DNA of 64,000 nt from Gammaproteobacteria bacterium (GTDB taxonomy: Bacteria > Pseudomonadota > Gammaproteobacteria > Pseudomonadales > Azotimanducaceae), in the NCBI GenBank assembly GCA_021773555.1, contig JAJFKA010000129.1, forward strand, positions 1-64,000. The letters run 5' to 3'. Under the pieces are notes generated by a model that was not told where the DNA came from, searched no databases, and was given only the letters and a program-made list of their open reading frames with translations. This document shows, one piece after another, positions 1 to 64,000 of the stretch; position 1 is the first letter of the stretch; each line of letters begins with the position of its first letter. The position numbers and the translations under genes are program-made.

Positions 1-1
1 G

Positions 2-289
2 CCACTGGCCCAGAGTGTTCCGGCCTATGCGTCATCGGCGGCTTTGTTGTTCGTGGCCTGTATCATGGTGGGGAGTCTTGCGGAAGTCGATTGGAACGAC
101 TACACCGAATGCACGCCAGCGGTTGTTTGTGCGATTGCCATGCCGTTGTCGTTTTCAATTGCAGATGGAATTGGACTTGGTTTTCTGAGTTATGCTGCCA
201 TCAAATTGTTGACGGGCAAGGCTGGTGAATGCCCGGTAGCGGTCTATGTGCTAGCGCTGATCTTTGCTGCGAAGTTTGCGTTTCTGTAG
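2..289 (+). CDS. AzgA-like nucleobase permease, C-terminal part (truncated by window edge)
   Basis: An open frame enters from the left edge (first full codon at base 2) and ends at TAG 287-289, giving 95 residues. It reads PLAQSVPAYASSAALLFVACIM, then a loop with DWNDYTE, then AMPLSFSIADGIGLGF and a final hydrophobic helix. This pattern is typical of the C-terminus of AzgA-type adenine/guanine/hypoxanthine permeases of the NCS2 superfamily, inner-membrane proton symporters. An adenine/adenosine deaminase-family gene converges on it 12 bases away, which fits purine uptake. The N-terminal two thirds lie outside the window, so substrate preference within the family cannot be judged. Confidence 0.8.
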   Translation, partial: PLAQSVPAYASSAALLFVACIMVGSLAEVDWNDYTECTPAVVCAIAMPLSFSIADGIGLGFLSYAAIKLLTGKAGECPVAVYVLALIFAAKFAFL

Positions 290-301
290 ATCGAATTGCA
301 C

Positions 302-1324
302 TTAGACAGCCCTTGGGGCGACCGGTTTAAAGTCACGGGCTCGCTCGATATGGGCAGTTTTGCTTTTATCGTCAAGCCAACTGACTTCAAAGGCATTGGT
401 GTTAAGCGTGATTATTTCCTCGAGCGTAAATTCGGCTTCATCAATCAGCGCCAGAAAGTTATCCGTCAGGTAGGCACGAAAGTAACCCGGGTCGTCTGAG
501 TTGATCGTTGCCTTCATGCCCTTTGCGAGCATCAATTTTATTTCTGCGCTGGTAAGCGATTGCACCACGAACCGATTGGAGACAGGGCACACTGTCAGGC
601 CGAGACCTCGGCGCGCGATTTCTTCGCAAAGGCGCTCATCCTCAAGTGAATTGATACCGTGATCAATTCGATCCACTTTGATCTCGTTCAGGCATTGCCA
701 GAGATGATCGACGATATCGAGCTGGTTCACATCACAGTGCATTGTCAGTTTGTAGCCTATTTTTCTAGCCTGTTCGAACACCCTGGCGAACTTTACCGGT
801 GGATTATCTTTCTCGTCCGAATCAAGACCAACGCCGATGATCCAGTCCCGAAAGGGGCGACTTAGTTCCAGGTGTTCCATGGCCGACTCCGCAGAAAGGT
901 CCCTCAGGAAACACATGATCAGGTTTGACTCGATTCCCAGGTTTGCCTTCGCATCCACCTGCGCCCGATGGATGCCAGTGATGATGACCTTAAATGGTAC
1001 CCCGCGGCTGGTGTGACCCTGTGGGTCGAAGAAAGGTTCCACATAGACGATATTGTCCGCGTGAGCACGCTGGAAATAGTGGTAGGCGAGTTCATAAAAA
1101 TCCTGTTCGGTCTGCAGGACTCCCATCGCGGCGTAATAAATAGTAAGGAACGACGGCAGATCGTGGAAGTCGTAGGCCTGGACAACCTCGCCTGGTGTTT
1201 TATAAGGCAGTTCGATGTTGTTGCGCGCTGCCAGTGCAAAGATGTGCTCTGGTTCGAGCGTACCCTCGAGATGAACGTGTAGTTCTGCTTTGGGCATTTG
1301 ACGAATATAGGTTTCCAGATTCAT
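302..1324 (-). CDS. Adenosine/adenine deaminase family protein with atypical HCDV motif
   Basis: A 340-residue amidohydrolase of the Add/adenine deaminase family, expected to deaminate adenine, adenosine or an N6-substituted adenine in the cytosol. Visible metal-site motifs are HVHLEG (His16, His18), the DHG near residue 222 and NSDDPGYF near the C-terminus. The N-terminal half (PKAELHVHLEGTLEPE, VYVEPFFDPQ) resembles the Pseudomonas PA0148 adenine deaminase branch. The odd point is the third motif: the usual HAGE, whose Glu is the catalytic acid, reads HCDV at 196-199 here, so the Glu is absent. The neighbouring permeases support a purine substrate. The exact substrate is uncertain because of the motif change. 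Confidence 0.8.
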   Translation of the reverse strand: MNLETYIRQMPKAELHVHLEGTLEPEHIFALAARNNIELPYKTPGEVVQAYDFHDLPSFLTIYYAAMGVLQTEQDFYELAYHYFQRAHADNIVYVEPFFDPQGHTSRGVPFKVIITGIHRAQVDAKANLGIESNLIMCFLRDLSAESAMEHLELSRPFRDWIIGVGLDSDEKDNPPVKFARVFEQARKIGYKLTMHCDVNQLDIVDHLWQCLNEIKVDRIDHGINSLEDERLCEEIARRGLGLTVCPVSNRFVVQSLTSAEIKLMLAKGMKATINSDDPGYFRAYLTDNFLALIDEAEFTLEEIITLNTNAFEVSWLDDKSKTAHIERARDFKPVAPRAV

Positions 1325-1461
1325 GTGCTGTTGCGCTTTAGGATGTTTATCTGATGGTTTGCGTGTTCACTCTCAGCTTCAACAATACATCCCAACCGGC
1401 TGCGTAACAACATTGTAGTTAGGTTATAGTTGGGCGCTTTGACAAAATAACAGGCATCTTA

Positions 1462-2841
1462 ATGTCAGACGGTAGCAATCCGGAAATGCTTTTTGGATTA
1501 GATGATCGCCCGCCGGTTTTTACTTCTGCACTGGTCGGTTTTCAACATGTCCTTGCGGTTTTCGGCGGGATTCTCACCGCACCGTTATTGGTTGCACATG
1601 GCATGGGTCTGTCTCTCCTGGACACCAGTTACCTCGTTAGTGCAGCGTTACTTGTCTCAGGTGTAGCCACTGCGATCCAGATTCAGCGATTAGGACCTGT
1701 TGGCTCGGGACTCCTGAGTATTCAGGGCACAAGTTTTTCTTTTATTGGTCCGCTGATCGCTGCCTTTCTTGTGCTGGGAGGTGAGAACAACGCTGATCTG
1801 GCGCTCGGCACATTGTTTGGTTCGGCGGCGATATGCTCGATTGTGATGGTCGGGGTAAGTTTTTTATTGCCGCAGTTACGGCGCGTGGTGACATCGAATG
1901 TTACTGGCGCAACGGTGATTCTATTGGGAGTAACGCTGGTTGTCTCCACCCTCGGCAACATTTCTCGCGCATATTTGGCGGCAGAAGCCGGTATGGGCTG
2001 GCAAGTGCTGCTGCTCGCAGGGTCGGTGTTCCTAACGATTCTCGTGGTGGTTCGACTGGGGAATGCCTGGTTAAGATTGAGCAGTATCACCATTGGACTG
2101 CTGACCGGGTTCACTGTCGCGCTAACCCTTGGCCTCGTAGATTTTTCGCGGCTGGAGCTTCTGGATGCAGTATTCATCCCGGAATTTGCGCGTTATGAAT
2201 TAGGTATTGATGGACGGGTGATTTTGATGTTGATGCCGATATTCGTCATTTCCATGATGGAGTCAGTGGGTGATCTGACGGCGACCAGCAGCCTTTCCGG
2301 ATTACCGACGAAGGGCGACTCCTACTGGCGCAGGATCAGGGGCGGGGTGCTGGGGGATGCGTTTAACTCATTGCTGGCTTCGTTGTTTTGTACTTTTCCG
2401 AATACCACATTCAGCCAGAACAATGGCGTAATCCAGCTAACGGGAGTCTGCAGTCGCCATGTTGGATTCTACGTGGCGGGTATGCTCGTGTTGCTTGGTA
2501 CATTCCCCGTGGTCGGGGGCATTTTCCAACTCATGCCTGGGGCCGTATTGCACGGCGCGACTTTGTTGATGTTTGCCATGGTTGGTTATGCAGGATTGCG
2601 AATTGTGGCCACCGGAAACCCCCGGAGAAGTGACTGGATTATTGTGGCTGTCGCGGTACTGGGCGGATGGCTGTTGAGTCAGTTGGTGGAAGGCATGGTC
2701 TTCCTGCCGCCAGGATTGATAACAGTGTTACAGTTCCCGGTAACCACCGGTGCACTCATAGCCTTTTTCCTGGAAATAGGCAGACTGGTCTTAAGCAAAT
2801 TGATGCCAGAAGATTTGAAATCAGGAGATCAGCGCACATGA
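1462..2841 (+). CDS. NCS2 family nucleobase permease (xanthine/uracil type)
   Basis: A 459-residue polytopic inner-membrane protein with about a dozen hydrophobic segments. Family landmarks are the early FQHVLAVFGG (the QH motif of helix 1), NVTGATVILLGVTLV, and QNNGVIQLTGV followed by SRHVGFYVAG, which matches the NCS2 signature around QNxGxxxxT and the XanQ/UacT branch more than UraA. It would import xanthine, urate or a related base with protons. Its stop overlaps the start of the downstream PfkB kinase (ATGA, bases 2838-2841), so the two are probably translated together. It is divergent from the deaminase gene at 302-1324. The substrate cannot be read from sequence alone. Confidence 0.88.
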   Translation: MSDGSNPEMLFGLDDRPPVFTSALVGFQHVLAVFGGILTAPLLVAHGMGLSLLDTSYLVSAALLVSGVATAIQIQRLGPVGSGLLSIQGTSFSFIGPLIAAFLVLGGENNADLALGTLFGSAAICSIVMVGVSFLLPQLRRVVTSNVTGATVILLGVTLVVSTLGNISRAYLAAEAGMGWQVLLLAGSVFLTILVVVRLGNAWLRLSSITIGLLTGFTVALTLGLVDFSRLELLDAVFIPEFARYELGIDGRVILMLMPIFVISMMESVGDLTATSSLSGLPTKGDSYWRRIRGGVLGDAFNSLLASLFCTFPNTTFSQNNGVIQLTGVCSRHVGFYVAGMLVLLGTFPVVGGIFQLMPGAVLHGATLLMFAMVGYAGLRIVATGNPRRSDWIIVAVAVLGGWLLSQLVEGMVFLPPGLITVLQFPVTTGALIAFFLEIGRLVLSKLMPEDLKSGDQRT

Positions 2842-3752
2842 ATGAGGTTGTGGTTGTCGGTAGTACTAACTGGGATTTTGCGATGCATCTTCCGAGCCTG
2901 CCGTTACCCGGCGAGACAGTTGCGGGTGGTCGACTGGCCAGTGGTCTCGGGGGTAAGGGTGCCAATCAGGCCGTCGCGTCACATCGCGCCGGTGGCGCGA
3001 GTACGGCGTTTATCAGTTGTATTGGGGATGACGATATCAGTGCATCGGTAAGGCAGGTCTTCAGGGACCTCGACATGGCGATTCCCCTGGTTGGCAGCAT
3101 TGCCAATACCGGCACGGGAAGTGCGTGTCTGTTTGTGGACGCGAAGGGTGAGAACTGTATTGGTATTGCCAGTGGCGCTAATGCGTGTCTGACACCTGAG
3201 TACGTCAGTGCGCATCTCGAGGTTATTGAACAAGCATCGGTCGTTCTTTTACAACTGGAAATCCCCATGACAACAGTGCAGCACATTGCGGCCCGGGTGC
3301 GCGCAGTCAGTGGGCTGTTTGTGCTAAATCCTGCACCGGCACAATCTCTGGATGACGAATTACTCGCCCAGGTCGATATCCTCACACCGAACCAGATTGA
3401 ATTGTCTCAGATCAGCGGCCTGGCCGTGACTGGGCAGGCGGACGTCGAAATCGCTGCGCGTAAACTCCTTGAGAAGGGGGTTGGTGCCGTGGTGGTCACA
3501 TTGGGTTCCCACGGTAGCATTATTGTCACTGGAGATACTGTGGAAGCGGTTCCCGCCATGGTGGTTGAAGCCAAAGATACGACTGCCGCAGGTGATGTAT
3601 TCAACGGGGTGATGGTTGCTGAACTCGCGGCCGGGAGCAACCTGAAGGAAGCGGTGAAAATGGGCGCTGCCGCCTCAGCGATTGCGGTTACGCGCTGGGG
3701 TGCGATCGCGGCTATTCCCACGAAAGCCGAAGTGTTGGAATTTATTGGCTGA
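2838..3752 (+). CDS. PfkB-family carbohydrate kinase, ribokinase-like
   Basis: A 304-residue cytosolic sugar kinase. The start at 2838 is chosen because AGGAG at 2823-2827 sits just upstream, the ATG overlaps the permease stop, and the protein then begins MNEVVVVGSTNWDF as ribokinases do. It shows the PfkB-1 motif GLGGKGANQAVASHRAGG, the TPNQIELSQISG segment and the ATP/anion-hole motif DTTAAGD with the presumed catalytic base Asp253. Length is normal for ribokinase. It could phosphorylate ribose released from nucleosides, or a nucleoside itself. The choice between ribokinase and another PfkB kinase is an inference from context. Confidence 0.85.
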   Translation: MNEVVVVGSTNWDFAMHLPSLPLPGETVAGGRLASGLGGKGANQAVASHRAGGASTAFISCIGDDDISASVRQVFRDLDMAIPLVGSIANTGTGSACLFVDAKGENCIGIASGANACLTPEYVSAHLEVIEQASVVLLQLEIPMTTVQHIAARVRAVSGLFVLNPAPAQSLDDELLAQVDILTPNQIELSQISGLAVTGQADVEIAARKLLEKGVGAVVVTLGSHGSIIVTGDTVEAVPAMVVEAKDTTAAGDVFNGVMVAELAAGSNLKEAVKMGAAASAIAVTRWGAIAAIPTKAEVLEFIG

Positions 3753-3773
3753 AATTGCCACTTGCTCGAGCGG

Positions 3774-4436
3774 TCAGATGGTTCTGGCCCTGAAGGTGTC
3801 CAGCCGCTTCAGGGGAGCCAGCCAGGACATTGAAGATATAATCTCGAACTCGTGTTCCGAGCGCTGTTCGAGATGCCAGATGATACCGGCCGCATCGGAG
3901 AAGCTGCCACCTTTTAATTCGACCTCATACAAACGTTGCAGGATATCGCTTTCCTGCATACCGCACGCGAGAAGTCGTACAATCCAGGCCGGGTTATGTT
4001 GTCTGAGCTCGCTTTTACCGGATTCAGCGAGGGCCCTGACCGTGAACCCTAAGCTGATGGCGTCCGGGGTTGGATAACGATTTGGGAAGGCCTGGGCCAT
4101 CAAAACGACGGCGGTAAAAATACCCCTTTGTTGACCTACCGATGAAAAATCCTGCCAGGGTTCCTCGTCCCTCAGATCATCCACCAGATTCTGGCGGACT
4201 CCAGGTTTCATGGTCTCGCCGAAAACGGTCTCCAGTACCCGCTCACCTGCGTGTTGGTGCTCAAGGTCCTGCAATGACATGAGTACAAGGTCAAGCAGAT
4301 CGGAATCTGACTCAGCCGCCAGGTCTTCCAGTTCCATCAGGATTAGCAGTTGACGGAGCGACGCGCTGCCCCAGATGCCTGGCAGGGTATGCACTTCGGT
4401 GCGAGTGTTAATGGTGACTTCAAAGGTATTTGTCAT
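3774..4436 (-). CDS. Hypothetical protein, 220 aa
   Basis: I do not recognise this family. The start at 4436 gives MTNTFEVTINTRTEVHTLPG; the frame stays open back to an ATG at 4607, but that version would overlap the start of the divergent gene at 4606 and adds a segment without obvious protein character. No clear ribosome-binding site precedes 4436, so the start is uncertain. The protein is soluble, acidic in its middle (DLAAESDSDLLDLVL, DDLRDEEPWQDF), with no signal peptide or membrane segment. It converges with the PfkB kinase, 21 bases away. Confidence 0.55.
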   Translation of the reverse strand: MTNTFEVTINTRTEVHTLPGIWGSASLRQLLILMELEDLAAESDSDLLDLVLMSLQDLEHQHAGERVLETVFGETMKPGVRQNLVDDLRDEEPWQDFSSVGQQRGIFTAVVLMAQAFPNRYPTPDAISLGFTVRALAESGKSELRQHNPAWIVRLLACGMQESDILQRLYEVELKGGSFSDAAGIIWHLEQRSEHEFEIISSMSWLAPLKRLDTFRARTI

Positions 4437-4605
4437 AGGGCGAAAATTCGAGAACAGGCTGCAATGCGCAGAATAGAACAGTTCGGAATAACACCCTATC
4501 GGTATTTGCGGGCTACCAGAGTCTGATTCTGGTCGGCGCTGCAGAAAAATATCGACGAATGAGGTAGCATCCCTCAATTCAGCCAAGGGTTCAGACAGAG
4601 GCAGC

Positions 4606-5139
4606 ATGAGAATTCTTCTTCAAATTATCGGCATCCTCCTGCTGATTCCGGCGGTCACACTGGCGACGCTGCGTATTGCCAAAATGGATGGCGATGGGCC
4701 GTCCATCCTTTTTCCCGGGGGACGCCTTGTGGCGGGGGATCTCCATTCGGGTCCGGAACCGGACTGGTCGTTTACCGATAAGGTCCCGGTGATTGAATTA
4801 CAGCTGGAAGATCCGATGGCATCACGGCGCATCTTCATTATGGAGAGTGGTGGCAAGGTCTATGTGCCTTCCGGCTACATGCGCTCATTCCTGGGTCGCC
4901 TGTGGAAAGACTGGGCGTTCCAGGCCGATGCAGGGGACGGTCTGGCCGTCGCGCGGATCGAGGGTGTGCGCTATGAAAGACAGTTGATTCGTGTGCTGGA
5001 TGGGCCTGAATTGCAGGGCATTGCCGCAAAACTCGCGGATAAGTATAGCGGTGGCGCAACGCCGGAGGCGATTGCGGCAGGTGTTGAATCGGTCCAGAAC
5101 GGTGATACCTGGATTTTCGAACTTGCGCCCAGGGGGTAA
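4606..5139 (+). CDS. Hypothetical membrane-anchored protein, 177 aa
   Basis: Residues 3-22 (ILLQIIGILLLIPAVTLATL) form a signal anchor or uncleaved signal peptide, so the soluble remainder is probably periplasmic. The body contains VYVPSGYMRSFLGRLWKDW and a following IEGVRYERQLIRV, loosely reminiscent of small beta-barrel flavin- or deazaflavin-binding proteins; this resemblance is weak and I do not assign a function. Two bases after its stop begins a 44-codon gene, so the pair is likely co-transcribed. The minus-strand frame that would start at 4607 is not accepted (see the 3774-4436 entry). Confidence 0.6.
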   Translation: MRILLQIIGILLLIPAVTLATLRIAKMDGDGPSILFPGGRLVAGDLHSGPEPDWSFTDKVPVIELQLEDPMASRRIFIMESGGKVYVPSGYMRSFLGRLWKDWAFQADAGDGLAVARIEGVRYERQLIRVLDGPELQGIAAKLADKYSGGATPEAIAAGVESVQNGDTWIFELAPRG

Positions 5140-5141
5140 TG

Positions 5142-5276
5142 ATGAAAACCAGAAACTATTTGATTTTATGCGGCGTTATCAGCATCTCTCTTGTGCTGGG
5201 TCTACTGTTTGTTCCCGCTTTTTCTGACCTCGTTGAGCAGGTGATTTTGCTTTTCCTCTCGACTAATGCGCGATAG
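5142..5276 (+). CDS. Small membrane protein, 44 aa
   Basis: A short open frame, MKTRNYLILCGVISISLVLG and onward to ...LLFLSTNAR, begins two bases after the stop of the gene at 4606-5139. AGGGGG at 5131-5136 is well placed as a ribosome-binding site. The peptide has a basic N-terminus, a hydrophobic helix (about residues 6-27) with a Cys at position 10, a short polar stretch and a second hydrophobic stretch (33-39). It could be a small inner-membrane protein or a lipoprotein-like peptide. The evidence is the tight spacing, the SD sequence and the membrane-protein composition; no family is recognised. Confidence 0.5.
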   Translation: MKTRNYLILCGVISISLVLGLLFVPAFSDLVEQVILLFLSTNAR

Positions 5277-5595
5277 GGCATTTTCCGCTGCAGAATTCTG
5301 ATCCGGCCGTATAACGCCGGAACCAGCGGACGGCTCTGCATCGCCAGGCCATGGATTCTGACGGCATACATTTTCGCCTGATTTCGATTCTGCACCGGGT
5401 ATTGCCTATTGGGTTGACGGATGGATGTGCTGGTATTCTAATATCAACCCTGACTGCTATTGCCTGCCGGGTTCTTGCTTTGTGTCAATCACCGCGAAGC
5501 GGTTGCCGGTTATGATTCCTGGCTTGTGAAGCTGGTCCGGGGTTCGGGTAGTAGCCAGTGTTGACTTTATTTGTCGGGGTATATCCGCGCATAAG
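5277..5595. other. 319-base intergenic stretch with one promoter candidate
   Basis: No convincing gene is present. It contains a short CCGGC/GCCGG inverted repeat (5303-5320) without a T-tract and a GGGTTGA/TCAACCC inverted repeat (5411-5417 with 5444-5450) that surrounds the promoter candidate listed separately. The rest shows nothing I can name. Confidence 0.5.
5414..5442 (+). promoter_or_regulatory. Candidate sigma70 promoter for the 5596 gene
   Basis: TTGACG (5414-5419), a 17-base spacer and TCTAAT (5437-5442) match the -35/-10 consensus at 5/6 positions each. The promoter lies within the arms of a GGGTTGA/TCAACCC inverted repeat, which could be an operator. It would produce a leader of about 145 bases before the gene at 5596. 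Not tested; judged by eye. Confidence 0.4.
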
Positions 5596-6570
5596 ATGAT
5601 CGAACCTATGCCAAGAACAAATAGATTGCTTAGCGGAGATCAGGTACGTATCAGGTCCCCGGAGGAGATCCTGCTGACCCTTGATGCGGAAGGCACGCTC
5701 CGAGGGCTTCCGTTCATGCCGGAAATGCTGGATTGGTGCGGCAGAACTTTCCAGGTTGAGCGGAGGGTGGAGAAAGCCTGTGTGGACGCACAACCACTAT
5801 ACTCAAATCGACATTTTCCCGATGATGATGTGGTTATCCTGGCAGGACCACGTTGTGATGGCCGGGATCATGATGGCTGTAATCGCTCCTGTAAAATCTT
5901 CTGGAAAGAAGCCTGGTTAGAACCGGTTGACGGTGCCGTTAGGGTACGGTCGGATTCGGCTGACAGCATCGCCGCGCTGCAACAGCGTTTAAAAGTAAAG
6001 TCAGATGATAGCCACTACTTTTGTCAGTCAACCCAGCTTCGTTTCGCTACAGAGGCTTTCCCGGGTTTTAAAAAACCGTGGATGGTGCGGATTGCGTTCC
6101 GGGAACTGCAGAATGGTGATCGTTCTGCAGCAGAACTCCTGAAACTTTTCTTGTTGTTTATGATGCAAAGACTTCGACGGATCCTTGGAGGTAATAATTT
6201 CCTTCGAGGTCGGAATAAAAGGACGCCTACAGAGTCGCTTGGACTAATCCCTGGGGAAAAAGTTCGCATAAAAAGTCGAATGGAAATTGTTGAGACGCTG
6301 GATGCCAGAAGGCGCAATCGAGGCATGACCGTATGCTACGAAATGACAAGATGTTGCGGTTCAGAAGCAGAAGTTGGAATTCGTGTGCACCGAATAATCG
6401 ACGAACGCACTGGCGAGATGAGGAATCTTCAAAATACCGTGACGCTCGAGAATAAGGGTTGCACTCCTTCAATCGATCACAATGATTGCCTTTGTTACGA
6501 TCAGTTGGGTGATTGTCCGAGAGGCGAAAAATTCTTCTGGCGGGAGATATGGCTTGAACGAATTGATTAG
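5596..6570 (+). CDS. Protein with two copies of a cysteine-containing domain
   Basis: A 324-residue protein made of two related units. Unit 1 (about 12-113) and unit 2 (about 216-323) share the frame G[DE]xVRIxS, EIxxTLDA, RG, EM, CG, RV, a cluster of Cys, then FW[KR]E[AI]WLE. Unit 1 has RCDGRDHDGCNRSCKIFWKE and unit 2 has GCTPSIDHNDCLCYDQLG followed by FFWRE. The conserved Cys/His residues suggest a metal site or disulfides. I recognise the pattern as a recurrent bacterial domain but cannot name a function. A linker (about 114-210) is rich in basic residues. No signal peptide or membrane helix is evident. It stands alone between a long upstream gap and a convergent GNAT gene. Confidence 0.7.
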   Translation: MIEPMPRTNRLLSGDQVRIRSPEEILLTLDAEGTLRGLPFMPEMLDWCGRTFQVERRVEKACVDAQPLYSNRHFPDDDVVILAGPRCDGRDHDGCNRSCKIFWKEAWLEPVDGAVRVRSDSADSIAALQQRLKVKSDDSHYFCQSTQLRFATEAFPGFKKPWMVRIAFRELQNGDRSAAELLKLFLLFMMQRLRRILGGNNFLRGRNKRTPTESLGLIPGEKVRIKSRMEIVETLDARRRNRGMTVCYEMTRCCGSEAEVGIRVHRIIDERTGEMRNLQNTVTLENKGCTPSIDHNDCLCYDQLGDCPRGEKFFWREIWLERID

Positions 6571-6700
6571 AGATCAGTGACCGGTGTGCGGGTCATCTTT
6601 GAGGTCCATTAAGTCCATTACTGTTAGCCACTCTGACCTAATTCAGGCTCAGGTATTGGTCACTGGCTCGGGTTACCCGAAAAACCTGAATATCACTGCT

Positions 6701-7174
6701 TCAACGATTTGTGACCAGCTTCAACTCCTGCACAGCGCAGGGGTATCCGTTATTCTCTGACTGGAATTCTCGAACCAGGCTAAAGCCCTCACTTCGATAC
6801 AGGGTCTGTGCCGGAATATTGCCGCCGAGGACATACACAGAAATTGGTTTTCCGGGAGCGGTTGCATGGATATGGTCGATCGCGTGCTGCAGTAATATTC
6901 GTCCGATTCCTTGTCGTGTTTCAGCAGGATCGACGTACAGCCAGCCGATGTCGGTAGCCTCGGTCCCCACAAATCCGACGATGCGATCGTCTCGATGGGC
7001 AACAAATTTTTTGGCCTCCAGGAATTGCGTTAAATCGTCCTTGTCGTCAGCGAGAGGGACAAATGCATGTGGATCGCAGGAGCCTTCCAGTTCCACCGGA
7101 CGTGCCAGGTCGTGTATTTCCCTTGATCGTGGCCAGTCCGGTTCTTCGTAGTCCCTGATCTGAATCACAGTCAA
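6701..7174 (-). CDS. GNAT family N-acetyltransferase
   Basis: A 157-residue acetyltransferase. The acetyl-CoA pyrophosphate loop is RQGIGRILLQHAI, preceded by the beta4 strand IGWLYVDPAE and followed by the beta5 region PISVYVLGGNIPAQTLYRSEGF, the usual GNAT order. The acceptor (a small molecule or protein) cannot be told. It is convergent with the two-unit Cys protein, 130 bases away, and followed upstream on the same strand by a small membrane protein. Confidence 0.82.
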   Translation of the reverse strand: MTVIQIRDYEEPDWPRSREIHDLARPVELEGSCDPHAFVPLADDKDDLTQFLEAKKFVAHRDDRIVGFVGTEATDIGWLYVDPAETRQGIGRILLQHAIDHIHATAPGKPISVYVLGGNIPAQTLYRSEGFSLVREFQSENNGYPCAVQELKLVTNR

Positions 7175-7254
7175 TGTTCAATTTTCCAAAGTCCGGCGAG
7201 GTCAGATCGAATCAGCCACACCGTCATGTTCATTTCCCGGTCAGAGCGCCTGGT

Positions 7255-7626
7255 TCAGTCGTTCTCTGGTGGCTTGATGACCATGGTGTCGGCATTACTG
7301 GGCGCACCACGAGGCGAGTTCGGTTTGTTCGCTTGCTGGAGCAGTGCCGCAGCGGCTTCCGGTGGGATGACATTGGTGCTGGCGTTCATGCGTGAATGCC
7401 GCTCGGAATCGACCTCGGTGATCTCGACTGCTGGTTCCGGGGTGGGCGGTGCATCATCGGAAACCTGACGAGATCGAGTGATCCAGAGAAATGGAGCTGT
7501 GATGATCGGGGTCAGGATCAACGAAGACAGGAAATATACCGGAGCAGATTTACCCATTCGACCAGCCAACACCGCCACCGCGAGGCTGCCGATAACCAGG
7601 ATCGAGACCGAAATGATAAGTGCCAC
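7255..7626 (-). CDS. Small membrane protein, 123 aa, function unknown
   Basis: GTG start at 7626 with a strong AAAGGAGG ribosome-binding site just upstream (bases 7634-7641 read on the minus strand). Two hydrophobic helices (about 2-22 and 30-48) are followed by a polar Pro/Glu/Ala-rich tail (DDAPPTPEPAVEITEVDSER and on) that is probably disordered and cytosolic. The layout resembles small inner-membrane scaffolding or regulatory proteins, but no family is recognised. Confidence 0.65.
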   Translation of the reverse strand: MALIISVSILVIGSLAVAVLAGRMGKSAPVYFLSSLILTPIITAPFLWITRSRQVSDDAPPTPEPAVEITEVDSERHSRMNASTNVIPPEAAAALLQQANKPNSPRGAPSNADTMVIKPPEND

Positions 7627-7712
7627 AGACGCCTCCTTTGATAATCGATTTTACGGGTACATAGCCCTCGGCGAGTGTGATTCTAACACCGTCGTCGACA
7701 TTGTTGTGTCCG

Positions 7713-9944
7713 CTACTCGCCAGGATGGTAGGTGCGTACTGCCCGTTTCTTGACATCCTCCGGGTAGTAAGCCACTTCCTTGAAGCTATGTTCCACATAC
7801 CGCGCAGCCTGGTCATCGAAATGTTCTGATGTGGGATCACCGCTCTGTCCACCGGCGAGTAATGTCCTGGCTTTAACTCGCTCCCCAAATTCAACTACCG
7901 CCACGAAACTGTTTCCTGAGTTGCCATACAATTTTCTGGTGCCGGGATACTGCCGTGCGCCGAACGAAGCCAGGGCACCCCAGCGGCCAGATGCCATGCC
8001 GACAGGCAGACTCGGTGCGTCATCGTCATGAGGTTGCGAGATGTCACCGGTCAGTCGCTGAAATCGATTGACTTCGCCCCAGGGGATTTCCCAGTGGTCA
8101 AAATCTGCCTTCAGACCCGCAATTGTTTTCGAAAAAATGGCCAGGCGTTCCTCATCGGGCGACTGACCACCGAGGTAGTTCACCAGTGCCATGCCGCGAA
8201 GATTCTGCGGATTAAGGCCAACGCCGAGGTAAGTCGTGCCGTAATAATGGGCTAGTGTCATGGCGACGGAATCGGCCGCAACCCGATGATCCCAGGTACG
8301 CAGGTAATCGATGGCAGCAGAAGGATAATCCTGCTTGTTTGCGGAGCGATCGTAGGCGTTGATCAGCCCGGCAATCAGCGCGCTAAACCCGGGCAGGTAG
8401 GGGTCATAGGCGATGTCGATTAGTTTGTCGAGGGTGAGATCTGACTGCCCGGTGAGCATCTGCACCGCATGCAGGCCGCGAAAATTATCTGCTTCCGGTG
8501 CCATGTAAACCGGATAGTCAGCAGGCACGGGGCTGGCACCGGCGGCGGCCGTAAATGGCGTTGAATTGCAATTCTGGATCCAGCCGTTGGCCGGATTAAG
8601 TATCGTGATGATCTCATCAAGGTTGTGAGCGCCCTGCCAGTCGGTTTCCGGATTGCTGCCATCCACTGGTGCCTGGTAGTCGAATTTGACACTTCGTCTG
8701 GGCAGGAAGTTACCGTGGTAGTAGGCGATGTTGCCTTCTGAATCAGCGTACACCGTATTGTTTGAAGAATTTGTGCGGATCGCCATCATTTCGTTGAAAC
8801 CGCGATATCCGGATTGCGTGGTTCGGGTGAATGATTGTTTAAGAGCGTTGACCGGATCCCAGTTAATTTTCGTGGCTACCCACTTACCGTCCAGTTGATG
8901 GGTAATGGGTCCGTGATGAGTGTGGTATGTCTTGAAAGTGCGCTGCTTTAGCTGATCGCCTTGTCTGTAATCCAGTGTCACCTGACCTGTTTTCACCGGG
9001 CGAAGCTCGTCACCATAACGATAAACGAGTTGCCCATCGTGCTGAAACACGTCCTCCACAAACTCATCCATAAAGTCCGCACCCGTTGATGTATGCATCC
9101 ACCCGGTGTTGGCGTTAAAACCCTGGTAGACAAAGAACTGACCCCAGGTCACGGCGCCATAGGCGTTGAGTCCTTGTTCGCTGGAGACATGAATCTCGCC
9201 ACGAAAATAAAATGAAGTGTGTGGATTGATGAGCAGTAGCGTATTACCTGATCGCGTGTGTTCACCTGAGATCGCAAAACCGTTAGACCCCCTGGGTTCT
9301 CTGTCGACACCGCGCTCCTTAATCCATACCTGGGGTGAAACCGCCTGGGGCGCAACAGCCTGGGGTGAAAGGGACGAATCAGCGTGACCTCCATAGAATG
9401 CCTCGATACCCGCAAGGGGAATTTGTTCAATGTCTCCGCCGATAGAACCCTCGAAAAAGAACATCGGCATCCACGGCTCGAATTTATCGATCAACTCAGG
9501 TTTAACCTCAGGATGAGTCGCCAGGTAATAGTTCAGTCCCTCGGCGAAAGCCACGCACAGATCTTGTAACCAGGGGGGTGATGCAGCATAGGCTGACCTG
9601 GCTTCCTGGGTAGTCATATAGAGTCGCGCGCGCAGGTCGCTGTAAATGGCCTGTTTACCGTCAACCTCTGCGAGTCGGCCAATTGCCCACAGATAATTGC
9701 GCTCTATTCGATGAAAGTCGTCCTCAGCCTGGGCGTACAACATGCCGAACACAGCGTCTGCATCGGTTTTTGCGTAAATGTGCGGAATTCCGAAATCGTC
9801 CCGGACAATGGTTACCCGGTTTGCCCGGTCCTCCAATTGCGCAAGGGAGTCATCTGCATTCCGGGTTGTTAATGGCGTCGAGGAGCAGGCGCCCAGCGCA
9901 GCGACCAGGATCAGCAGTGCAGCAATTCGGTTGAACGGGTTCAT
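7713..9944 (-). CDS. Penicillin acylase family lipoprotein (Ntn hydrolase)
   Basis: A 743-residue exported amidase. The N-terminus carries a lipoprotein signal with lipobox LGAC (Cys20) followed by SSTP. The alpha part contains VTIVRDDFGIPHIYAKTDADA and the 'YAQAEDDFHRIE' segment typical of the family. The autocatalytic cleavage point is G|SNGFAISG, making Ser220 the N-terminal nucleophile of the beta subunit. Family members hydrolyse amide bonds of beta-lactams, acyl-homoserine lactones or other N-acyl compounds; the natural substrate here is unknown. The linker before the nucleophile carries a three-copy five-residue repeat (SPQAV/APQAV/SPQVW). Confidence 0.88.
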   Translation of the reverse strand: MNPFNRIAALLILVAALGACSSTPLTTRNADDSLAQLEDRANRVTIVRDDFGIPHIYAKTDADAVFGMLYAQAEDDFHRIERNYLWAIGRLAEVDGKQAIYSDLRARLYMTTQEARSAYAASPPWLQDLCVAFAEGLNYYLATHPEVKPELIDKFEPWMPMFFFEGSIGGDIEQIPLAGIEAFYGGHADSSLSPQAVAPQAVSPQVWIKERGVDREPRGSNGFAISGEHTRSGNTLLLINPHTSFYFRGEIHVSSEQGLNAYGAVTWGQFFVYQGFNANTGWMHTSTGADFMDEFVEDVFQHDGQLVYRYGDELRPVKTGQVTLDYRQGDQLKQRTFKTYHTHHGPITHQLDGKWVATKINWDPVNALKQSFTRTTQSGYRGFNEMMAIRTNSSNNTVYADSEGNIAYYHGNFLPRRSVKFDYQAPVDGSNPETDWQGAHNLDEIITILNPANGWIQNCNSTPFTAAAGASPVPADYPVYMAPEADNFRGLHAVQMLTGQSDLTLDKLIDIAYDPYLPGFSALIAGLINAYDRSANKQDYPSAAIDYLRTWDHRVAADSVAMTLAHYYGTTYLGVGLNPQNLRGMALVNYLGGQSPDEERLAIFSKTIAGLKADFDHWEIPWGEVNRFQRLTGDISQPHDDDAPSLPVGMASGRWGALASFGARQYPGTRKLYGNSGNSFVAVVEFGERVKARTLLAGGQSGDPTSEHFDDQAARYVEHSFKEVAYYPEDVKKRAVRTYHPGE
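9329..9373 (-). repeat. Three-unit 15-bp tandem repeat inside the acylase gene
   Basis: Three imperfect units each beginning CCTGGGG on the plus strand (9329-9343, 9344-9358, 9359-9373) encode SPQAV-like pentapeptides in the acylase linker before the nucleophilic Ser. It is in frame and could vary in copy number without breaking the gene. Confidence 0.7.
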
Positions 9945-10016
9945 AATGCTAATGTCCTTGGGTTGTCAGCGCTGATACCAGTACCATTGACCCTATCATA
10001 TTGCAGGTAAGTCTGG

Positions 10017-10538
10017 ATGGATGAACGAGCGGAAATACTTGAGGGCTCTATACCAGTCACGGCGATGCTGTCGGCTTTTGATGACATGGAGCACTGTTTT
10101 GCTGATTGTTTTACAACGAGCGTACCGGGCCGCGTGGATCTGGAAACGCTGTTGCAGTCCTTTTACACCAGCAGGGTCTTCAAGCTTGAACGTCTGCTGC
10201 TCGCAATCGCTGGTTACTCCTGCAGTGATGCTGATGTGTTGAGAATGGCCAATGGCCAGGCCGATGAATTCTCTGCCTGGCGAGTTGAGGCCAGGGAAGC
10301 GCAGCAAATTCTGCTAACGGATGTGACGGGTGCGACACGGTCCTGGTTGATGGTTGATAATGTATCAGGTGCTCAAAGTCGGACCCTATTGTATTTTGGT
10401 TCTGCGGTGATACCGAGGTTTGCCCAGGATGGCTCAGCGCAGCCGCCTTCCCCGGTATTCAGACTGCTTCAGGGATTCCATAAGCGGTACTCACGAATTC
10501 TGCTGCGGTCTGCGGTGAATAATCTGAACATCGACTAG
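10017..10538 (+). CDS. Hypothetical protein, 173 aa
   Basis: Start ATG 10017 is preceded by AGGTAAG, a reasonable ribosome-binding site. The protein begins MDERAEILEGSIPVTAML and has a central segment LLLAIAGYSCSDADVLRMANG and a beta-rich region (AQQILLTDVTGATRSWLMVD, TLLYFGSAVIPR). It looks like a compact soluble alpha+beta protein of the kind often labelled conserved hypothetical. No catalytic motif is evident. It converges with puuE with one base between the stop codons. Confidence 0.65.
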   Translation: MDERAEILEGSIPVTAMLSAFDDMEHCFADCFTTSVPGRVDLETLLQSFYTSRVFKLERLLLAIAGYSCSDADVLRMANGQADEFSAWRVEAREAQQILLTDVTGATRSWLMVDNVSGAQSRTLLYFGSAVIPRFAQDGSAQPPSPVFRLLQGFHKRYSRILLRSAVNNLNID

Positions 10539-10539
10539 T

Positions 10540-11460
10540 TCAAGGTGGATGGTGTGCGTACCAGTGCCGGGCAATATCAACACGGCGTGTGACCCAGACA
10601 TCCGGCTTCTCACTGATGTACTTAAGGAACCTGCGCAGGGCTTTGAGCCTTCCGGGTTTGCCGATAATGCGGCAATGAAGTCCGATGCTCATCATTTTGG
10701 GCTGCGTGGCGCCTTCATCAAAAAGTGTATCGAAACTGTCCTTCAGGTAGTTGAGGAACTGATCGCCAGCATTGAATCCCTGGGGTGCCGCGAAGCGCAT
10801 ATCATTGACGTCGAGGGTGTAGGGAATAATGAGATGTGGCTTACCGGTGTGTTTGTGCCAGTAGGGCAGGTCGTCGGCATAAGAATCACTGTCGTAGAGA
10901 AATCCACCGGCTTCAATAATAAGTTTTCGGGTGTTCGGGCTGTCCCGGCCGGTATACCAGCCAAGTGGACGCTCGCCGGTTACCTGCGTGTGAAGTTCGA
11001 TGGCCTTATGCAGATGGTCTCGCTCCTCTTGTTCAGGCATCGACTGGTAGTCAATCCAGCGGTAACCATGGCTCGCAATCTCCCAGTCTGCGGCCAGCAT
11101 TGCCACGACGGCTTCAGGGTTTCTGGCCAGCGCCATGGCAACACCATAAACAGTCACCGGGAATCCAAATTCATTGAACAGCCGGTGCAGGCGCCAGAAA
11201 CCCGCACGACTGCCGTATTCGTAGAGACTCTCCATGCTCATGTGCCGGTCCGGGTAGGCCCGTGCACCGATGATTTCCGACAGGAAGGTTTCTGAACCGG
11301 CATCGCCGTGAAGAACGTTGTTTTCGCCACCTTCCTCGTAATTGATGACGAATTGCACGGCCAGACGAGCACCTTCTGGCCAGTTGGGATGAGGCGGGTG
11401 TTCGCCGTAACCCTTGAGGTCCCTGGGATAGTCTGGTTCAAATTCCGGCTTTTTTGTCAT
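10540..11460 (-). CDS. puuE: PuuE-type allantoinase (polysaccharide deacetylase fold)
   Basis: A 306-residue cytosolic protein of the metal-independent allantoinase family, which opens allantoin to allantoate. Typical segments are YPRDLKGYGEHPPHPNWPEGARLAVQFVINYEEGGE, then GAETFLSEI-like GSETFLSEIIGAR, REYG-like SLYEYGSRAGFWRLHRLF, and ASHGYRWIDYQ of the deacetylase fold. Length matches known PuuE. The allantoicase-like and ureidoglycolate lyase genes 6 kb downstream, then urease, supply the following steps. No transcriptional regulator lies next to it. Confidence 0.92.
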   Translation of the reverse strand: MTKKPEFEPDYPRDLKGYGEHPPHPNWPEGARLAVQFVINYEEGGENNVLHGDAGSETFLSEIIGARAYPDRHMSMESLYEYGSRAGFWRLHRLFNEFGFPVTVYGVAMALARNPEAVVAMLAADWEIASHGYRWIDYQSMPEQEERDHLHKAIELHTQVTGERPLGWYTGRDSPNTRKLIIEAGGFLYDSDSYADDLPYWHKHTGKPHLIIPYTLDVNDMRFAAPQGFNAGDQFLNYLKDSFDTLFDEGATQPKMMSIGLHCRIIGKPGRLKALRRFLKYISEKPDVWVTRRVDIARHWYAHHPP

Positions 11461-11616
11461 CGGGTTCCTGTTTCGTGGGGCGCGAATTGACTGATTATAC
11501 CGATGTTAGAGGCATCACCGGTTTGAGGCAGGTCATCTGCTCTGGCTTGGCACTCTGAACCCGCGACAGATGAACACGGGTGTGGGTCAGCACGGCACAG
11601 CAGAGTCAATTGATTG

Positions 11617-11625
11617 TGGTATATT
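11617..11625 (+). promoter_or_regulatory. Candidate extended -10 promoter for the exported adenosine deaminase
   Basis: TGGTATATT has the TG-N-TATATT form of an extended -10 element (TG 11617-11618, hexamer 11620-11625). Transcription would begin near 11632, downstream of the first in-frame initiation codon at 11580, and this favours the TTG start at 11664 for the gene that follows. Confidence 0.4.
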
Positions 11626-11663
11626 ACGCGCACTTTTTTCCAGACCTGAGTGAGTACCCTGAT

Positions 11664-13082
11664 TTGAAAAGCTGGTTAATCATTGTTTGTCTAGTCTCCT
11701 GTTCCCCCGTGCTATTGGCCAGCGATGAACCAGGTCTCTGGTTCGAGGATCTAAAAGGTTCCGCTGATCGTCAAGCGCTTTATCAGGTTCTCCATGCCAT
11801 GCCGAAGGGTGGCGATTTACACAGTCATTCCTCGGGTGCGGTTTTTTCCGAATGGTGGTATGAGATGGCACTCGAGCAGGCCGCTAACGGTTACGTTTAC
11901 TATACCAAAACCCGCATCATGAACTGTAGAGACTATGGTGGCGATGAGTTCGGGCAGCCTTATCTACTCTACTTTTCCAATATACAGGCGTCCCGCTGGG
12001 CAACATTGAGTGAGTGTGAGCAGGGCGAGTACAAACGTTTGTCGGTTCTAACCAACGTCGAGAAATCCGCCTGGCTGAACAGCATTCGTCTTGATAAGCC
12101 TCATGAAGGGCGTGATGAGTTTTTTCAGGCTCACTGGCAACGTCTGGGTGACCTGACGGCGAATCCCTACCTTGCCGTTGAGGCAGTGGTGCGAAATATT
12201 AAAGCATTCAGCGCCGAGGGTCTGATCTACATGGAGCCGGATTTCAATGTATTCGGAGCCATCAGTGCGGATGGCACACCCGTTCCACCCGACGAGGTTG
12301 CTGAACTGTTACGCGCCCGATTACGCCAGAAGGACGTCACCAACACAGGGATGGTGACGCGTTTTCAACTGGCAATTCTGCGTTTTTTACCTGGTGCACC
12401 GGAACTGCTGAAACCCATCTATACCTTTCTGGACAGTAATCGTGATCTCTGGGTAAGTCTTGATCTGGTCGGCCGGGAGGATAACGATAAGGGTTATCCG
12501 GCGAAGTTCCTTGAGGCATTCCGTGAAGTGCGCCGCACACACCATGGCATCCGCCTGTCAATTCATGGCGGGGAAGTGGATGAGCCCAATCGACATGTCA
12601 GGGATACCCTGATCCTCGGTGCGGAGCGGATCGGCCACGGCGTGAATCTCATTTCCGACCCGGACCTGATGTTGTTGATGCGAGGCGGCCCGTACCTGGT
12701 TGAGGTTAATCTGGTGAGCAATCTGCTGCTCGAGTATGTGACTGACTTCAGTCAGCACCCATTCCCGGAATATCTGCGCCTGGGGATTCCTGTTGCGTTG
12801 TCCACTGATGACCGGGGTATGTGGGATTCCACCATGACCGATGAGTTTTTTGTCGCCGTGATGGAGTTCAATCTTTCCTGGGAGGAAATCAAACAATTAT
12901 CAAGAAACTCGCTGAAGCATGCGTTTGTTTCGGATGAACTTAAAGGTGAATTACTGGCCCGTTACAACAAACGAATTGCCGCATTTGAGCGGAGCATGGT
13001 GCGAGGAGGAATGGCCAGGTTGAATTCACCTGACTGCCGACGTTTTATTCGAAATCATTATGACCTTTGCGGTCAAAACTAG
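11664..13082 (+). CDS. Exported adenosine deaminase-related protein (ADGF/ADA2-like)
   Basis: About 472 residues. The frame is open from 11580, but a TTG at 11664 gives a proper export signal, KSWLIIVCLVSCSPVLLA, with a possible lipobox LVSC, and lies downstream of an extended -10 candidate; start is therefore inferred. The ADA metal and catalytic motifs are complete: KGGDLHSHSSGA, IHGGEVDEPN, ERIGHGVNL and STDDRGMWD. The long insertion after the first motif and the export signal resemble secreted adenosine deaminase growth-factor types rather than cytosolic Add. It would convert adenosine (or a derivative) to inosine in the periplasm or at the cell surface, next to a TonB-dependent receptor and a nucleoside-binding protein. 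Confidence 0.85.
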   Translation: MKSWLIIVCLVSCSPVLLASDEPGLWFEDLKGSADRQALYQVLHAMPKGGDLHSHSSGAVFSEWWYEMALEQAANGYVYYTKTRIMNCRDYGGDEFGQPYLLYFSNIQASRWATLSECEQGEYKRLSVLTNVEKSAWLNSIRLDKPHEGRDEFFQAHWQRLGDLTANPYLAVEAVVRNIKAFSAEGLIYMEPDFNVFGAISADGTPVPPDEVAELLRARLRQKDVTNTGMVTRFQLAILRFLPGAPELLKPIYTFLDSNRDLWVSLDLVGREDNDKGYPAKFLEAFREVRRTHHGIRLSIHGGEVDEPNRHVRDTLILGAERIGHGVNLISDPDLMLLMRGGPYLVEVNLVSNLLLEYVTDFSQHPFPEYLRLGIPVALSTDDRGMWDSTMTDEFFVAVMEFNLSWEEIKQLSRNSLKHAFVSDELKGELLARYNKRIAAFERSMVRGGMARLNSPDCRRFIRNHYDLCGQN

Positions 13083-13226
13083 GGCATAATGGCGATCGCG
13101 CGCACCTTGATGGACCACGGCTGAGCGCATCAGAGTATGGAAGTGAGGCACGGGCACCTGTCTGGAATACAGGGTCTGTTTTCTTCTGAGCGATAGGCGG
13201 GTTGGACAACAATAAATTCGGGCAAC

Positions 13227-13290
13227 TTGACATCACATTCAATATCAATTCGGTAATACCTGGCATCGATCGCACCTGTGGCGCGATAGT
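13227..13290 (+). promoter_or_regulatory. Possible promoter/operator region in the 260-base leader of the receptor gene
   Basis: A perfect TTGACA lies at 13227-13232, but no good -10 hexamer is at standard spacing (TAATAC is too far), so activator dependence is possible. Downstream, ATCGATCGC and GCGCGATAG flank CACCTGTG-like bases as an imperfect inverted repeat. Weak evidence, recorded because the receptor is likely to be regulated by its substrate. Confidence 0.2.
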
Positions 13291-13342
13291 TGCTATGGGA
13301 TTGCAGGAGCGTTTTTTTATTCCACTTGGGGAGGAAGTTTTA

Positions 13343-15796
13343 ATGAAACAAATTAGTCTGTTAAAGCCGGTCCTGGCAGCCATCACGGTCGCCATGGCGC
13401 TTGCTTCGTTTTCAACCAGTGCAGCAGAAATGGAAGAGATTGTCGTCAAAGGCAGTCTTGGCAGTTTGCCGGGAGAAGACGTCGAGTCGATTTTTGGATT
13501 TAACAAGTCGCTGCTTGAAACGCCGAGGTCTGCTTCCACCATTGGTGAGGAGATGATGGAACGTTTCAACATGCAGGATATTGATGAACTGATCGTGCTG
13601 GCACCAGGTACCTTCACCCAGTCGTTCTTCGGCGTGGCGGGCGGACTCGATGTGCGAGGCACACCAGGTGAGACTTATTTTCGCGGCGTTCGACGCCTGG
13701 ACAATCCTGGGAACTATCCGACACCGATTGGTGCATCAGACCGGATTGATATTGTACGCGGGCCAGCATCACCCATTTATGGTCCTTCAAAAATCGGCGG
13801 ATACCTGAATTTCAACCCCAAGTCTGCGCGTGTTGAAGCAACGGGCCAGTTTGTAGAGGCTCCGACGGGTGCGCTTGCCTACACCTTTGGCGACTGGGAC
13901 AAGAGTATTGTCACCGGTGAAGTTGGTGGACCGGGCCGGATTGGAGACCAGGACTTCGGCTATTATTTCTACGGTGAAGTGGAAAATTCAGGCAGCTACT
14001 ACAACAATTCCTCCGTTGACCAGACGCTGGTCCAGGGTTCCTTCGATATGGACCTTAATGACAAGCTGCGAGTCCAGTTCGGAGGTATGTACCACAAATT
14101 TGAAGGTAACCAGATTGCGGGCTGGAACCGCCTGACCCAGGCGCTGATCGACAATGGCACTTATGTTACCGGGCAGCCGTCGCCGCTGGACACCAACGGA
14201 GATGGCTCCATCTCACATCAGGAATTTGATGTGAATGGTGATGGATTTACTGACCTTAATCCGTTTCGATTTGACTTCCTCGGGCCAGACTTTGCGTTAG
14301 CTCCTGGTAGCAACGAAGATCTTGCCACCCTGGAGATCCTGGTGGGTGATCTTTCCCTGCTGCAGTTGAACAACGTCGGTGTGGCAAAACTTGATGGCAG
14401 TGATGTCCTCGTCGCTCCGGATGACACGCTTGAAAATGAGGTCACCACGCTTTATTTCGACGTCATCTACACCACGGACAACGACTGGGAAATCAAGAAC
14501 CAGATGTTCTACGAGTCCTATGACAATCTCAATGAAAATGCCTACGGCTTTTCACAGTTCCACGATAGCTGGGTTTTCGAGAACAAGCTGATTATCTCGA
14601 AGGTGTTCCAGGGCGACTCACTGACGACTTCATTGCAGATTTCTCCCTCGATTCGACACACGGATTTCCGTCATGGGGACGACTATACCAATGAGTATTT
14701 TGATCGCCGTGACCTGACCGGACCGTCGACCGCTCTGGATCGTCGACTGCTCGCGACTCGCATCAATGATGATTACACCGAGTATTACGTGGGCGACTAC
14801 ACGGACCTGGGTCTGGCAGTACTGGCAGACTTCACCTGGGAGAGTGGTTTCAGTGCGCTGATCGGTGTGCGTTACGACACCATTGATATGGAAAGTCGTC
14901 AGCCGGCCGACAAACTGTTGCTCGCCAGTGCCAACAACTTTTGTACCGACGGAACCTGTATTGCGGTCAAAGCCAGCGATGACGTCAATGATATTTCATG
15001 GACCGCAAGTTTCAGTTTCAACAGCGAAATCGGACTCGTTCCTTATATTACAGCGTCTGAGCAGGCCACGGTCATTGCCGGCCAGGGTGCAGAGCTTGTG
15101 ACCTCCAATATCACTTCGGGTGGTGCTTTTGACACCTCTGATCTGTTGGAAATTGGTTTGAAGGGCAGCTTGCTGGATAATTCGCTGTACTTCGCGTTGT
15201 CGGCGTACGAACAGGAACGCACGGATTTTTCAGCTCAGTCGATTGTCACCAACCAGTCAACGAAAACCGAAGGCATTGAGTTTGAAGTGCGCTGGGTGGT
15301 GAGCGAAAACTTGTTGGTAACCCTCGGTTACTCACACATCGAAGTCACTAACCTGAATACCAAAAGCTCTGGCAACCGCTTCAGCTTTATCGGTGCAGAT
15401 GATCTACCCGCACTGCCTGCCGGTGCACTCTATGGAGGAACGCTTGGTGGATTCGTGAGTGCTGGCCCCAGTGGCAGCAGACGAGCGGGAATGCCGGAAG
15501 ACATCTGGTCAGCCACCGCAACCTATAACTTTAATAATGGCATCGCGGTGAGTGGTAGCCTGGTGAATGTGGATTCGGTTTACTCCGGGTTCTCCAATCA
15601 GGTCAAACTGCCGGATTACACGCTGATTAATCTGGGTGTGGTCTACGAAACAGAAAACTGGTTGTTCAGCTTTACCGGTAAAAACCTGACAGATGAAGAG
15701 TATTTTCGATCAAACTTCCCGAATCTGTTTGGTGGCACGATTGTATTGCCGGAATTGCCCAGGCACTTCCAGGGTCGTATTCAGTATCGGTTCTAA
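13343..15796 (+). CDS. TonB-dependent outer-membrane receptor with EF-hand insertion
   Basis: 817 residues from ATG 13343, which has GGGGAGGAAG upstream; earlier in-frame codons lack a signal peptide. Signal peptide 1-28 ends TSAA|EME; the TonB box is EEIVVKG. The plug runs through RSASTIG, LDVRGTPGETYFRGVRR and IDIVRGPASPIYGPSKIGGYLNF, and the barrel ends ...RHFQGRIQYRF with terminal Phe. Residues 283-294 form a canonical calcium EF-hand loop (DTNGDGSISHQE) and 297-302 repeat DVNGDG, which is uncommon in receptors. It would import a substrate across the outer membrane with TonB energy. Adjacent exported adenosine deaminase and NUP genes suggest nucleosides or purines; siderophores, the usual default, cannot be excluded. 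Confidence 0.9.
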   Translation: MKQISLLKPVLAAITVAMALASFSTSAAEMEEIVVKGSLGSLPGEDVESIFGFNKSLLETPRSASTIGEEMMERFNMQDIDELIVLAPGTFTQSFFGVAGGLDVRGTPGETYFRGVRRLDNPGNYPTPIGASDRIDIVRGPASPIYGPSKIGGYLNFNPKSARVEATGQFVEAPTGALAYTFGDWDKSIVTGEVGGPGRIGDQDFGYYFYGEVENSGSYYNNSSVDQTLVQGSFDMDLNDKLRVQFGGMYHKFEGNQIAGWNRLTQALIDNGTYVTGQPSPLDTNGDGSISHQEFDVNGDGFTDLNPFRFDFLGPDFALAPGSNEDLATLEILVGDLSLLQLNNVGVAKLDGSDVLVAPDDTLENEVTTLYFDVIYTTDNDWEIKNQMFYESYDNLNENAYGFSQFHDSWVFENKLIISKVFQGDSLTTSLQISPSIRHTDFRHGDDYTNEYFDRRDLTGPSTALDRRLLATRINDDYTEYYVGDYTDLGLAVLADFTWESGFSALIGVRYDTIDMESRQPADKLLLASANNFCTDGTCIAVKASDDVNDISWTASFSFNSEIGLVPYITASEQATVIAGQGAELVTSNITSGGAFDTSDLLEIGLKGSLLDNSLYFALSAYEQERTDFSAQSIVTNQSTKTEGIEFEVRWVVSENLLVTLGYSHIEVTNLNTKSSGNRFSFIGADDLPALPAGALYGGTLGGFVSAGPSGSRRAGMPEDIWSATATYNFNNGIAVSGSLVNVDSVYSGFSNQVKLPDYTLINLGVVYETENWLFSFTGKNLTDEEYFRSNFPNLFGGTIVLPELPRHFQGRIQYRF

Positions 15797-15821
15797 CACC
15801 TGATCCGGGCTGTAAAATCCA

Positions 15822-15858
15822 GGGGTGGTTATCGGAAACGGTTACCACCCTTTTTTTT
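15822..15858 (+). terminator. Rho-independent terminator after the receptor gene
   Basis: GGGTGGT (15823-15829) pairs with ACCACCC (15844-15850), followed by eight T residues (15851-15858). It lies 26 bases after the receptor stop and just before the NUP gene's SD sequence, so the two may be separated or partly attenuated. Confidence 0.8.
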
Positions 15859-15882
15859 GTTTTTGAATTTTTGGAGGCGAGT

Positions 15883-16929
15883 ATGCGAATAGTTCCGTTA
15901 ACGGCGCTACTGTTGTTGATAAGCAGTTGCGCCACGGTGCCCGGCCCCACACCGCTGCCGGTCAGGGTGGTTGTGGTCACCATGTTCGAAGTCGGGGAGG
16001 ACACTGGCGATCGAGCCGGAGAATTCCAGCACTGGAAGGAGCGCCGTGCGCTGACCTCGATTCTGCCGTTCCCGGGTTATCGCGATTTACACTATGACCC
16101 GAACAGTGAGTTGCTGGTACTGGTGACTGGCATCGGCACAGCAAGGTCCGCGGCAGCCATTATGGCCCTTGGTATGGATAACCGATTTGATCTGACGCGG
16201 AGCTACTGGGTGGTCACCGGTATTGCCGGGTTTGATCCTGAAGATGCAACCGTCGGCTCTGCAGCCTGGGCCGAATACCTGGTTGATGGTGACCTTTCCC
16301 ATGAGATTGATGCACGAGAGAAGCCGGCCGACTGGCCCTTCGGTTATTTTGCACGTTACACCCGGAAACCCTTCGATCCGGAAAAACCATCGCCGACCGG
16401 TGAAATGTACCAACTGGATACCGCGCTGGTTAACTGGGCCTTTGATCTGACCCGGGATATGGAACTGCCGGATGATCCATCGTTGCTGCATATGCGTGAG
16501 CAGTACGTTAACCACCCGAACGCACAGGGGAAACCGAAAGTATTAAAAGGCGACAATCTTGCTGCACTCACATTCTGGCACGGCGCTATCATGAACGACT
16601 GGGCGAATCAGTGGGTGGATTACTGGACCGAGGGTAAGGGCGAATTTGTTTCCTCGGCGATGGAGGAGACCGGGACCTATCTATCGCTTTCCTGGCTGCA
16701 CAAGATCCAGCGGGTCGATGTACAACGGCTGCTGGTACTGCGAACCGGCAGCAACTTCACCATGCAACCTCCGGGTGTCACCGCTGCGGAAAACCTGCTG
16801 AAGGAAAACCAGGGTTATGCCGGGCTGGCGGTTGCAACAGAGGCCGCTTATCTGGTTGCCGCCAGGGTTGTCGATGAACTGTTGGAGAACTGGGATCAGT
16901 ATCGTGATGAATTACCGGGGCATCAGTGA
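15883..16929 (+). CDS. Purine nucleoside permease-type (NUP) exported protein, copy 1
   Basis: 348 residues from ATG 15883, preceded by GGAGG (15873-15877). The N-terminus is a lipoprotein signal (LLLLISSC, lipobox ISSC). The body matches the NUP family: VVVVTMFEVGEDTGDRAGEFQHW, MALGMDNRFDLTRSYWVVTGIAGFDPEDATVGSAAWAEY, TFWHGAIMNDWANQW, VLRTGSNFTMQPPG. The family is named for a fungal nucleoside transport protein, but the fold relates to nucleoside phosphorylase-like proteins and the bacterial versions are exported and soluble or lipid-anchored. It may bind or cleave nucleosides in the periplasm. A paralogue lies at 28653-29759. Its end overlaps the convergent allantoicase-like gene by 7 bases. 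Confidence 0.88.
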   Translation: MRIVPLTALLLLISSCATVPGPTPLPVRVVVVTMFEVGEDTGDRAGEFQHWKERRALTSILPFPGYRDLHYDPNSELLVLVTGIGTARSAAAIMALGMDNRFDLTRSYWVVTGIAGFDPEDATVGSAAWAEYLVDGDLSHEIDAREKPADWPFGYFARYTRKPFDPEKPSPTGEMYQLDTALVNWAFDLTRDMELPDDPSLLHMREQYVNHPNAQGKPKVLKGDNLAALTFWHGAIMNDWANQWVDYWTEGKGEFVSSAMEETGTYLSLSWLHKIQRVDVQRLLVLRTGSNFTMQPPGVTAAENLLKENQGYAGLAVATEAAYLVAARVVDELLENWDQYRDELPGHQ

Positions 16930-18026
16930 CCCGACCCGGGAAGGGAAATGATGTCCGTGCCGAAAACCCTGAGGCCGTGGATGCCACCGTTGGGATAGTG
17001 CATATAGAAAATTACGTTCACCGGCGTATCGGAGTCCATTTTTTCGAATTCGTGCCAGCAGTCGCCCCGCAGGGGAGCAAAACCAATGAGCGGTTGCCAG
17101 GGTGAAGCATCAGGAATATGAAGTTTGATTTCGAATGCCTGGTCCGTTTCCTTCAGGTATTCCTTGTTTTGCATGAACGCCTGAAAATCATCTGGAATCA
17201 CCTGCGCCTGATTGTCATACACAAGCTTCCAACGGGGCAGGGTGGCGAGGGCGTCGCTGAGCCCGCCCGCTTCCAGGTGTGCACCAAAAATATGGCAGCT
17301 CAAGGGGGGGTTCAGTCGATGCAGGTAGGTATCAACGATTATTCGATCGATCCTGACCAGCCTGGGCAGGCTAAAAATGGTGCTCTCGCCAAAGCCGGTT
17401 CGGGCAGATTCCCAACCTACCATATGGTCCACTTCCCGATTGCCGCGGACGGCGTCCGCGGGTTTCCCGTAGTGCTCGTTGGTGGTGTTTGAAATGGCCG
17501 CATCGAGCAATACATTGGGGTGCGCATACAACGCCGACCCGATTTCTCCGAACAGATTGATGCGCGCGATGCCGCCCTCGTGATAACACCTGACGTGACA
17601 ATCTGTGGCCACAGTAGGCGGAATATCCAGGGTTTGTTCTGCATCCGGTGCCAGTGACAGGTGATCGAACACCATTGTTTCGGCGCCGGAATGCCGATCC
17701 CGGAGTACGATCGAAATCTCGGGTACCTGGTTTCCGGTAAACCATTTTGTACTGATCGAGATGCTTGTAACCACCGCGCTGTGGGTGAATCCGATGTCGA
17801 ACCACTGATGAGCCCCGGGGGTGTAGGAAAAGCTTTGTTCATCTGCATTAATTTGTGTGGCGGTGTGCCTGACCGTTTCGAATCCCCAGTATTTAGCACC
17901 CATATGAGTGAAGTTACCCGTACACGCCGGTGGCTCGTCCGGGCGGACTACCTCGTGGGGATTTGTGAAGGAAGAATCTGAATAAGCCTTCAGGAATGTG
18001 GGTAAACGCTCCGTTTTCGTTGGCAT
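16923..18026 (-). CDS. Allantoicase-like protein
   Basis: 367 residues arranged as two repeats of the galactose-binding-like domain used by allantoicase, which splits allantoate into ureidoglycolate and urea. Repeat 1 has YWGFETVRHT, SISISTKWFTGNQVPEISI and CYHEGGIARINLFGE; repeat 2 has DHMVGWESARTGFGEST, RIDRIIVDTYLHRLNPPLS and NGGIHGLRVFGT. The sequence is divergent from classical Alc (for example GFETVR where DGWETRR is usual), so function rests partly on context: it overlaps the ureidoglycolate lyase stop by one base (TGATG) and is followed by urease across a divergent promoter region. Confidence 0.78.
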   Translation of the reverse strand: MPTKTERLPTFLKAYSDSSFTNPHEVVRPDEPPACTGNFTHMGAKYWGFETVRHTATQINADEQSFSYTPGAHQWFDIGFTHSAVVTSISISTKWFTGNQVPEISIVLRDRHSGAETMVFDHLSLAPDAEQTLDIPPTVATDCHVRCYHEGGIARINLFGEIGSALYAHPNVLLDAAISNTTNEHYGKPADAVRGNREVDHMVGWESARTGFGESTIFSLPRLVRIDRIIVDTYLHRLNPPLSCHIFGAHLEAGGLSDALATLPRWKLVYDNQAQVIPDDFQAFMQNKEYLKETDQAFEIKLHIPDASPWQPLIGFAPLRGDCWHEFEKMDSDTPVNVIFYMHYPNGGIHGLRVFGTDIISLPGSGH

Positions 18027-18532
18027 CAGATTTCCAGATTCACGATGAGTTCAGAAGACAGCGTAATCTCATCACAATTCTCGTCTGGCCCACCTCGGTC
18101 AATCACGAGGAAATCAGATATTGAATCAAGCGCCAGGCTGTAGTGATGCCAGGTGCCGGGATGGTAGTTAACGCCTTGCCCGCAGGCCCGGAAAACTCGG
18201 ATATCCTGCTCGCGGAGTTCACCGGCGGGGGCAACGATCACCAGGTAGGGCTTATCCGAGAGTGGATAGAAGGCCTGGCTGGACAGGGGATGTCTCTCCA
18301 GCGTCGTGATCTTCAACGGCAAAGGAAGCGGCGTCGATCGAAAGATGCTCACCAGAGGAACACCCTTATCAGCGGTGAGTGAGAGTGCTGCAAGATTATG
18401 AAAGCGGACCGTGTGACCGTCGTTGATCAAGCGCTGTTCTGCGGCGGTCCCGGTGGTGATTACGTCACCGAAAGGTAAAAAGGCTTCGGGATTGAGATCT
18501 TCGGGGATAAGTTGGTCGGCACGGGTGATCAT
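18026..18532 (-). CDS. allA: Ureidoglycolate lyase
   Basis: 168 residues of the AllA cupin family, which splits ureidoglycolate into glyoxylate and urea. Visible features are LNPEAFLPFGDVI at the start, LPLKITTLERHPLSSQAFYPLSDKPYLVIVAP in the centre, and FRACGQGVNYHPGTWHHYSLAL with the histidine-rich motif of the active site. Length matches E. coli AllA. It is the first gene of a two-gene unit with the allantoicase-like gene (TGATG overlap) and is divergent from ureD, 80 bases apart, so the shared region could coordinate release of urea with urease production. Confidence 0.9.
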   Translation of the reverse strand: MITRADQLIPEDLNPEAFLPFGDVITTGTAAEQRLINDGHTVRFHNLAALSLTADKGVPLVSIFRSTPLPLPLKITTLERHPLSSQAFYPLSDKPYLVIVAPAGELREQDIRVFRACGQGVNYHPGTWHHYSLALDSISDFLVIDRGGPDENCDEITLSSELIVNLEI

Positions 18533-18612
18533 CAGAAATCTGCTGCAATGAAAGTTGAATTATAGGTCGGGACCGTGCCAAGGTTGCAAGCGCTGTCTTA
18601 ATAAGAATTTAT

Positions 18613-19527
18613 ATGTCCGACCAGGCCACGCTAAACGGGTCGACTGACCCTAAACCGGGATCAAACCCGCATGGATCAGACAATGGCTGGCAGGCGAGGT
18701 TGCAGCTTGGCTTTGACCAGGTAGCGGGAGAGACGCGACTGTTCAAGCTTGCCCACGACGGCCCTCTGCGCGTGCAAAAACCATTTTATCCCGGTTCGGA
18801 CCGACGTGAGTGTCACGTTTACCTGCTGCATCCCCCCGGTGGTTTTGTTGGAAATGACCAACTTGAAATCACCGGCGCACTGAAACAGGGCGCACATGCG
18901 CTATTGACCACTCCTTCTGCGGGTAAATTTTATCGTACTATGCCCGGGCGAACGCAAAAACAGCGTCTTGGCTGGACTGTCGGCGATGGCGCATGTCTTG
19001 CCTGGCTTCCCCAGGAAAATGTATTTTTTCGTGGCTGTCAGGCTGATCTGGAGACCCGCTTTAACCTGCAGTCAGGCGCGCATCTGTTTGCCTGGGACAT
19101 CAGTGTGTTTGGGCGTAAGGCCAGTGGCGAAAAATTTGATGAGGGTCGAGTCAGTCAGTCATTTACCGTCAATATGGATGATCGGATTCTGTTGCGGGAA
19201 AGATTTTTACTTAACGCAGGTGCGGAACTGCAAACGGCGAAGTGGGGATTGCAAGGACACCATGTCATGGCGACTGCGTTGCTCACAGGGCCTGCATTCG
19301 AAGCGCAGTTCGACAATGTGGCAAAACTGGTTGAACGCTGGGGGCATGAATCATCCGTCAGCGCCGGTGCTACGCACAAACGTGTAATACAGGGTGCTGG
19401 CGTGATCATTGTCCGGTATCTTGGTGCAAAGGTCAGTTTGTGCAAAGCGCACTTTGAACAATTGCAGTTGTTGCTGGAACGCGAAAGTACTGTGAACTGG
19501 CTACGGCCCAGAATCTGGAATACCTGA
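18613..19527 (+). CDS. ureD: Urease accessory protein UreD
   Basis: 304 residues, first gene of a compact ureDABCEFG operon. UreD/UreH forms the scaffold on apo-urease that recruits UreF and UreG for nickel insertion. Recognisable segments are GPLRVQKPFYPGSDRRECHVYLLHPPGGFVGND, LLTTPSAGKFYRTMPG and the C-terminal VIVRYLGAKV. The first 25 residues (Gly/Pro/Ser-rich) are variable. No strong SD precedes ATG 18613, so the start could lie a few codons away. The next gene begins 15 bases after the stop. Confidence 0.93.
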   Translation: MSDQATLNGSTDPKPGSNPHGSDNGWQARLQLGFDQVAGETRLFKLAHDGPLRVQKPFYPGSDRRECHVYLLHPPGGFVGNDQLEITGALKQGAHALLTTPSAGKFYRTMPGRTQKQRLGWTVGDGACLAWLPQENVFFRGCQADLETRFNLQSGAHLFAWDISVFGRKASGEKFDEGRVSQSFTVNMDDRILLRERFLLNAGAELQTAKWGLQGHHVMATALLTGPAFEAQFDNVAKLVERWGHESSVSAGATHKRVIQGAGVIIVRYLGAKVSLCKAHFEQLQLLLERESTVNWLRPRIWNT

Positions 19528-19542
19528 AAACAAGAGGCATCT

Positions 19543-19845
19543 ATGGAACTAAGTCCGCGAGAAAAGGATAAATTACTGGTGTTTACTGCCGCGCTGGTCG
19601 CAGAACGACGGCGCAACCGGGGTGTGAAGCTCAATTACCCGGAGAGTATTGCCCTGATTTCCGCGGAGATTATGGAAGGAGCCCGTGATGGCCGCTCTGT
19701 TGCTGAATTGATGGAACTGGGTCGAACCATTCTTTCTAAAGCAGATGTGATGGAGGGTATCGCAGAGATGGTCAGCGAGGTACAGGTTGAAGCGACTTTC
19801 CCTGACGGCACTAAACTGGTGACCGTGCACAATCCTATTATCTGA
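19543..19845 (+). CDS. ureA: Urease gamma subunit
   Basis: 100 residues, full length for UreA. It begins [34 protein letters not shown] and contains [21 protein letters not shown] and [20 protein letters not shown], all standard for the gamma subunit of the (alpha-beta-gamma)3 urease. The separate ureA and ureB genes are the usual arrangement in gammaproteobacteria other than Helicobacter-type fusions. Confidence 0.97.
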
Positions 19846-19882
19846 CCCTGGATACCAACACCACATTGATCAGGAGTGAGTT

Positions 19883-20191
19883 ATGAAGCCCGGTGAATAC
19901 AGAATCCAGGAAGGTAAGATTCAGCTTAATGCAGATCGGGAAACCATTCAGGTTGAAGTCGAGAACAGTGGTGATCGACCGATTCAGGTTGGCTCTCATT
20001 ACCATTTTGCGGAAACCAATCCGGCGCTGGTATTTGACCGGGCCAGGACCACTGGATTTCGCTTGAATATAGCCGCAGGCACGGCGGTACGTTTTGAACC
20101 TGGGCAGGAGCGAGTGGTTGAGCTGGTGGCGCTCGAAGGGTTGCGGCGCGTGTACGGTTTTCGTGGACAAGTCATGGGTGAACTGGATTGA
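19883..20191 (+). CDS. ureB: Urease beta subunit
   Basis: 102 residues, normal UreB length. It begins [18 protein letters not shown] and includes [50 protein letters not shown] and ends with [19 protein letters not shown] upstream (19872-19879) is its ribosome-binding site. A 79-base gap separates it from ureC. Confidence 0.97.
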
Positions 20192-20270
20192 ATATGGATA
20201 GCGTTCGCGACCTTCACGCAAGGTAATTTTCAGCTAAAGCAGTTAGCAGGCAACTGCTGGAGGAGGACGA

Positions 20271-21974
20271 GTGGTAGAGATAGACAGACGCGCCTATGCG
20301 GAAATGTACGGCCCGAGCACCGGAGATCAGGTGCGCCTTGGGGACACAGAACTCTGGATTGAGGTGGAACAGGATTTCTGTCGCTACGGCGAGGAGGTCA
20401 AATTTGGTGGTGGTAAGGTGATTCGAGATGGTATGGGGCAAAGTCAGGCCGGTAGCGAATACACCCCGGATACCGTCATCACCAATGCCCTGATTGTGGA
20501 TCACTGGGGTATTGTAAAAGCCGATGTGGCAATCAGGCAGGGTCGGATCAGCGCCATTGGTAAAGCGGGAAATCCGGATATCCAGTCTGATGTTTCCATA
20601 GTCATTGGACCGGGGACCGAAATTATTGCTGGTGAAGGGCAGATCCTCACAGCAGGTGGAATTGATGCGCACATTCATTTCATTTGTCCACAACAGATTG
20701 AGGAAGCCCAGATGAGCGGCATTACCACAATGCTGGGTGGTGGGACGGGTCCCGCCACGGGCACCAATGCCACTACCTGCACGCCCGGACCCTGGCACAT
20801 CGGTATGATGTTGCAGGCATCGGAAGCCTTTGCGATGAATCTTGGCTACATGGGCAAAGGTAATGCCAGTCTGCCGGATTCGCTCGAAGAACAGGTAGTG
20901 GCGGGCGCCATGGGATTAAAACTTCACGAAGACTGGGGTACCACACCCGCTGCCATTGATAACTGTTTAAATGTTGCTAATCGGCATGACATCCAGGTGG
21001 CGATACACACGGATACCCTCAACGAGTCGGGATTTGTGGAAGATACCATCAAGGCATTCGCAGGCAGAACAATTCATACCTACCACACGGAAGGCGCAGG
21101 TGGTGGTCATGCACCTGATATTATCAAGGCCTGCGGCCTGCCAAATGTGCTGCCATCATCGACTAATCCAACCAGACCCTACACGGTGAATACCGTGGAT
21201 GAGCACCTGGACATGCTGATGGTGTGTCATCACCTTGATCCCCGAATCGCCGAGGATGTTGCCTTTGCCGATTCGAGAATCAGGCGCGAAACGATCGCTG
21301 CTGAGGATATCCTCCATGATCTCGGTGCCTTTTCGATGATCGCATCTGATTCACAGGCCATGGGTCGTGTCGGGGAAGTCATCATGCGGACCTGGCAGAC
21401 TGCCCACAAGATGAAGGTGCAGCGTGGCGCACTTTCCGGAGACGGTGCCTATGCGGATAATCTGCGGGTGAAGCGGTATATCGCCAAGTACACTATTAAC
21501 CCAGCCATTGCCCACGGCATCAGCCACGAGGTCGGCTCAGTCGAGTGCGGAAAGCTGGCTGATCTGGTGCTGTGGAAACCCGCTTTTTTTGGCGTCAAAC
21601 CAGCGATGATAATTAAAGGCGGAATGATTGCTGCAGCACCGATGGGTGACCCGAATGCATCGATCCCCACACCCCAGCCGGTTCACTATCGCCCCATGTT
21701 TGGCTCGTTTGGAAGGGCGGCATACCGAACCAGTTTAAGTTTTGTGAGTGAGGCAGCCGTCTCTGCCGGTGTTGCAGAGCGCTTAAGTTTACAGCGCACA
21801 GTCTCTGCAGTGAAACACTGTTCCAGCATCGGTAAGGCGGATATGATTCACAACGACTATCTGCCCAGGATCGAAGTGGATCCAGAGACCTATGAGGTAC
21901 GTGCGGATGGTGAGTTGTTAACCTGCGAACCCGCAATCGAACTGCCACTCGCACAACGTTATTTCCTGTTCTGA
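20271..21974 (+). CDS. ureC: Urease alpha subunit (catalytic)
   Basis: 567 residues with GTG start preceded by GGAGGAGGAC. It hydrolyses urea to ammonia and carbamate at a dinickel site. All active-site landmarks are present: His134 and His136 in DAHIHF, the carbamylated Lys217 in [28 protein letters not shown], the flap [22 protein letters not shown] with its Cys and His, and [13 protein letters not shown] with the Asp ligand. Length equals that of Klebsiella UreC. The ureE start shares one base with its stop. Confidence 0.97.
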
Positions 21975-22429
21975 TGCCGCACCCTGTCCTGAAGGAATGT
22001 TTTGAATTGGCGCAAGCCGGTGCGGGCTTCGATGACACTGTCTGTCTGACTTTTGAACAGCGAAGCAAGAGTCGTTTGCGCACCAGTCTGGCTGATTTTG
22101 ATCTTGTCTGGTTCCTGCCCAGGGGTTTGGTCGTTCGGGACAGTGATATCTTGTTGTGTGGTGATGGCACCCGGGTGCGAGTCCTCGCCGCGAGCGAAGC
22201 GGTATCCGAAATTGCGAGTACTGATCCGATAAAACTCGCGCGTCTGGCGTACCATTTGGGCAACCGCCATGTGGGCCTGCAAATCGGTTCGGGCTGGTTA
22301 CGCTACCAGGCCGATGCTGTCCTCGATGAAATGGTTGTAGCGCTTGGCGCCACTCCCGTGACCACCCGTGCTCCTTTCGATCCCGAACGCGGCGCGTATC
22401 ACAGCCATGAGCAGGATAAACACTTATGA
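21974..22429 (+). CDS. ureE: Urease accessory protein UreE (nickel chaperone)
   Basis: 151 residues. UreE delivers nickel to the UreD-F-G complex. Recognisable parts are the N-terminal beta domain (SKSRLRTSLADFDLVWFLPRGLVVRDSDILL) and the ferredoxin-like domain (KLARLAYHLGNRHVGLQIG) containing the conserved metal-binding His. The C-terminal tail has only a few His (YHSHEQDKHL), in contrast to the long polyhistidine tail of Klebsiella UreE, so nickel storage capacity is probably small. It overlaps ureC by one base and ureF by four. Confidence 0.93.
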   Translation: MPHPVLKECFELAQAGAGFDDTVCLTFEQRSKSRLRTSLADFDLVWFLPRGLVVRDSDILLCGDGTRVRVLAASEAVSEIASTDPIKLARLAYHLGNRHVGLQIGSGWLRYQADAVLDEMVVALGATPVTTRAPFDPERGAYHSHEQDKHL

Positions 22430-23100
22430 AACTCGATAGTCTTGAGTTGCTCAATCTTCTCAGGTTGTCGAGCCAGGCACTGCCAGTCGGTGCCTATGCC
22501 TATTCCCAGGGCCTGGAAGCCGCAATCGAAGCGGGTTTTGTACAATCTGCTGACGATACCGGACACTGGTTAAAGGGATTGTTGACGCAGGGATATGGTC
22601 GCCTGGATTTACCTGTGCTGGTGCGCCTGGTAGCCAGCTGGCAGGAGGATTCGCTCGAATCGGCTTTGGTCTGGAATGCGTTACTCGCGGGTTTCAGGGA
22701 GACGGAAGAATTATTGCTTGAAGACCAACAGCTGGGTCGGGCCTTTTACCGATTACTGCAATCTGAGGAAAATGGACCGGATCAATGGCCGGTCGCCGAG
22801 ATTCCCTGCTTTGCGACCATGTTTGCCTACGCAGCGGTGCACCACCACATTGACCTTGTGGCAGTGTTGCACGGATTTAGTTGGAGCTGGCTCGAAAATC
22901 TCGTCGGTGTCGCCACAAAAATTGTACCGCTCGGACAGACGGCTGCGCAGCGGCTGTTACGAGATCTGTCTCGTCATATTGAGCCAGTGTGTAACACAGC
23001 ATTACGAATGACGGATGAAGAAATCGGTTACTCGCTGCCGGGGCTTGCCATATTATCGTCCAATCACGAACGCCAGTATGTGCGTTTGTTCCGATCATGA
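22426..23100 (+). CDS. ureF: Urease accessory protein UreF
   Basis: 224 residues, all-alpha. It begins KLDSLELLNLLRLSSQALPVGAYAYSQGLE, the classic UreF opening, and includes LLEDQQLGRAFYRLL and WSWLENLVGVATKIVPLGQTAAQRLL. UreF couples UreG GTP hydrolysis to metal transfer. The ATGA overlap with ureE indicates coupled translation. Confidence 0.94.
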   Translation: MKLDSLELLNLLRLSSQALPVGAYAYSQGLEAAIEAGFVQSADDTGHWLKGLLTQGYGRLDLPVLVRLVASWQEDSLESALVWNALLAGFRETEELLLEDQQLGRAFYRLLQSEENGPDQWPVAEIPCFATMFAYAAVHHHIDLVAVLHGFSWSWLENLVGVATKIVPLGQTAAQRLLRDLSRHIEPVCNTALRMTDEEIGYSLPGLAILSSNHERQYVRLFRS

Positions 23101-23117
23101 GATAAGTCGAGGTAATT

Positions 23118-23726
23118 TTGAAACGTCCACCCTTACGCCTTGGAATTGGGGGCCCGGTCGGGTCCGGCAAAACCGCGCTGGTTCGCGCACTGTGCTTGTC
23201 ACTCCGGGATGAGCTGGATATCGCCGTGGTGACCAACGACATTTATACGCGGGAGGATGCCGAATTTCTGGTCCGTCATGAGGCGCTATCGGCCGATCGC
23301 ATCATCGGGGTTGAAACAGGCGGGTGTCCGCATACCGCGATCCGGGAGGATGCGTCCATGAACCTGGCGGCCGTCGAGGATCTGCATCGGAGCTTTCCCG
23401 ATCTCGATATCGTCATGATCGAGAGTGGCGGTGACAATCTCGCGGCAACCTTCAGCCCCGAATTGTCCGACCTGACACTCTATGTCATTGACGTCTCTGC
23501 CGGGGATAAAATTCCGAGGAAAGGTGGCCCGGGGATCACTCGATCAGATCTCCTGATTATCAACAAGATCGACCTGGCGCCAATGGTTGGCGCGGATCTT
23601 GGTGTGATGGATCGGGACGCGCGGAAGATGCGTGGTGAGAAACCTTTTATTTTTTCTAATCTGAAAGACAATACCGGCGTTGCTGAGATAGTTGAATTTG
23701 TGCGCCACCATGGTGTTGTTGGCTAA
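23118..23726 (+). CDS. ureG: Urease accessory GTPase UreG
   Basis: 202 residues with TTG start and GAGGT upstream. It is a SIMIBI-class GTPase that drives nickel incorporation. Motifs: P-loop [17 protein letters not shown], the metal motif [17 protein letters not shown] (CPH), switch II-like [15 protein letters not shown], and the base-recognition INKIDLAP. It closes the operon; a palindromic element follows directly after its stop. Confidence 0.96.
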
Positions 23727-23737
23727 ATGGTTTTGTT

Positions 23738-23825
23738 TAATCAGGCTAGAATGGCACTTACTTAGGCAAATGCTATCTCGAACAACCCGGTGCAACGTTA
23801 AGTAAGTATCATTCTAATCAGGCTA
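23738..23825. mobile_element. MITE-like palindromic element, copy 1
   Basis: A 66-base core (23749-23814) has near-perfect terminal inverted repeats, GAATGGCACTTACTTA at the left and GAATGATACTTACTTA (reverse complement) at the right. It is flanked by an exact 11-base direct repeat TAATCAGGCTA (23738-23748 and 23815-23825), the form of a target-site duplication. The right flanking repeat includes the stop codon of the next gene. A second copy is at 49531-49637; both share GAACAACCCGG in the centre. No transposase is encoded, so any movement would need a related insertion sequence elsewhere. Confidence 0.7.
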
Positions 23826-24662
23826 AATTGTACCCAGTTCATTCAATCGTTCCAGCAGATAGCTGCCTGCTGTGTAACGATCGGACAACACCACGTCTTT
23901 TCGCGGATGCAGGAATAATGGCAGGGAGAGTCTGGATTTGTTGTCATGCTCACCTTCCGGGTTGATGACCCGGTGGCTGGTCGAAGGGAAGTGACCAGCG
24001 GACATCTCCTGCAACATATCCCCGGTGTTAACCACCAGGGTATTAAAGTCACAGTCCACATCCAGCCATTCGTTTTGTTTTGAGAGGACCTGCAGCCCTG
24101 GTTCGTTTGCGGCGGGTAAAATGGTCAGCAGATTGATATCCTGATGAGCAGCGGCACGCACAGCCCCGGGTTGTTCTGTTCCCTGAAACGGCGGGTAGTG
24201 AAGCACGCGCAAAAGCGTCTGCTCGCTGCCATCCAGAATCTGTGACAAAGGCTCCCGGTAATGGCAGGCAACGGACGCGGGTGAGTAGGCTTCGACCCAG
24301 CCAAGGAGTTCGCTCGCAAGGGCGATTGCGGCGTGATAATACTCGCCCAGTTCATCGGCAAGCTCCGGCGGACACTGACCCCAGGGATAGTAGTGGAAGT
24401 ATTCCTTGATGTCCTGCAATGACTCCCCTTTGGCGGATTCTGCTTCGAGGATTGGAAAAAACCCATCCTGACTATCGCGATTAAAGTGGTAGTTGTTTTT
24501 TTCGTTGCCGTCGAAAAAAGCCTGCCAATGCCGGTAAATGGCATTAACCAGGGCTTCGGGTATTGGATGATTAGTCAGCACACCAAATCCTGTTTCCCGG
24601 AGGGACCTGACGAACTTTTCAGCGGCATCAGGTGCCTGATAATCAACTGCTTCGAGGTTCAA
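23823..24662 (-). CDS. Isopenicillin N synthase-like 2-oxoglutarate/Fe(II) oxygenase
   Basis: 279 residues of the IPNS-like oxygenase superfamily. Iron ligands are His173 and Asp175 in AAHQDINLLT and His230 in STSHRV; Arg244 in RLSLPLF is the expected 2-oxoglutarate anchor. The N-terminal DIOX_N-type region is present (ETGFGVLTNHPIPEALVNAIY). The substrate is unknown. Its place between urease and ppnN suggests a purine or ureide, but these enzymes also hydroxylate or desaturate many amino acids and metabolites. Its TAG stop lies within the flanking repeat of the palindromic element. Confidence 0.83.
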   Translation of the reverse strand: MNLEAVDYQAPDAAEKFVRSLRETGFGVLTNHPIPEALVNAIYRHWQAFFDGNEKNNYHFNRDSQDGFFPILEAESAKGESLQDIKEYFHYYPWGQCPPELADELGEYYHAAIALASELLGWVEAYSPASVACHYREPLSQILDGSEQTLLRVLHYPPFQGTEQPGAVRAAAHQDINLLTILPAANEPGLQVLSKQNEWLDVDCDFNTLVVNTGDMLQEMSAGHFPSTSHRVINPEGEHDNKSRLSLPLFLHPRKDVVLSDRYTAGSYLLERLNELGTI

Positions 24663-24715
24663 CGTTATTTTTTCCTGACAGAACGGGTGAACATTATACG
24701 GATTTTAATCTGCTT

Positions 24716-26095
24716 TCACGCAGTGTTGACGATCTCATAACAAGGTACATAAGCATCTCCCGGCAGCTTCATGCGTCCTTCTGCGACGAATGACTGAAGC
24801 AACTCATCCATGGCGGCGAGAATCTCCTTGTTGCCACTAATCTTGAAATTGCCATGTTCCTCGACGTATCGGATACCCTCTTCCTTGACGTTCCCGGCAA
24901 CAATGCAGGAGAAGATCCGGCGAAGATCAGCGGCAAGCTGATAGCTGGGCTGGTCTGCGCTGAGACTAAGCCTGGAAACATTTTCCTGGGTGGGTTCGAA
25001 AGGCTGTTGGAACTCATGATGCATTTTCAACATCCAGCTGAAGAAATAGGCATCGCCACGTGACTTTCTGAACTTTCTCACGCGGCGCAAGCCAGCCAGC
25101 AGGGTATTGGCCACGGCTTCGGGATCATCGACGATGATCTCATATCGCTTCTGGGCCTCGCTGCCCAGAGTGCGCCCGATGAATCTGTCGATACGGTTGA
25201 AGTAGTCTCGGTTGGCCTCAGAACCAGCAAACACGATCGGAAAGGGCAACGGCTGATTATCTGGATGAAGCAACACTCCCAGCAGATAGAGAATCTCTTC
25301 CATAGTGCCGGCGCCACCCGGGAAGACGATGATGCCGTGTGCGATGCGTACAAATGCTTCCAGTCGTTTTTCGATGTCAGGCATAATTACCAGCTCGTTG
25401 ACAATCGGATTAGGTGCTTCCGCTCCGATGATGCCGGGCTCCGTAATACCGATGTATCGACCATTACGGATTCTTTGTTTTGAATGTCCAATGGTCGCGC
25501 CTTTCATTGGACCTTTCATTGCACCCGGACCACAGCCAGTGCAAATGTCCATACCGCGAAGACCAAGTTCGTAGCCCACTTCTTTGGTGAATTCATATTC
25601 GTTTCGAGCGATCGAGTGCCCACCCCAGCAAACAATAATGTTTGGGGGCGTTCGTGAACGTAGTACGCCGGCGTTGCGTAAAATATGGAATACCGCATTA
25701 GTAGCGCCCTGCGCTGTATCCAGGTTGAATGCCGGATTGTTAATGATTTCATTGTTGACGTAGACGATGTCTCTTAACACTGCGAACAACAGTTCCTTGA
25801 TCCCTTTAATCATGCGGCCATCAACGAACGCGACTGATGGCGGATTAAGCAACTCGAGGCGAAGACCTCTTTCTTCCTGCAAGACCTTGATGTCAAAGTT
25901 TTCATAATCGCGCAACAATTGCCGCACATCATCGGTGTCGGAACCGCAGTTCAGTACCGCCAGGGAGCACTTTCGAAACAGGTGGTAAAGACCCCCCTGG
26001 CTGGTGTCGAGCAATTTGTTGACCTCATCCTGGGAAAGGATGTCCAGATTTCCCTCCGGTGAAACACGGATGCTGGTTACTGCTAGTTCACTCAT
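24716..26095 (-). CDS. ppnN: Pyrimidine/purine nucleotide 5'-monophosphate nucleosidase PpnN
   Basis: 459 residues. The start at 26095 gives MSELAVTSIRVSPEGNLDILSQDEVNKLL, which matches the N-terminus of E. coli PpnN (YgdH). The LOG/TIR-like core has CWGGHSIARNEYEFTKEVG, CTGCGPGAMKGPMKGATIGH and PGGAGTMEE; the C-terminus ends ...EGRMKLPGDAYVPCYEI as in PpnN. The enzyme cleaves nucleoside monophosphates to base and ribose 5-phosphate and in E. coli responds to (p)ppGpp. It overlaps the end of the upstream phosphoribosyltransferase gene by 8 bases, so a nucleosidase and the opposite (base plus PRPP) reaction are made together. Confidence 0.94.
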   Translation of the reverse strand: MSELAVTSIRVSPEGNLDILSQDEVNKLLDTSQGGLYHLFRKCSLAVLNCGSDTDDVRQLLRDYENFDIKVLQEERGLRLELLNPPSVAFVDGRMIKGIKELLFAVLRDIVYVNNEIINNPAFNLDTAQGATNAVFHILRNAGVLRSRTPPNIIVCWGGHSIARNEYEFTKEVGYELGLRGMDICTGCGPGAMKGPMKGATIGHSKQRIRNGRYIGITEPGIIGAEAPNPIVNELVIMPDIEKRLEAFVRIAHGIIVFPGGAGTMEEILYLLGVLLHPDNQPLPFPIVFAGSEANRDYFNRIDRFIGRTLGSEAQKRYEIIVDDPEAVANTLLAGLRRVRKFRKSRGDAYFFSWMLKMHHEFQQPFEPTQENVSRLSLSADQPSYQLAADLRRIFSCIVAGNVKEEGIRYVEEHGNFKISGNKEILAAMDELLQSFVAEGRMKLPGDAYVPCYEIVNTA

Positions 26096-26690
26096 TGTTG
26101 CTTTCCACTTGAGTTTGTTCGTAGATCGAACCGTGTGCCTGCTGCAGGATTGTGAATAACTCCGGTCGATGACTGTGCATCTCCTCAATACTTAAGCCCT
26201 CGACAGAATGAGGGAATTTCAGCCATTGCGAGGTTTCGTGCAGATAATAGTCCGGGACACGACCGGTCAGGTTACGGGACGGTTTGTAATATGGCACCGC
26301 AACGCGAATGTCGCTCGGGGTGTTTAATCGGGCCCTGGCCCGCAAATGTGTAATCACTGCCTCAATGCTCCTGCCTGTGTCATAGACATCGTCCACGATC
26401 AGTAGTTTATCGGAATGGGTAGTATTTTTTATGAGGTAGTTCATGCTATACACCTGGACTTCCTCGGCTCGGCCATCGATTCCCTGATAGGAAGCCGTGC
26501 GTATCGCGATATGATCTGCATCGACACCCTTGAAGCGCAGTGCTTCCTGCAGCGCGATTCCGATCGGCGCACCGCCGCGCCAGATCGCAAGGATAAAGCT
26601 CGGAGTGAATCCGCTTTTCCACACGTTGACGCCCAGTTGCATGCTGTCTTCGAGTAGTTGTTGTGCGTCAAGGTAGCGTTTTTCTGTCAC
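26088..26690 (-). CDS. Phosphoribosyltransferase, type I fold (copy A)
   Basis: 200 residues. The PRPP-binding motif is KLLIVDDVYDTGRSIEAV and the pyrophosphate loop region is ILAIWRGGAPIGIALQEAL. It belongs to the broad hypoxanthine/xanthine phosphoribosyltransferase-like group, so the likely reaction is base plus PRPP to nucleotide. The base is not determined. Its stop overlaps ppnN. A paralogue starts 53 bases away on the other strand; the two align without gaps through their first 28 residues. Confidence 0.87.
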   Translation of the reverse strand: MTEKRYLDAQQLLEDSMQLGVNVWKSGFTPSFILAIWRGGAPIGIALQEALRFKGVDADHIAIRTASYQGIDGRAEEVQVYSMNYLIKNTTHSDKLLIVDDVYDTGRSIEAVITHLRARARLNTPSDIRVAVPYYKPSRNLTGRVPDYYLHETSQWLKFPHSVEGLSIEEMHSHRPELFTILQQAHGSIYEQTQVESNNE

Positions 26691-26743
26691 GCCGGGTTAT
26701 GCTCCGAGCTTAAAAAATATGCGTGACACTAGGCGAGATATCC

Positions 26744-27328
26744 GTGGATAACAAGCAGTTTATTAGCGAGCAGGACGTGTTGCTGGACGCCTATCGACTT
26801 GGTGTACAGGTATACAATTCGGGCTTCAGACCGAGTTTTATTGTGGGATTGTGGCGAGGTGGGAGCACCGTTGGGATAGCGGTCCAGGAATGTCTCGCGG
26901 CGCTGGGTGTAGGCACTGACCATATCTCGATTCGTACGTCCTACTCAGGCGTAAACCGGTATCAGGAAATGATCAGCGATCCTGAGAAAACGATTCGTGT
27001 TCACGGGACCCAATACCTCCTTGAATCCTTGAATGCATCCGATTCCCTGCTTATTGTTGATGATGTGTTCAGCACGGGATTGAATGTTCAGGCGGTTCTG
27101 ACTCGTCTGCGGCAACGCCTGAAACGTAACATGCCTGCTGACACCAGGGTGGCCAGTCTCTGGTACAAGCCGGGTCATCGGCGCACTGAGGGCAAACCCG
27201 ATTTTTATTTACACGAAACCGAGGACTGGCTTGTGCTTCCTTATGAGCTGTGTGGTTTGAGTGAGTCCGAGCTCCGATCACACAAGGACTGGGCGTTCAG
27301 GATTCTGGACAACAAACCGGACTTATAA
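26744..27328 (+). CDS. Phosphoribosyltransferase, type I fold (copy B)
   Basis: 194 residues from GTG 26744. This start is chosen over GTG 26723 because the protein then aligns residue for residue with copy A ([21 protein letters not shown] against TEKRYLDAQQLLEDSMQLGVN) and because AGGCGAGA lies just upstream. The PRPP motif is [19 protein letters not shown]; copy A has DTGRS where this has STGLN, so the two may differ in base or activity. [22 protein letters not shown] is shared at the C-terminus. Its last codons overlap the stop of the convergent transporter gene by 6 bases. Confidence 0.85.
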
Positions 27329-28534
27329 AGACAGAAACAGCCCGGCCAGTGCGGCGCTCATCAGGTTGGCGAGGGTCGCGGCAAACACTGCTTTTAGTCC
27401 CAATCGGGCGATTTCGTCTCTGCGTTCCGGGGCCATCGCACCGATCCCGCCCATGAGTATTGCGATACTGGAAAAATTTGCGAATCCACAAAGCGCGAAG
27501 GTAACGATCGCCTGTGTATGTGGGGACAAGCTGTCTTTCTGCCCGATGAAGTCAAGGTAGGCGACGAATTCATTTAACACCAGTTTCTGGCCGATCAGGC
27601 TACCCGCAGCATTGGCTTCAGCCCAGGGTACTCCGAGGACAAAAGCCACCGGCTGGAACAGGTAGCCGAGCAACACCTGGAAAGTTACACCGCTGGCTCC
27701 CGCGAAACCACCCAGCCAGCCGATAATGCCGTTAAGCATGGCGATTAGCGCGATGAACGCGAGCAGCATGGCGCCAACATTCAGTGCTATCTGCAGTCCG
27801 AAGCTGGCGCCGGAAGCCGCAGCATCAAAAACATTGGCATAAGGTTTGGGCTCGTCAGACAATTGCTCGAGTTCGTTCTTGGGTTCTGCTGTCTCCGGGA
27901 CGAGTATTTTTGCCATCAGCAAGGCGCCGGGTGCCGCCATAAAACAGGCCGCCAGCAGGTAGGTCATTTCAATTCCCATGGCCGCGTAACCTGCCAAAAC
28001 CGAACCAGCGATTGAGGCGAGACCGCCGACCATCACCGCGAACAACTCTGATTGTGTCATTGAAGGGATGAACGGCCGAACAACGAGGGGTGCTTCGGTC
28101 TGGCCGACAAATATATTGGCTGCCGCAGACATGGACTCTGGCCTGCTGGTTTTCAGCGCCAGTTGCAGTACACCACCGATAAGTCGGACGACCCAACCCA
28201 TAATGCCCAGGTGGTAAAGAACGGCGATCAGTGATGAGAAAAAGATGATGACCGGGAGCACCTGGAAGGCGAAGATAAAACCCATGGACTCGCTGCTGCC
28301 AATCTGGCCGAACAGGAAATCGATTCCCTCCTGGGAGTAGGTGAGTACATTGGAAACACCGATGGCGATGACTTCGAGAAGCTGCTTTCCAGCAGGCAGA
28401 TAAAGTACAAAAGCGCCAATCAATACCTGGATAAGGAATGCGCCAACGACCGTACGTGGATTGATTCGTGCTCGATTAGAAGAGGCAAGGTATGCAACCC
28501 CAAGGATAAGGGCAACGCCGAGCAGGCTGATCAT
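27323..28534 (-). CDS. Concentrative nucleoside transporter (NupC family)
   Basis: 403 residues, about eight to ten membrane helices. CNT signatures are [54 protein letters not shown] and the C-terminal [21 protein letters not shown]. It would import nucleosides across the inner membrane with Na+ or H+. The SD AAGGAAA precedes ATG 28534. It stands between the phosphoribosyltransferase/PpnN genes and the second NUP gene, completing an uptake and salvage set. Confidence 0.94.
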
Positions 28535-28652
28535 GTTGTTTCCTTTTTGCTGGTTTTTGTTCTGAAATCAGAATCAACCTGGAACAGAAGTACGCCGATA
28601 ATAGATGTTGAACAATCGCGGTGCTTTGTAAAGAATGTAGCAAGATTCAATC

Positions 28653-29759
28653 ATGGCAACAACCGGGATTTTAATGCTGCATTCTCCTTCGAGCTTTCTG
28701 AAAAAAATCTGTCACTGCACCTGCATCGCGCTCCTCTATGCTAGCCCACCGGCATCAGCGTCGACGGATGCGATACCGGTCAAGGTGGTGGTCGTCACTA
28801 TGTTCGAAAATGGTGAGATCACCGGCGATAAACCTGGAGAATTTCAGTTCTGGGTTGAACGGCTTGGACTCGATAAAGAGTTTGAGTTTCCGCTGGGTGA
28901 ATATCCTCTGCGAATGAATGAGGCAGGAGTTCTCGGCATTTGTCTGGGTGGCGGAATTCCGAATGCGACGGCTTCGACGATGGCACTGGGTCTGGATACT
29001 CGCTTTGATTTGTCCAGGGCGTACTGGCTGATAACCGGGATTGCCGGTGGTGATCCTGAGGACGTGTCGCTTGGATCTGCGGTATGGGCTCGCTGGGTCA
29101 TTGACGGCGATTTGTTGTACGAAATCGATGCCCGGGAAATTCCGGAATCCTGGCCTTATGGAATGATTCCGCTCGGTGCAAGTAAACCCACTACACGGTC
29201 CGAGGATCTGCTTAACGGGTGGTCCGTGGATACCATTGCGTATCAGCTCAACAGTGAACTGGTTAACTGGGCTTATCAGACCAGTAAGGATACAAGGATT
29301 GAAGATGGGGTTGGCATCAGCCGTTTTCGCCAACAGTTCTCCGGAGTCGCGAGTAAACCGCCGTTCGTCATAATGGGCGAAACGCTTTCATCAAGCACCT
29401 ATTGGCACGGGGAGTTGATGAATCAGTGGGCGAATGACTGGGTACGTTTACACAGCAGCCCTGACATGAATTTCATGACGACGAATATGGAAGACAGTGG
29501 CACCCTTACCGCGATCTCTCGCCTTGCCCGACGCGGGCTGGTAGATTCGCAGCGGGTACTGGTGCTCCGTACCGCCAGTAACTTCACAGTGCCACCACCC
29601 GGACGGGACGCTGCCTGGAGCAGTACTGCACCTTATCCGGACGAGGGACTACCGGCAAAGGAGTCAGCTTTTACTGTCGGTAATGTTGTGGTACAGGCAT
29701 TGCTCGCGAACTGGAAGGAAAATCGGGACAAGATACCGTCGGTGAAAGATCAGAGATAA
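28653..29759 (+). CDS. Purine nucleoside permease-type (NUP) exported protein, copy 2
   Basis: 368 residues from ATG 28653 or 361 from ATG 28674; neither has a strong SD, and the second gives the tidier signal peptide (LKKICHCTCIALLYASPPASAS). The mature part shares with copy 1 VVVVTMFENGEITGDKPGEFQFW, LGLDTRFDLSRAYWLITGIAGGDPEDVSLGSAVWARW, STYWHGELMNQWANDW and VLRTASNFTVPPPG. Copy 1 is a lipoprotein while this one appears to be freely periplasmic. It is divergent from the nucleoside transporter gene, which suggests a delivery or processing role for nucleosides in the periplasm. Confidence 0.86.
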   Translation: MATTGILMLHSPSSFLKKICHCTCIALLYASPPASASTDAIPVKVVVVTMFENGEITGDKPGEFQFWVERLGLDKEFEFPLGEYPLRMNEAGVLGICLGGGIPNATASTMALGLDTRFDLSRAYWLITGIAGGDPEDVSLGSAVWARWVIDGDLLYEIDAREIPESWPYGMIPLGASKPTTRSEDLLNGWSVDTIAYQLNSELVNWAYQTSKDTRIEDGVGISRFRQQFSGVASKPPFVIMGETLSSSTYWHGELMNQWANDWVRLHSSPDMNFMTTNMEDSGTLTAISRLARRGLVDSQRVLVLRTASNFTVPPPGRDAAWSSTAPYPDEGLPAKESAFTVGNVVVQALLANWKENRDKIPSVKDQR

Positions 29760-29790
29760 TCAAATTGCGGTGAGCGGCGACGATGGAAAA

Positions 29791-31515
29791 TCACGGCAGC
29801 GCAGCCTTTAGTCTTAACAACCCCTGGTTCACCAGAAAGGTTTTGTCAGGATCCGATGCCACAGATCGGTTTATTGCTGCACGCAGGGCCTCATGGGGAT
29901 TCAGTTCATAAATTTCGAACAGTAGCAGCCACTCGTCCGGGTATTGATTGATCGCCATGAGGGTTATATTTTCTAGTTCCTCGACGGAACGCTGCCCCCG
30001 CAGCCGTCGAATAGATTCGTAGGCCGAGAACAGGGCAGTATTTTCTGCGTCCGGACTGACTCTGTACGCTGGTTCCGGGTCAGGTCTGTGCAGCGGATAG
30101 GTGACTGGGTCTGCCGAACCTCCGAACACCGAGGTGATCGATGTCCCGACGGCCATGTCAAAGGTACCCCAGTCAGGCTGAAACAGGATATTGTTTTCCT
30201 GATCACTAACCTGGCACTGGCTAAAGCTCAGCAGTATATTCTGGTGGTCAGCCCGAAGGATCGATTCAAGTACTCCGTAAACGACAATGCCTGAAACGAA
30301 TTCCAGCTTAACCTGGGCGCCAGTCCGGATGCCCGCAAAACGGAGTTCGTCAATACTGTAGTTTGACAGGCAGCGACTGAATTCATTGACGTAACCAACG
30401 GGGGATCCAAAACCGGCGTGATGAACCTCTCTTCCGTGCCCATTGAGTTGTTTGCCTGAAAAGCATAGCTGCGATTCGCCAATAGTCTGGACATAGGTAA
30501 CATTGTCCAGCGCATCGGTGTGAACATCTGCGATCCGGCCACTGACCTGAAGGCCGGAACTGTATTCAAGGGTACAGACTGTTTCGCTTGCGATCGCTCG
30601 CCGGATCGCGACGGCACCCCCAATACGTTGTGCAAGTCCGTTAGCCACGTCATCCAGCACCTGACCCAGATGCCTGCAACTGTGCGTGACGAACAATGTT
30701 TTTTGTTCTGTACTAATATCGTAGTCCTGGTTTACGGCATCCGGGGTCAGCAACCTCTTGCATACCTTCTCATCGTCAAGACAGTGGGTGCTTTCACCCA
30801 GTGATGAAAGTAATCCGGCACCGAATATATGGTACTTTGACAAGGTACCCACCAGTCCATACTCAACAGTCCACCAATGTAAGCGAGCGAGCAGGGCCGC
30901 TTCGGATAAACCGGTATTTTCAGCCGTGGCGGTGGCTAACTGCTGCTCAGCGCGCAATTGTTCAGCAGGTGTTGAATCCGGGTCAGCCTTGACCACCGAC
31001 AAGTGGCGAACGGCTGCATAAACTGCGTCGTCAGCGGCAGAGGAGATTGCCTTGCAGCCGATTTCACCAAACTGTTGCAGGAATTCTGCATAATCAACGT
31101 CAATGAGAAATGGTGCGTGGCCCGCTGATTCGTGAAGGATATCGGGTGCCGGTGTATAGAGCATCTGATCGATGGTTCTCATGTCCATGGCAATAACCAG
31201 TATGCGACGGGCCTGGAATTCCATAAAAACCACCGGCGGAATGAATCCATCAACTCCGAGCGCCCGCCAGCCTATTGTTGCGAGGCAGGTATTCATAGCT
31301 TCGATTGAAGGTACATGTTCGAGGCTGATACCTGTCTGCTTAAGTCCCTGATGATAAACCGGGTGCGCGCTGGCCGACATCTGGTGGCTCAACTGATGCA
31401 TCAGAAACCGCCATACGGCGTGATCTCTGGGGGTATAAACCGAATAATCCTGGACCCTGACGAATCCACGCAGGTGTTCCGGCAGCTGTTCAATAATTTG
31501 TGTCTGTGTGGTCAT
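29791..31515 (-). CDS. Aromatic amino acid hydroxylase-like protein with long C-terminal extension
   Basis: 574 residues from ATG 31515, 7 bases after the upstream gene's stop. Residues about 60-300 match the iron- and pterin-dependent hydroxylase fold: TPAPDILHESAGHAPFL supplies His128 and His133, and HWWTVEYGLVG supplies Glu218, the facial triad. There is no N-terminal ACT domain. About 270 further residues follow (from about 300) that I cannot assign; they include FSGKQLNGHGREVHHAGFG, VGYVNEFSRCL and a helical end. The known phenylalanine hydroxylase reaction is a reasonable guess for the core. No pterin recycling gene (phhB) lies nearby. Confidence 0.8.
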   Translation of the reverse strand: MTTQTQIIEQLPEHLRGFVRVQDYSVYTPRDHAVWRFLMHQLSHQMSASAHPVYHQGLKQTGISLEHVPSIEAMNTCLATIGWRALGVDGFIPPVVFMEFQARRILVIAMDMRTIDQMLYTPAPDILHESAGHAPFLIDVDYAEFLQQFGEIGCKAISSAADDAVYAAVRHLSVVKADPDSTPAEQLRAEQQLATATAENTGLSEAALLARLHWWTVEYGLVGTLSKYHIFGAGLLSSLGESTHCLDDEKVCKRLLTPDAVNQDYDISTEQKTLFVTHSCRHLGQVLDDVANGLAQRIGGAVAIRRAIASETVCTLEYSSGLQVSGRIADVHTDALDNVTYVQTIGESQLCFSGKQLNGHGREVHHAGFGSPVGYVNEFSRCLSNYSIDELRFAGIRTGAQVKLEFVSGIVVYGVLESILRADHQNILLSFSQCQVSDQENNILFQPDWGTFDMAVGTSITSVFGGSADPVTYPLHRPDPEPAYRVSPDAENTALFSAYESIRRLRGQRSVEELENITLMAINQYPDEWLLLFEIYELNPHEALRAAINRSVASDPDKTFLVNQGLLRLKAALP

Positions 31516-31522
31516 GAGGGGA

Positions 31523-33142
31523 TCAGGGCAGAATGCTGCCGGCCATGGGTTCAAGTTTTCGCATATCAATATTCAACAGGCTTGGACCTGCTCGTCCTGC
31601 GGCTTCCCGGAATGCGTTGTCAAATTCCAAGAGGGAAGCCACGTTGTACCCGGGAACGCCCATGCTCTCTGCAAACATCTTGAAATCAACAAAACCAAGG
31701 TTAACCTCCGCCACCCGCCCGTCGAACTCCCGCGACTGCAATCCGCGCAAAACCCCATAACCCCCATCGTTAAATACGCAAACAATCAGCGGCACCTGAT
31801 ACTGCGCTGCCGTGGCGAGTTCGGTGGCGTGCAGCATAAATCCACCATCCCCATGGATAACAAGGGTAAGTTTATTTGTCCCGATGGCGGCGCCCACGGC
31901 GAGCGGTAAACCGGGTCCGATGGCACCGGAATTCGGTCCGATGAAGGTAGCGCTCTGATAGATTTCCAACAGCTGGTTACCAAAATTGTAGGCTGGCACG
32001 GTGCTGTCCCGGACAATGTTTGCATCCCGTGGAAGGACGCCGCGCATGATGTCCATAATACCCTCGTAATCCGGCCCGATTCGTTTTCGCAATCCTTGCT
32101 TGACCGCAATCCCTGCTTGCTGGATTCGTGAAGTGAATTCCGGATCACCTGACTCCGGATTGATTTGCGCAAGGATCAGTTGCAGGCACAGCGCTGCGTC
32201 GCCCTCGAGGGCAACGGCGGCTTCGTGAACGCCGTGCAGGGTTGCCGGGTCGATATCCAGATGAAGCAGCTTGCCAGGTGGTTTCTGATTCGCACCAGCA
32301 CCGCCCACACCCACCTGGAATCTCGTACCAATAGCGATTGTAAGCTCACAATCGATAAGCTCATTGTGAATTCTCCGGCTCTGATAAATATTGCCGATGC
32401 ACAGGGGATGATCTTCTGCGAGCACGCCCCGTCCGTTAGCAGTTGTGAATACCGGGGCGTTCAGCTTTTCGGCCAGTTGCTGTACAACCTCTGGCCCCTG
32501 CCCATGGTTGGCGCCACCACCGGCGATAATGATGGTTTTACTACTTGTGCCGATGAGTGCTGCGGCGGCATTAACCTGCGCCTGATCGGGTGTCGCAGGT
32601 GGTGCAGGAGTAAACCGCCCCGCATCTGCTGCGGTTTCCTGATATTGCAGGTTGATGGGAATCTCTATTGCACCAGGCTGGCGTCGGCCCGTCATCATGT
32701 CATTCGCCACCTGCAGTATCGCGGCTTCGATCTGGCTGGCGAATCGCGGTGATTCGGTACGGCGAGTCACCAGGCGAAGCATCTGTAACTGGTTTTCGGA
32801 TTCGTGAACGTATCCCTGATGTTTGCCGTAGAATTTTGTTTCTGCCTGACCTGTAATCAACAGCACCGGTGATGATGCATAGCCTGCTTCATATAGCCCT
32901 GTGAGTGTATTGGTTGTACCCGGACCTGTGCTCGCTATGACGACGCCAATTTTTCCGGTTGCCCGGGCGTACCCGTCGGCGGCATGGGTGGCTCCCATTT
33001 CATGTCGCGAATCAATGATCTTGATTGTGCCATCACGATTGATCGCATCGAAGATTGGCATGTTGTGGATGCTGACGATGCCAAACACGTGCCTGACATC
33101 AATTTTTTTAAGGGCGGCAACTACGGAATCGGCACCAATCAT
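31523..33142 (-). CDS. Thiamine-diphosphate-dependent enzyme (acetolactate synthase/decarboxylase type)
   Basis: 539 residues. Catalytic Glu48 is in SRHEMGATHAADGYARATGK; the central FAD/Rossmann-like domain has KTIIIAGGGANHGQGPEVVQQL; the ThDP-binding motif is HGDGGFMLHATELATAAQY followed by NDGGYG. No partner small subunit (IlvH-like) is adjacent, so a stand-alone 2-oxo acid decarboxylase, benzoylformate-decarboxylase-like enzyme or oxidase-type member is more likely than a biosynthetic acetolactate synthase. Co-transcription with the hydroxylase-like gene (7-base gap) suggests a joint pathway for an aromatic compound, which is inference. Confidence 0.85.
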   Translation of the reverse strand: MIGADSVVAALKKIDVRHVFGIVSIHNMPIFDAINRDGTIKIIDSRHEMGATHAADGYARATGKIGVVIASTGPGTTNTLTGLYEAGYASSPVLLITGQAETKFYGKHQGYVHESENQLQMLRLVTRRTESPRFASQIEAAILQVANDMMTGRRQPGAIEIPINLQYQETAADAGRFTPAPPATPDQAQVNAAAALIGTSSKTIIIAGGGANHGQGPEVVQQLAEKLNAPVFTTANGRGVLAEDHPLCIGNIYQSRRIHNELIDCELTIAIGTRFQVGVGGAGANQKPPGKLLHLDIDPATLHGVHEAAVALEGDAALCLQLILAQINPESGDPEFTSRIQQAGIAVKQGLRKRIGPDYEGIMDIMRGVLPRDANIVRDSTVPAYNFGNQLLEIYQSATFIGPNSGAIGPGLPLAVGAAIGTNKLTLVIHGDGGFMLHATELATAAQYQVPLIVCVFNDGGYGVLRGLQSREFDGRVAEVNLGFVDFKMFAESMGVPGYNVASLLEFDNAFREAAGRAGPSLLNIDMRKLEPMAGSILP

Positions 33143-33234
33143 CGGAAATCCTGAAGCTTGTGTTCCAGGCAGTATGCAGCAGGGGTTCGCTCACGGTAAA
33201 GCGCCGTGAGTCAGTCCAGTGGAAGTGAAAGAAT

Positions 33235-33408
33235 TCAGGCGGCTCGGCGTGGTCCGGTTCGACGCGGTCCAGCCCGCCGTGAATCCAGACGGCGATCAGC
33301 TTCGCAGGCGATATCACTTACCCGCCGATCATCGGCGCGTCGTTCATCGGCTCGACGATCCTGCCCTCGCTTCTCCTGGCTTTCTTGTTGCTGGTCTTCC
33401 TTGCTCAT
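33235..33408 (-). CDS. Arginine-rich small protein, 57 aa
   Basis: ATG 33408 is preceded by a perfect AAAGGAGG with a 7-base spacer, the strongest initiation signal in this region. The peptide is almost entirely charged: a Gln/Glu-rich head (KEDQQQESQEKRGQ) and RRAD, ERRAD, DRRVSD, then RRLDSRRAGPRRTGPRRAA. Arg pairs recur every four to six residues. No hydrophobic core or signal exists, so it is likely disordered and could bind nucleic acid, acidic polymer or membrane. No family is recognised. It lies between the ThDP enzyme and the PQQ-type dehydrogenase, all on the minus strand. Confidence 0.6.
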   Translation of the reverse strand: MSKEDQQQESQEKRGQDRRADERRADDRRVSDIACEADRRLDSRRAGPRRTGPRRAA

Positions 33409-33486
33409 GGTGAATCCTCCTTTACGCACTTTTGCCAAGTGCCAACAGATTGTCAATGCTGAACGATGAACGGTCAAGCCCGCTGG

Positions 33487-34731
33487 TCAGTTCGTATTTC
33501 CGCCGTTGTAGCTGACGCGATAGATGACGCTGGCATGATCGTCTGAAACCAGGATGCTGCCATCGGGTAGCTGTAATACATCAACAGGCCGCCCCCAGGC
33601 TACATTATCCTGCAACCAGCCATCGATAAAGGTGGCATACCGCAGTGAACCATTGGATTGTTGTAATGCGAGTGTTAATCGGTATCCCGTATGCCCAGCT
33701 TGCGGACTACGGTTCCATGAACCGTGTTCGGCGATAATGATCTGGTTCATGTAAGCCGCAGGAAAAGATTTTCCGGTGTAGAACATCATGCCCAGGGGTG
33801 CGACGTGAGGCCCCAGTGCCAGGGCAGGTTCGAAGTAAGCACTGCTTTGCCTGCCAGCTCCGAATTCGGGGTCCGTCAGGCTGTTAGCGTGAAAAAAAGG
33901 ATAACCGAAATGCATAGCCGGAGATGGTGCGTGGTTGAGTTCTCCCGGTGGAATATCATCCCCCATCATGTCCCGGCCGTTGTCGGTGAACCAGAGTTCA
34001 CCCGTTAGTGGATGCCAGTCGAAACCAACTGAGTTACGCACACCCGAGGCAAAAACTTCAATCCTAGCGGGTTTGCTGTCCAGCTTTATGCGTGATATTG
34101 ACGCGAAAACCGGATTCTCGGAAAGGCAAAGGTTACAGGGTGCGCCCACGGGTATGTAGAGATATCCGTCCGGACCGAATTCGATAAACTTCCAACCGTG
34201 GTGCCGCTTGTCTGGGAGCGTATCGATGACAACCTCAGGGTCAGGGGAGGTTGAATACTGTGAATCGATATCAGCGTAACGCAGGATTCTGTCAACCGCA
34301 CCTACATATAGGTCGTTGGCTCGCATGGTTACGCCGGAAGGCAAGTTGAGGCCATCATCAACGAGAACCACATCATCGGCGATGAAGTCGCCATCTCGAT
34401 CTATGACCGCGTGGACTTTACCTGCCCCGCGAGAGCCCACGTAAACGATGCCGCCTGGGCTCCGTGTCATTTGCCGGGCATTCGGAACGTGCGCGAACAC
34501 GGTGATAGAGAATCCAGGTGGCAGATTGAGCAAGTGCAATGGAAGCGATTCTGCCTGGCTGCTGAGTGGCAGCAGAACAGCCAGTGCGCCCAGGCACATC
34601 CCGCCAGATGTCGCAGATAACCCGGACCTGAAGCGGCTGATTTGTCCAGCGTGGCACCGGGCCCACGCCACTGAAAAAATGCCGGAAAGCATTTTCGCAG
34701 CATTTCGTAGTGTTAAGATGGCTTTCCTCAT
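33487..34731 (-). CDS. PQQ-dependent sugar dehydrogenase (sorbosone dehydrogenase-like)
   Basis: 414 residues from ATG 34731. The frame stays open to 34953, but a start there would overlap the divergent dinG gene. The N-terminal 60 residues contain a Sec signal ending LPLSSQA|ES; the preceding 44 basic residues are unusual, so a later start is possible. The six-bladed propeller shows PPGFSITVFAHVPNARQM, KFIEFGPDGYLYIPVG, RNSVGFDWHPLTGELWFTDNGRDMMGDDIPPGELN and HGSWNRSP. The last two are typical of soluble aldose/sorbosone dehydrogenases of the periplasm. The substrate is unknown. Confidence 0.85.
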   Translation of the reverse strand: MRKAILTLRNAAKMLSGIFSVAWARCHAGQISRFRSGLSATSGGMCLGALAVLLPLSSQAESLPLHLLNLPPGFSITVFAHVPNARQMTRSPGGIVYVGSRGAGKVHAVIDRDGDFIADDVVLVDDGLNLPSGVTMRANDLYVGAVDRILRYADIDSQYSTSPDPEVVIDTLPDKRHHGWKFIEFGPDGYLYIPVGAPCNLCLSENPVFASISRIKLDSKPARIEVFASGVRNSVGFDWHPLTGELWFTDNGRDMMGDDIPPGELNHAPSPAMHFGYPFFHANSLTDPEFGAGRQSSAYFEPALALGPHVAPLGMMFYTGKSFPAAYMNQIIIAEHGSWNRSPQAGHTGYRLTLALQQSNGSLRYATFIDGWLQDNVAWGRPVDVLQLPDGSILVSDDHASVIYRVSYNGGNTN

Positions 34732-34788
34732 GAGATAGACCAGTTCCTTGACCGAATTGAATGCGCAAACGAGGCGCAACACTAGCCG

Positions 34789-36909
34789 ATGTTGAGCGAT
34801 GAACTCAAGGCCGAAATCCAGGCCGCATACACTGAATTGCTCGCGCAGAAAGGCTACAAGGCCAGGTACTGCCAGCGATTGATGATTGCTGACATCGCAC
34901 GCACGGTAGGCGGGGTTGAGCTTGATGAAGACGGTCGGGTTAGTTCTGAGCACAGAATATGTGTGGTTGAAGCTGGTACGGGTACCGGTAAAACCGTTGC
35001 TTATGCGATTGCCGCACTGCCGATAGCCAGGGCTCTGGGCAAGCGTCTGGTCATTGCCACGGCAACCATCGCGTTGCAGGAACAGATTGTAAACCTCGAT
35101 TTACCTGATATACGAAAACATGCGGGTCTGGATTTTTCCTATGTGCTGGCCAAGGGCAGACGTCGCTATCTGTGTCTTTCCCGTCTGGATCTTGCGATGC
35201 AGGAGATTGGTTCGCTGAATCAGACGTTGTCGCTCTATGATGACGAAAGATTCGATCCGGAAGAATCGCACCGGATCATCTACCAGAATATGATGGAGAG
35301 CCTGGGTCGAGGTGATTGGGACGGTGATCGGGATTCATGGCCTGAAGCGATAGAAAATGCCCCCTGGTTTCGAGTCAGTACAGATCATGTGCAGTGTACC
35401 GGACGCCAGTGCTCCCATTACGAAAACTGCTTTTTTTACAAAGCACGGGAAAGGGTTCACAAGGTCGATTGCATTGTCACCAACCACGATCTGGTGCTTG
35501 CGGACCTGATGATGGGCGGTGGTGCAGTGCTACCCGCGCCTGAAGATACCATCTACATTTTTGATGAAGGGCACCACCTGCCTGAGAAGGCGGGTAATCA
35601 CTTTTCGAGCTTTATCGGGCTGCGCGCCTCCCAGGGTTGGCTGGCACAGATTCCTGCGACGCTGTTGCAGATTAGTGCCGAGATGGAAGAAATAGGTGCC
35701 TTGCCTCAGGCCCAGGATCAATTTGAGCGTGCAGTTGATGACACGATTCTCGCGCTTGGTGAGATGGTAATTGTGCTTGAACCGCTCCAGGAAGCGGCCA
35801 GCCACGATGATGGTAGTTGGCAATACAGATTCCCACTCGGCCAGGTCGAGCAAGCCATTACCCAACTGAGCGTCGAGATGTTGCAGCGGTTTCACCGATT
35901 GCTGGGGCTGGTTGAGGATCTTGTTTCGGCATTGACGGAGCGTATGGAGGCGAGCGATGGTTCGGACCGTGAACGCTGCGAATACTGGGTGCCGGTCATA
36001 TCAGCGATGGCGGCGAGGATTGAGGCGGGTGGTGCACTCTGGCGTAGCTACTCCCGGCCCGATGATAACCGTAAACCTCCGGTTGCCCGCTGGCTTGTCT
36101 TCCGTGAGGCGAGCAACACTGAAGGCACAGAAATTCAATTGAACGCCTGCCCGATATCGGTCAGTGAGACGCTGGCGGAACTGTTGTGGTCCCGCGCCTA
36201 TGCGGCCGTCATTACCTCAGCGACATTGTCTGTGGCGGGTGACTTCCGGCGCTATCGCGAGAAGGCTGGTATCGCCGCAGAAAATTTGTTTGATGCCTTA
36301 CCGAGCCCTTTCAATTTCCACGAACAGGCGGAACTGATCATTCCGACCATGGTCAGTGACCCCAGGGATGCAGAGGCGCACACGCTGGAGCTCTCCCGGA
36401 TGTTACCGGAAATACTCAAGGGGGATGCCGGCTCTCTGGTTTTGTTCACTTCCTGGCGGCAGATGCTGGCGGTAGTTGATGACATTGATCCTGTTTTTGC
36501 AGTCAATGTACTTGCCCAGGGAACACTCTCAAAGGCTGAAATTGTCAGCCAGCACAAACAACGAATCGACGCCGGGGGCGTCAGCTGCATATTTGGTCTC
36601 GCCAGCTTCGCTGAAGGGATTGATCTGCCGGGTGCTTATTGCAGCCATGTGGTTATCGCCAAAATTCCTTTCGCCGTACCCAATGACCCCGTGGGTGCGA
36701 CGCTGAGCGAATGGATAGAGGCGGCAGGGGGTAATTCATTTGAGGAAGTGATGATTCCAGACGCCGCGCTTAAGCTGGTTCAGGCCTGTGGTCGACTGCT
36801 TCGAACCGAGTCGGATCAGGGACGCATTACCATCACCGACAAGCGATTGGTCCAGCAGCGCTATGGTGCGCGGTTGCTGCAAGCACTACCTGCATTCCGG
36901 CGTGGTTGA
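34789..36909 (+). CDS. dinG: ATP-dependent DNA helicase DinG-type
   Basis: 706 residues, about the length of E. coli DinG. Walker A is EAGTGTGKT (Lys68); the DEAH-box variant is IFDEGHHL. Four cysteines in the iron-sulfur domain are at 129, 203, 208 and 214 (RRRYLCL; CTGRQCSHYENCFF), as needed for a 4Fe-4S cluster. Motifs V-VI are GLASFAEGIDLPG and QACGRLLRTESDQGRI. DinG unwinds D-loops, R-loops and forked DNA. It stands alone, divergent from the sugar dehydrogenase. Confidence 0.93.
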   Translation: MLSDELKAEIQAAYTELLAQKGYKARYCQRLMIADIARTVGGVELDEDGRVSSEHRICVVEAGTGTGKTVAYAIAALPIARALGKRLVIATATIALQEQIVNLDLPDIRKHAGLDFSYVLAKGRRRYLCLSRLDLAMQEIGSLNQTLSLYDDERFDPEESHRIIYQNMMESLGRGDWDGDRDSWPEAIENAPWFRVSTDHVQCTGRQCSHYENCFFYKARERVHKVDCIVTNHDLVLADLMMGGGAVLPAPEDTIYIFDEGHHLPEKAGNHFSSFIGLRASQGWLAQIPATLLQISAEMEEIGALPQAQDQFERAVDDTILALGEMVIVLEPLQEAASHDDGSWQYRFPLGQVEQAITQLSVEMLQRFHRLLGLVEDLVSALTERMEASDGSDRERCEYWVPVISAMAARIEAGGALWRSYSRPDDNRKPPVARWLVFREASNTEGTEIQLNACPISVSETLAELLWSRAYAAVITSATLSVAGDFRRYREKAGIAAENLFDALPSPFNFHEQAELIIPTMVSDPRDAEAHTLELSRMLPEILKGDAGSLVLFTSWRQMLAVVDDIDPVFAVNVLAQGTLSKAEIVSQHKQRIDAGGVSCIFGLASFAEGIDLPGAYCSHVVIAKIPFAVPNDPVGATLSEWIEAAGGNSFEEVMIPDAALKLVQACGRLLRTESDQGRITITDKRLVQQRYGARLLQALPAFRRG

Positions 36910-37016
36910 GGCAAGCGCAGTGGGGGTGAATGCGTAACCTGACCGGGTTCAGCTTAAATTCAGTCTGCACAAACTAGGATGGCCCCTGTTGATTGTTAAT
37001 AGCCGAGGGGATTGAT

Positions 37017-37559
37017 ATGACATCAAAAGTTTTGAAAATTGGTAAGGGGATCGGATTGTTGCTGGCCCTCCAGGTAAGTCAGGCGGGTGCGTCGGGAAAT
37101 ATCGAGTATGACTATGCCACGGTGATTGACGCTGAGCCCATATTCCAGACAGTTCAGATCAGTGAACCGCGCCGGCAGTGCTGGCAGGAGCAGGTTAGAT
37201 ACCGCGATGGATACTCAAATGGGGGTACCGCTGTACAGACCGTGATGGGTGGTGTGATCGGTGGCGCGCTTGGTAATGCCGTCGGTCATCGCAAACGTAA
37301 TCGTCAGGTAGGTGCTGTGGTCGGCGCCGTTCTGGGGGCGACAATTAGCAACGCTTATGCGAGTAAGCGGAAGCGTTACGATGAGGGTTTGTATGTGAAT
37401 GAGGAAGTCTGCGAAATTGTCGAGGAATCCCACATGGAGGAGCAAATCGTAGGATACAATGTGCGTTACCGATACAGTAACTCGACGTACACAACTCGCA
37501 CTGATGTTGACCCGGGTGATACCATCAAGGTTCGCATAGCTATTTCACCCGTTTTATAA
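37017..37559 (+). CDS. Glycine-zipper 2TM domain protein
   Basis: 180 residues from ATG 37017 with GAGGGG at 37005-37010. It has a signal peptide (KIGKGIGLLLALQVSQAGAS) and a glycine zipper, TVMGGVIGGALGNAVGHRKRN then VGAVVGAVLGATISNAY, as in Rick_17kDa/SlyB-like envelope proteins. The mature protein is Tyr- and Arg-rich and ends in a beta-rich domain (VGYNVRYRYSNSTYTTRTDVDPGD). It has no lipobox. Envelope structure or stress is the likely sphere; it is 16 bases upstream of the PepSY gene. Confidence 0.8.
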   Translation: MTSKVLKIGKGIGLLLALQVSQAGASGNIEYDYATVIDAEPIFQTVQISEPRRQCWQEQVRYRDGYSNGGTAVQTVMGGVIGGALGNAVGHRKRNRQVGAVVGAVLGATISNAYASKRKRYDEGLYVNEEVCEIVEESHMEEQIVGYNVRYRYSNSTYTTRTDVDPGDTIKVRIAISPVL

Positions 37560-37575
37560 AGGCAGGATTGACTTA

Positions 37576-37887
37576 ATGCGCTGCTTGTTAATATATATTG
37601 TGCTATTACTGCCACTGGTCATGCCCGTGAACGCCGTGGCAAGGCCCGCCTACTTTGGTGAGTTGTCGGCGAACAGCCCGGCAAATCTGCTGCCTAACCA
37701 GAAAGCCAGAATCGGTAACAAGCAGGCTGCGAGCATGGTGAAGCAGCGTTACAAGGCCAGTAAAATTCTTTCCATCAATATGATTGAGAGCCAGGGCCCA
37801 CCAGTCTACAGGGTCAAAACCCTCTCCGCGTCCGGCATCGTCAAGTATGTCTTTGTAGACGGTACCACCGGGGAAATTTTTGAGTAG
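37576..37887 (+). CDS. PepSY-domain exported protein
   Basis: 103 residues with signal peptide (MRCLLIYIVLLLPLVMPVNAVA). The rest is one PepSY-type domain, KQAASMVKQRYKASKILSINM followed by PVYRVKTLSASGIVKYVFVDGTTGEIFE. Single PepSY proteins often sit beside PhoP/PhoQ-type two-component genes, as here (3 bases before the response regulator), and are thought to act in the periplasm on the sensor or on peptidases. Confidence 0.83.
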   Translation: MRCLLIYIVLLLPLVMPVNAVARPAYFGELSANSPANLLPNQKARIGNKQAASMVKQRYKASKILSINMIESQGPPVYRVKTLSASGIVKYVFVDGTTGEIFE

Positions 37888-37890
37888 CCT

Positions 37891-38574
37891 ATGAGCCGGC
37901 ACCTATTATTGGTTGAAGACGAAATGAAATTGCGAAACCAGCTTCAGGAGTTGCTGGAGCGCAATCTGTTCAGCGTCGATGCTTGTGAAGATGGCTCGGC
38001 AGGTATGCATTTTGGTCTGAAGTATCATTACGATATTGCGGTCATCGATCTTGGATTGCCCAGGGTATCCGGTATCGAAATCATTGAGCGCATGCGCGCT
38101 GAAGGGAAAGACTGCCCGATTTTGATCCTCACAGCCCGGGGTGACTGGAAAGATAAAGTGGACGGTTTGAGCGCAGGTGCAGACGACTATCTCGTTAAAC
38201 CATTTCACGTACAGGAATTCCTTGCCAGGATAAATGCACTGATACGTCGGGCATCAGGTAAGCTCAAATCTGTCCTGGAATTTGGACCGCTGCAACTTGA
38301 TACCAGAGCCAAGCAGGTTAAAGTGGATGACGCCAGTGTTGACCTGACTGCTTACGAATTTAACTTGCTCCAGTATTTAATGATGCGCCCTGGTGAAGTC
38401 GTCTCGAAGACAGAACTCACTGAGCATTTGTACGATCAGGACTTTGACAGGGACAGCAATGTTATCGAGGTTTTTGTGGGAAGATTGAGGAAAAAGATCG
38501 ATCCCGAAAATAGCCTGAAGCCGATTGCTACTGTTCGAGGTCAGGGTTATCGGTTCACACCAGCCAACATCTGA
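37891..38574 (+). CDS. OmpR/PhoP-type response regulator
   Basis: 227 residues. Receiver domain 1-120 with acidic pocket VEDE, phosphoacceptor Asp53 (AVIDLGLP), TARGD switch and Lys in DYLVKPF; winged-helix DNA-binding domain 130-227 with ELTEHLYDQDFDRDSNVIEVFVGRLRKKI and RGQGYRFTP. It is encoded between the PepSY protein and its sensor kinase, with no gap to the latter. Signals are unknown, but PhoP-like systems usually sense divalent cations or envelope stress. Confidence 0.93.
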   Translation: MSRHLLLVEDEMKLRNQLQELLERNLFSVDACEDGSAGMHFGLKYHYDIAVIDLGLPRVSGIEIIERMRAEGKDCPILILTARGDWKDKVDGLSAGADDYLVKPFHVQEFLARINALIRRASGKLKSVLEFGPLQLDTRAKQVKVDDASVDLTAYEFNLLQYLMMRPGEVVSKTELTEHLYDQDFDRDSNVIEVFVGRLRKKIDPENSLKPIATVRGQGYRFTPANI

Positions 38575-39957
38575 TTGGTGAATAAAGCCTACTCACTCCG
38601 GGCAAGAATGCTGCTTTCTGCGGCGCTGGTGTTGATTTTGTTTCTTGGCCTGATGGGATTTGTACTTGACCGGGCATTCCAGAGAAGTGCTGCCCAGTCG
38701 GTTGAGGAAAAATTGCTCATCCACATTTATGGATTACTGGCCGTCAGTGAAGAAACCGATGGTCAGCTATTCCTGCCGGAACAATTGCAGGAACCCCGGT
38801 TTAATAGCCTCGGATCCGGATTACATGCGATAGTGCTGGATCAACTCGGTACAGAGTTATGGCAGAGTCCTTCAGCACTCGATCAGCCAACGGTAGCCAT
38901 TAGCGATGAGTTACCCACCGAAACACTTGTTACCGGATTACCGGCATTCGGCAGGATCAGTTCGGACGCCGCTCACTCGCAGTTTTACCTGGTGTACAAA
39001 ATTCTCTGGCAAAGTGCCGATGACAAAATCACTCCTTATGTCTATGTCGTCGTGGAAGACTCGGGTCCCTACGAAAATGAGATCACCGGATTTCGGAATG
39101 CCCTGTGGGGCTGGTTACTCGGCGGTGTATTGATGCTGGTGCTGGTTCAGGGGGTCATCATGCGCTGGAGCCTGAAACCCCTGGCTTCGCTGGCGGATGA
39201 CCTGAAAGCCATTGAAGACGGGCATCAGGAATACCTGCAAAACGTATATCCCAACGAGATTGAGGGAGTCACCCGGAATCTGAATTTGTTGCTGGCCAGT
39301 GAGCGTCAGCAACGAGAACGATATCGAACGACGCTCGCAGACCTCGCTCATAGTTTGAAGACCCCGCTGGCAATATTGCAGGGTGCGTCGGCACAGTTGG
39401 AGACAAGTGAATCACGGAGCGAGCTATCGGAAATCACAGATACATTCGAAGATCAGATTCGACGCATGGACGAGATTGTTTCCTACCAGTTGCAGAAAGC
39501 CGTCACCAGTGGCACAACATTGATCAGCCAGTCACTTGACGTCGGGCCTGTGGTCGAAAGACTGGTAGCTGCGATGCGCCGGGTTTATGCCGGAAAGGAA
39601 CTCAACATCCGCTCGGTCATCGAAGCGTGTAGTTTTTTTGGGGATGAACGAGACTTGATGGAGTTGTTAGGTAATATTGTCGACAACGCCTGCAAGTACG
39701 GGCAACGGCAGGTCGTTTTGAATGTTAGTCCCGGAGAGACCGCGGGTCTGATGCTCATCGTTGAAGACGATGGTGGGGGTATTTCAGTGCAGGATCGAGA
39801 GCGGGTGCTGCGTCGAGGTGAACGACTCGATACTCAAGAGACTGGTCAGGGAATTGGTCTGGCTGTCGTGTATGAGATCGTGTCACGCTATAACGGTACT
39901 ATTGAACTGGGTGAATCAAAGCTGGGTGGCGCAAGAGTAACGATCAGCTTGCCGTGA
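38575..39957 (+). CDS. Sensor histidine kinase (PhoQ-like)
   Basis: 460 residues. The start is TTG 38575 or GTG 38578, directly abutting the regulator. Two membrane helices (about 11-31 and 177-196) border a periplasmic sensor of about 145 residues; a HAMP-like segment follows. The H-box is [15 protein letters not shown] with His259; ATP-binding boxes are [17 protein letters not shown] and GQGIGLAVV. The sensor is acidic, which would fit cation sensing, but this is speculative. Confidence 0.92.
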
Positions 39958-40025
39958 GCAGCAGCTTTAGGATCAGCTCCGGCAACGAGGTAACACCTGG
40001 CCAGGAATCTTTACCCAGGTCCTCA

Positions 40026-40841
40026 TCAGTCGAAAAACCGACGCAGACAATAGAAAGTCAGCCACAGAAACCCCAGAGGCAGCAGCACGCTGCGAATCAG
40101 CATGATGACGATCAGCTGGACAATGGCTACCGCCGTGAGCTCTGTAATGCTCTGCAGTTCATCAACGTCAATGATTGATTTTGCCGCATCCCACAGCCCT
40201 GACAGGATACCCTTTGATTTGATTGCTTCATCGTAGCGTTCGCGAACCTGTTGCAACTGGTCCCTGGCCAGGTCCAGTGTGCTCAGTGCCTGTTGTTGGT
40301 GCTGGTCGAAGTACACGGTGTCCAGGGTCCAGCAGACGCCTACCTCCAGCACGAGCACGAATCGGACCAGAATAATGAGCCCCAGCAGCCGTTTGAACCA
40401 GTCAGGCAACTTCCGACCGCCCAGCCAGGCGAGATACGTGCCAATCAGGGCGATCGTAACGAGGACCTTGGCAAAAATGCTGGTGGTTGCTGTCAGAATG
40501 ATTTGTTGCAGGCCAAGCGCAGCAAGACTGTAGAGCACAAATCCCGAAAATCGTTCAACCAGGTCATTGAGCGGATCGAGAATCTCGCCAAAGTGAACCG
40601 CGACACCGGCGCCAAGGCTTACGCTGACCTCAATTGATTGGATTACCGAAATCAGTGCATTGATTCCCCGGGCTGAAGCGTAGATCAGAAGATTATCGGT
40701 GAGCGAAATGGCAAGGTAATCAGCCGCCTGGACATCCAGGAATGGCACCCAGTTCAACATCAGGGTCAGCAACAGTGCGATACCGGCAGCATATTTTATA
40801 CCGGGATAGTGCGCTGGCAGTTGTACGGTCGTGGGTGACAT
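40026..40841 (-). CDS. Polytopic membrane protein, 271 aa, function unknown
   Basis: Hydrophobic segments are visible at about 17-38, 45-65, 100-118, 121-140, 150-175 and 238-268. Between segments 5 and 6 is a helical, charged loop (STLDLARDQLQQVRERYDEAIKSKG) that may form a coiled coil outside the membrane. I do not recognise the family. It converges with the histidine kinase and is separated from the desuccinylase-family gene by a region with strong hairpins. Confidence 0.7.
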   Translation of the reverse strand: MSPTTVQLPAHYPGIKYAAGIALLLTLMLNWVPFLDVQAADYLAISLTDNLLIYASARGINALISVIQSIEVSVSLGAGVAVHFGEILDPLNDLVERFSGFVLYSLAALGLQQIILTATTSIFAKVLVTIALIGTYLAWLGGRKLPDWFKRLLGLIILVRFVLVLEVGVCWTLDTVYFDQHQQQALSTLDLARDQLQQVRERYDEAIKSKGILSGLWDAAKSIIDVDELQSITELTAVAIVQLIVIMLIRSVLLPLGFLWLTFYCLRRFFD

Positions 40842-40877
40842 GGTCAGGGTTAGATACCGGATTGGCGGAGCGTTATC

Positions 40878-40913
40878 CCAGGCACGCCCTGATCCAAATC
40901 AGGGCTTGCCTGG
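40878..40913. repeat. Long hairpin (15-bp stem, one mismatch, 4-base loop)
   Basis: CCAGGCA and GCCCTGAT (40878-40893, C40885 unpaired) pair with ATCAGGGC and TGCCTGG (40898-40913, T40906 unpaired) around CCAA. No T-tract follows on either strand, so it is not a classical terminator. A REP-type element or a 3'-end stabiliser of the minus-strand transcript is possible. A second short stem, GCGGGA/TCCCGC, is at 40965-40981. Confidence 0.7.
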
Positions 40914-41020
40914 CGTTAGCGGTGAAACAGCCACTTGAACAACAATGTTAGCAAACAATCATCTGCGGGATTCGTTCCCGCCTATAAACCGGACGAGTAT
41001 CAGGTCTGATTACACGCCAG

Positions 41021-42055
41021 TTAGTCAATCTTGACCGCGTTGTCCATTTCGAACTCTTCGACACCGGCTTTCACTTCGGAGGAATCCGCCTCGAAGCGTG
41101 CTACATGGAACAGCGCGTCTCCCTCATTAACCAGCGGAATGTTGGTACGGCCGATAATAATCCCGGTATAGCGGGATGGAACCGGCACCCTGACCTGATC
41201 GAAAAGGCTGGATGGATCAAAAATGGCACCTAACTCTCCACCGGAAACGACCCGGTCACCCAGTTTTTTGCGTGGCCGGAACAATCCGCTGGCAGTTGCT
41301 CTGACCCAGCTGCTGGAGCGGGCGATAAAAGGTTCAAACTTTGAGGCACTTTCTCGTTTTGGTGGCCGAATCATATTGAGTGCCTGCATCACATTGACAA
41401 TGCCCTTGATCCCGGCGCGTATTGACAGTTCATCAAATCTGAGTGCCTCGCCTGCCTCGTAAAGCAGCAATTTCACGCCCGCGTGGGCGGCCTCTGCCCG
41501 CATCGACCCATCGCGCAGATTCGCGTTAATCAGCACTGGCACCCCAAAAGCCATGGCCAAATTGCTGGTTTCCTCGTCATCCAGGTCGGCACGAATCTGC
41601 GGTAGATTCGAACGGTGCATCGCGCCTGTGTGCAGGTCAATGCCATATTGGCATTGGCTAACGACCTCGGTCAGCAGGACGTGCCCTAACCTCGCTGCCA
41701 TGGAGCCGGTTTCGCTACCCGGGAATGAGCGGTTCAGATCCCGGCCATCCGGCAGGTAGCGCGAATGCTGAATCATGCCATAAGGATTAACGAATGGAAT
41801 GCAGACGAGACACCCGCGAAGGGTTCGAAATTGTCGAATGGCCAGTAATCGCCGTAGAATCTCGACACCATTCAACTCGTCGCCGTGAATTGCGGCAGTG
41901 ATAAACAGTCGCGGACCATCATGTCGCCCGTTGATGACGTGTACCGGCAGGCGCATTTCGTTGCTGGTGTATAAGCTGCCAATGGGCAAGGGTATCATCC
42001 GTCGCTCACCCGGTTTGACGACAACACCGCCGATTGTAATTGGACTTCCCGCCAT
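41021..42055 (-). CDS. Succinylglutamate desuccinylase/aspartoacylase family protein
   Basis: 344 residues. The zinc-peptidase-like motif is FITAAIHGDELNGVEILRRL (His and Glu ligands) with the later His in CQYGIDLHTGAMHRSNLPQIR, and NPYGMIQHSRYLPDGRDLNRSFPG in between. The C-terminal beta domain ends with EGDALFHVARFE. The gene is last in a three-gene minus-strand set with RimK and a retropepsin-like protease; this trio recurs in gammaproteobacteria. The physiological substrate, perhaps a glutamylated or N-acylated molecule, is not known. Confidence 0.86.
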   Translation of the reverse strand: MAGSPITIGGVVVKPGERRMIPLPIGSLYTSNEMRLPVHVINGRHDGPRLFITAAIHGDELNGVEILRRLLAIRQFRTLRGCLVCIPFVNPYGMIQHSRYLPDGRDLNRSFPGSETGSMAARLGHVLLTEVVSQCQYGIDLHTGAMHRSNLPQIRADLDDEETSNLAMAFGVPVLINANLRDGSMRAEAAHAGVKLLLYEAGEALRFDELSIRAGIKGIVNVMQALNMIRPPKRESASKFEPFIARSSSWVRATASGLFRPRKKLGDRVVSGGELGAIFDPSSLFDQVRVPVPSRYTGIIIGRTNIPLVNEGDALFHVARFEADSSEVKAGVEEFEMDNAVKID

Positions 42056-42064
42056 AACGAATGC

Positions 42065-42976
42065 CTATCCCGTGCCTTTAGTTTTGTTCTTGTTTGGTTT
42101 TGCATTGGTCTCGATGAACTCGATTATCATGCCAGCCACGTCCCTGGCGGTCGCTTCCTCGATGCCACCCAGCCCTGGCGATGAGTTAACTTCCATCACC
42201 AGGGGACCACGGCTTGATCTGAGCAGGTCAACACCGCAGACATTCAGGCCCATGGCCTTGGCAGCACTTGCAGCTGTCGCACGCTCTGCCCGGGTTATCT
42301 TGACCAGTGCTGCAGAACCTCCACGGTGCAGATTTGAGCGAAACTCTCCCTCTGCAGCCTGTCGTTGCATGGCTGCGATGACCTTGCCACCTACCATAAA
42401 ACAACGGATATCGGCACCACCGGCTTCTTTGATGAACTCCTGTACGAGGATGTCCGCATTAAGACCCATAAACGCCTGGATGACACTTTCCGCGGCTTTT
42501 CTAGTTTCTGCGAGTACCACTCCGATGCCCTGGGTACCTTCGAGTAACTTAATCACCAGCGGTGCACCACCGACCTCTCGAATGATACCGGCAATGTCTG
42601 TTGCAGAATTGGCAAAGGCAGTGACCGGAATACCGATGTTCTTGCGGGACAACAATTGCAACGAACGCAGCTTGTCGCGAGAGCGGGTAATGGCTACCGA
42701 CTCGTTGACGCAGTAAGCACCCATCATCTCGAATTGTCTGACCACGGCTGTGCCGTAAAATGTGACCGAGGCACCTATCCGGGGTATGACCGCGTCAAAG
42801 TAGGATTTTGAGAATTCCTCATCGCGGTAGTGCAAGGTAGGATTGTCAGAACTGATATCCATAAAACATTGCAGGTGATCGAGTACCCTGACCTCGTGGC
42901 CCCGTGCTTCTGCAGCCTGAACAAGCCGATGGGTGGAATATATTTTCTTATTTCTGGAAAGGATGGCAATTCGCAT
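42065..42976 (-). CDS. rimK: RimK-type ATP-grasp glutamate ligase
   Basis: 303 residues from ATG 42976; upstream in-frame codons give no RimK-like sequence. It matches RimK from [29 protein letters not shown] through [12 protein letters not shown]-type ATP-binding segments, SDK-like loops, and the metal-binding [17 protein letters not shown]. coli RimK adds glutamates to the C-terminus of ribosomal protein S6 and makes poly-alpha-glutamate. The protein has 303 residues against about 300 for E. coli RimK. It is 9 bases from the desuccinylase-family gene. Confidence 0.93.
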
Positions 42977-42993
42977 CGCGCGTTCTCGACAAT

Positions 42994-43425
42994 TCAGGGA
43001 TGGAGATAACTTCTGGCAGAATCTACGAGAAAGTGCTTGTTGAGGATATTCCTTCCTACAAGACACCGATAGCGCATATTGTCCCGGCTGGTTAGCGTGA
43101 ATTCTACACAAAAGCTCAGGCCCGCGATATCAACGTCTGTTTCTATCACAAAGCGTTCCTCTTCGTGTCCACCGGAATCTCTGACGATTCGTCGGTCCTT
43201 GAGAGGTGTCTCACAGTGGACTTCGAAGTTGTTTGAATCCTGATCAGGATGCAGTCCGAACTTTATCCACGGCATGCCATCACGTTCGAAAGTTTCTGTG
43301 TAAAACGCATGCAGCGAACAGGTTTTTGCACCCGTATCAACCTTGCCGACAATGGGTTGTGGGCAGAGCGATGGAAATGTCAGGCGCTCTTTGCGACCGA
43401 TGATAATTTTATTTTTGCGAGCCAT
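42994..43425 (-). CDS. Retropepsin-like 'ATP-dependent zinc protease' family protein (RimB-like)
   Basis: 143 residues from ATG 43425. [15 protein letters not shown] (Asp30) is a retropepsin-type DTGA motif, and [18 protein letters not shown] closes the fold. The family name (ATP-dependent zinc protease) is historical; the fold is that of a single-domain aspartic protease that would dimerise. In Pseudomonas a relative, RimB, works with RimK in S6 modification. Here it is 17 bases upstream of rimK, so a role in trimming glutamylated tails is plausible but inferred. Confidence 0.85.
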
Positions 43426-43488
43426 GGCGGGGATTATCGCATCAAGTGATGCCGCAGTAGCAGAGATTCTCACAGATTTATTTTTGGT

Positions 43489-44964
43489 TCAGGATGAAGC
43501 GGACTCAAGCAGGGTTTCGGCTCGGCTGAATCTGAGGTGATAGGAAGGGTCGGTTTGCTCACCGGGGCTCAGGGAGTACCAGGCTGATTGCAAATCCGCG
43601 AGGCGGTCTGCCCTGGAGTTGACCTCTCGCTGACCCTTTGCGAACTGCCGCTCCAGTCGCTCAACCTGTAGTTTTAGACGCAACGGGCTGGATACTTCCG
43701 GTGAAGTCAGTTCGGCCAACAACTCGATTCGAACGCAAAGTTCTTCAAGGTCGTTGCAATGGGCGTAAACTGTCCTGCCGGTAGACGCACGTTTTTTTCG
43801 CTCAAGCAGTGGCTTCTCCCATCGCTCCGGAAGTGAAGCTTGTTGCCGCCAGGCGATTTCGATTTGGCTTACGTCGCCACCAAGCTCAAGTTGGTCACAC
43901 AGCTTTGCTCTGGCTTTGAAAGCACCGCTTAACGCAGAAACCTCGTGTGCATGGACCGGACCCGGTTCTCCTGACGGCTTTTCGGTCGGTTGCCCGGGTA
44001 TTGCAGGAGCTGACTTCTTTTCTGCATCCCGCCGGGCGAATATTGCGTCACATTGTTTCCGGAATGCCTTCCAGAGTTTTTGATCAGTGCTGCGATTGGT
44101 GATGCCAATCTGTTTCCAGCGTTGTTGAACTGTTTTTACTGCCCGAATCAACTGGGGCATCGCTTCATTACTTTCGAGCAGCTCCGAGACCTCCTGTATG
44201 CAGGCTCGCTTGAACTCGTGATTTCGCGCCTGTTCAGAATCAAGTTTTTCGTCAACCAGCGACAGCGCCGAGGAGAACCGCTTGTTCATCTCTCGACGGC
44301 TGGCGTGCGGGATGTCGCTAAACTGTTTCCATTGTGTCTTTGCTCTTTTAACCTCCTGGCTGAGTCCCTGCCAGTTAACCGTCGACCAGTCGTATTTCGC
44401 GGAGTATTGCTCAAGGGTTTCGCAAATACGGATCCGTTCCAGCAGGTGTTGCTGACGCTGCGCGTTTTGCTGGTCAAAGTATTGACTGCACGGGGCATAA
44501 GCCCGATCGCCCGCTGCGCTGAAACGCTGCCATAGTTTGTGCACTTCTCTGGCGTTGGAAGGTCCGAGCGCGCGCCAGGCGCTCTGCAGTTCCTTGATCG
44601 CCTGGGCTTTTTCAAGTGGATGGATTTGCATTTGTCGATCCAGATTTTCCATCTTTTCGCAAAGTTCAATCTGTTTGGGCAAGGTGGCGAACCGCTGCCA
44701 GTCTTCAAGCTCGCGCAGGCGTGCGTCGAGCCTGAGGAATTCCTCCTGGACAGGGCTGGGAAACGGGTAATCCTGGCGCTTTAGCAAAATTGTTTTCTGC
44801 CTTTGGGCCTGCCTGATGTTGCCGGAATTAAGGGCGGCCGCAAGGGCTGCGAGGACTGAAAGTGCAACCGGAGTAAGCGCTTTGCCTTTTTTCCCAGGCC
44901 CCGATTGATCCGTTGCGGCAGTGCTCGCCGTCGCCGAGCCAGATGGTTCCGTCATAACACTCAC
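43489..44964 (-). CDS. DUF349 repeat protein
   Basis: 491 residues from GTG 44964, or 488 from ATG 44955; neither has a clear SD. After a basic, possibly membrane-close N-terminus (VALSVLAALAAALNSG) the protein is nearly all helix. DUF349 units are recognised by the recurring 'W..L......H...LW..F....D' pattern: SAWRALGPSNAREVHKLWQRF and QRWKQIGITNRSTDQKLWKAF. Function of the family is unclear. The middle contains a Pro/Gly-rich hinge (QPTEKPSGEPGPVHAHE). It is 64 bases upstream of the protease/RimK set and could share its transcript. Confidence 0.82.
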   Translation of the reverse strand: MSVMTEPSGSATASTAATDQSGPGKKGKALTPVALSVLAALAAALNSGNIRQAQRQKTILLKRQDYPFPSPVQEEFLRLDARLRELEDWQRFATLPKQIELCEKMENLDRQMQIHPLEKAQAIKELQSAWRALGPSNAREVHKLWQRFSAAGDRAYAPCSQYFDQQNAQRQQHLLERIRICETLEQYSAKYDWSTVNWQGLSQEVKRAKTQWKQFSDIPHASRREMNKRFSSALSLVDEKLDSEQARNHEFKRACIQEVSELLESNEAMPQLIRAVKTVQQRWKQIGITNRSTDQKLWKAFRKQCDAIFARRDAEKKSAPAIPGQPTEKPSGEPGPVHAHEVSALSGAFKARAKLCDQLELGGDVSQIEIAWRQQASLPERWEKPLLERKKRASTGRTVYAHCNDLEELCVRIELLAELTSPEVSSPLRLKLQVERLERQFAKGQREVNSRADRLADLQSAWYSLSPGEQTDPSYHLRFSRAETLLESASS

Positions 44965-45039
44965 ATTGTGGTGGGAGCGTCAATTGGGTTCCGTTATTCC
45001 GGTTTGAGGTTCTAACTGATCTGCATCGCGGGCTTTCCG

Positions 45040-45279
45040 TCAGAGGGCATTGTGGCTACCGTCGCACAAGGGTTGTGTCGCGGAACGCTTGCAGCCGCAG
45101 AAAAAAAGTTTTTTGGACTCTGTCGCCTCGAACTTAACGGGTAGAAATTCAGTATCCTGATGGGAACCGTCACAGAAGGGCTGTTTACTGCTTTTGCCAC
45201 AGGCGCACCAGAAATAGGCTTTTCCTGCCTCTACTTCAACGGGATACGGGCTTTTTTGTGCGATCAGGGGATCGGTCAT
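45040..45279 (-). CDS. CDGSH iron-sulfur domain protein with two motifs
   Basis: 79 residues from ATG 45279. Two CDGSH units are visible: CACGKSSKQPFCDGSH and CGCKRSATQPLCDGSH, each a 3Cys-1His ligand set for a labile 2Fe-2S cluster. Tandem two-motif proteins of this length are common in proteobacteria. They are proposed to act in redox sensing or cluster transfer. No signal peptide or anchor is present. Confidence 0.9.
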   Translation of the reverse strand: MTDPLIAQKSPYPVEVEAGKAYFWCACGKSSKQPFCDGSHQDTEFLPVKFEATESKKLFFCGCKRSATQPLCDGSHNAL

Positions 45280-45431
45280 ACGGTCACTCCGAAAAGGGTG
45301 CTGAATTGTGAGCCTCCATGCTACCTTGTTGAAAATGCTCTGGACAATCAATATTATCGGGTGCGCCGCGAGGCAGCACTATGGCGCTGCCGCCGAACAT
45401 CTCGAAGCCAATCACGCAAACGGACAGAATA

Positions 45432-46565
45432 ATGGATTTTTCATTCTCAGAAGAGCAAACCCTTTTACAAGATAGTGTGCAGCGATTTATCCAGAATGAC
45501 TATTCGTTTGCGGCACGGCAGCAGCTGGTTCGCAGCGAGGAGGGGTTCAGTCGCGCACACTGGTCAACCTTCGCGGAACTTGGCTGGCTGGCCCTGCCGT
45601 TTCCCGAGGAGGATGGTGGATATGGCGGGACCCCGATAGAGACCATGATCCTGATGGAAGAGTTTGGTAAGGGTCTTGTCATTGAGCCCTATGTGTCTTC
45701 GATTGTGATTGCGGGAACCTTGCTGAGCGACGCCGGATCCACCCAGCAAAAGGAGACGATACTCGCGTCATTACGGAATGGAGAAAAGCTTGCGGCGCTG
45801 GCGTTCGTTGAACCACAGGCAAGGTTTAATCTCAACGATGTGACCACAACGGCAGTTCACGCCGGAGCCGGTTTTAAGCTCAGCGGATTTAAGGGCGTCG
45901 TTATTGGCGGGCCAAGTGCGGATTACCTGATTATTCCTGCCCGAACCTCGGGAAATCAGAAGGACGAGGAAGGAATATCCCTGTTTGTCGTGGATGCATC
46001 CAGTGCGGGGATCAGTCGACGTGACTATCCCACCGTGGATGGCATGCGCGCATCAGAAATTACCCTTGATAACGTTGTAGTAGAGCAGCATGCACTGGTT
46101 GGGGACGAGGATTGTGGGTTTGAAGCCCTCGAGAAAGCGATTGACTACGGAATTCTGGCGGTGGCGGCCGAGGCAGTTGGCGCCATGGAGGTTTTGTATA
46201 AAGCAACGGTTGAATACTGCAAGACCCGGGAACAGTTTGGCCAGCCAATCGGCAAGTTCCAGGTACTGCAACACAGAATGGTTGATATGTTCATTGAACA
46301 TGAACAAAGTAAGTCCCTGTTGTTTATGGCTGCCATGCGCCTGGAAGCAGGTTACGATGCGGAGGCCAAAAAAGCGGTGTCTGCATTGAAGGTGCAGGTT
46401 GGAAAGAGTGGGAAGTTTGTCGGCCAGAACGCTATTCAACTGCATGGTGGAATGGGTATGACCGACGAACTCAATGTCGGACACTACTTCAAACGGCTGA
46501 CGACGATCGAGACCTTGTTTGGAAATGTCGATTACCATCTCCGAAAATATTCGAAGGTTGCCTAG
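45432..46565 (+). CDS. Acyl-CoA dehydrogenase (pimeloyl-CoA dehydrogenase small-subunit type)
   Basis: 377 residues from ATG 45432. It shows the N-terminal all-alpha domain (MDFSFSEEQTLLQDSVQRFIQ), the beta-domain (KLAALAFVEPQARFNL, KGVVIGGPSADYLIIP) and the FAD-binding C-terminal domain with YCKTREQFGQPIGKFQVLQHRMVDM and QLHGGMGMTDELNVGHYFKRL. The GGMGMTDE region has Asp in place of the classical catalytic Glu context, as in the subfamily that acts on dicarboxyl- or steroid-derived acyl-CoAs, usually with a partner subunit. No such partner is adjacent; an alpha/beta hydrolase and a BVMO follow. Confidence 0.87.
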   Translation: MDFSFSEEQTLLQDSVQRFIQNDYSFAARQQLVRSEEGFSRAHWSTFAELGWLALPFPEEDGGYGGTPIETMILMEEFGKGLVIEPYVSSIVIAGTLLSDAGSTQQKETILASLRNGEKLAALAFVEPQARFNLNDVTTTAVHAGAGFKLSGFKGVVIGGPSADYLIIPARTSGNQKDEEGISLFVVDASSAGISRRDYPTVDGMRASEITLDNVVVEQHALVGDEDCGFEALEKAIDYGILAVAAEAVGAMEVLYKATVEYCKTREQFGQPIGKFQVLQHRMVDMFIEHEQSKSLLFMAAMRLEAGYDAEAKKAVSALKVQVGKSGKFVGQNAIQLHGGMGMTDELNVGHYFKRLTTIETLFGNVDYHLRKYSKVA

Positions 46566-46694
46566 CGAAGAGCCCGTCAAATCGATGTAACGATGTGTCG
46601 ACAGGGGAAAACGACGAGCCGGTCAGGACCCGCATAATGGAAATAGTGCGCCCCGGGATACATCAGCCATCTGAAAAGTGATAGCGAGGACTAC

Positions 46695-47552
46695 ATGACA
46701 GAAACACCAGACTGGTTTTGGACTGCGGTTGAAACTGAAGTTGAGTCGGGTTCGGTCGAGGTTGAAGATGCCGACATCAACTTCCTTAAGTGGAGTGGGC
46801 CAGGGAAGCCTGGATTGCTTTTTGTGCACGGCCATAATGCCCATGCACACTGGTGGGATTTCATTGCACCAAAATACAAGGATGACTATCAGACAATTGC
46901 CATCGATCTATCCGGGATGGGTGACAGCGATCACCGGGATGAATATTCCGCTGACACTTATGCTGCTGAGATACTCAGTGTCGCTGACGTCAATGAGATG
47001 CCGCAGGATACAATCGTTGTAGCGCACAGTTTTGGTGGGATTATGGGATTGCGAGCCGTGGCTCGTCACGCGGCGCGATTTAAGGGGCTGGTATTGCTGG
47101 ATTCAGGCGTCAAACATCCTGACGACGAGCGGCCAAGGGACGCGGAGCGGTGGTCCAAACCCAAGATCTATCCCAACCTTGAGGTTGCGCGTTCCCGTTT
47201 CCGGCTTCAGCCACCGCAGACTTGTGAGAACGAGTACCTGGTCCAGCACATTGCCCGCAATTCAATCGAGCACATAGACGAGGGGTTTGTCTGGAAATTT
47301 GACGAGGAACTCAGCAACCGCATGAAGGCGACAGGTGATATCGAGGAGGACCTTGCGTCGGTGACCTGCAGGATCGCCCTGATTTACGGTCAGAATAGTG
47401 AATCGTTTAGCGCCAGAAGCGCGCAGTATATGAAAACGCTGCAACCAGCGCTGGAAGTCTTCGAACTCGAAGATGCCCAACACCATTTGTTCCTTGATCA
47501 ACCGATTGCCTTCATGGACAAGCTCAGCGAAATTCTTGAATCCTGGAGGTAG
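46695..47552 (+). CDS. Alpha/beta hydrolase
   Basis: 285 residues. The oxyanion segment is LLFVHGHNAHAHWWDF, the nucleophile elbow AHSFGG puts Ser112 at the tip, an acid follows in VLLDSG-GVKHPDD or IALIYGQNSE, and the C-terminal His is in DAQHHLFLDQP. The lid region is 140-220. Ester or lactone substrates are likely; a BVMO gene (which makes esters or lactones from ketones) is the next gene on the same strand, so the pair may act in sequence. Confidence 0.87.
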   Translation: MTETPDWFWTAVETEVESGSVEVEDADINFLKWSGPGKPGLLFVHGHNAHAHWWDFIAPKYKDDYQTIAIDLSGMGDSDHRDEYSADTYAAEILSVADVNEMPQDTIVVAHSFGGIMGLRAVARHAARFKGLVLLDSGVKHPDDERPRDAERWSKPKIYPNLEVARSRFRLQPPQTCENEYLVQHIARNSIEHIDEGFVWKFDEELSNRMKATGDIEEDLASVTCRIALIYGQNSESFSARSAQYMKTLQPALEVFELEDAQHHLFLDQPIAFMDKLSEILESWR

Positions 47553-47631
47553 TTTTTGCCTGAACTGACGCTGTCAGCCTGCACGAGGAATTTTTACTTG
47601 AGTCAAACCGATACCAGGCGGAGGTAATACC

Positions 47632-49488
47632 TTGACTAAGAATTCTGACGTTAACGGAGGTGGTCCAGGCAGCATCAGGGACATTCTCGGAACGCTCGAT
47701 TTCGATCCAGATAAACTAAAACGCAAGTACCTGGCAGAAAGGGACCGGCGCATCCGGCCTGATGGAATTGATCAATACGTTGAGGTGACTGCGCAATTTT
47801 CCCGTTATGTAGATGATCCCTATATCGAAGCACAAATCCATCGCGAGCCACTGAAGGATGAAGTTGAGGTTGTCATCATTGGTGGTGGTTTCGGCGGATT
47901 GCTCGCCGCAGCGAGATTACGGGAGGCAGGATTTGGTGATATTCGGGTCATTGAGAAAGCCAGTGATTTTGGCGGTACCTGGTACTGGAACAGATACCCC
48001 GGTGCAATGTGCGATGTTGAATCCTATTGTTATCTGCCGTTACTGGAAGAACTGAACTACATGCCCAGGCACAAGTACTCATTTGCACCAGAAATCTTTG
48101 AGCACAGCAAACGAATTGCCCGCCATTATGATCTCTATGCTAACGCCTGCCTGCAAACGGGTGTGACGGCGTTACACTGGCAGGAAGATACCAACCAGTG
48201 GCTGATCAACACCGACCGCGGTGACCTGATCCGGGCGAAATACGTGGCAATGGCCAATGGCCCATTGAGCCGCCCAAAGCTGCCGGGCATTCCAGGAATT
48301 AGTGATTTCAAGGGCTATACCTTTCACACCAGCCGCTGGGACTATGGTTATACGGGTGGCGATTCGACTGGCGGCCTCACTGGCTTAAAAGACAAGCGGG
48401 TTGGCATTATCGGCACCGGCGCGACGGCGGTGCAATGCATTCCACATCTCGGTGAATGGGCACAGCATCTGACTGTTTTTCAGCGAACTCCTTCTTCCAT
48501 CGATGAACGTAATAATGCAGAAACCGATCCACTGTGGGCTGCTCAGTTGGAGCCCGGCTGGCAACAACGGCGCATGGATAATTTCAACACCCTGGTCAGT
48601 GGCGGCCACGAAGATGTTGACATGGTCAGTGATGGCTGGACAGACATATTCAGGAATCTCACCGGCATCGCCGCGAAACTTGCGGCGGAGGAACTTGGGC
48701 GGCCCCTCACGAGCCGCGAGCGCGCCGATCTGATGGAGTTATCGGACTATCGGAAGATGAACCAGATACGTGCCCGGGCCGAGGCGATTGTGGCGGACCC
48801 GACGGTGGCTGAGTCACTTAAACCCTGGTATCGGCAATTTTGTAAACGACCGTGTTTTCATGACGAGTATCTGCCGACTTTTAACAGACCCAACGTCGAA
48901 CTGGTGGATACGACGGGTCTCGGCGTGGAGCGATTGACCGAGCGAGGAGTCGTTGTCAATGGCCGGGAAATCGAACTGGACTGCCTGATTTTTGCAACCG
49001 GATTTGAGGTAGGAACTTCCTATACCCGGCGCGCCGGTTACGATATCGTTGGCCGGCAGGGCAAGGCACTCAGTGATCATTGGTCTGGTGGTTTGCGTAC
49101 CCTCAATGGCCTGCAGAGCCATGGTTTCCCCAACTGTTTTTTTATGGGCTTCACGCAGACGGCCGTGACAGTCAACGTGCCACACACGTTAAATGAACAG
49201 GCCCGGCACATCGCCTATATCCTGTCTGAAGCGCGTACCAGAGCAAAAACCGTCGTGGATGTCATGCCCGATGCGGAACAGGCTTATGTGGAAGAGGCGC
49301 AGGCGACAACCCGACAGGGGCTTCGCTTCTATGCTGAATGCACACCCGGTTATTACAATAGTGAGGGGAGGCCGGGCAATCGCAACGGTTTTTTCACTGA
49401 TATGTATGGTGCCGGGCCCATCGCTTTTTTCGAGAAACTTGAGAAATGGCGAGCCGCTGGAAACCTGCCCGGGCTGTTGTTGGAATAG
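47632..49488 (+). CDS. Baeyer-Villiger-type flavin monooxygenase
   Basis: 618 residues with TTG start after GGAGG. The first Rossmann motif is GGGFGG (about 84-89), then GTWYWNRYPGAMCDVESY, the BVMO fingerprint FKGYTFHTSRWD (226-237), and the NADPH Rossmann GTGATAVQ (261-268). This set is diagnostic for type I BVMOs such as cyclohexanone and phenylacetone monooxygenase. The N-terminus is about 75 residues longer than the flavin fold requires, as in the larger subgroup. It would insert oxygen next to a ketone using NADPH and O2. The preceding hydrolase and acyl-CoA dehydrogenase fit a ketone or alicyclic degradation route. Confidence 0.93.
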   Translation: MTKNSDVNGGGPGSIRDILGTLDFDPDKLKRKYLAERDRRIRPDGIDQYVEVTAQFSRYVDDPYIEAQIHREPLKDEVEVVIIGGGFGGLLAAARLREAGFGDIRVIEKASDFGGTWYWNRYPGAMCDVESYCYLPLLEELNYMPRHKYSFAPEIFEHSKRIARHYDLYANACLQTGVTALHWQEDTNQWLINTDRGDLIRAKYVAMANGPLSRPKLPGIPGISDFKGYTFHTSRWDYGYTGGDSTGGLTGLKDKRVGIIGTGATAVQCIPHLGEWAQHLTVFQRTPSSIDERNNAETDPLWAAQLEPGWQQRRMDNFNTLVSGGHEDVDMVSDGWTDIFRNLTGIAAKLAAEELGRPLTSRERADLMELSDYRKMNQIRARAEAIVADPTVAESLKPWYRQFCKRPCFHDEYLPTFNRPNVELVDTTGLGVERLTERGVVVNGREIELDCLIFATGFEVGTSYTRRAGYDIVGRQGKALSDHWSGGLRTLNGLQSHGFPNCFFMGFTQTAVTVNVPHTLNEQARHIAYILSEARTRAKTVVDVMPDAEQAYVEEAQATTRQGLRFYAECTPGYYNSEGRPGNRNGFFTDMYGAGPIAFFEKLEKWRAAGNLPGLLLE

Positions 49489-49530
49489 CCAGGTTAAGCT
49501 TTAGTTGATAGCGGTGCGGCATGTCGACTT

Positions 49531-49637
49531 TAATCAGGGACGAATGGCACTTACTTAAGCAAATACCGTCGTTCGAAGTGAATTCTCGAAGACGAACAAC
49601 CCGGCAATGTTAAGTAAGTGCCATTCTAATCAGGGAT
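49531..49637. mobile_element. MITE-like palindromic element, copy 2
   Basis: An 85-base core (49542-49626) ends in a perfect inverted repeat, GAATGGCACTTACTTAA at both sides. Flanking direct repeats are TAATCAGGGAC (49531-49541) and TAATCAGGGAT (49627-49637). The middle includes the same GAACAACCCGG seen in copy 1 plus about 19 extra bases containing TTCGAA-type short palindromes. Same orientation as copy 1. Confidence 0.72.
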
Positions 49638-49652
49638 TACTAAATCAGGGCG

Positions 49653-49680
49653 AAAAAAAGGGAGCCAGGCTCCCTTTTTT
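49653..49680. terminator. Bidirectional intrinsic terminator
   Basis: Seven A, GGGAGCC, A, GGCTCCC and six T form a perfect 7-bp stem with a single-base loop (extended by A-T pairs). It can end the plus-strand BVMO transcript and the minus-strand thiolase transcript, which converge here. Confidence 0.88.
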
Positions 49681-49701
49681 GTCGCTGAGTGTCAGTTTAA
49701 G

Positions 49702-50889
49702 TTAACAGGCTTCGAACAGACCTGCAGCACCCATACCACCACCGATGCACATGCTGACGATGCCATATTTCTTTTCGCGACGACGCAATTCGCGAATGAT
49801 GTGACCCGTGAGCCTTGACCCTGTCATGCCGAAAGGATGGCCAATGGAAATGGAGCCGCCATTGACGTTGTAGATCTCAGGGTCGAACTCCAGCGTATCG
49901 CGGCAGTAGAGACACTGGGATGCAAACGCTTCATTCAATTCCACCAGGTCTATATCAGCAGTCTTCAACCCGGTTGCTTTGAGCAATTTGGGTACAGCGA
50001 AAACCGGGCCAATGCCCATTTCGTCAGGTTCGCAACCAGCCACAGTCCAGCCGCGGAAATAAGCCAGCGGTTCAAGGCCTAATTGCGCCGCACGTTCTGC
50101 ACTCATCAGCAGGGTCATGGAAGCGCCGTCAGAAAGCTGCGAAGCATTACCGGCGGTGACAGTGCCGCTTTCCTCGAAGACAGGTTTCAGGCTCGATAGT
50201 CCTTCAAGCGTTGTATCGGGGCGATTACACTCGTCACCCACACACTCACCGTCGACGATTTCGGTTTCCTTGGTTTCCTTGTTGATGATTTTCGCGTACT
50301 TGGTTTTCATCGGCATAATTTCGTCGTTGAAAATACCGCCTTGCTGTGCGGCTGCAGTACGCTTCTGGCTTTCCAGTGAGAATTCATCCTGATATTCGCG
50401 AGAAATATTGTAACGACGCGCTACAACTTCCGCGGTATTACCCATCGCCATAAATATATCCGGTGACTTTTCCTCGATCGTTGGATGTTTTTTTGACTTC
50501 CCTGGTTCCTGACGCGTTCCGGCAGAAATCGACTCAACACCGCCGGCAATCATCACTTCTGAACAACCGCTCGCAATCTGGTTGGCAGCAAAAGCAATCG
50601 AGTTGAGACCAGAAGAACAGGCTCTGCTGATCGTGGAACCGGCAACAGTGACGGGGAGCTTTGACAGTATTACCGCAAGGCGTGCAATATTTCCGCCCTG
50701 CTCGCCCGTCTGGCTCGCAGCACCCACGATGACGTCCTCAACCTCTGCCGGATCGAGCTTCGAATTACGCGCAAGCAGGGAGTCAATACAATGAGCAACC
50801 ATATCGTCTGGTCGAGTTAAGTTAAACGTACCCCGGAAGGATTTAGCCAGTCCGGTTCTTACACTATCTACTACCACAACGTCGCGCAT
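49702..50889 (-). CDS. Acetyl-CoA acyltransferase (thiolase)
   Basis: 395 residues from ATG 50889, which has GGAGAG just upstream (an ATG four codons earlier overlaps that SD). The acyl-accepting Cys91 is in [38 protein letters not shown] and the final [13 protein letters not shown] give the catalytic His and second Cys. It is of the degradative/biosynthetic thiolase family without a FadB partner next to it. Its role is beta-oxidation or acetoacetyl-CoA chemistry. Confidence 0.92.
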
Positions 50890-51049
50890 TTGACTCTCCA
50901 TTAATAATTAAAATGCGTTGAAAGGGCGCCTATTTTGCACCTATTGGAACGGCTTGCGCAACTTATGGACTTCACTGATGGGAGTGCATCAATTCGATAA
51001 ATTCCAGAGTCCACCAGCGGTATCCGTGGTATCCGTGCCAGTCCAGGCG

Positions 51050-52846
51050 TTAAGCAAGATAGGCTGTACTCTCGCGCAATCCGCCCGGTCGATTTCGCGC
51101 CAGCCACAATGATTCGTGCCTGCCAATAATTTTTTGCAAATTAGCGTGCAGGTAGTCATTGGATAGTTGTGCACCGCGAGATTGCTGGAGTTTATGGATG
51201 CCGTGACATGCCATATCGATGGCGTTGCCCAGCTCCAGTTTGACCTGCTCAAGGGCTGGTTGAGTACTGATTGGTGCAAGCCGTGCACGGATGTCTGCCA
51301 TGGCCGCTTCGCAGGCCTCCAGCTGGTCATCGGGGACTCCACGGGTAGCATTTGATTCGTCCTGCCGGTGCGAAAACAAGGCTAGATTGAAAATACTGGC
51401 GTTCCGAATCGGTGAAGGTGCCAGTTCGAGCACCTCGCCGAGTTCGATGAGCAGCCCGGCCGTGGTTGGCTCGACTTCCTGAAAGAAAATTGAATTCAGT
51501 CCATCAGCCAGGTCAAGGTGCCTGCTGGCCCTGGCGTTCCAACTCTGACAGGCTCCCATGAGGAATCCAGGGTAGCTGATAGGCAGATACTGATGGTGAC
51601 CGTGATCGCCCCAATCAGTGATCAAATAACCCTGGGCACCATATTTGAGACCGTTTTTTGCTGCGCTTGCCAGATTGCGGGTGGCATTATCGATTCTACC
51701 GGTGAGTGAGTTCCAACTTGAGGTCCCCGGGCACACATAGAACGGGATCTTCTGCTCGGCAACTTGCTGGCACTCACCTCTGAAGGGGTGATTACCCTCA
51801 TAACCCCAGTTCAGTGCCACCAGATCCCGGGACAATTTTGTGAGGGATTCCGGCTGCCTGAGCACGATGTCGCTCCAGAACATCATTTTACGACCTCTGG
51901 CGTTCACCTGCTTTCTGATATCAGACATGAAATTGATATAGACATTGGTGGTACCCAATTGCGCGCACCTGGCTTTGCTCCAGCCGTGACCCAACTCCCA
52001 GGGCTCATCGCCGCCAACGTTGAAAAACTCACTGTCGAACAACGGCAGGTATTCATCATAGAGCTCTTTTAAGAGCTGCAGGCTTTGACGTCCGGGTTTC
52101 AGGGTACTGCCGAACTTCATGAGCGTACCGGAATAGGGGTGACGAAATCCTCCGGGACACTCCGCATATTTGTGGTATTCCGGGTGTCGAAGCCACCGTT
52201 CGAAGTGTCCGAAGGAATTCAGGTTGGGGACCAGGTCGATGAACCTCGACTGGCAGTACTTCTTAAGCGCCAGAATTTCTTCCGGCGTGACTGGCGATGA
52301 GTCTGCCCATACCGTTGCGTGATTGACAAAAGGAAAGGTGTGCTCGGTGTAGAGCTGAAGCTGGTTGATCTTGAGTTCGGCGAAGTTGTCGATCAGCGAG
52401 TACAAGGTATGCATCGAGGGGACCTTGCAGCGGCTGATATCCAGCATAATACCGCGATGCCTGAAATCCGGTTGATCTGACAGGCGCAGGCACGGTAGCG
52501 ATGAGCTCACCTGATTCAGGATCTGTCCCAGCGTCGTCAAACCGTATGCGATACCCGGGGCGTTTTTTGCACACAGTACCAGGCCGTCGTTGCCAGCGGT
52601 TAGTTCATACGCGCCGATATTTTTCGGTCCGGATTTCAGGTCGATGGTGAGCAGCACTTGTTCCGCTTCAGGGGCACCATAGGAGAGACTCAACTGACGC
52701 TGGGCGGAGGCGCAAAAGCGGCTTATGCAGTCCGTTAGGTCCTCATCCAGAGGTTGCAGGGGTTTGACGTAAATTCTGCCCGCCAGGGGCAAATGACCGC
52801 TGCCGAATCTCAGTTTGTGCGGGGAAGGAAACAGGGAGAACTGCAT
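51050..52846 (-). CDS. GH20-family beta-N-acetylhexosaminidase-like protein
   Basis: 598 residues from ATG 52846. The N-terminal GH20b-like domain leads into a TIM barrel opening with DFRHRGIMLDISRCKVPSMHTLY. The catalytic pair is Asp280-Glu281 in FNVGGDEPWELG. NSFGHFERWLRHPEYH and TDWGDHGHHQYLPISYPGFL are further barrel motifs. No signal peptide is visible, so it may be cytosolic and act on imported chito- or peptidoglycan-derived sugars. It is divergent from glycerol kinase. Confidence 0.85.
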   Translation of the reverse strand: MQFSLFPSPHKLRFGSGHLPLAGRIYVKPLQPLDEDLTDCISRFCASAQRQLSLSYGAPEAEQVLLTIDLKSGPKNIGAYELTAGNDGLVLCAKNAPGIAYGLTTLGQILNQVSSSLPCLRLSDQPDFRHRGIMLDISRCKVPSMHTLYSLIDNFAELKINQLQLYTEHTFPFVNHATVWADSSPVTPEEILALKKYCQSRFIDLVPNLNSFGHFERWLRHPEYHKYAECPGGFRHPYSGTLMKFGSTLKPGRQSLQLLKELYDEYLPLFDSEFFNVGGDEPWELGHGWSKARCAQLGTTNVYINFMSDIRKQVNARGRKMMFWSDIVLRQPESLTKLSRDLVALNWGYEGNHPFRGECQQVAEQKIPFYVCPGTSSWNSLTGRIDNATRNLASAAKNGLKYGAQGYLITDWGDHGHHQYLPISYPGFLMGACQSWNARASRHLDLADGLNSIFFQEVEPTTAGLLIELGEVLELAPSPIRNASIFNLALFSHRQDESNATRGVPDDQLEACEAAMADIRARLAPISTQPALEQVKLELGNAIDMACHGIHKLQQSRGAQLSNDYLHANLQKIIGRHESLWLARNRPGGLRESTAYLA

Positions 52847-53000
52847 GGACAAACCTGCCAATTGAAATCTCGGAGCATTAAGACATAATTCAGGGCAGAA
52901 TCGTAGTATCAACAGTTCCTGTCAGAACACCGGTTAGAGATACCGGTCTCTGATAGAAGTAAACGCACACTTAACGCAGAACGCTCAGGGACCAACGTCA

Positions 53001-54491
53001 ATGCCATCCCATATTCTCGCCATCGATCAAGGTACCACCAGTTCAAGGGCTATCATGTTTAACAGCGCTTCGGAAATTCTTGCCGTCGCCCAGAAGGAGT
53101 TTACGCAGATTTTCCCGGAGGACGGCTGGGTGGAGCATGATCCTGAGGAAATATGGGATTCAACCGTTGCGGTGGTGCGCGAGGTCATTGCCAAAAGCGG
53201 AATTGCCGCGAGTGAGATTGCGGCGATTGGCATCACCAACCAGCGCGAGACCACGGTACTCTGGGATAAAAATACGGGTGAGGTAATCTACAACGCGATC
53301 GTCTGGCAGGACAGAAGGACCGCGGGGGATTGTGAAATACTCAAAGCCTCCGGGTTTGAGGTTGCCATTACCCAAAAAACCGGCTTGTTGCTGGATCCCT
53401 ACTTTTCCGGCACAAAGGTTAAATGGCTGTTGGACAATGTCCCCGGTGCAAGGGCAAAAGCTGTGAATGGAGAGTTGCTGTTTGGCACTATCGATTGTTT
53501 TTTATTGTGGCGACTGACAGGCGGCAAAGCCCACAAAACCGATGCAACGAACGCATCAAGAACCTTGTTGTTCAACATTCATTCCCAGCAGTGGGATGAG
53601 GAAATACTCGCCCAGCTGGATATTCCTTTGATCCTGCTGCCTGACGTAGAGGATTGCAGTGCGGATTTCGGCGCTACGATTCCAGAGCTGTTCGGTGCCT
53701 CGATCCCGGTCACCGGTATGGCAGGAGACCAGCAGGCCGCCTTGATTGGCCAGTGTTGTTTTACCGAGGGCATGATCAAGAGTACTTACGGAACCGGATG
53801 TTTTGTGATTATGAACACCGGTACGACCGCGGTCACCTCAGCAAACAGGTTGTTGACGACGGTGGCTTATCGGCTCGGCGGGGAAGTGACTTATGGTCTT
53901 GAAGGCAGCATTTTCGTTGCCGGTGCCGCGGTGCAATGGCTGCGTGACGGGCTCAAATTGATTAAGGATGCAGCGGATACCGAGGCCATCGCCCGGGCTA
54001 ATCCTGACAGCCACGGAGTGGTTCTGGTACCGGCATTCACGGGGCTCGGTGCACCCTACTGGGATGCGAATGCGCGCGGTGCGATCCTCGGCTTAACCCG
54101 TGATAGCGGCATTGAGGACATCGTTACGGCGACCTTGCAGTCTGTCTGTTTCCAGACGAAGGACCTGCTGACGGCCATGGCCAGTGACGGAATCAGTCCG
54201 GAATTGATTCGCGTGGATGGCGGCATGGTCGTTAACCGCTGGGTGACGCAATTCCTGGCAGATATCCTGCAGATTTCAGTTGATCGTCCTCAGGTAACGG
54301 AAACAACGGCATTGGGTGCTGCCTACCTAGCCGGGCTGCAGGTGGGTGTGTATGAATCGCTAACCGATCTCGCAAGCCGCTGGCGAAGGGAGGTTAGATT
54401 CGAACCAAAGATGCCTCTGCAGCAAAGTCAGGACTTGTATGCGTCGTGGCTGAATGCGGTAAATCGCGTCCGCAACGACGTTCCCGGCTAG
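53001..54491 (+). CDS. glpK: Glycerol kinase
   Basis: 496 residues, close to E. coli GlpK (502). It opens [17 protein letters not shown]; further motifs are [78 protein letters not shown] and [20 protein letters not shown]. It phosphorylates glycerol in the cytosol. No glpF or glpD is adjacent. It is separated from the large PilZ-GGDEF-EAL gene by 52 bases. Confidence 0.96.
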
Positions 54492-54543
54492 CCGTTTCGC
54501 CGTAGTCTGTTATTATTGGCCGTTATCTTTTCTGGTCGCGAGA

Positions 54544-57500
54544 GTGATGGACAAGCGCAGAAGTCCAAGGTACGCCATCAGTGTGAACGCGCTGGTGCAT
54601 CCCAATGCGGGTAAATCCTGGCTTTGTACAATCAAGGATTACTGCGAAAGCGGGATGCTGCTGGTAGAACAGGAAGGTGGCAGGAGCCGACGTGGTATGC
54701 CGGGTATCAATCCGGGTGAAACCGTGGGTATCCACTTTAGTGTCCCATTAGCGGCGAAGGACCAGCATTTCAGACTCGAAGGTAAGATTGTCCGGGTCAT
54801 GGATAGTGGTGTCGGAATCAACTTTCCCCAGGGCATGGACAGCGATGCCATTGATGCACTCGGGGAATTCTCGGACAAGGTGCCTGTACCACAAAACGCG
54901 CCTGCCGAGAAAAACGCGAGTGTTAAAAAAGATCCGGAAGATGAGGCGCAGCCGGGTTCTGCGAATACTCGAAAAGAAAGTACCTCAACAAATCTCACCC
55001 TGAACAAGAAATCCCCCTTTCTGAGTGGCGGTCTGCAACCCTCGGATTCAAAAAAAATCGTCGCATCGTTACGCAAGGGGATTGCCCGGGTGATGCCGGA
55101 AATGACTTCTGCGTTGTTCAAGTATATGGACACAGAGTTGCTGGAACTGGCCAAGGATGCAAAGTCGAACGCGGAACAGAGTGAATACTTTGCCGCCATG
55201 TCGAATCTTGAGAAAGCCAAGCAGTCTGTCAGTCAGCAATTTATGAACGAAGTTTTGGATCAGATTGACAATCCCCGCGATCTTGAAACTCTGCTGGAAG
55301 AGCGTCGCCGCGCCAACGAAGAACGCAAACAGGTTTCCGCGGCGAAACGCGTGAAGCTGTCGCTCGTCAACACTGAGGAATTTGAGGATTGGCTGGCGGT
55401 CGCCAACATCATTTCCAGAAGCGAGAGATCCTACGATAAGTACCTGCAGGAAATTTTGACTCGCATGGGGATGATGGTGGATTCCTGGGGTCATAGTGAA
55501 GCCAATCCTCTGGGCACGGCTGTTTTTTGCCACGCCTTCGATGATGCGATCAGGCACGTTAACCTGACAAAAGAGATTCGCCAGAAGGTTTATACCGGCT
55601 ACGAAGCCAAAGTTATTCCGTTATTCCGCAAGCTTTATATTGCCACAACCAAATTACTGGAAGATTCAGGATTGTTCCCGGACCTCGATGATGACTACAT
55701 CACACCCTCTGCGCCGATTACCAAAACACCAGCAGAGATTGCCCGGGAAGAACCCGAGCCGGAGGCAGTTGAAGAGGAGCCTGAAGTTGAGGAGGAAGAG
55801 GAAATTGCGGATCTGCAGGATGAACTCCGGGAGGAACTGAAGCGGCGTCGCGAGCAGGCAGCGCCTGCCCAGACCAACCGAAGCAGTTCGACACCGCGTC
55901 GTGAAAGGCGACAACAGGATGTCAGCTCGACCATCAGCAGCATCTATTCCACGGTACGTGATTTGCTGGGCTCGCGCCCCCAGGAGTATGACGAGGATCA
56001 GTTAGAGGATGTCGATTACGTTGAAATCGATGAAATGGCCGGTCTGCTGCAGACCCTGCAACGGAGCGCGGCAGGTAACGGTGATCAGCGGGTTCCGGTT
56101 CGCCAGCAGTTGCTTGAACAGGCGGCCGCATCGGGCGGCAAGCAGCGCAGACTGGCCCCGGCGGCGATGGAGAGACTGGACGTTGTCGAGAATCTTGTCG
56201 ATACCATCGAGGATGACCAGTTGCTGTCGGGTAGTGCCAAAAGCTGGATTCGACAGCTTGAACTGACTCTCGATAAGGTGGCGACTCAGCGTCAGGATTT
56301 TCTCAGCGAAGAAAACCCGCATCGTTCGCTTGAGGTCATTAATCAACTGGCAAAACTCGGTGGTGTGGAATCAGGATCTATCAAACGTGACGTTGATCAG
56401 ATTATTGGTGAAATCAATGAAAATTTTGATTCAGATCCGGCGGTGTTTGATGCCGCGCTAGGCAGACTGCAACCACTGGTTGATCGTCAATCTCGTGCCT
56501 TTACGGGAAATGTACAGCGCACTGTGAAGGCGAGTGAGGGCCAACAAACCCTGGTGAACGCGCAACGAGCCGTGGTTGAAGAAATGGACCAGCGGCTGGC
56601 GGGCAGGGAAGTACCGGAAGTTCTGATGAAGTTGTTGATGCCCGGCTGGCGCAACCTCATGGTTAACACCCATCTGCGTCAGGGTGAGGACAGCAGCGAA
56701 TGGAAGAATCATATCCGGGCATTGGATCAGGTGATGCTTCACCTTGATGGGTCCGTCGATCCGAGCACGTCTCCGGACTATATTCCGCCTGAAGAGTTGA
56801 TGACCCAGATTGAGAGTGGTCTTGATTCGATTAGTTTCGAACCCGGTCAGCGCACACCACTGGTCAATACGCTGCGTCATGTGCTCACAACGGAAGGTGC
56901 GGCTGCCGCGCTGCCGATGGTTAACCTCGCCCAGCAAACCGTTGCCGAGACACTTGGCTTCGCCGATGTCAATGAGACGGAAGAAAAACGCCGCCTGATT
57001 CGCGAGGAGAGAGAGACTGATTCCGACTGGAAACGCCTTTATGATCGTGTGCAAAGACTGCACGTCGGGGAGTGGGTTGAATTTTGCGAGGCGGGTCAAT
57101 TACAGGCAGCGCAGGAAGGTGAAATCGCAATCGTTGCCTGGGTCAGTGAAGACAACGCGAAGATGGTATTTGTGAATCGACGTGGCGTAAAAACCCATGA
57201 GTTAACGGTCGAGGAACTCGCCACCCTCATGTTCGAGGGTCTGGCAAAAGTGCTGGACGAGTCCGACATTCCGCTCACCGATCGTGCCTCGCACCGTATG
57301 TTACAGAACATGCACAACAAACTGACCCATCAGGCGACACACGATGAACTGAGTGGTCTGATTAACCGCAAGGAATTCGAGCGTGAACTGGAGCAGATGC
57401 TCGTATCCACCAGGGGCAGAGATGTCCAGCACACCGTCGCGTTCATGGATCTGGACCAGTTTAAGGTGATCAACAATACCGGTGGGCACGATGCCGGAGA

Positions 57501-58611
57501 TAAGTTACTTGTCGAACTGGGGCAGGAACTGGCCAAAGGGATTCCGGAGAATGCCATTCTTTCCCGCCTTGGCGGAGATGAGTTCGGTATCCTCCTGGAG
57601 AGTTCGAGCCGGGAAGAAGGCATGGACATTGTTCGCAGCGTTTGTAATTTGATCAAGGCTTTCAGGTTTGACTGGGAAGGAGAAATATTCTCACTAACGA
57701 CCAGTTGTGGAGTAGTGCATGTTGACGAGCAGATCGACAGTGTCACTAACATATTGCGTGGTGCCGACTCTGCCTGTTACGTCGCTAAAGAATCGGGTCG
57801 AGACCGGATTCAGGTATTCGAGACAGATGATTCCGAAATGGAACGTCGCAAGGGGATCATGGAATTTGTTTCCCAGATTGACAAGTCTCTGGAGGCCAAT
57901 CGTTTTGTCCTGAACTGCCAGAAAATAGCGCCGATTGATGAAAGTGGTGAAGACCACGCGCATTATGAAATTTTGCTCACGGTACTCGATGAAAACGATA
58001 AACCAATGCCCCCACAGGATTTCATTGTAGCAGCGGAAACCTACAACCGAATGGGGGCTATTGATCGCTGGGTCATTAAGAACTCCTTCGAATTTATTTC
58101 GACTAATCTACAGAAGCTGGAGCATCTGGGTGCGTTCTCTATCAATATTTCAGGAAACTCTCTCACTGAAGATGACTTTATGGAGTTCGTCCTGGAGCAA
58201 TTTAATGTGACTCGTTTGCCGACGTCGAAAATCTGTTTTGAAATTACAGAGACATCAGCAATCGGTAACCTTGAGGAAGCCATCGAATTTATGGAGAAAA
58301 TGAAGGTCATCGGCGTGCAGTTTTCTTTAGATGACTTCGGTACAGGGCTGTCCTCGTACTCCTACCTGCGTAATCTGCCTGTCGACTTCCTTAAGATTGA
58401 CGGTATTTTTGTCAAGGATATCAAATCCAATCCAAACGACTACGCTGTGGTGAAGTCCATCAACGAGATCGGTCACTTCATGGGTAAGAAGACGATTGCG
58501 GAGTATGTGGAGGATGACGAAATCGTTGAAATTCTACGAGAAATTGGAGTCGATTTCGCGCAAGGCTACGGCATCGAGAAAAAGATGCCGATCACCAATC
58601 TGCTTGAATAG
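54544..58611 (+). CDS. PilZ-DUF1631-GGDEF-EAL signalling protein
   Basis: 1355 residues. A PilZ domain (about 1-115) starts DKRRSPRYAISVNALV; its second motif reads DYCESG, with Cys where Ser is usual. A helical DUF1631-type region spans roughly 165-880, with an acidic repeat EEPEPEAVEEEPEVEEEEEI near 405. GGDEF lies at 1010-1014 (RLGGDEFG, intact; no RxxD I-site in the usual place). The EAL domain keeps YEILL (Glu1142), EITETSA, DDFGTG (Asp1263-Asp1264), KIDG and QGYGIEK, so hydrolysis of c-di-GMP is likely possible. The protein both binds and may turn over c-di-GMP. No membrane helix is seen. The neighbours do not suggest a specific pathway. Confidence 0.9.
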   Translation: MMDKRRSPRYAISVNALVHPNAGKSWLCTIKDYCESGMLLVEQEGGRSRRGMPGINPGETVGIHFSVPLAAKDQHFRLEGKIVRVMDSGVGINFPQGMDSDAIDALGEFSDKVPVPQNAPAEKNASVKKDPEDEAQPGSANTRKESTSTNLTLNKKSPFLSGGLQPSDSKKIVASLRKGIARVMPEMTSALFKYMDTELLELAKDAKSNAEQSEYFAAMSNLEKAKQSVSQQFMNEVLDQIDNPRDLETLLEERRRANEERKQVSAAKRVKLSLVNTEEFEDWLAVANIISRSERSYDKYLQEILTRMGMMVDSWGHSEANPLGTAVFCHAFDDAIRHVNLTKEIRQKVYTGYEAKVIPLFRKLYIATTKLLEDSGLFPDLDDDYITPSAPITKTPAEIAREEPEPEAVEEEPEVEEEEEIADLQDELREELKRRREQAAPAQTNRSSSTPRRERRQQDVSSTISSIYSTVRDLLGSRPQEYDEDQLEDVDYVEIDEMAGLLQTLQRSAAGNGDQRVPVRQQLLEQAAASGGKQRRLAPAAMERLDVVENLVDTIEDDQLLSGSAKSWIRQLELTLDKVATQRQDFLSEENPHRSLEVINQLAKLGGVESGSIKRDVDQIIGEINENFDSDPAVFDAALGRLQPLVDRQSRAFTGNVQRTVKASEGQQTLVNAQRAVVEEMDQRLAGREVPEVLMKLLMPGWRNLMVNTHLRQGEDSSEWKNHIRALDQVMLHLDGSVDPSTSPDYIPPEELMTQIESGLDSISFEPGQRTPLVNTLRHVLTTEGAAAALPMVNLAQQTVAETLGFADVNETEEKRRLIREERETDSDWKRLYDRVQRLHVGEWVEFCEAGQLQAAQEGEIAIVAWVSEDNAKMVFVNRRGVKTHELTVEELATLMFEGLAKVLDESDIPLTDRASHRMLQNMHNKLTHQATHDELSGLINRKEFERELEQMLVSTRGRDVQHTVAFMDLDQFKVINNTGGHDAGDKLLVELGQELAKGIPENAILSRLGGDEFGILLESSSREEGMDIVRSVCNLIKAFRFDWEGEIFSLTTSCGVVHVDEQIDSVTNILRGADSACYVAKESGRDRIQVFETDDSEMERRKGIMEFVSQIDKSLEANRFVLNCQKIAPIDESGEDHAHYEILLTVLDENDKPMPPQDFIVAAETYNRMGAIDRWVIKNSFEFISTNLQKLEHLGAFSINISGNSLTEDDFMEFVLEQFNVTRLPTSKICFEITETSAIGNLEEAIEFMEKMKVIGVQFSLDDFGTGLSSYSYLRNLPVDFLKIDGIFVKDIKSNPNDYAVVKSINEIGHFMGKKTIAEYVEDDEIVEILREIGVDFAQGYGIEKKMPITNLLE

Positions 58612-58655
58612 TACTGCGCGCTACGCGGTTTCGTTCCAGATCTTTTCCAAACCTG

Positions 58656-59822
58656 TTAAATCTCTTCGATGAGAGTGCAAATCGTATCCACTATTTGATC
58701 TGCCTCGTCGTCTGAAATGATGAGCGGCGGTAATAGTCGAATTACGCACTCGGCGGTGACATTGATCAGCAGACCTCGCTCAAGTGCCTTACCGACCAGG
58801 TCCGTACAGTTGCTGTCCAGCTGAATACCCAGCATCAGTCCTTTGCCGCGAATGTCTACGACATTGTTTCGACCATCGAGGCGATGGTGAAATGCGTCCT
58901 GCATACGCTTTCCGAGTTTCCCTGCTCGTTCACAAAGTTGCAGCCGTTCGATTTCAGCAATGACTGTGGCTGCGACCGCGCAGGAAAGCGGATTGCCACC
59001 AAAGGTAGATCCATGATTGCCGGGTTTCAGTACTTCAGCGGCAGCTCCTCTGGCAAGGCATACGCCGATCGGCAGGCCATTACCCAGACCTTTTGCTGTG
59101 GTCACAACATCTGGCAATATGCCTGACTGCTGATAGCAGAAATAGCTGCCGGTTCTGCCATTTCCGGACTGAACCTCGTCGAGTATCAGCAACCAGCCTT
59201 TTTCATCGCAAAGGCTGCGCAGGTTCCGGAGGTAGTCCTCGTCCGGGACCTGGATTCCGCCTTCACCCTGAATGGGCTCTACCATAATGGCAACCACGTT
59301 GGAGTTGTGCGCAGCGATTTGCTTTACTGCCTCAATATCATTAAACGGCGCTCTGGCGAAGCCTTCAACGAGTGGCTCAAAACCTGCCTGCACTTTTCGG
59401 TTGCCGGTTGCAGTCAGTGTCGCCAGCGTTCGTCCGTGAAATGAGGAATCCATCACAATCAGAGTGGGACGCTCGATTCCTTTGCCTTTGCCATAGAGGC
59501 GTGCGATTTTTATGGCGCACTCGTTGGCTTCTGCACCGGAGTTGCCAAAAAACATATTGTCCATACCTGAGACTCTGGCCAGGGCCGCCGCCAGGGTCTG
59601 CTGGAGCGGTATCTGATAAAGGTTGGAAGTATGCATCAGGGTACCTGCCTGTTCGGACAGGGTCTTCACCACCGCTGGACTTGCATGGCCAAGCGCAGTC
59701 ACACCAAGTCCGGAAAGTGCATCCAGATACCGGTTACCTTTGTCATCAAAAAGCCACGCGCCCTCGCCTTTGACAAAAGCTACTTCTTGTCGCCCGTAGG
59801 TATGCATCACTGGATCAGTCAC
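58656..59822 (-). CDS. Acetylornithine/succinylornithine aminotransferase-like (ArgD/AstC)
   Basis: 388 residues, GTG start. PLP-dependent class III fold: MHTYGRQEVAFVKGEGAWLFDDKGNRYLDALSGLGVTALGH, the cofactor region GNSGAEANECAIKIARLYG, LILDEVQSGNGRTGSYF and the PLP lysine in TTAKGLGNGLPIG. It exchanges the amino group of an omega-amino acid with 2-oxoglutarate. No arginine-biosynthesis or AST genes flank it, so biosynthetic against catabolic use cannot be decided. Confidence 0.92.
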   Translation of the reverse strand: MTDPVMHTYGRQEVAFVKGEGAWLFDDKGNRYLDALSGLGVTALGHASPAVVKTLSEQAGTLMHTSNLYQIPLQQTLAAALARVSGMDNMFFGNSGAEANECAIKIARLYGKGKGIERPTLIVMDSSFHGRTLATLTATGNRKVQAGFEPLVEGFARAPFNDIEAVKQIAAHNSNVVAIMVEPIQGEGGIQVPDEDYLRNLRSLCDEKGWLLILDEVQSGNGRTGSYFCYQQSGILPDVVTTAKGLGNGLPIGVCLARGAAAEVLKPGNHGSTFGGNPLSCAVAATVIAEIERLQLCERAGKLGKRMQDAFHHRLDGRNNVVDIRGKGLMLGIQLDSNCTDLVGKALERGLLINVTAECVIRLLPPLIISDDEADQIVDTICTLIEEI

Positions 59823-59930
59823 AAGCCGTTCCCCAAAAATGAAAAGGATAAATAAGGTTGAATGAAAAAAGGGGGCGATAATAAACCAGTTTAGATAAAC
59901 TCTAAAGCCGATTTATTCAACGGCTCCGCT

Positions 59931-61460
59931 ATGTCCCCGATCGAACTTGCCATTCTGGTCAGTCGTGTTGAGTCGATTTGCCAGGAGATGGGAATTGTTC
60001 TGCGCCAGGCAGCTTTCTCTCCCAATATCAAAGATCGCCTGGATTTTTCCTGTGCGCTGTTCGATGCTTCAGGCGAATTGTTTGCTCAGGCTGCTCACAT
60101 CCCGGTGCATCTGGGGAGTATGGCATACGCCATGCAAAGCATCGTTACCGGGGTTGAATGGCGACCGGGAGACATACTTGCGCTTAACGATCCGTTTCTG
60201 GGCGGCACCCACTTACCCGATGTAACCCTGGTTTCTCCGGTTTTCATCGAGCAGGAACTGCTTGGCTTTGTTGCCAATCGCGCCCATCACGCCAATATTG
60301 GTGCCAGCACACCGGGTTCAATGCCAATTTCTACCTGTATCGAGGATGAAGGATTGATAATCCCACCGACGCTGATCGTGCGCGCCGGTCGTCCTGTCGA
60401 ACGTGAAATGGAAAAACTGGGCGCGCTGCAAGGAGCGGATGTCATCGGTGACTTTGCCGCACAGATGAGTGCCAATCGCGTTGGCATCAAACGCTTTGAA
60501 GCGCTGGTCGAGAAAATTGGCAAAACAGAGTTTCGCATCGGTATCGATGAGATTAACGCCTATGGAGAACGCCTCGCACGGGCCGCGTGGCAGGTGATTC
60601 CAGCAGGTGCGTATCGGTTCTCAGACGTCCTGGACGACGATGGTTGCGGTAATCGCGATATCAATATTGACGTTTGTCTGACTGTTTCGGACGGGAGCAT
60701 AGACGTTGATTTTGCTGGAACCTCGAAGCAGGTAACGGGTAACGTAAACTGCCCGTTGTCTGTGGCTGCAGCCGCAGTATTTTATTGTTTCCGTTGTCTG
60801 CTGCCGGACAACGCACCGGCCTGTGCCGGGGTTTTCCGAATGATTGCGTTGCACGCTGAACCGGGTTCGCTGGTTAATGCGCAACGACCTGCGGCAACCG
60901 CTGCGGGAAATGTAGAGACTTCAATGCGTATCGTCGATGTGGTACTCGGGGCGCTTTCCGGTGCGATTCCCCGGTTAATTCCTGCCGCCGGCCAGGGCAC
61001 CATGAATAACGTGGCCATGGGCAATCACGAGATCACACCTGCCTGGGACTATTATGAAACGATCGCCGGTGGAACAGGTGCCAGTCATAAATCAGCGGGT
61101 GCAAATGCGGTGCAGTCGCATATGACCAATACTCTGAACACTCCGATCGAGAGTCTTGAATTGCACTATCCCCTGCGGGTTCGAAGCTATTCGCTACGGC
61201 CTGACTCCGGTGGTGCAGGACGTTTTTCAGGGGGAGATGGACTGGTCCGCGAGCTTGAATTTCTTGCCCCCGCTGAGGTAACCGTGATTAGTGAGCGACG
61301 TGTTCATGCGCCCTGGGGTTTGGCAGGTGGCGAGCCGGGCCGGTGTGGTGTTAATTCTCTCGACGGGCAGCCAATCCCGGCCAAGTGTCAACTGAGCGTG
61401 AAAACGGGTCAGGTACTCCGTATCGAAACCCCCGGTGGCGGAGGTTATGGTCTTGCCTGA
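59931..61460 (+). CDS. Hydantoinase B/oxoprolinase family protein (HyuB)
   Basis: 509 residues. Family motifs are ESICQEMGIVLRQAAFSPNIKDRLDFSCALFD, PVHLGSMAYA, GDILALNDPFLGGTHLPDVTLV, NRAHHANIGASTPGSMP and, near the end, YSLRPDSGGAGRFSGGDGLVRE. HyuB usually works with HyuA (ATP-dependent N-methylhydantoinase or acetone carboxylase-like). No HyuA is adjacent: the gene is divergent from the aminotransferase and followed by glutaredoxin. The chemistry may involve a cyclic amide such as a hydantoin, but this is not shown. Confidence 0.87.
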   Translation: MSPIELAILVSRVESICQEMGIVLRQAAFSPNIKDRLDFSCALFDASGELFAQAAHIPVHLGSMAYAMQSIVTGVEWRPGDILALNDPFLGGTHLPDVTLVSPVFIEQELLGFVANRAHHANIGASTPGSMPISTCIEDEGLIIPPTLIVRAGRPVEREMEKLGALQGADVIGDFAAQMSANRVGIKRFEALVEKIGKTEFRIGIDEINAYGERLARAAWQVIPAGAYRFSDVLDDDGCGNRDINIDVCLTVSDGSIDVDFAGTSKQVTGNVNCPLSVAAAAVFYCFRCLLPDNAPACAGVFRMIALHAEPGSLVNAQRPAATAAGNVETSMRIVDVVLGALSGAIPRLIPAAGQGTMNNVAMGNHEITPAWDYYETIAGGTGASHKSAGANAVQSHMTNTLNTPIESLELHYPLRVRSYSLRPDSGGAGRFSGGDGLVRELEFLAPAEVTVISERRVHAPWGLAGGEPGRCGVNSLDGQPIPAKCQLSVKTGQVLRIETPGGGGYGLA

Positions 61461-61588
61461 AATGAGTGTCCCCGCAGAACGCGGATTGCAGTACTGTAAA
61501 TAAACCCTGGCCGGATGTTTCCCAGCTTCGCAAAAAGACTGTAACATTACCGGTTTCGCAGCAGCAAAAGCTGACAGGTATCTTTAAC

Positions 61589-61924
61589 ATGGACATTTTT
61601 GAAACAATCAAGGCACAAATCGCCGACAACACCATTCTGCTCTATATGAAAGGTTCCCCTGACCAACCCCAGTGCGGGTTCTCGGCACAGGTTATTCAGA
61701 TTCTTATGGCCTGCGGTGAACGATTTGCTTATATCGATATTCTTTCCAACCCGGAGATTCGCGCGAATCTGCCCCAGGTTTCAGATTGGCCAACATTTCC
61801 CCAGCTATTTATTGACGGTGAACTCATCGGTGGTTGCGACATCATCACCGAAATGCACCAGAGTGGCGAACTCTTACCACTGGTGAAAGAAGCAGCGGGA
61901 AGACCGGCTGCTGAGGCCGGGTAG
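61589..61924 (+). CDS. grxD: Monothiol glutaredoxin GrxD-like
   Basis: 111 residues from ATG 61589. The CGFS active site (Cys29) is in DQPQCGFSAQVIQIL; WPTFPQLFIDGELIGGCDIITEM is the glutathione-binding part. Monothiol glutaredoxins of this type carry and transfer 2Fe-2S clusters. Length matches E. coli GrxD (115). The C-terminal tail is Ala/Gly-rich. Confidence 0.95.
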   Translation: MDIFETIKAQIADNTILLYMKGSPDQPQCGFSAQVIQILMACGERFAYIDILSNPEIRANLPQVSDWPTFPQLFIDGELIGGCDIITEMHQSGELLPLVKEAAGRPAAEAG

Positions 61925-62074
61925 AAACCGAATATTCGGAGACCGTATCGCAACGGCTGAGTGGTGGGTATACTCGCGACAGGTAACAATGCCTGGTGAC
62001 ATCACTTGTTGATACCGATTGTAGACCGTGTTGTTAAATAAGCTAAAACGACTGATATTGATGAGGTTATTCCT

Positions 62075-62494
62075 ATGGATCTTAAAGGTAGTAAAACAGA
62101 ACAGAATTTGAAAGACGCATTTGCCGGGGAGTCCCAGGCTAATCGGCGTTATCTCTACTTCGCAGCAAAAGCTGACGTTGAAGGGTACAACGATGTATCG
62201 GCGGTTTTTCGCTCGACCGCAGAAGGTGAAACAGGACATGCCCATGGACACCTGGAATATCTTGAGGCGACCGGCGACCCGGCAACAGGATTACCGATTG
62301 GCGCGACCTCGGATAATCTCAGGGCAGCGATTGCTGGTGAGACACACGAGTACACAGACATGTATCCAGGCATGGCAAAATCAGCACGTGATGAAGGTTT
62401 TGACGAAATTGCAGATTGGATGGAAACCCTCGCAAAAGCCGAGCGATCACATGCGAACCGGTTCCAGAAAGCCCTGGATAATCTGGATGGCTGA
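62075..62494 (+). CDS. Rubrerythrin (diiron domain only)
   Basis: 139 residues, a four-helix ferritin-like diiron protein. The iron-binding motifs are [15 protein letters not shown] (Glu), [10 protein letters not shown] (ExxxH), [15 protein letters not shown] (Glu..) and [12 protein letters not shown] (ExxH). The C-terminal rubredoxin domain of classical rubrerythrin is absent, so it must receive electrons from a partner. The next gene, an HdrD-like iron-sulfur protein, may serve that role. It would reduce peroxide in the cytosol. A terminator follows at 62531. Confidence 0.92.
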
Positions 62495-62530
62495 TCTCGT
62501 TTAACTTTCGAGTTGTGCCCATAGAGACAG

Positions 62531-62565
62531 ACCCGCATCGTGAATTTGCTGTGCGGGTTTTTTTT
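62531..62565 (+). terminator. Rho-independent terminator between rubrerythrin and the Fe-S protein gene
   Basis: ACCCGCA (62531-62537) pairs with TGCGGGT (62552-62558), followed by T residues to 62565. It begins 36 bases after the rubrerythrin stop and ends 20 bases before the Fe-S gene start; some read-through or a promoter is needed for the second gene. Confidence 0.8.
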
Positions 62566-62585
62566 ACGAAAGGAAAAGGTGAACA

Positions 62586-63914
62586 ATGAGTCGAGAAGGT
62601 AGCCTGGAAGCACCCACAAGACATCCCCTGGGACAGGATGAGTGGTGGTTTTTTGATGAGGAACAACTGGATAACGAGCTGACCCGGGTATTTGAGATCT
62701 GCCACGGTTGTCGTCGCTGCTTCAACCTGTGTGAGTCGTTTCCGACCCTGTTTGATCTGGTCGATGAATCTGAGACGATGGAAGTTGATGGCGTTGCCAG
62801 AGGGGACTATGACAAGGTCGTTGATCACTGTTACCAGTGCGATATGTGTTACCAGACCAAGTGTCCCTACGTGCCTCCCCATGAATGGAATGTGGATTTC
62901 CCGCACTTGATGTTGCGTGCCAAGGCAGCCAAATTTAAAAAGCGGGAAACCAGGTTTCGCGATCGACTTATTACCTCGACAGATCAAATGGGCGCGTTTA
63001 TCAGCACGCCGGGGATCGCCCAGGTGGCGAATGCAGTAAATCAGGTAAAACCCTTTCGAAAGTTGCTGGACAAGACGTTGGAAATACATCCTGAGGCGAC
63101 TTTGCCCCGATATGAGAGCAACACTTTCAACAGACGTACACGGCGCCACCAACCATCGACTATCGAGGTAAAACCGACAGCTGACACCCGCGGCAAGGTG
63201 GCCTTGTTCGCGACGTGTTACGGTAACTACAACGCCCCGGATCTTGGCCAGGATTTCATTGATATCTTTGAGCACAACGGCATTCCGGTTACCGTGATTC
63301 GTGATGCTAAATGTTGCGGTATGCCTAAGTATGAACTGGGAGATCTGAATGCGGTTGCTGAGATGAAACGTCACAACATACCGTTGCTGGCAGGTTTGAT
63401 TGATGAGGGACATGACCTGGTGACGTTGATTCCTTCCTGCACGTTGATGTTCAAACAGGAACTGCCGTTAATGTTTCCTGAAGAGTCCCGCGTCAGGAAA
63501 GTTCAACGGGCGATGTTTGACCCGTTTGAGTACCTGATGTTGCGACATAAAGCTGGATTACTGAACACGGAGTTTTCCAGGTCGCTCGGCAAGGTGGCCT
63601 ATCAGGTAGCGTGCCATCAACGGGTTCAAAATATCGGTCTGAAAACCCGTGAGCTGTTGCAACTAATCCCGGAAACTGAAGTGATCGCTATTGAGCGGTG
63701 CTCAGGTCACGATGGCACCTATACGTTCAAGTCTGAGAAACACGAATCGGCGATGAAAATATTGAAGCCCGTCGTCAAACGAGTACGGGAAAGTGAAGCC
63801 GCACACTACACCAGCGATTGTGCCATGGCGGGTAAGCATATTGAGCATGGAATGGCGGATGGCTCCCGGGCGACTCACCCTCTTGGCCTGCTGAAGTACG
63901 CTTACGGTTTGTAG
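62586..63914 (+). CDS. HdrD/GlpC-like iron-sulfur oxidoreductase
   Basis: 442 residues, with AAGGAAAAGG upstream. Two 4Fe-4S sets are at the N-terminus: [11 protein letters not shown] and [12 protein letters not shown]. The C-terminal half has two cysteine-rich domains of the heterodisulfide reductase type: FATCYGN then AKCCGMPKY, and VACHQRV then ERCSGHDG. The same architecture with a rubrerythrin neighbour is known in many proteobacteria, often with a DUF3501 gene (not visible here before the edge). It probably passes electrons to the rubrerythrin. Confidence 0.88.
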
Positions 63915-64000
63915 TCGGTTTCAGGAAGTTTGTGGCGCTTGCCTTCCAATTTGCGCCAGCGATTGGCGATGGCACAAAAAATTTCGGCCGTCTTGTCACA
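63902..64000 (-). CDS. C-terminus of an unidentified protein (cut by window edge)
   Basis: A minus-strand frame open from the right edge ends in TAA at 63902-63904 and reads DKTAEIFCAIANRWRKLEGK then [11 protein letters not shown]. It has protein-like composition and overlaps the end of the convergent Fe-S gene by 13 bases. No family can be named from 32 residues. Confidence 0.45.
   Translation of the reverse strand, partial: CDKTAEIFCAIANRWRKLEGKRHKLPETDYKP

Follow-up and report, generated by a model that had tools for sequence, protein, structure and literature searches.

Marine bacteria take up dissolved nitrogen derived from phytoplankton, of which nucleosides form an important part (PMC8027193, PMC9870897), and the passive Tsx channel was the only outer-membrane nucleoside route found in the literature searched (PMC11658791). 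Tsx of E. coli (cited in PMC11658791), a nucleoside-specific porin, is like the locus proposed here in providing a way for nucleosides through the outer membrane; it is passive, however, whereas the receptor of this locus is of the TonB-dependent type. No report of a TonB-dependent nucleoside transporter was found in our literature search, with subscription papers and preprints lying outside that search. Polysaccharide utilisation loci share the architecture of a TonB-dependent receptor, exported degrading enzymes and an inner-membrane transporter, but they act on glycans, whereas the unit considered here would act on purine nucleosides and no SusD-like partner was found. If true, a TonB-dependent nucleoside route would add a substrate class to the TonB-dependent transporters.

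Gene content of the locus and its surroundings

The window is the whole stretch of DNA that was analysed, 64,000 nucleotides corresponding to bases 1-64000 of contig 34 in a 5.2 Mb draft genome. An earlier note had described three consecutive plus-strand genes for an exported deaminase, a TonB-dependent receptor and a NUP lipoprotein; all three were confirmed at 11664-13082, 13343-15796 and 15883-16929. Its reading of the flanks and neighbourhood as pointing to purines also held, with genes for PuuE, allantoicase, AllA and urease close by and purine-catabolism genes across the wider window. The features were as follows.

302-1324, minus: adenosine deaminase without an exported N-terminus, cytoplasmic (PF00962, E 5.6e-76)
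1462-2841, plus: NCS2 xanthine/uracil-type permease, candidate inner-membrane base importer (PF00860, E 1.1e-64)
10540-11460, minus: PuuE-type allantoinase (TIGR03212, 534 bits, above cut-off)
11664-13082, plus: exported ADGF/ADA2-like adenosine deaminase (TTG start, signal MKSWLIIVCLVSCSPVLLA, MPKGGDLHSH motif)
13343-15796, plus: TonB-dependent outer-membrane receptor, 817 aa, proposed purine-nucleoside transporter (PF07715 Plug, E 9.3e-12)
13433-13453, plus: TonB-box-like segment EEIVVKG just past the receptor signal peptide, read from the sequence
14189-14224, plus: EF-hand-like loop DTNGDGSISHQE in the receptor (pattern in 11 of 12 aligned receptors)
15821-15857, plus: terminator-like hairpin with a T8 run between receptor and NUP (fold -20.6 kcal/mol, z -2.2)
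15883-16929, plus: NUP-family lipoprotein, lipobox ISSC, predicted periplasmic nucleosidase-fold enzyme (PF06516)
16923-18026, minus: allantoicase (PF03561, E 1.3e-25)
18026-18532, minus: ureidoglycolate lyase AllA (PF04115, E 1.5e-49)
27323-28534, minus: CNT concentrative nucleoside transporter, candidate inner-membrane nucleoside importer (PF07662, E 3.1e-81)
28653-29759, plus: second exported NUP (PF06516, E 4.6e-98)

Urease genes, read from translated open reading frames, lay beyond those for allantoicase and AllA, and the wider window also carried PpnN. The genome contained two NUPs in total, both inside the 64-kb window. Contig 179 of this genome carried a gene with a urate oxidase N-domain, and a xanthine dehydrogenase-type molybdopterin-binding subunit was encoded about 4 kb away.

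The hairpin between receptor and NUP (15821-15857), although not listed by a simple terminator scan, indicates that the three genes are not simply one transcript, and it was counted against the purine-nucleoside reading of the locus. The NUP gene is therefore probably attenuated or separately transcribed. A shared regulatory motif or operator was sought and none was found, which was counted in the same way. The palindrome CCGAACNNGTTCGG, which had appeared to be an enriched operator, was rejected, as it codes for NFPNLFG near the receptor C-terminus.

Linkage of the receptor to purine genes across genomes

Co-occurrence of the receptor clade with NUP and exported adenosine deaminase genes, suggested earlier as a check on the nucleoside reading, was borne out by linkage in 80 receptor loci, by 58 related genomes and by Sphingobium. 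The 80 loci came from a collection scan and were mostly marine gammaproteobacterial assemblies, with isolates of Alteromonas, Sessilibacter and Marinibactrum; neighbours were counted as BLAST-labelled genes within 9 kb of the receptor. Outside an orphan subclade there were 49 receptor loci: 34 had NUP in their neighbourhood, 32 had the exported deaminase and 43 had at least one purine gene. In the 25 of these flanked on each side by 8 kb or more of sequence, the respective counts were 17, 17 and 22, compared with 0 of 17 for the orphan-subclade loci with 8 kb on both sides (p = 4e-6 for NUP, relatedness of loci being ignored). Gene order varied while linkage persisted: PuuE/ADGF-TBDR-NUP-cADA, NUP-ADGF divergent from TBDR with AzgA, AzgA-TBDR-NUP-ADGF-NUP and ADGF-NCS2-TBDR-NUP were all observed.

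The orphan subclade was monophyletic and fully supported in the receptor tree. Its 32 rows comprised 31 of the 80 loci and a single receptor taken from a related genome, whereas the ingroup branches that split off earlier, and the receptor of the window, were mixed or purine-linked. None of these 31 orphan loci had a purine neighbour, which counts against the purine-nucleoside reading and is why the purine assignment should not be applied family-wide to these receptors. Three loci of the purine clade with full flanks (L082, L111, L115) also lacked a purine neighbour and were counted in the same way. At four orphan-subclade loci (L095, L098, L099, L113), a dihydroorotate dehydrogenase gene directly followed the receptor (Pfam check at L095 only), and three of the four carried a tandem pair of receptors; a different ligand may be bound at these loci.

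Strong receptor relatives (35-67% identity) were present in 10 of the 58 related genomes, the window's own included; beyond these, match scores fell from above 420 bits to below 46. Receptor clade and NUP were both present in 8 genomes and both absent from 45 (p = 3.5e-6). The two genomes with the receptor only (G010 and G016), whose receptor relatives had no NUP, count against the purine-nucleoside reading; of the three with NUP only, two were congeneric with the window's genome, and one of these two had its NUP at a contig end. Outside this sample, the unit recurred in several more distant gammaproteobacteria and on a conjugative megaplasmid of Sphingobium sp. V4 (L151, NZ_CP081002.1), with the order NUP-deaminase-TBDR-NUP-NCS2 and a receptor of 52% identity, indicating that it is transferable between lineages. 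When 274 gammaproteobacteria were searched with a profile, no genome other than that of the window gave the receptor. This rarity is a rough estimate, because few candidates per genome were scored and later NUP-led sampling found receptor relatives beyond those of the profile search. Overall, a purine-related role for the receptor lineage is very likely, and nucleosides are its fairly likely ligand.

Nucleosides are small enough for general porins, and the case for active import is more readily made when a molecule is larger or scarcer, a point that favours another purine compound as the imported ligand. Nucleotides, short oligonucleotides, free bases or allantoin-like products might be carried in, the periplasmic enzymes acting on breakdown products. 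Consistent with this, base permeases, guanine deaminase-like genes, urate oxidase and allantoin genes are found among the neighbours besides the nucleoside enzymes. However, the most consistent neighbours of the receptor, the exported adenosine deaminase and the nucleosidase-fold NUP, act on nucleosides, and no exported nuclease or nucleotidase was found among the frequent neighbour clusters (families tallied in at least 6 loci). We regard another purine ligand as rather unlikely and keep nucleosides as the preferred reading.

The receptor and siderophore receptors

The receptor has the Plug domain and barrel of the TonB-dependent superfamily (fold matches at E ~1e-25), and in the receptor alignment its TonB-box-like segment is kept as EEIVV/VVV. 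The barrel in a moderate-confidence model resembled those of FhuA, Fiu and PiuA; the plug region was poorly modelled, and the structure gave no information on the ligand. The EF-hand-like loop is a possible calcium site in the barrel.

The receptor shares a 22-strand-type barrel with plug, a TonB-box-like segment and the fold matches with siderophore receptors (TIGR01783; FhuA, Fiu, PiuA, FptA). These were its fold-closest solved proteins, a result counted against the purine-nucleoside reading, and together with weak similarity to TIGR01783 and to a pyochelin receptor they favour an ordinary siderophore or metal-chelate receptor standing beside purine genes by chance. However, its TIGR01783 score of 96.4 bits was far below the cut-off of 223.5, identity to the solved members was 9-14%, and the context was one of purine genes without Fur-box enrichment: best Fur-box matches upstream of the receptors averaged 11.35 of 19, compared with 11.10 in shuffled sequences. 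Siderophore genes beside the receptor clade, named in the earlier note as evidence that would tell against nucleosides, were looked for, and no siderophore-synthesis genes recurred in the receptor neighbourhoods of the 80-locus survey. The linkage to purine genes also outlasts several rearrangements and recurs in Sphingobium. Moreover, this fold does not imply iron, because PqqU/YncD, the TonB-dependent PQQ receptor, belongs to the same fold class and shows that a siderophore-like barrel can serve to import a non-iron metabolite, although it shows only 12% identity to the window's receptor and its gene context is unrelated. Chance placement of a siderophore or metal-chelate receptor is very improbable. 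If nucleoside import is true, many receptors now annotated as siderophore receptors would be corrected.

The exported enzymes and a proposed purine-nucleoside pathway

The deaminase matched PF00962 (E 2.7e-36, 125.7 bits), and its nearest solved protein (best PDB match) was the AGSA-type ADGF of Aplysia. It resembles ADGF/ADA2 (CECR1) proteins in the MPKGxxLHxH motif, the metal and catalytic residues, export and an invariant cysteine pair; it differs in scoring below the curated TIGR01431 threshold (95.6 bits against 315), and for that reason we use the label ADGF-like. The catalytic set HxH, HxGE, GHG and DD of adenosine deaminases was intact. In an alignment with 17 relatives, the zinc and catalytic residues H53, H55, H301, E304, H325, D382 and D383 were invariant, as were C88 and C118 in the alignment of relatives, which is expected for an exported protein. 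A hydrophobic N-terminus was present in 26 of 28 deaminase relatives compared with 0 of 6 cytoplasmic ADAs, and a lipobox in only 1 of the 28. Because orthologues carry signal peptides and almost never a lipobox, the enzyme is probably soluble and periplasmic, acting after import; the deamination at the cell surface previously proposed was not borne out.

The NUP lipoprotein matched PF06516 with 360.6 bits (Pfam cut-off 27), and a hydrophobic N-terminus was found in all 35 NUPs checked. Its AlphaFold (AF2) model, predicted with high confidence (pLDDT 92, pTM 0.92), was a soluble alpha/beta fold, and the 50 best PDB matches were MTA/SAH nucleosidases (MTAN) and futalosine hydrolases (Foldseek E ~1e-12 to 1e-10, including 3e-12; TM (target) ~0.7), placing it in the NP-I fold. 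Since this confident model matches such enzymes, NUP is probably a nucleosidase that splits nucleosides in the periplasm. The Met-Glu ribose-binding motif of MTAN aligned with Met-Glu of NUP, and the position of the MTAN catalytic Asp197 was Asn in 30 of 30 aligned NUPs, both in a weak profile alignment (E 0.09). NUP also differs from its NP-I relatives in being an exported lipoprotein of about 320 aa with insertions. The Asn sets NUP apart from MTA/SAH nucleosidases proper and was counted against the proposed chemistry. In other NP-I enzymes, Asn at the catalytic Asp site goes with 6-oxopurine substrates; if the Asn gives NUP such a preference, this would account for the retention of a neighbouring deaminase. 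In many other proteobacteria, NUP genes occur by themselves with no receptor nearby, indicating that NUP does not require the receptor.

The transporter role formerly given to NUP does not hold up. A true nucleoside carrier, binding or transport protein partnering the receptor would fit the finding that a Candida albicans NUP allows a yeast adenine auxotroph to grow on adenosine (PMC9431476). In that study, NUP did not make cells sensitive to toyocamycin, whereas CNT did, which the authors read as transporter selectivity (PMC9431476); in our reading, not theirs, these results also fit a nucleosidase releasing adenine outside the cell. No membrane-spanning bundle was found in the predicted model of the mature protein, and its soluble, nucleosidase-like fold makes a permease very unlikely and leaves little likelihood for any carrier function. 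If the nucleosidase reading is true, the NUP family would be reassigned from permease to exported nucleosidase.

The locus is likely to be a purine-nucleoside utilisation unit, for which we infer the following order of steps. Driven by TonB, the receptor would bring purine nucleosides, or compounds closely derived from them, through the outer membrane. In the periplasm, the ADGF-like enzyme would deaminate adenosine to inosine, and the NUP lipoprotein would split inosine or guanosine into base and ribose. The base could then enter the cytoplasm through the NCS2 permease (AzgA in other genomes), and intact nucleoside through CNT. Xanthine dehydrogenase, urate oxidase, PuuE, allantoicase, AllA and urease would finally release the nitrogen of the base. 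The core of the small unit that had been drawn around the receptor is well supported by linkage, co-occurrence and Sphingobium; surface deamination and transport by NUP are the parts that did not stand. More broadly, we lean slightly towards a model in which a family of TonB-dependent receptors, present in marine gammaproteobacteria and on an alphaproteobacterial conjugative megaplasmid, actively imports purine nucleosides together with a periplasmic deaminase and a periplasmic nucleosidase misnamed as a permease, a nested subclade having moved to other ligands. The unit has cultured carriers, Alteromonas confluentis and Sphingobium sp. V4, in which it is directly testable.

Animal ADGF/ADA2 enzymes act on extracellular adenosine signals, and on this analogy the exported enzymes might serve signalling or detoxification of extracellular adenosine instead of nutrition. 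Nutrition is the role suggested by their linkage to base permeases and to a complete purine-catabolic route, and we consider a signalling or detoxifying role extremely improbable.

Three further observations were made in the window. At 24716-29759, PpnN, a phosphoribosyltransferase, the CNT transporter and the second exported NUP form a further nucleoside cluster, which two congeneric genomes (L174, L175) also retain. The gene at 7713-9944, beside purine genes, encodes a member of the penicillin-amidase family that weakly resembles PvdQ and has a lipobox-like N-terminus, and the open frame at 5596-6570 (324 aa) had no match in Pfam.
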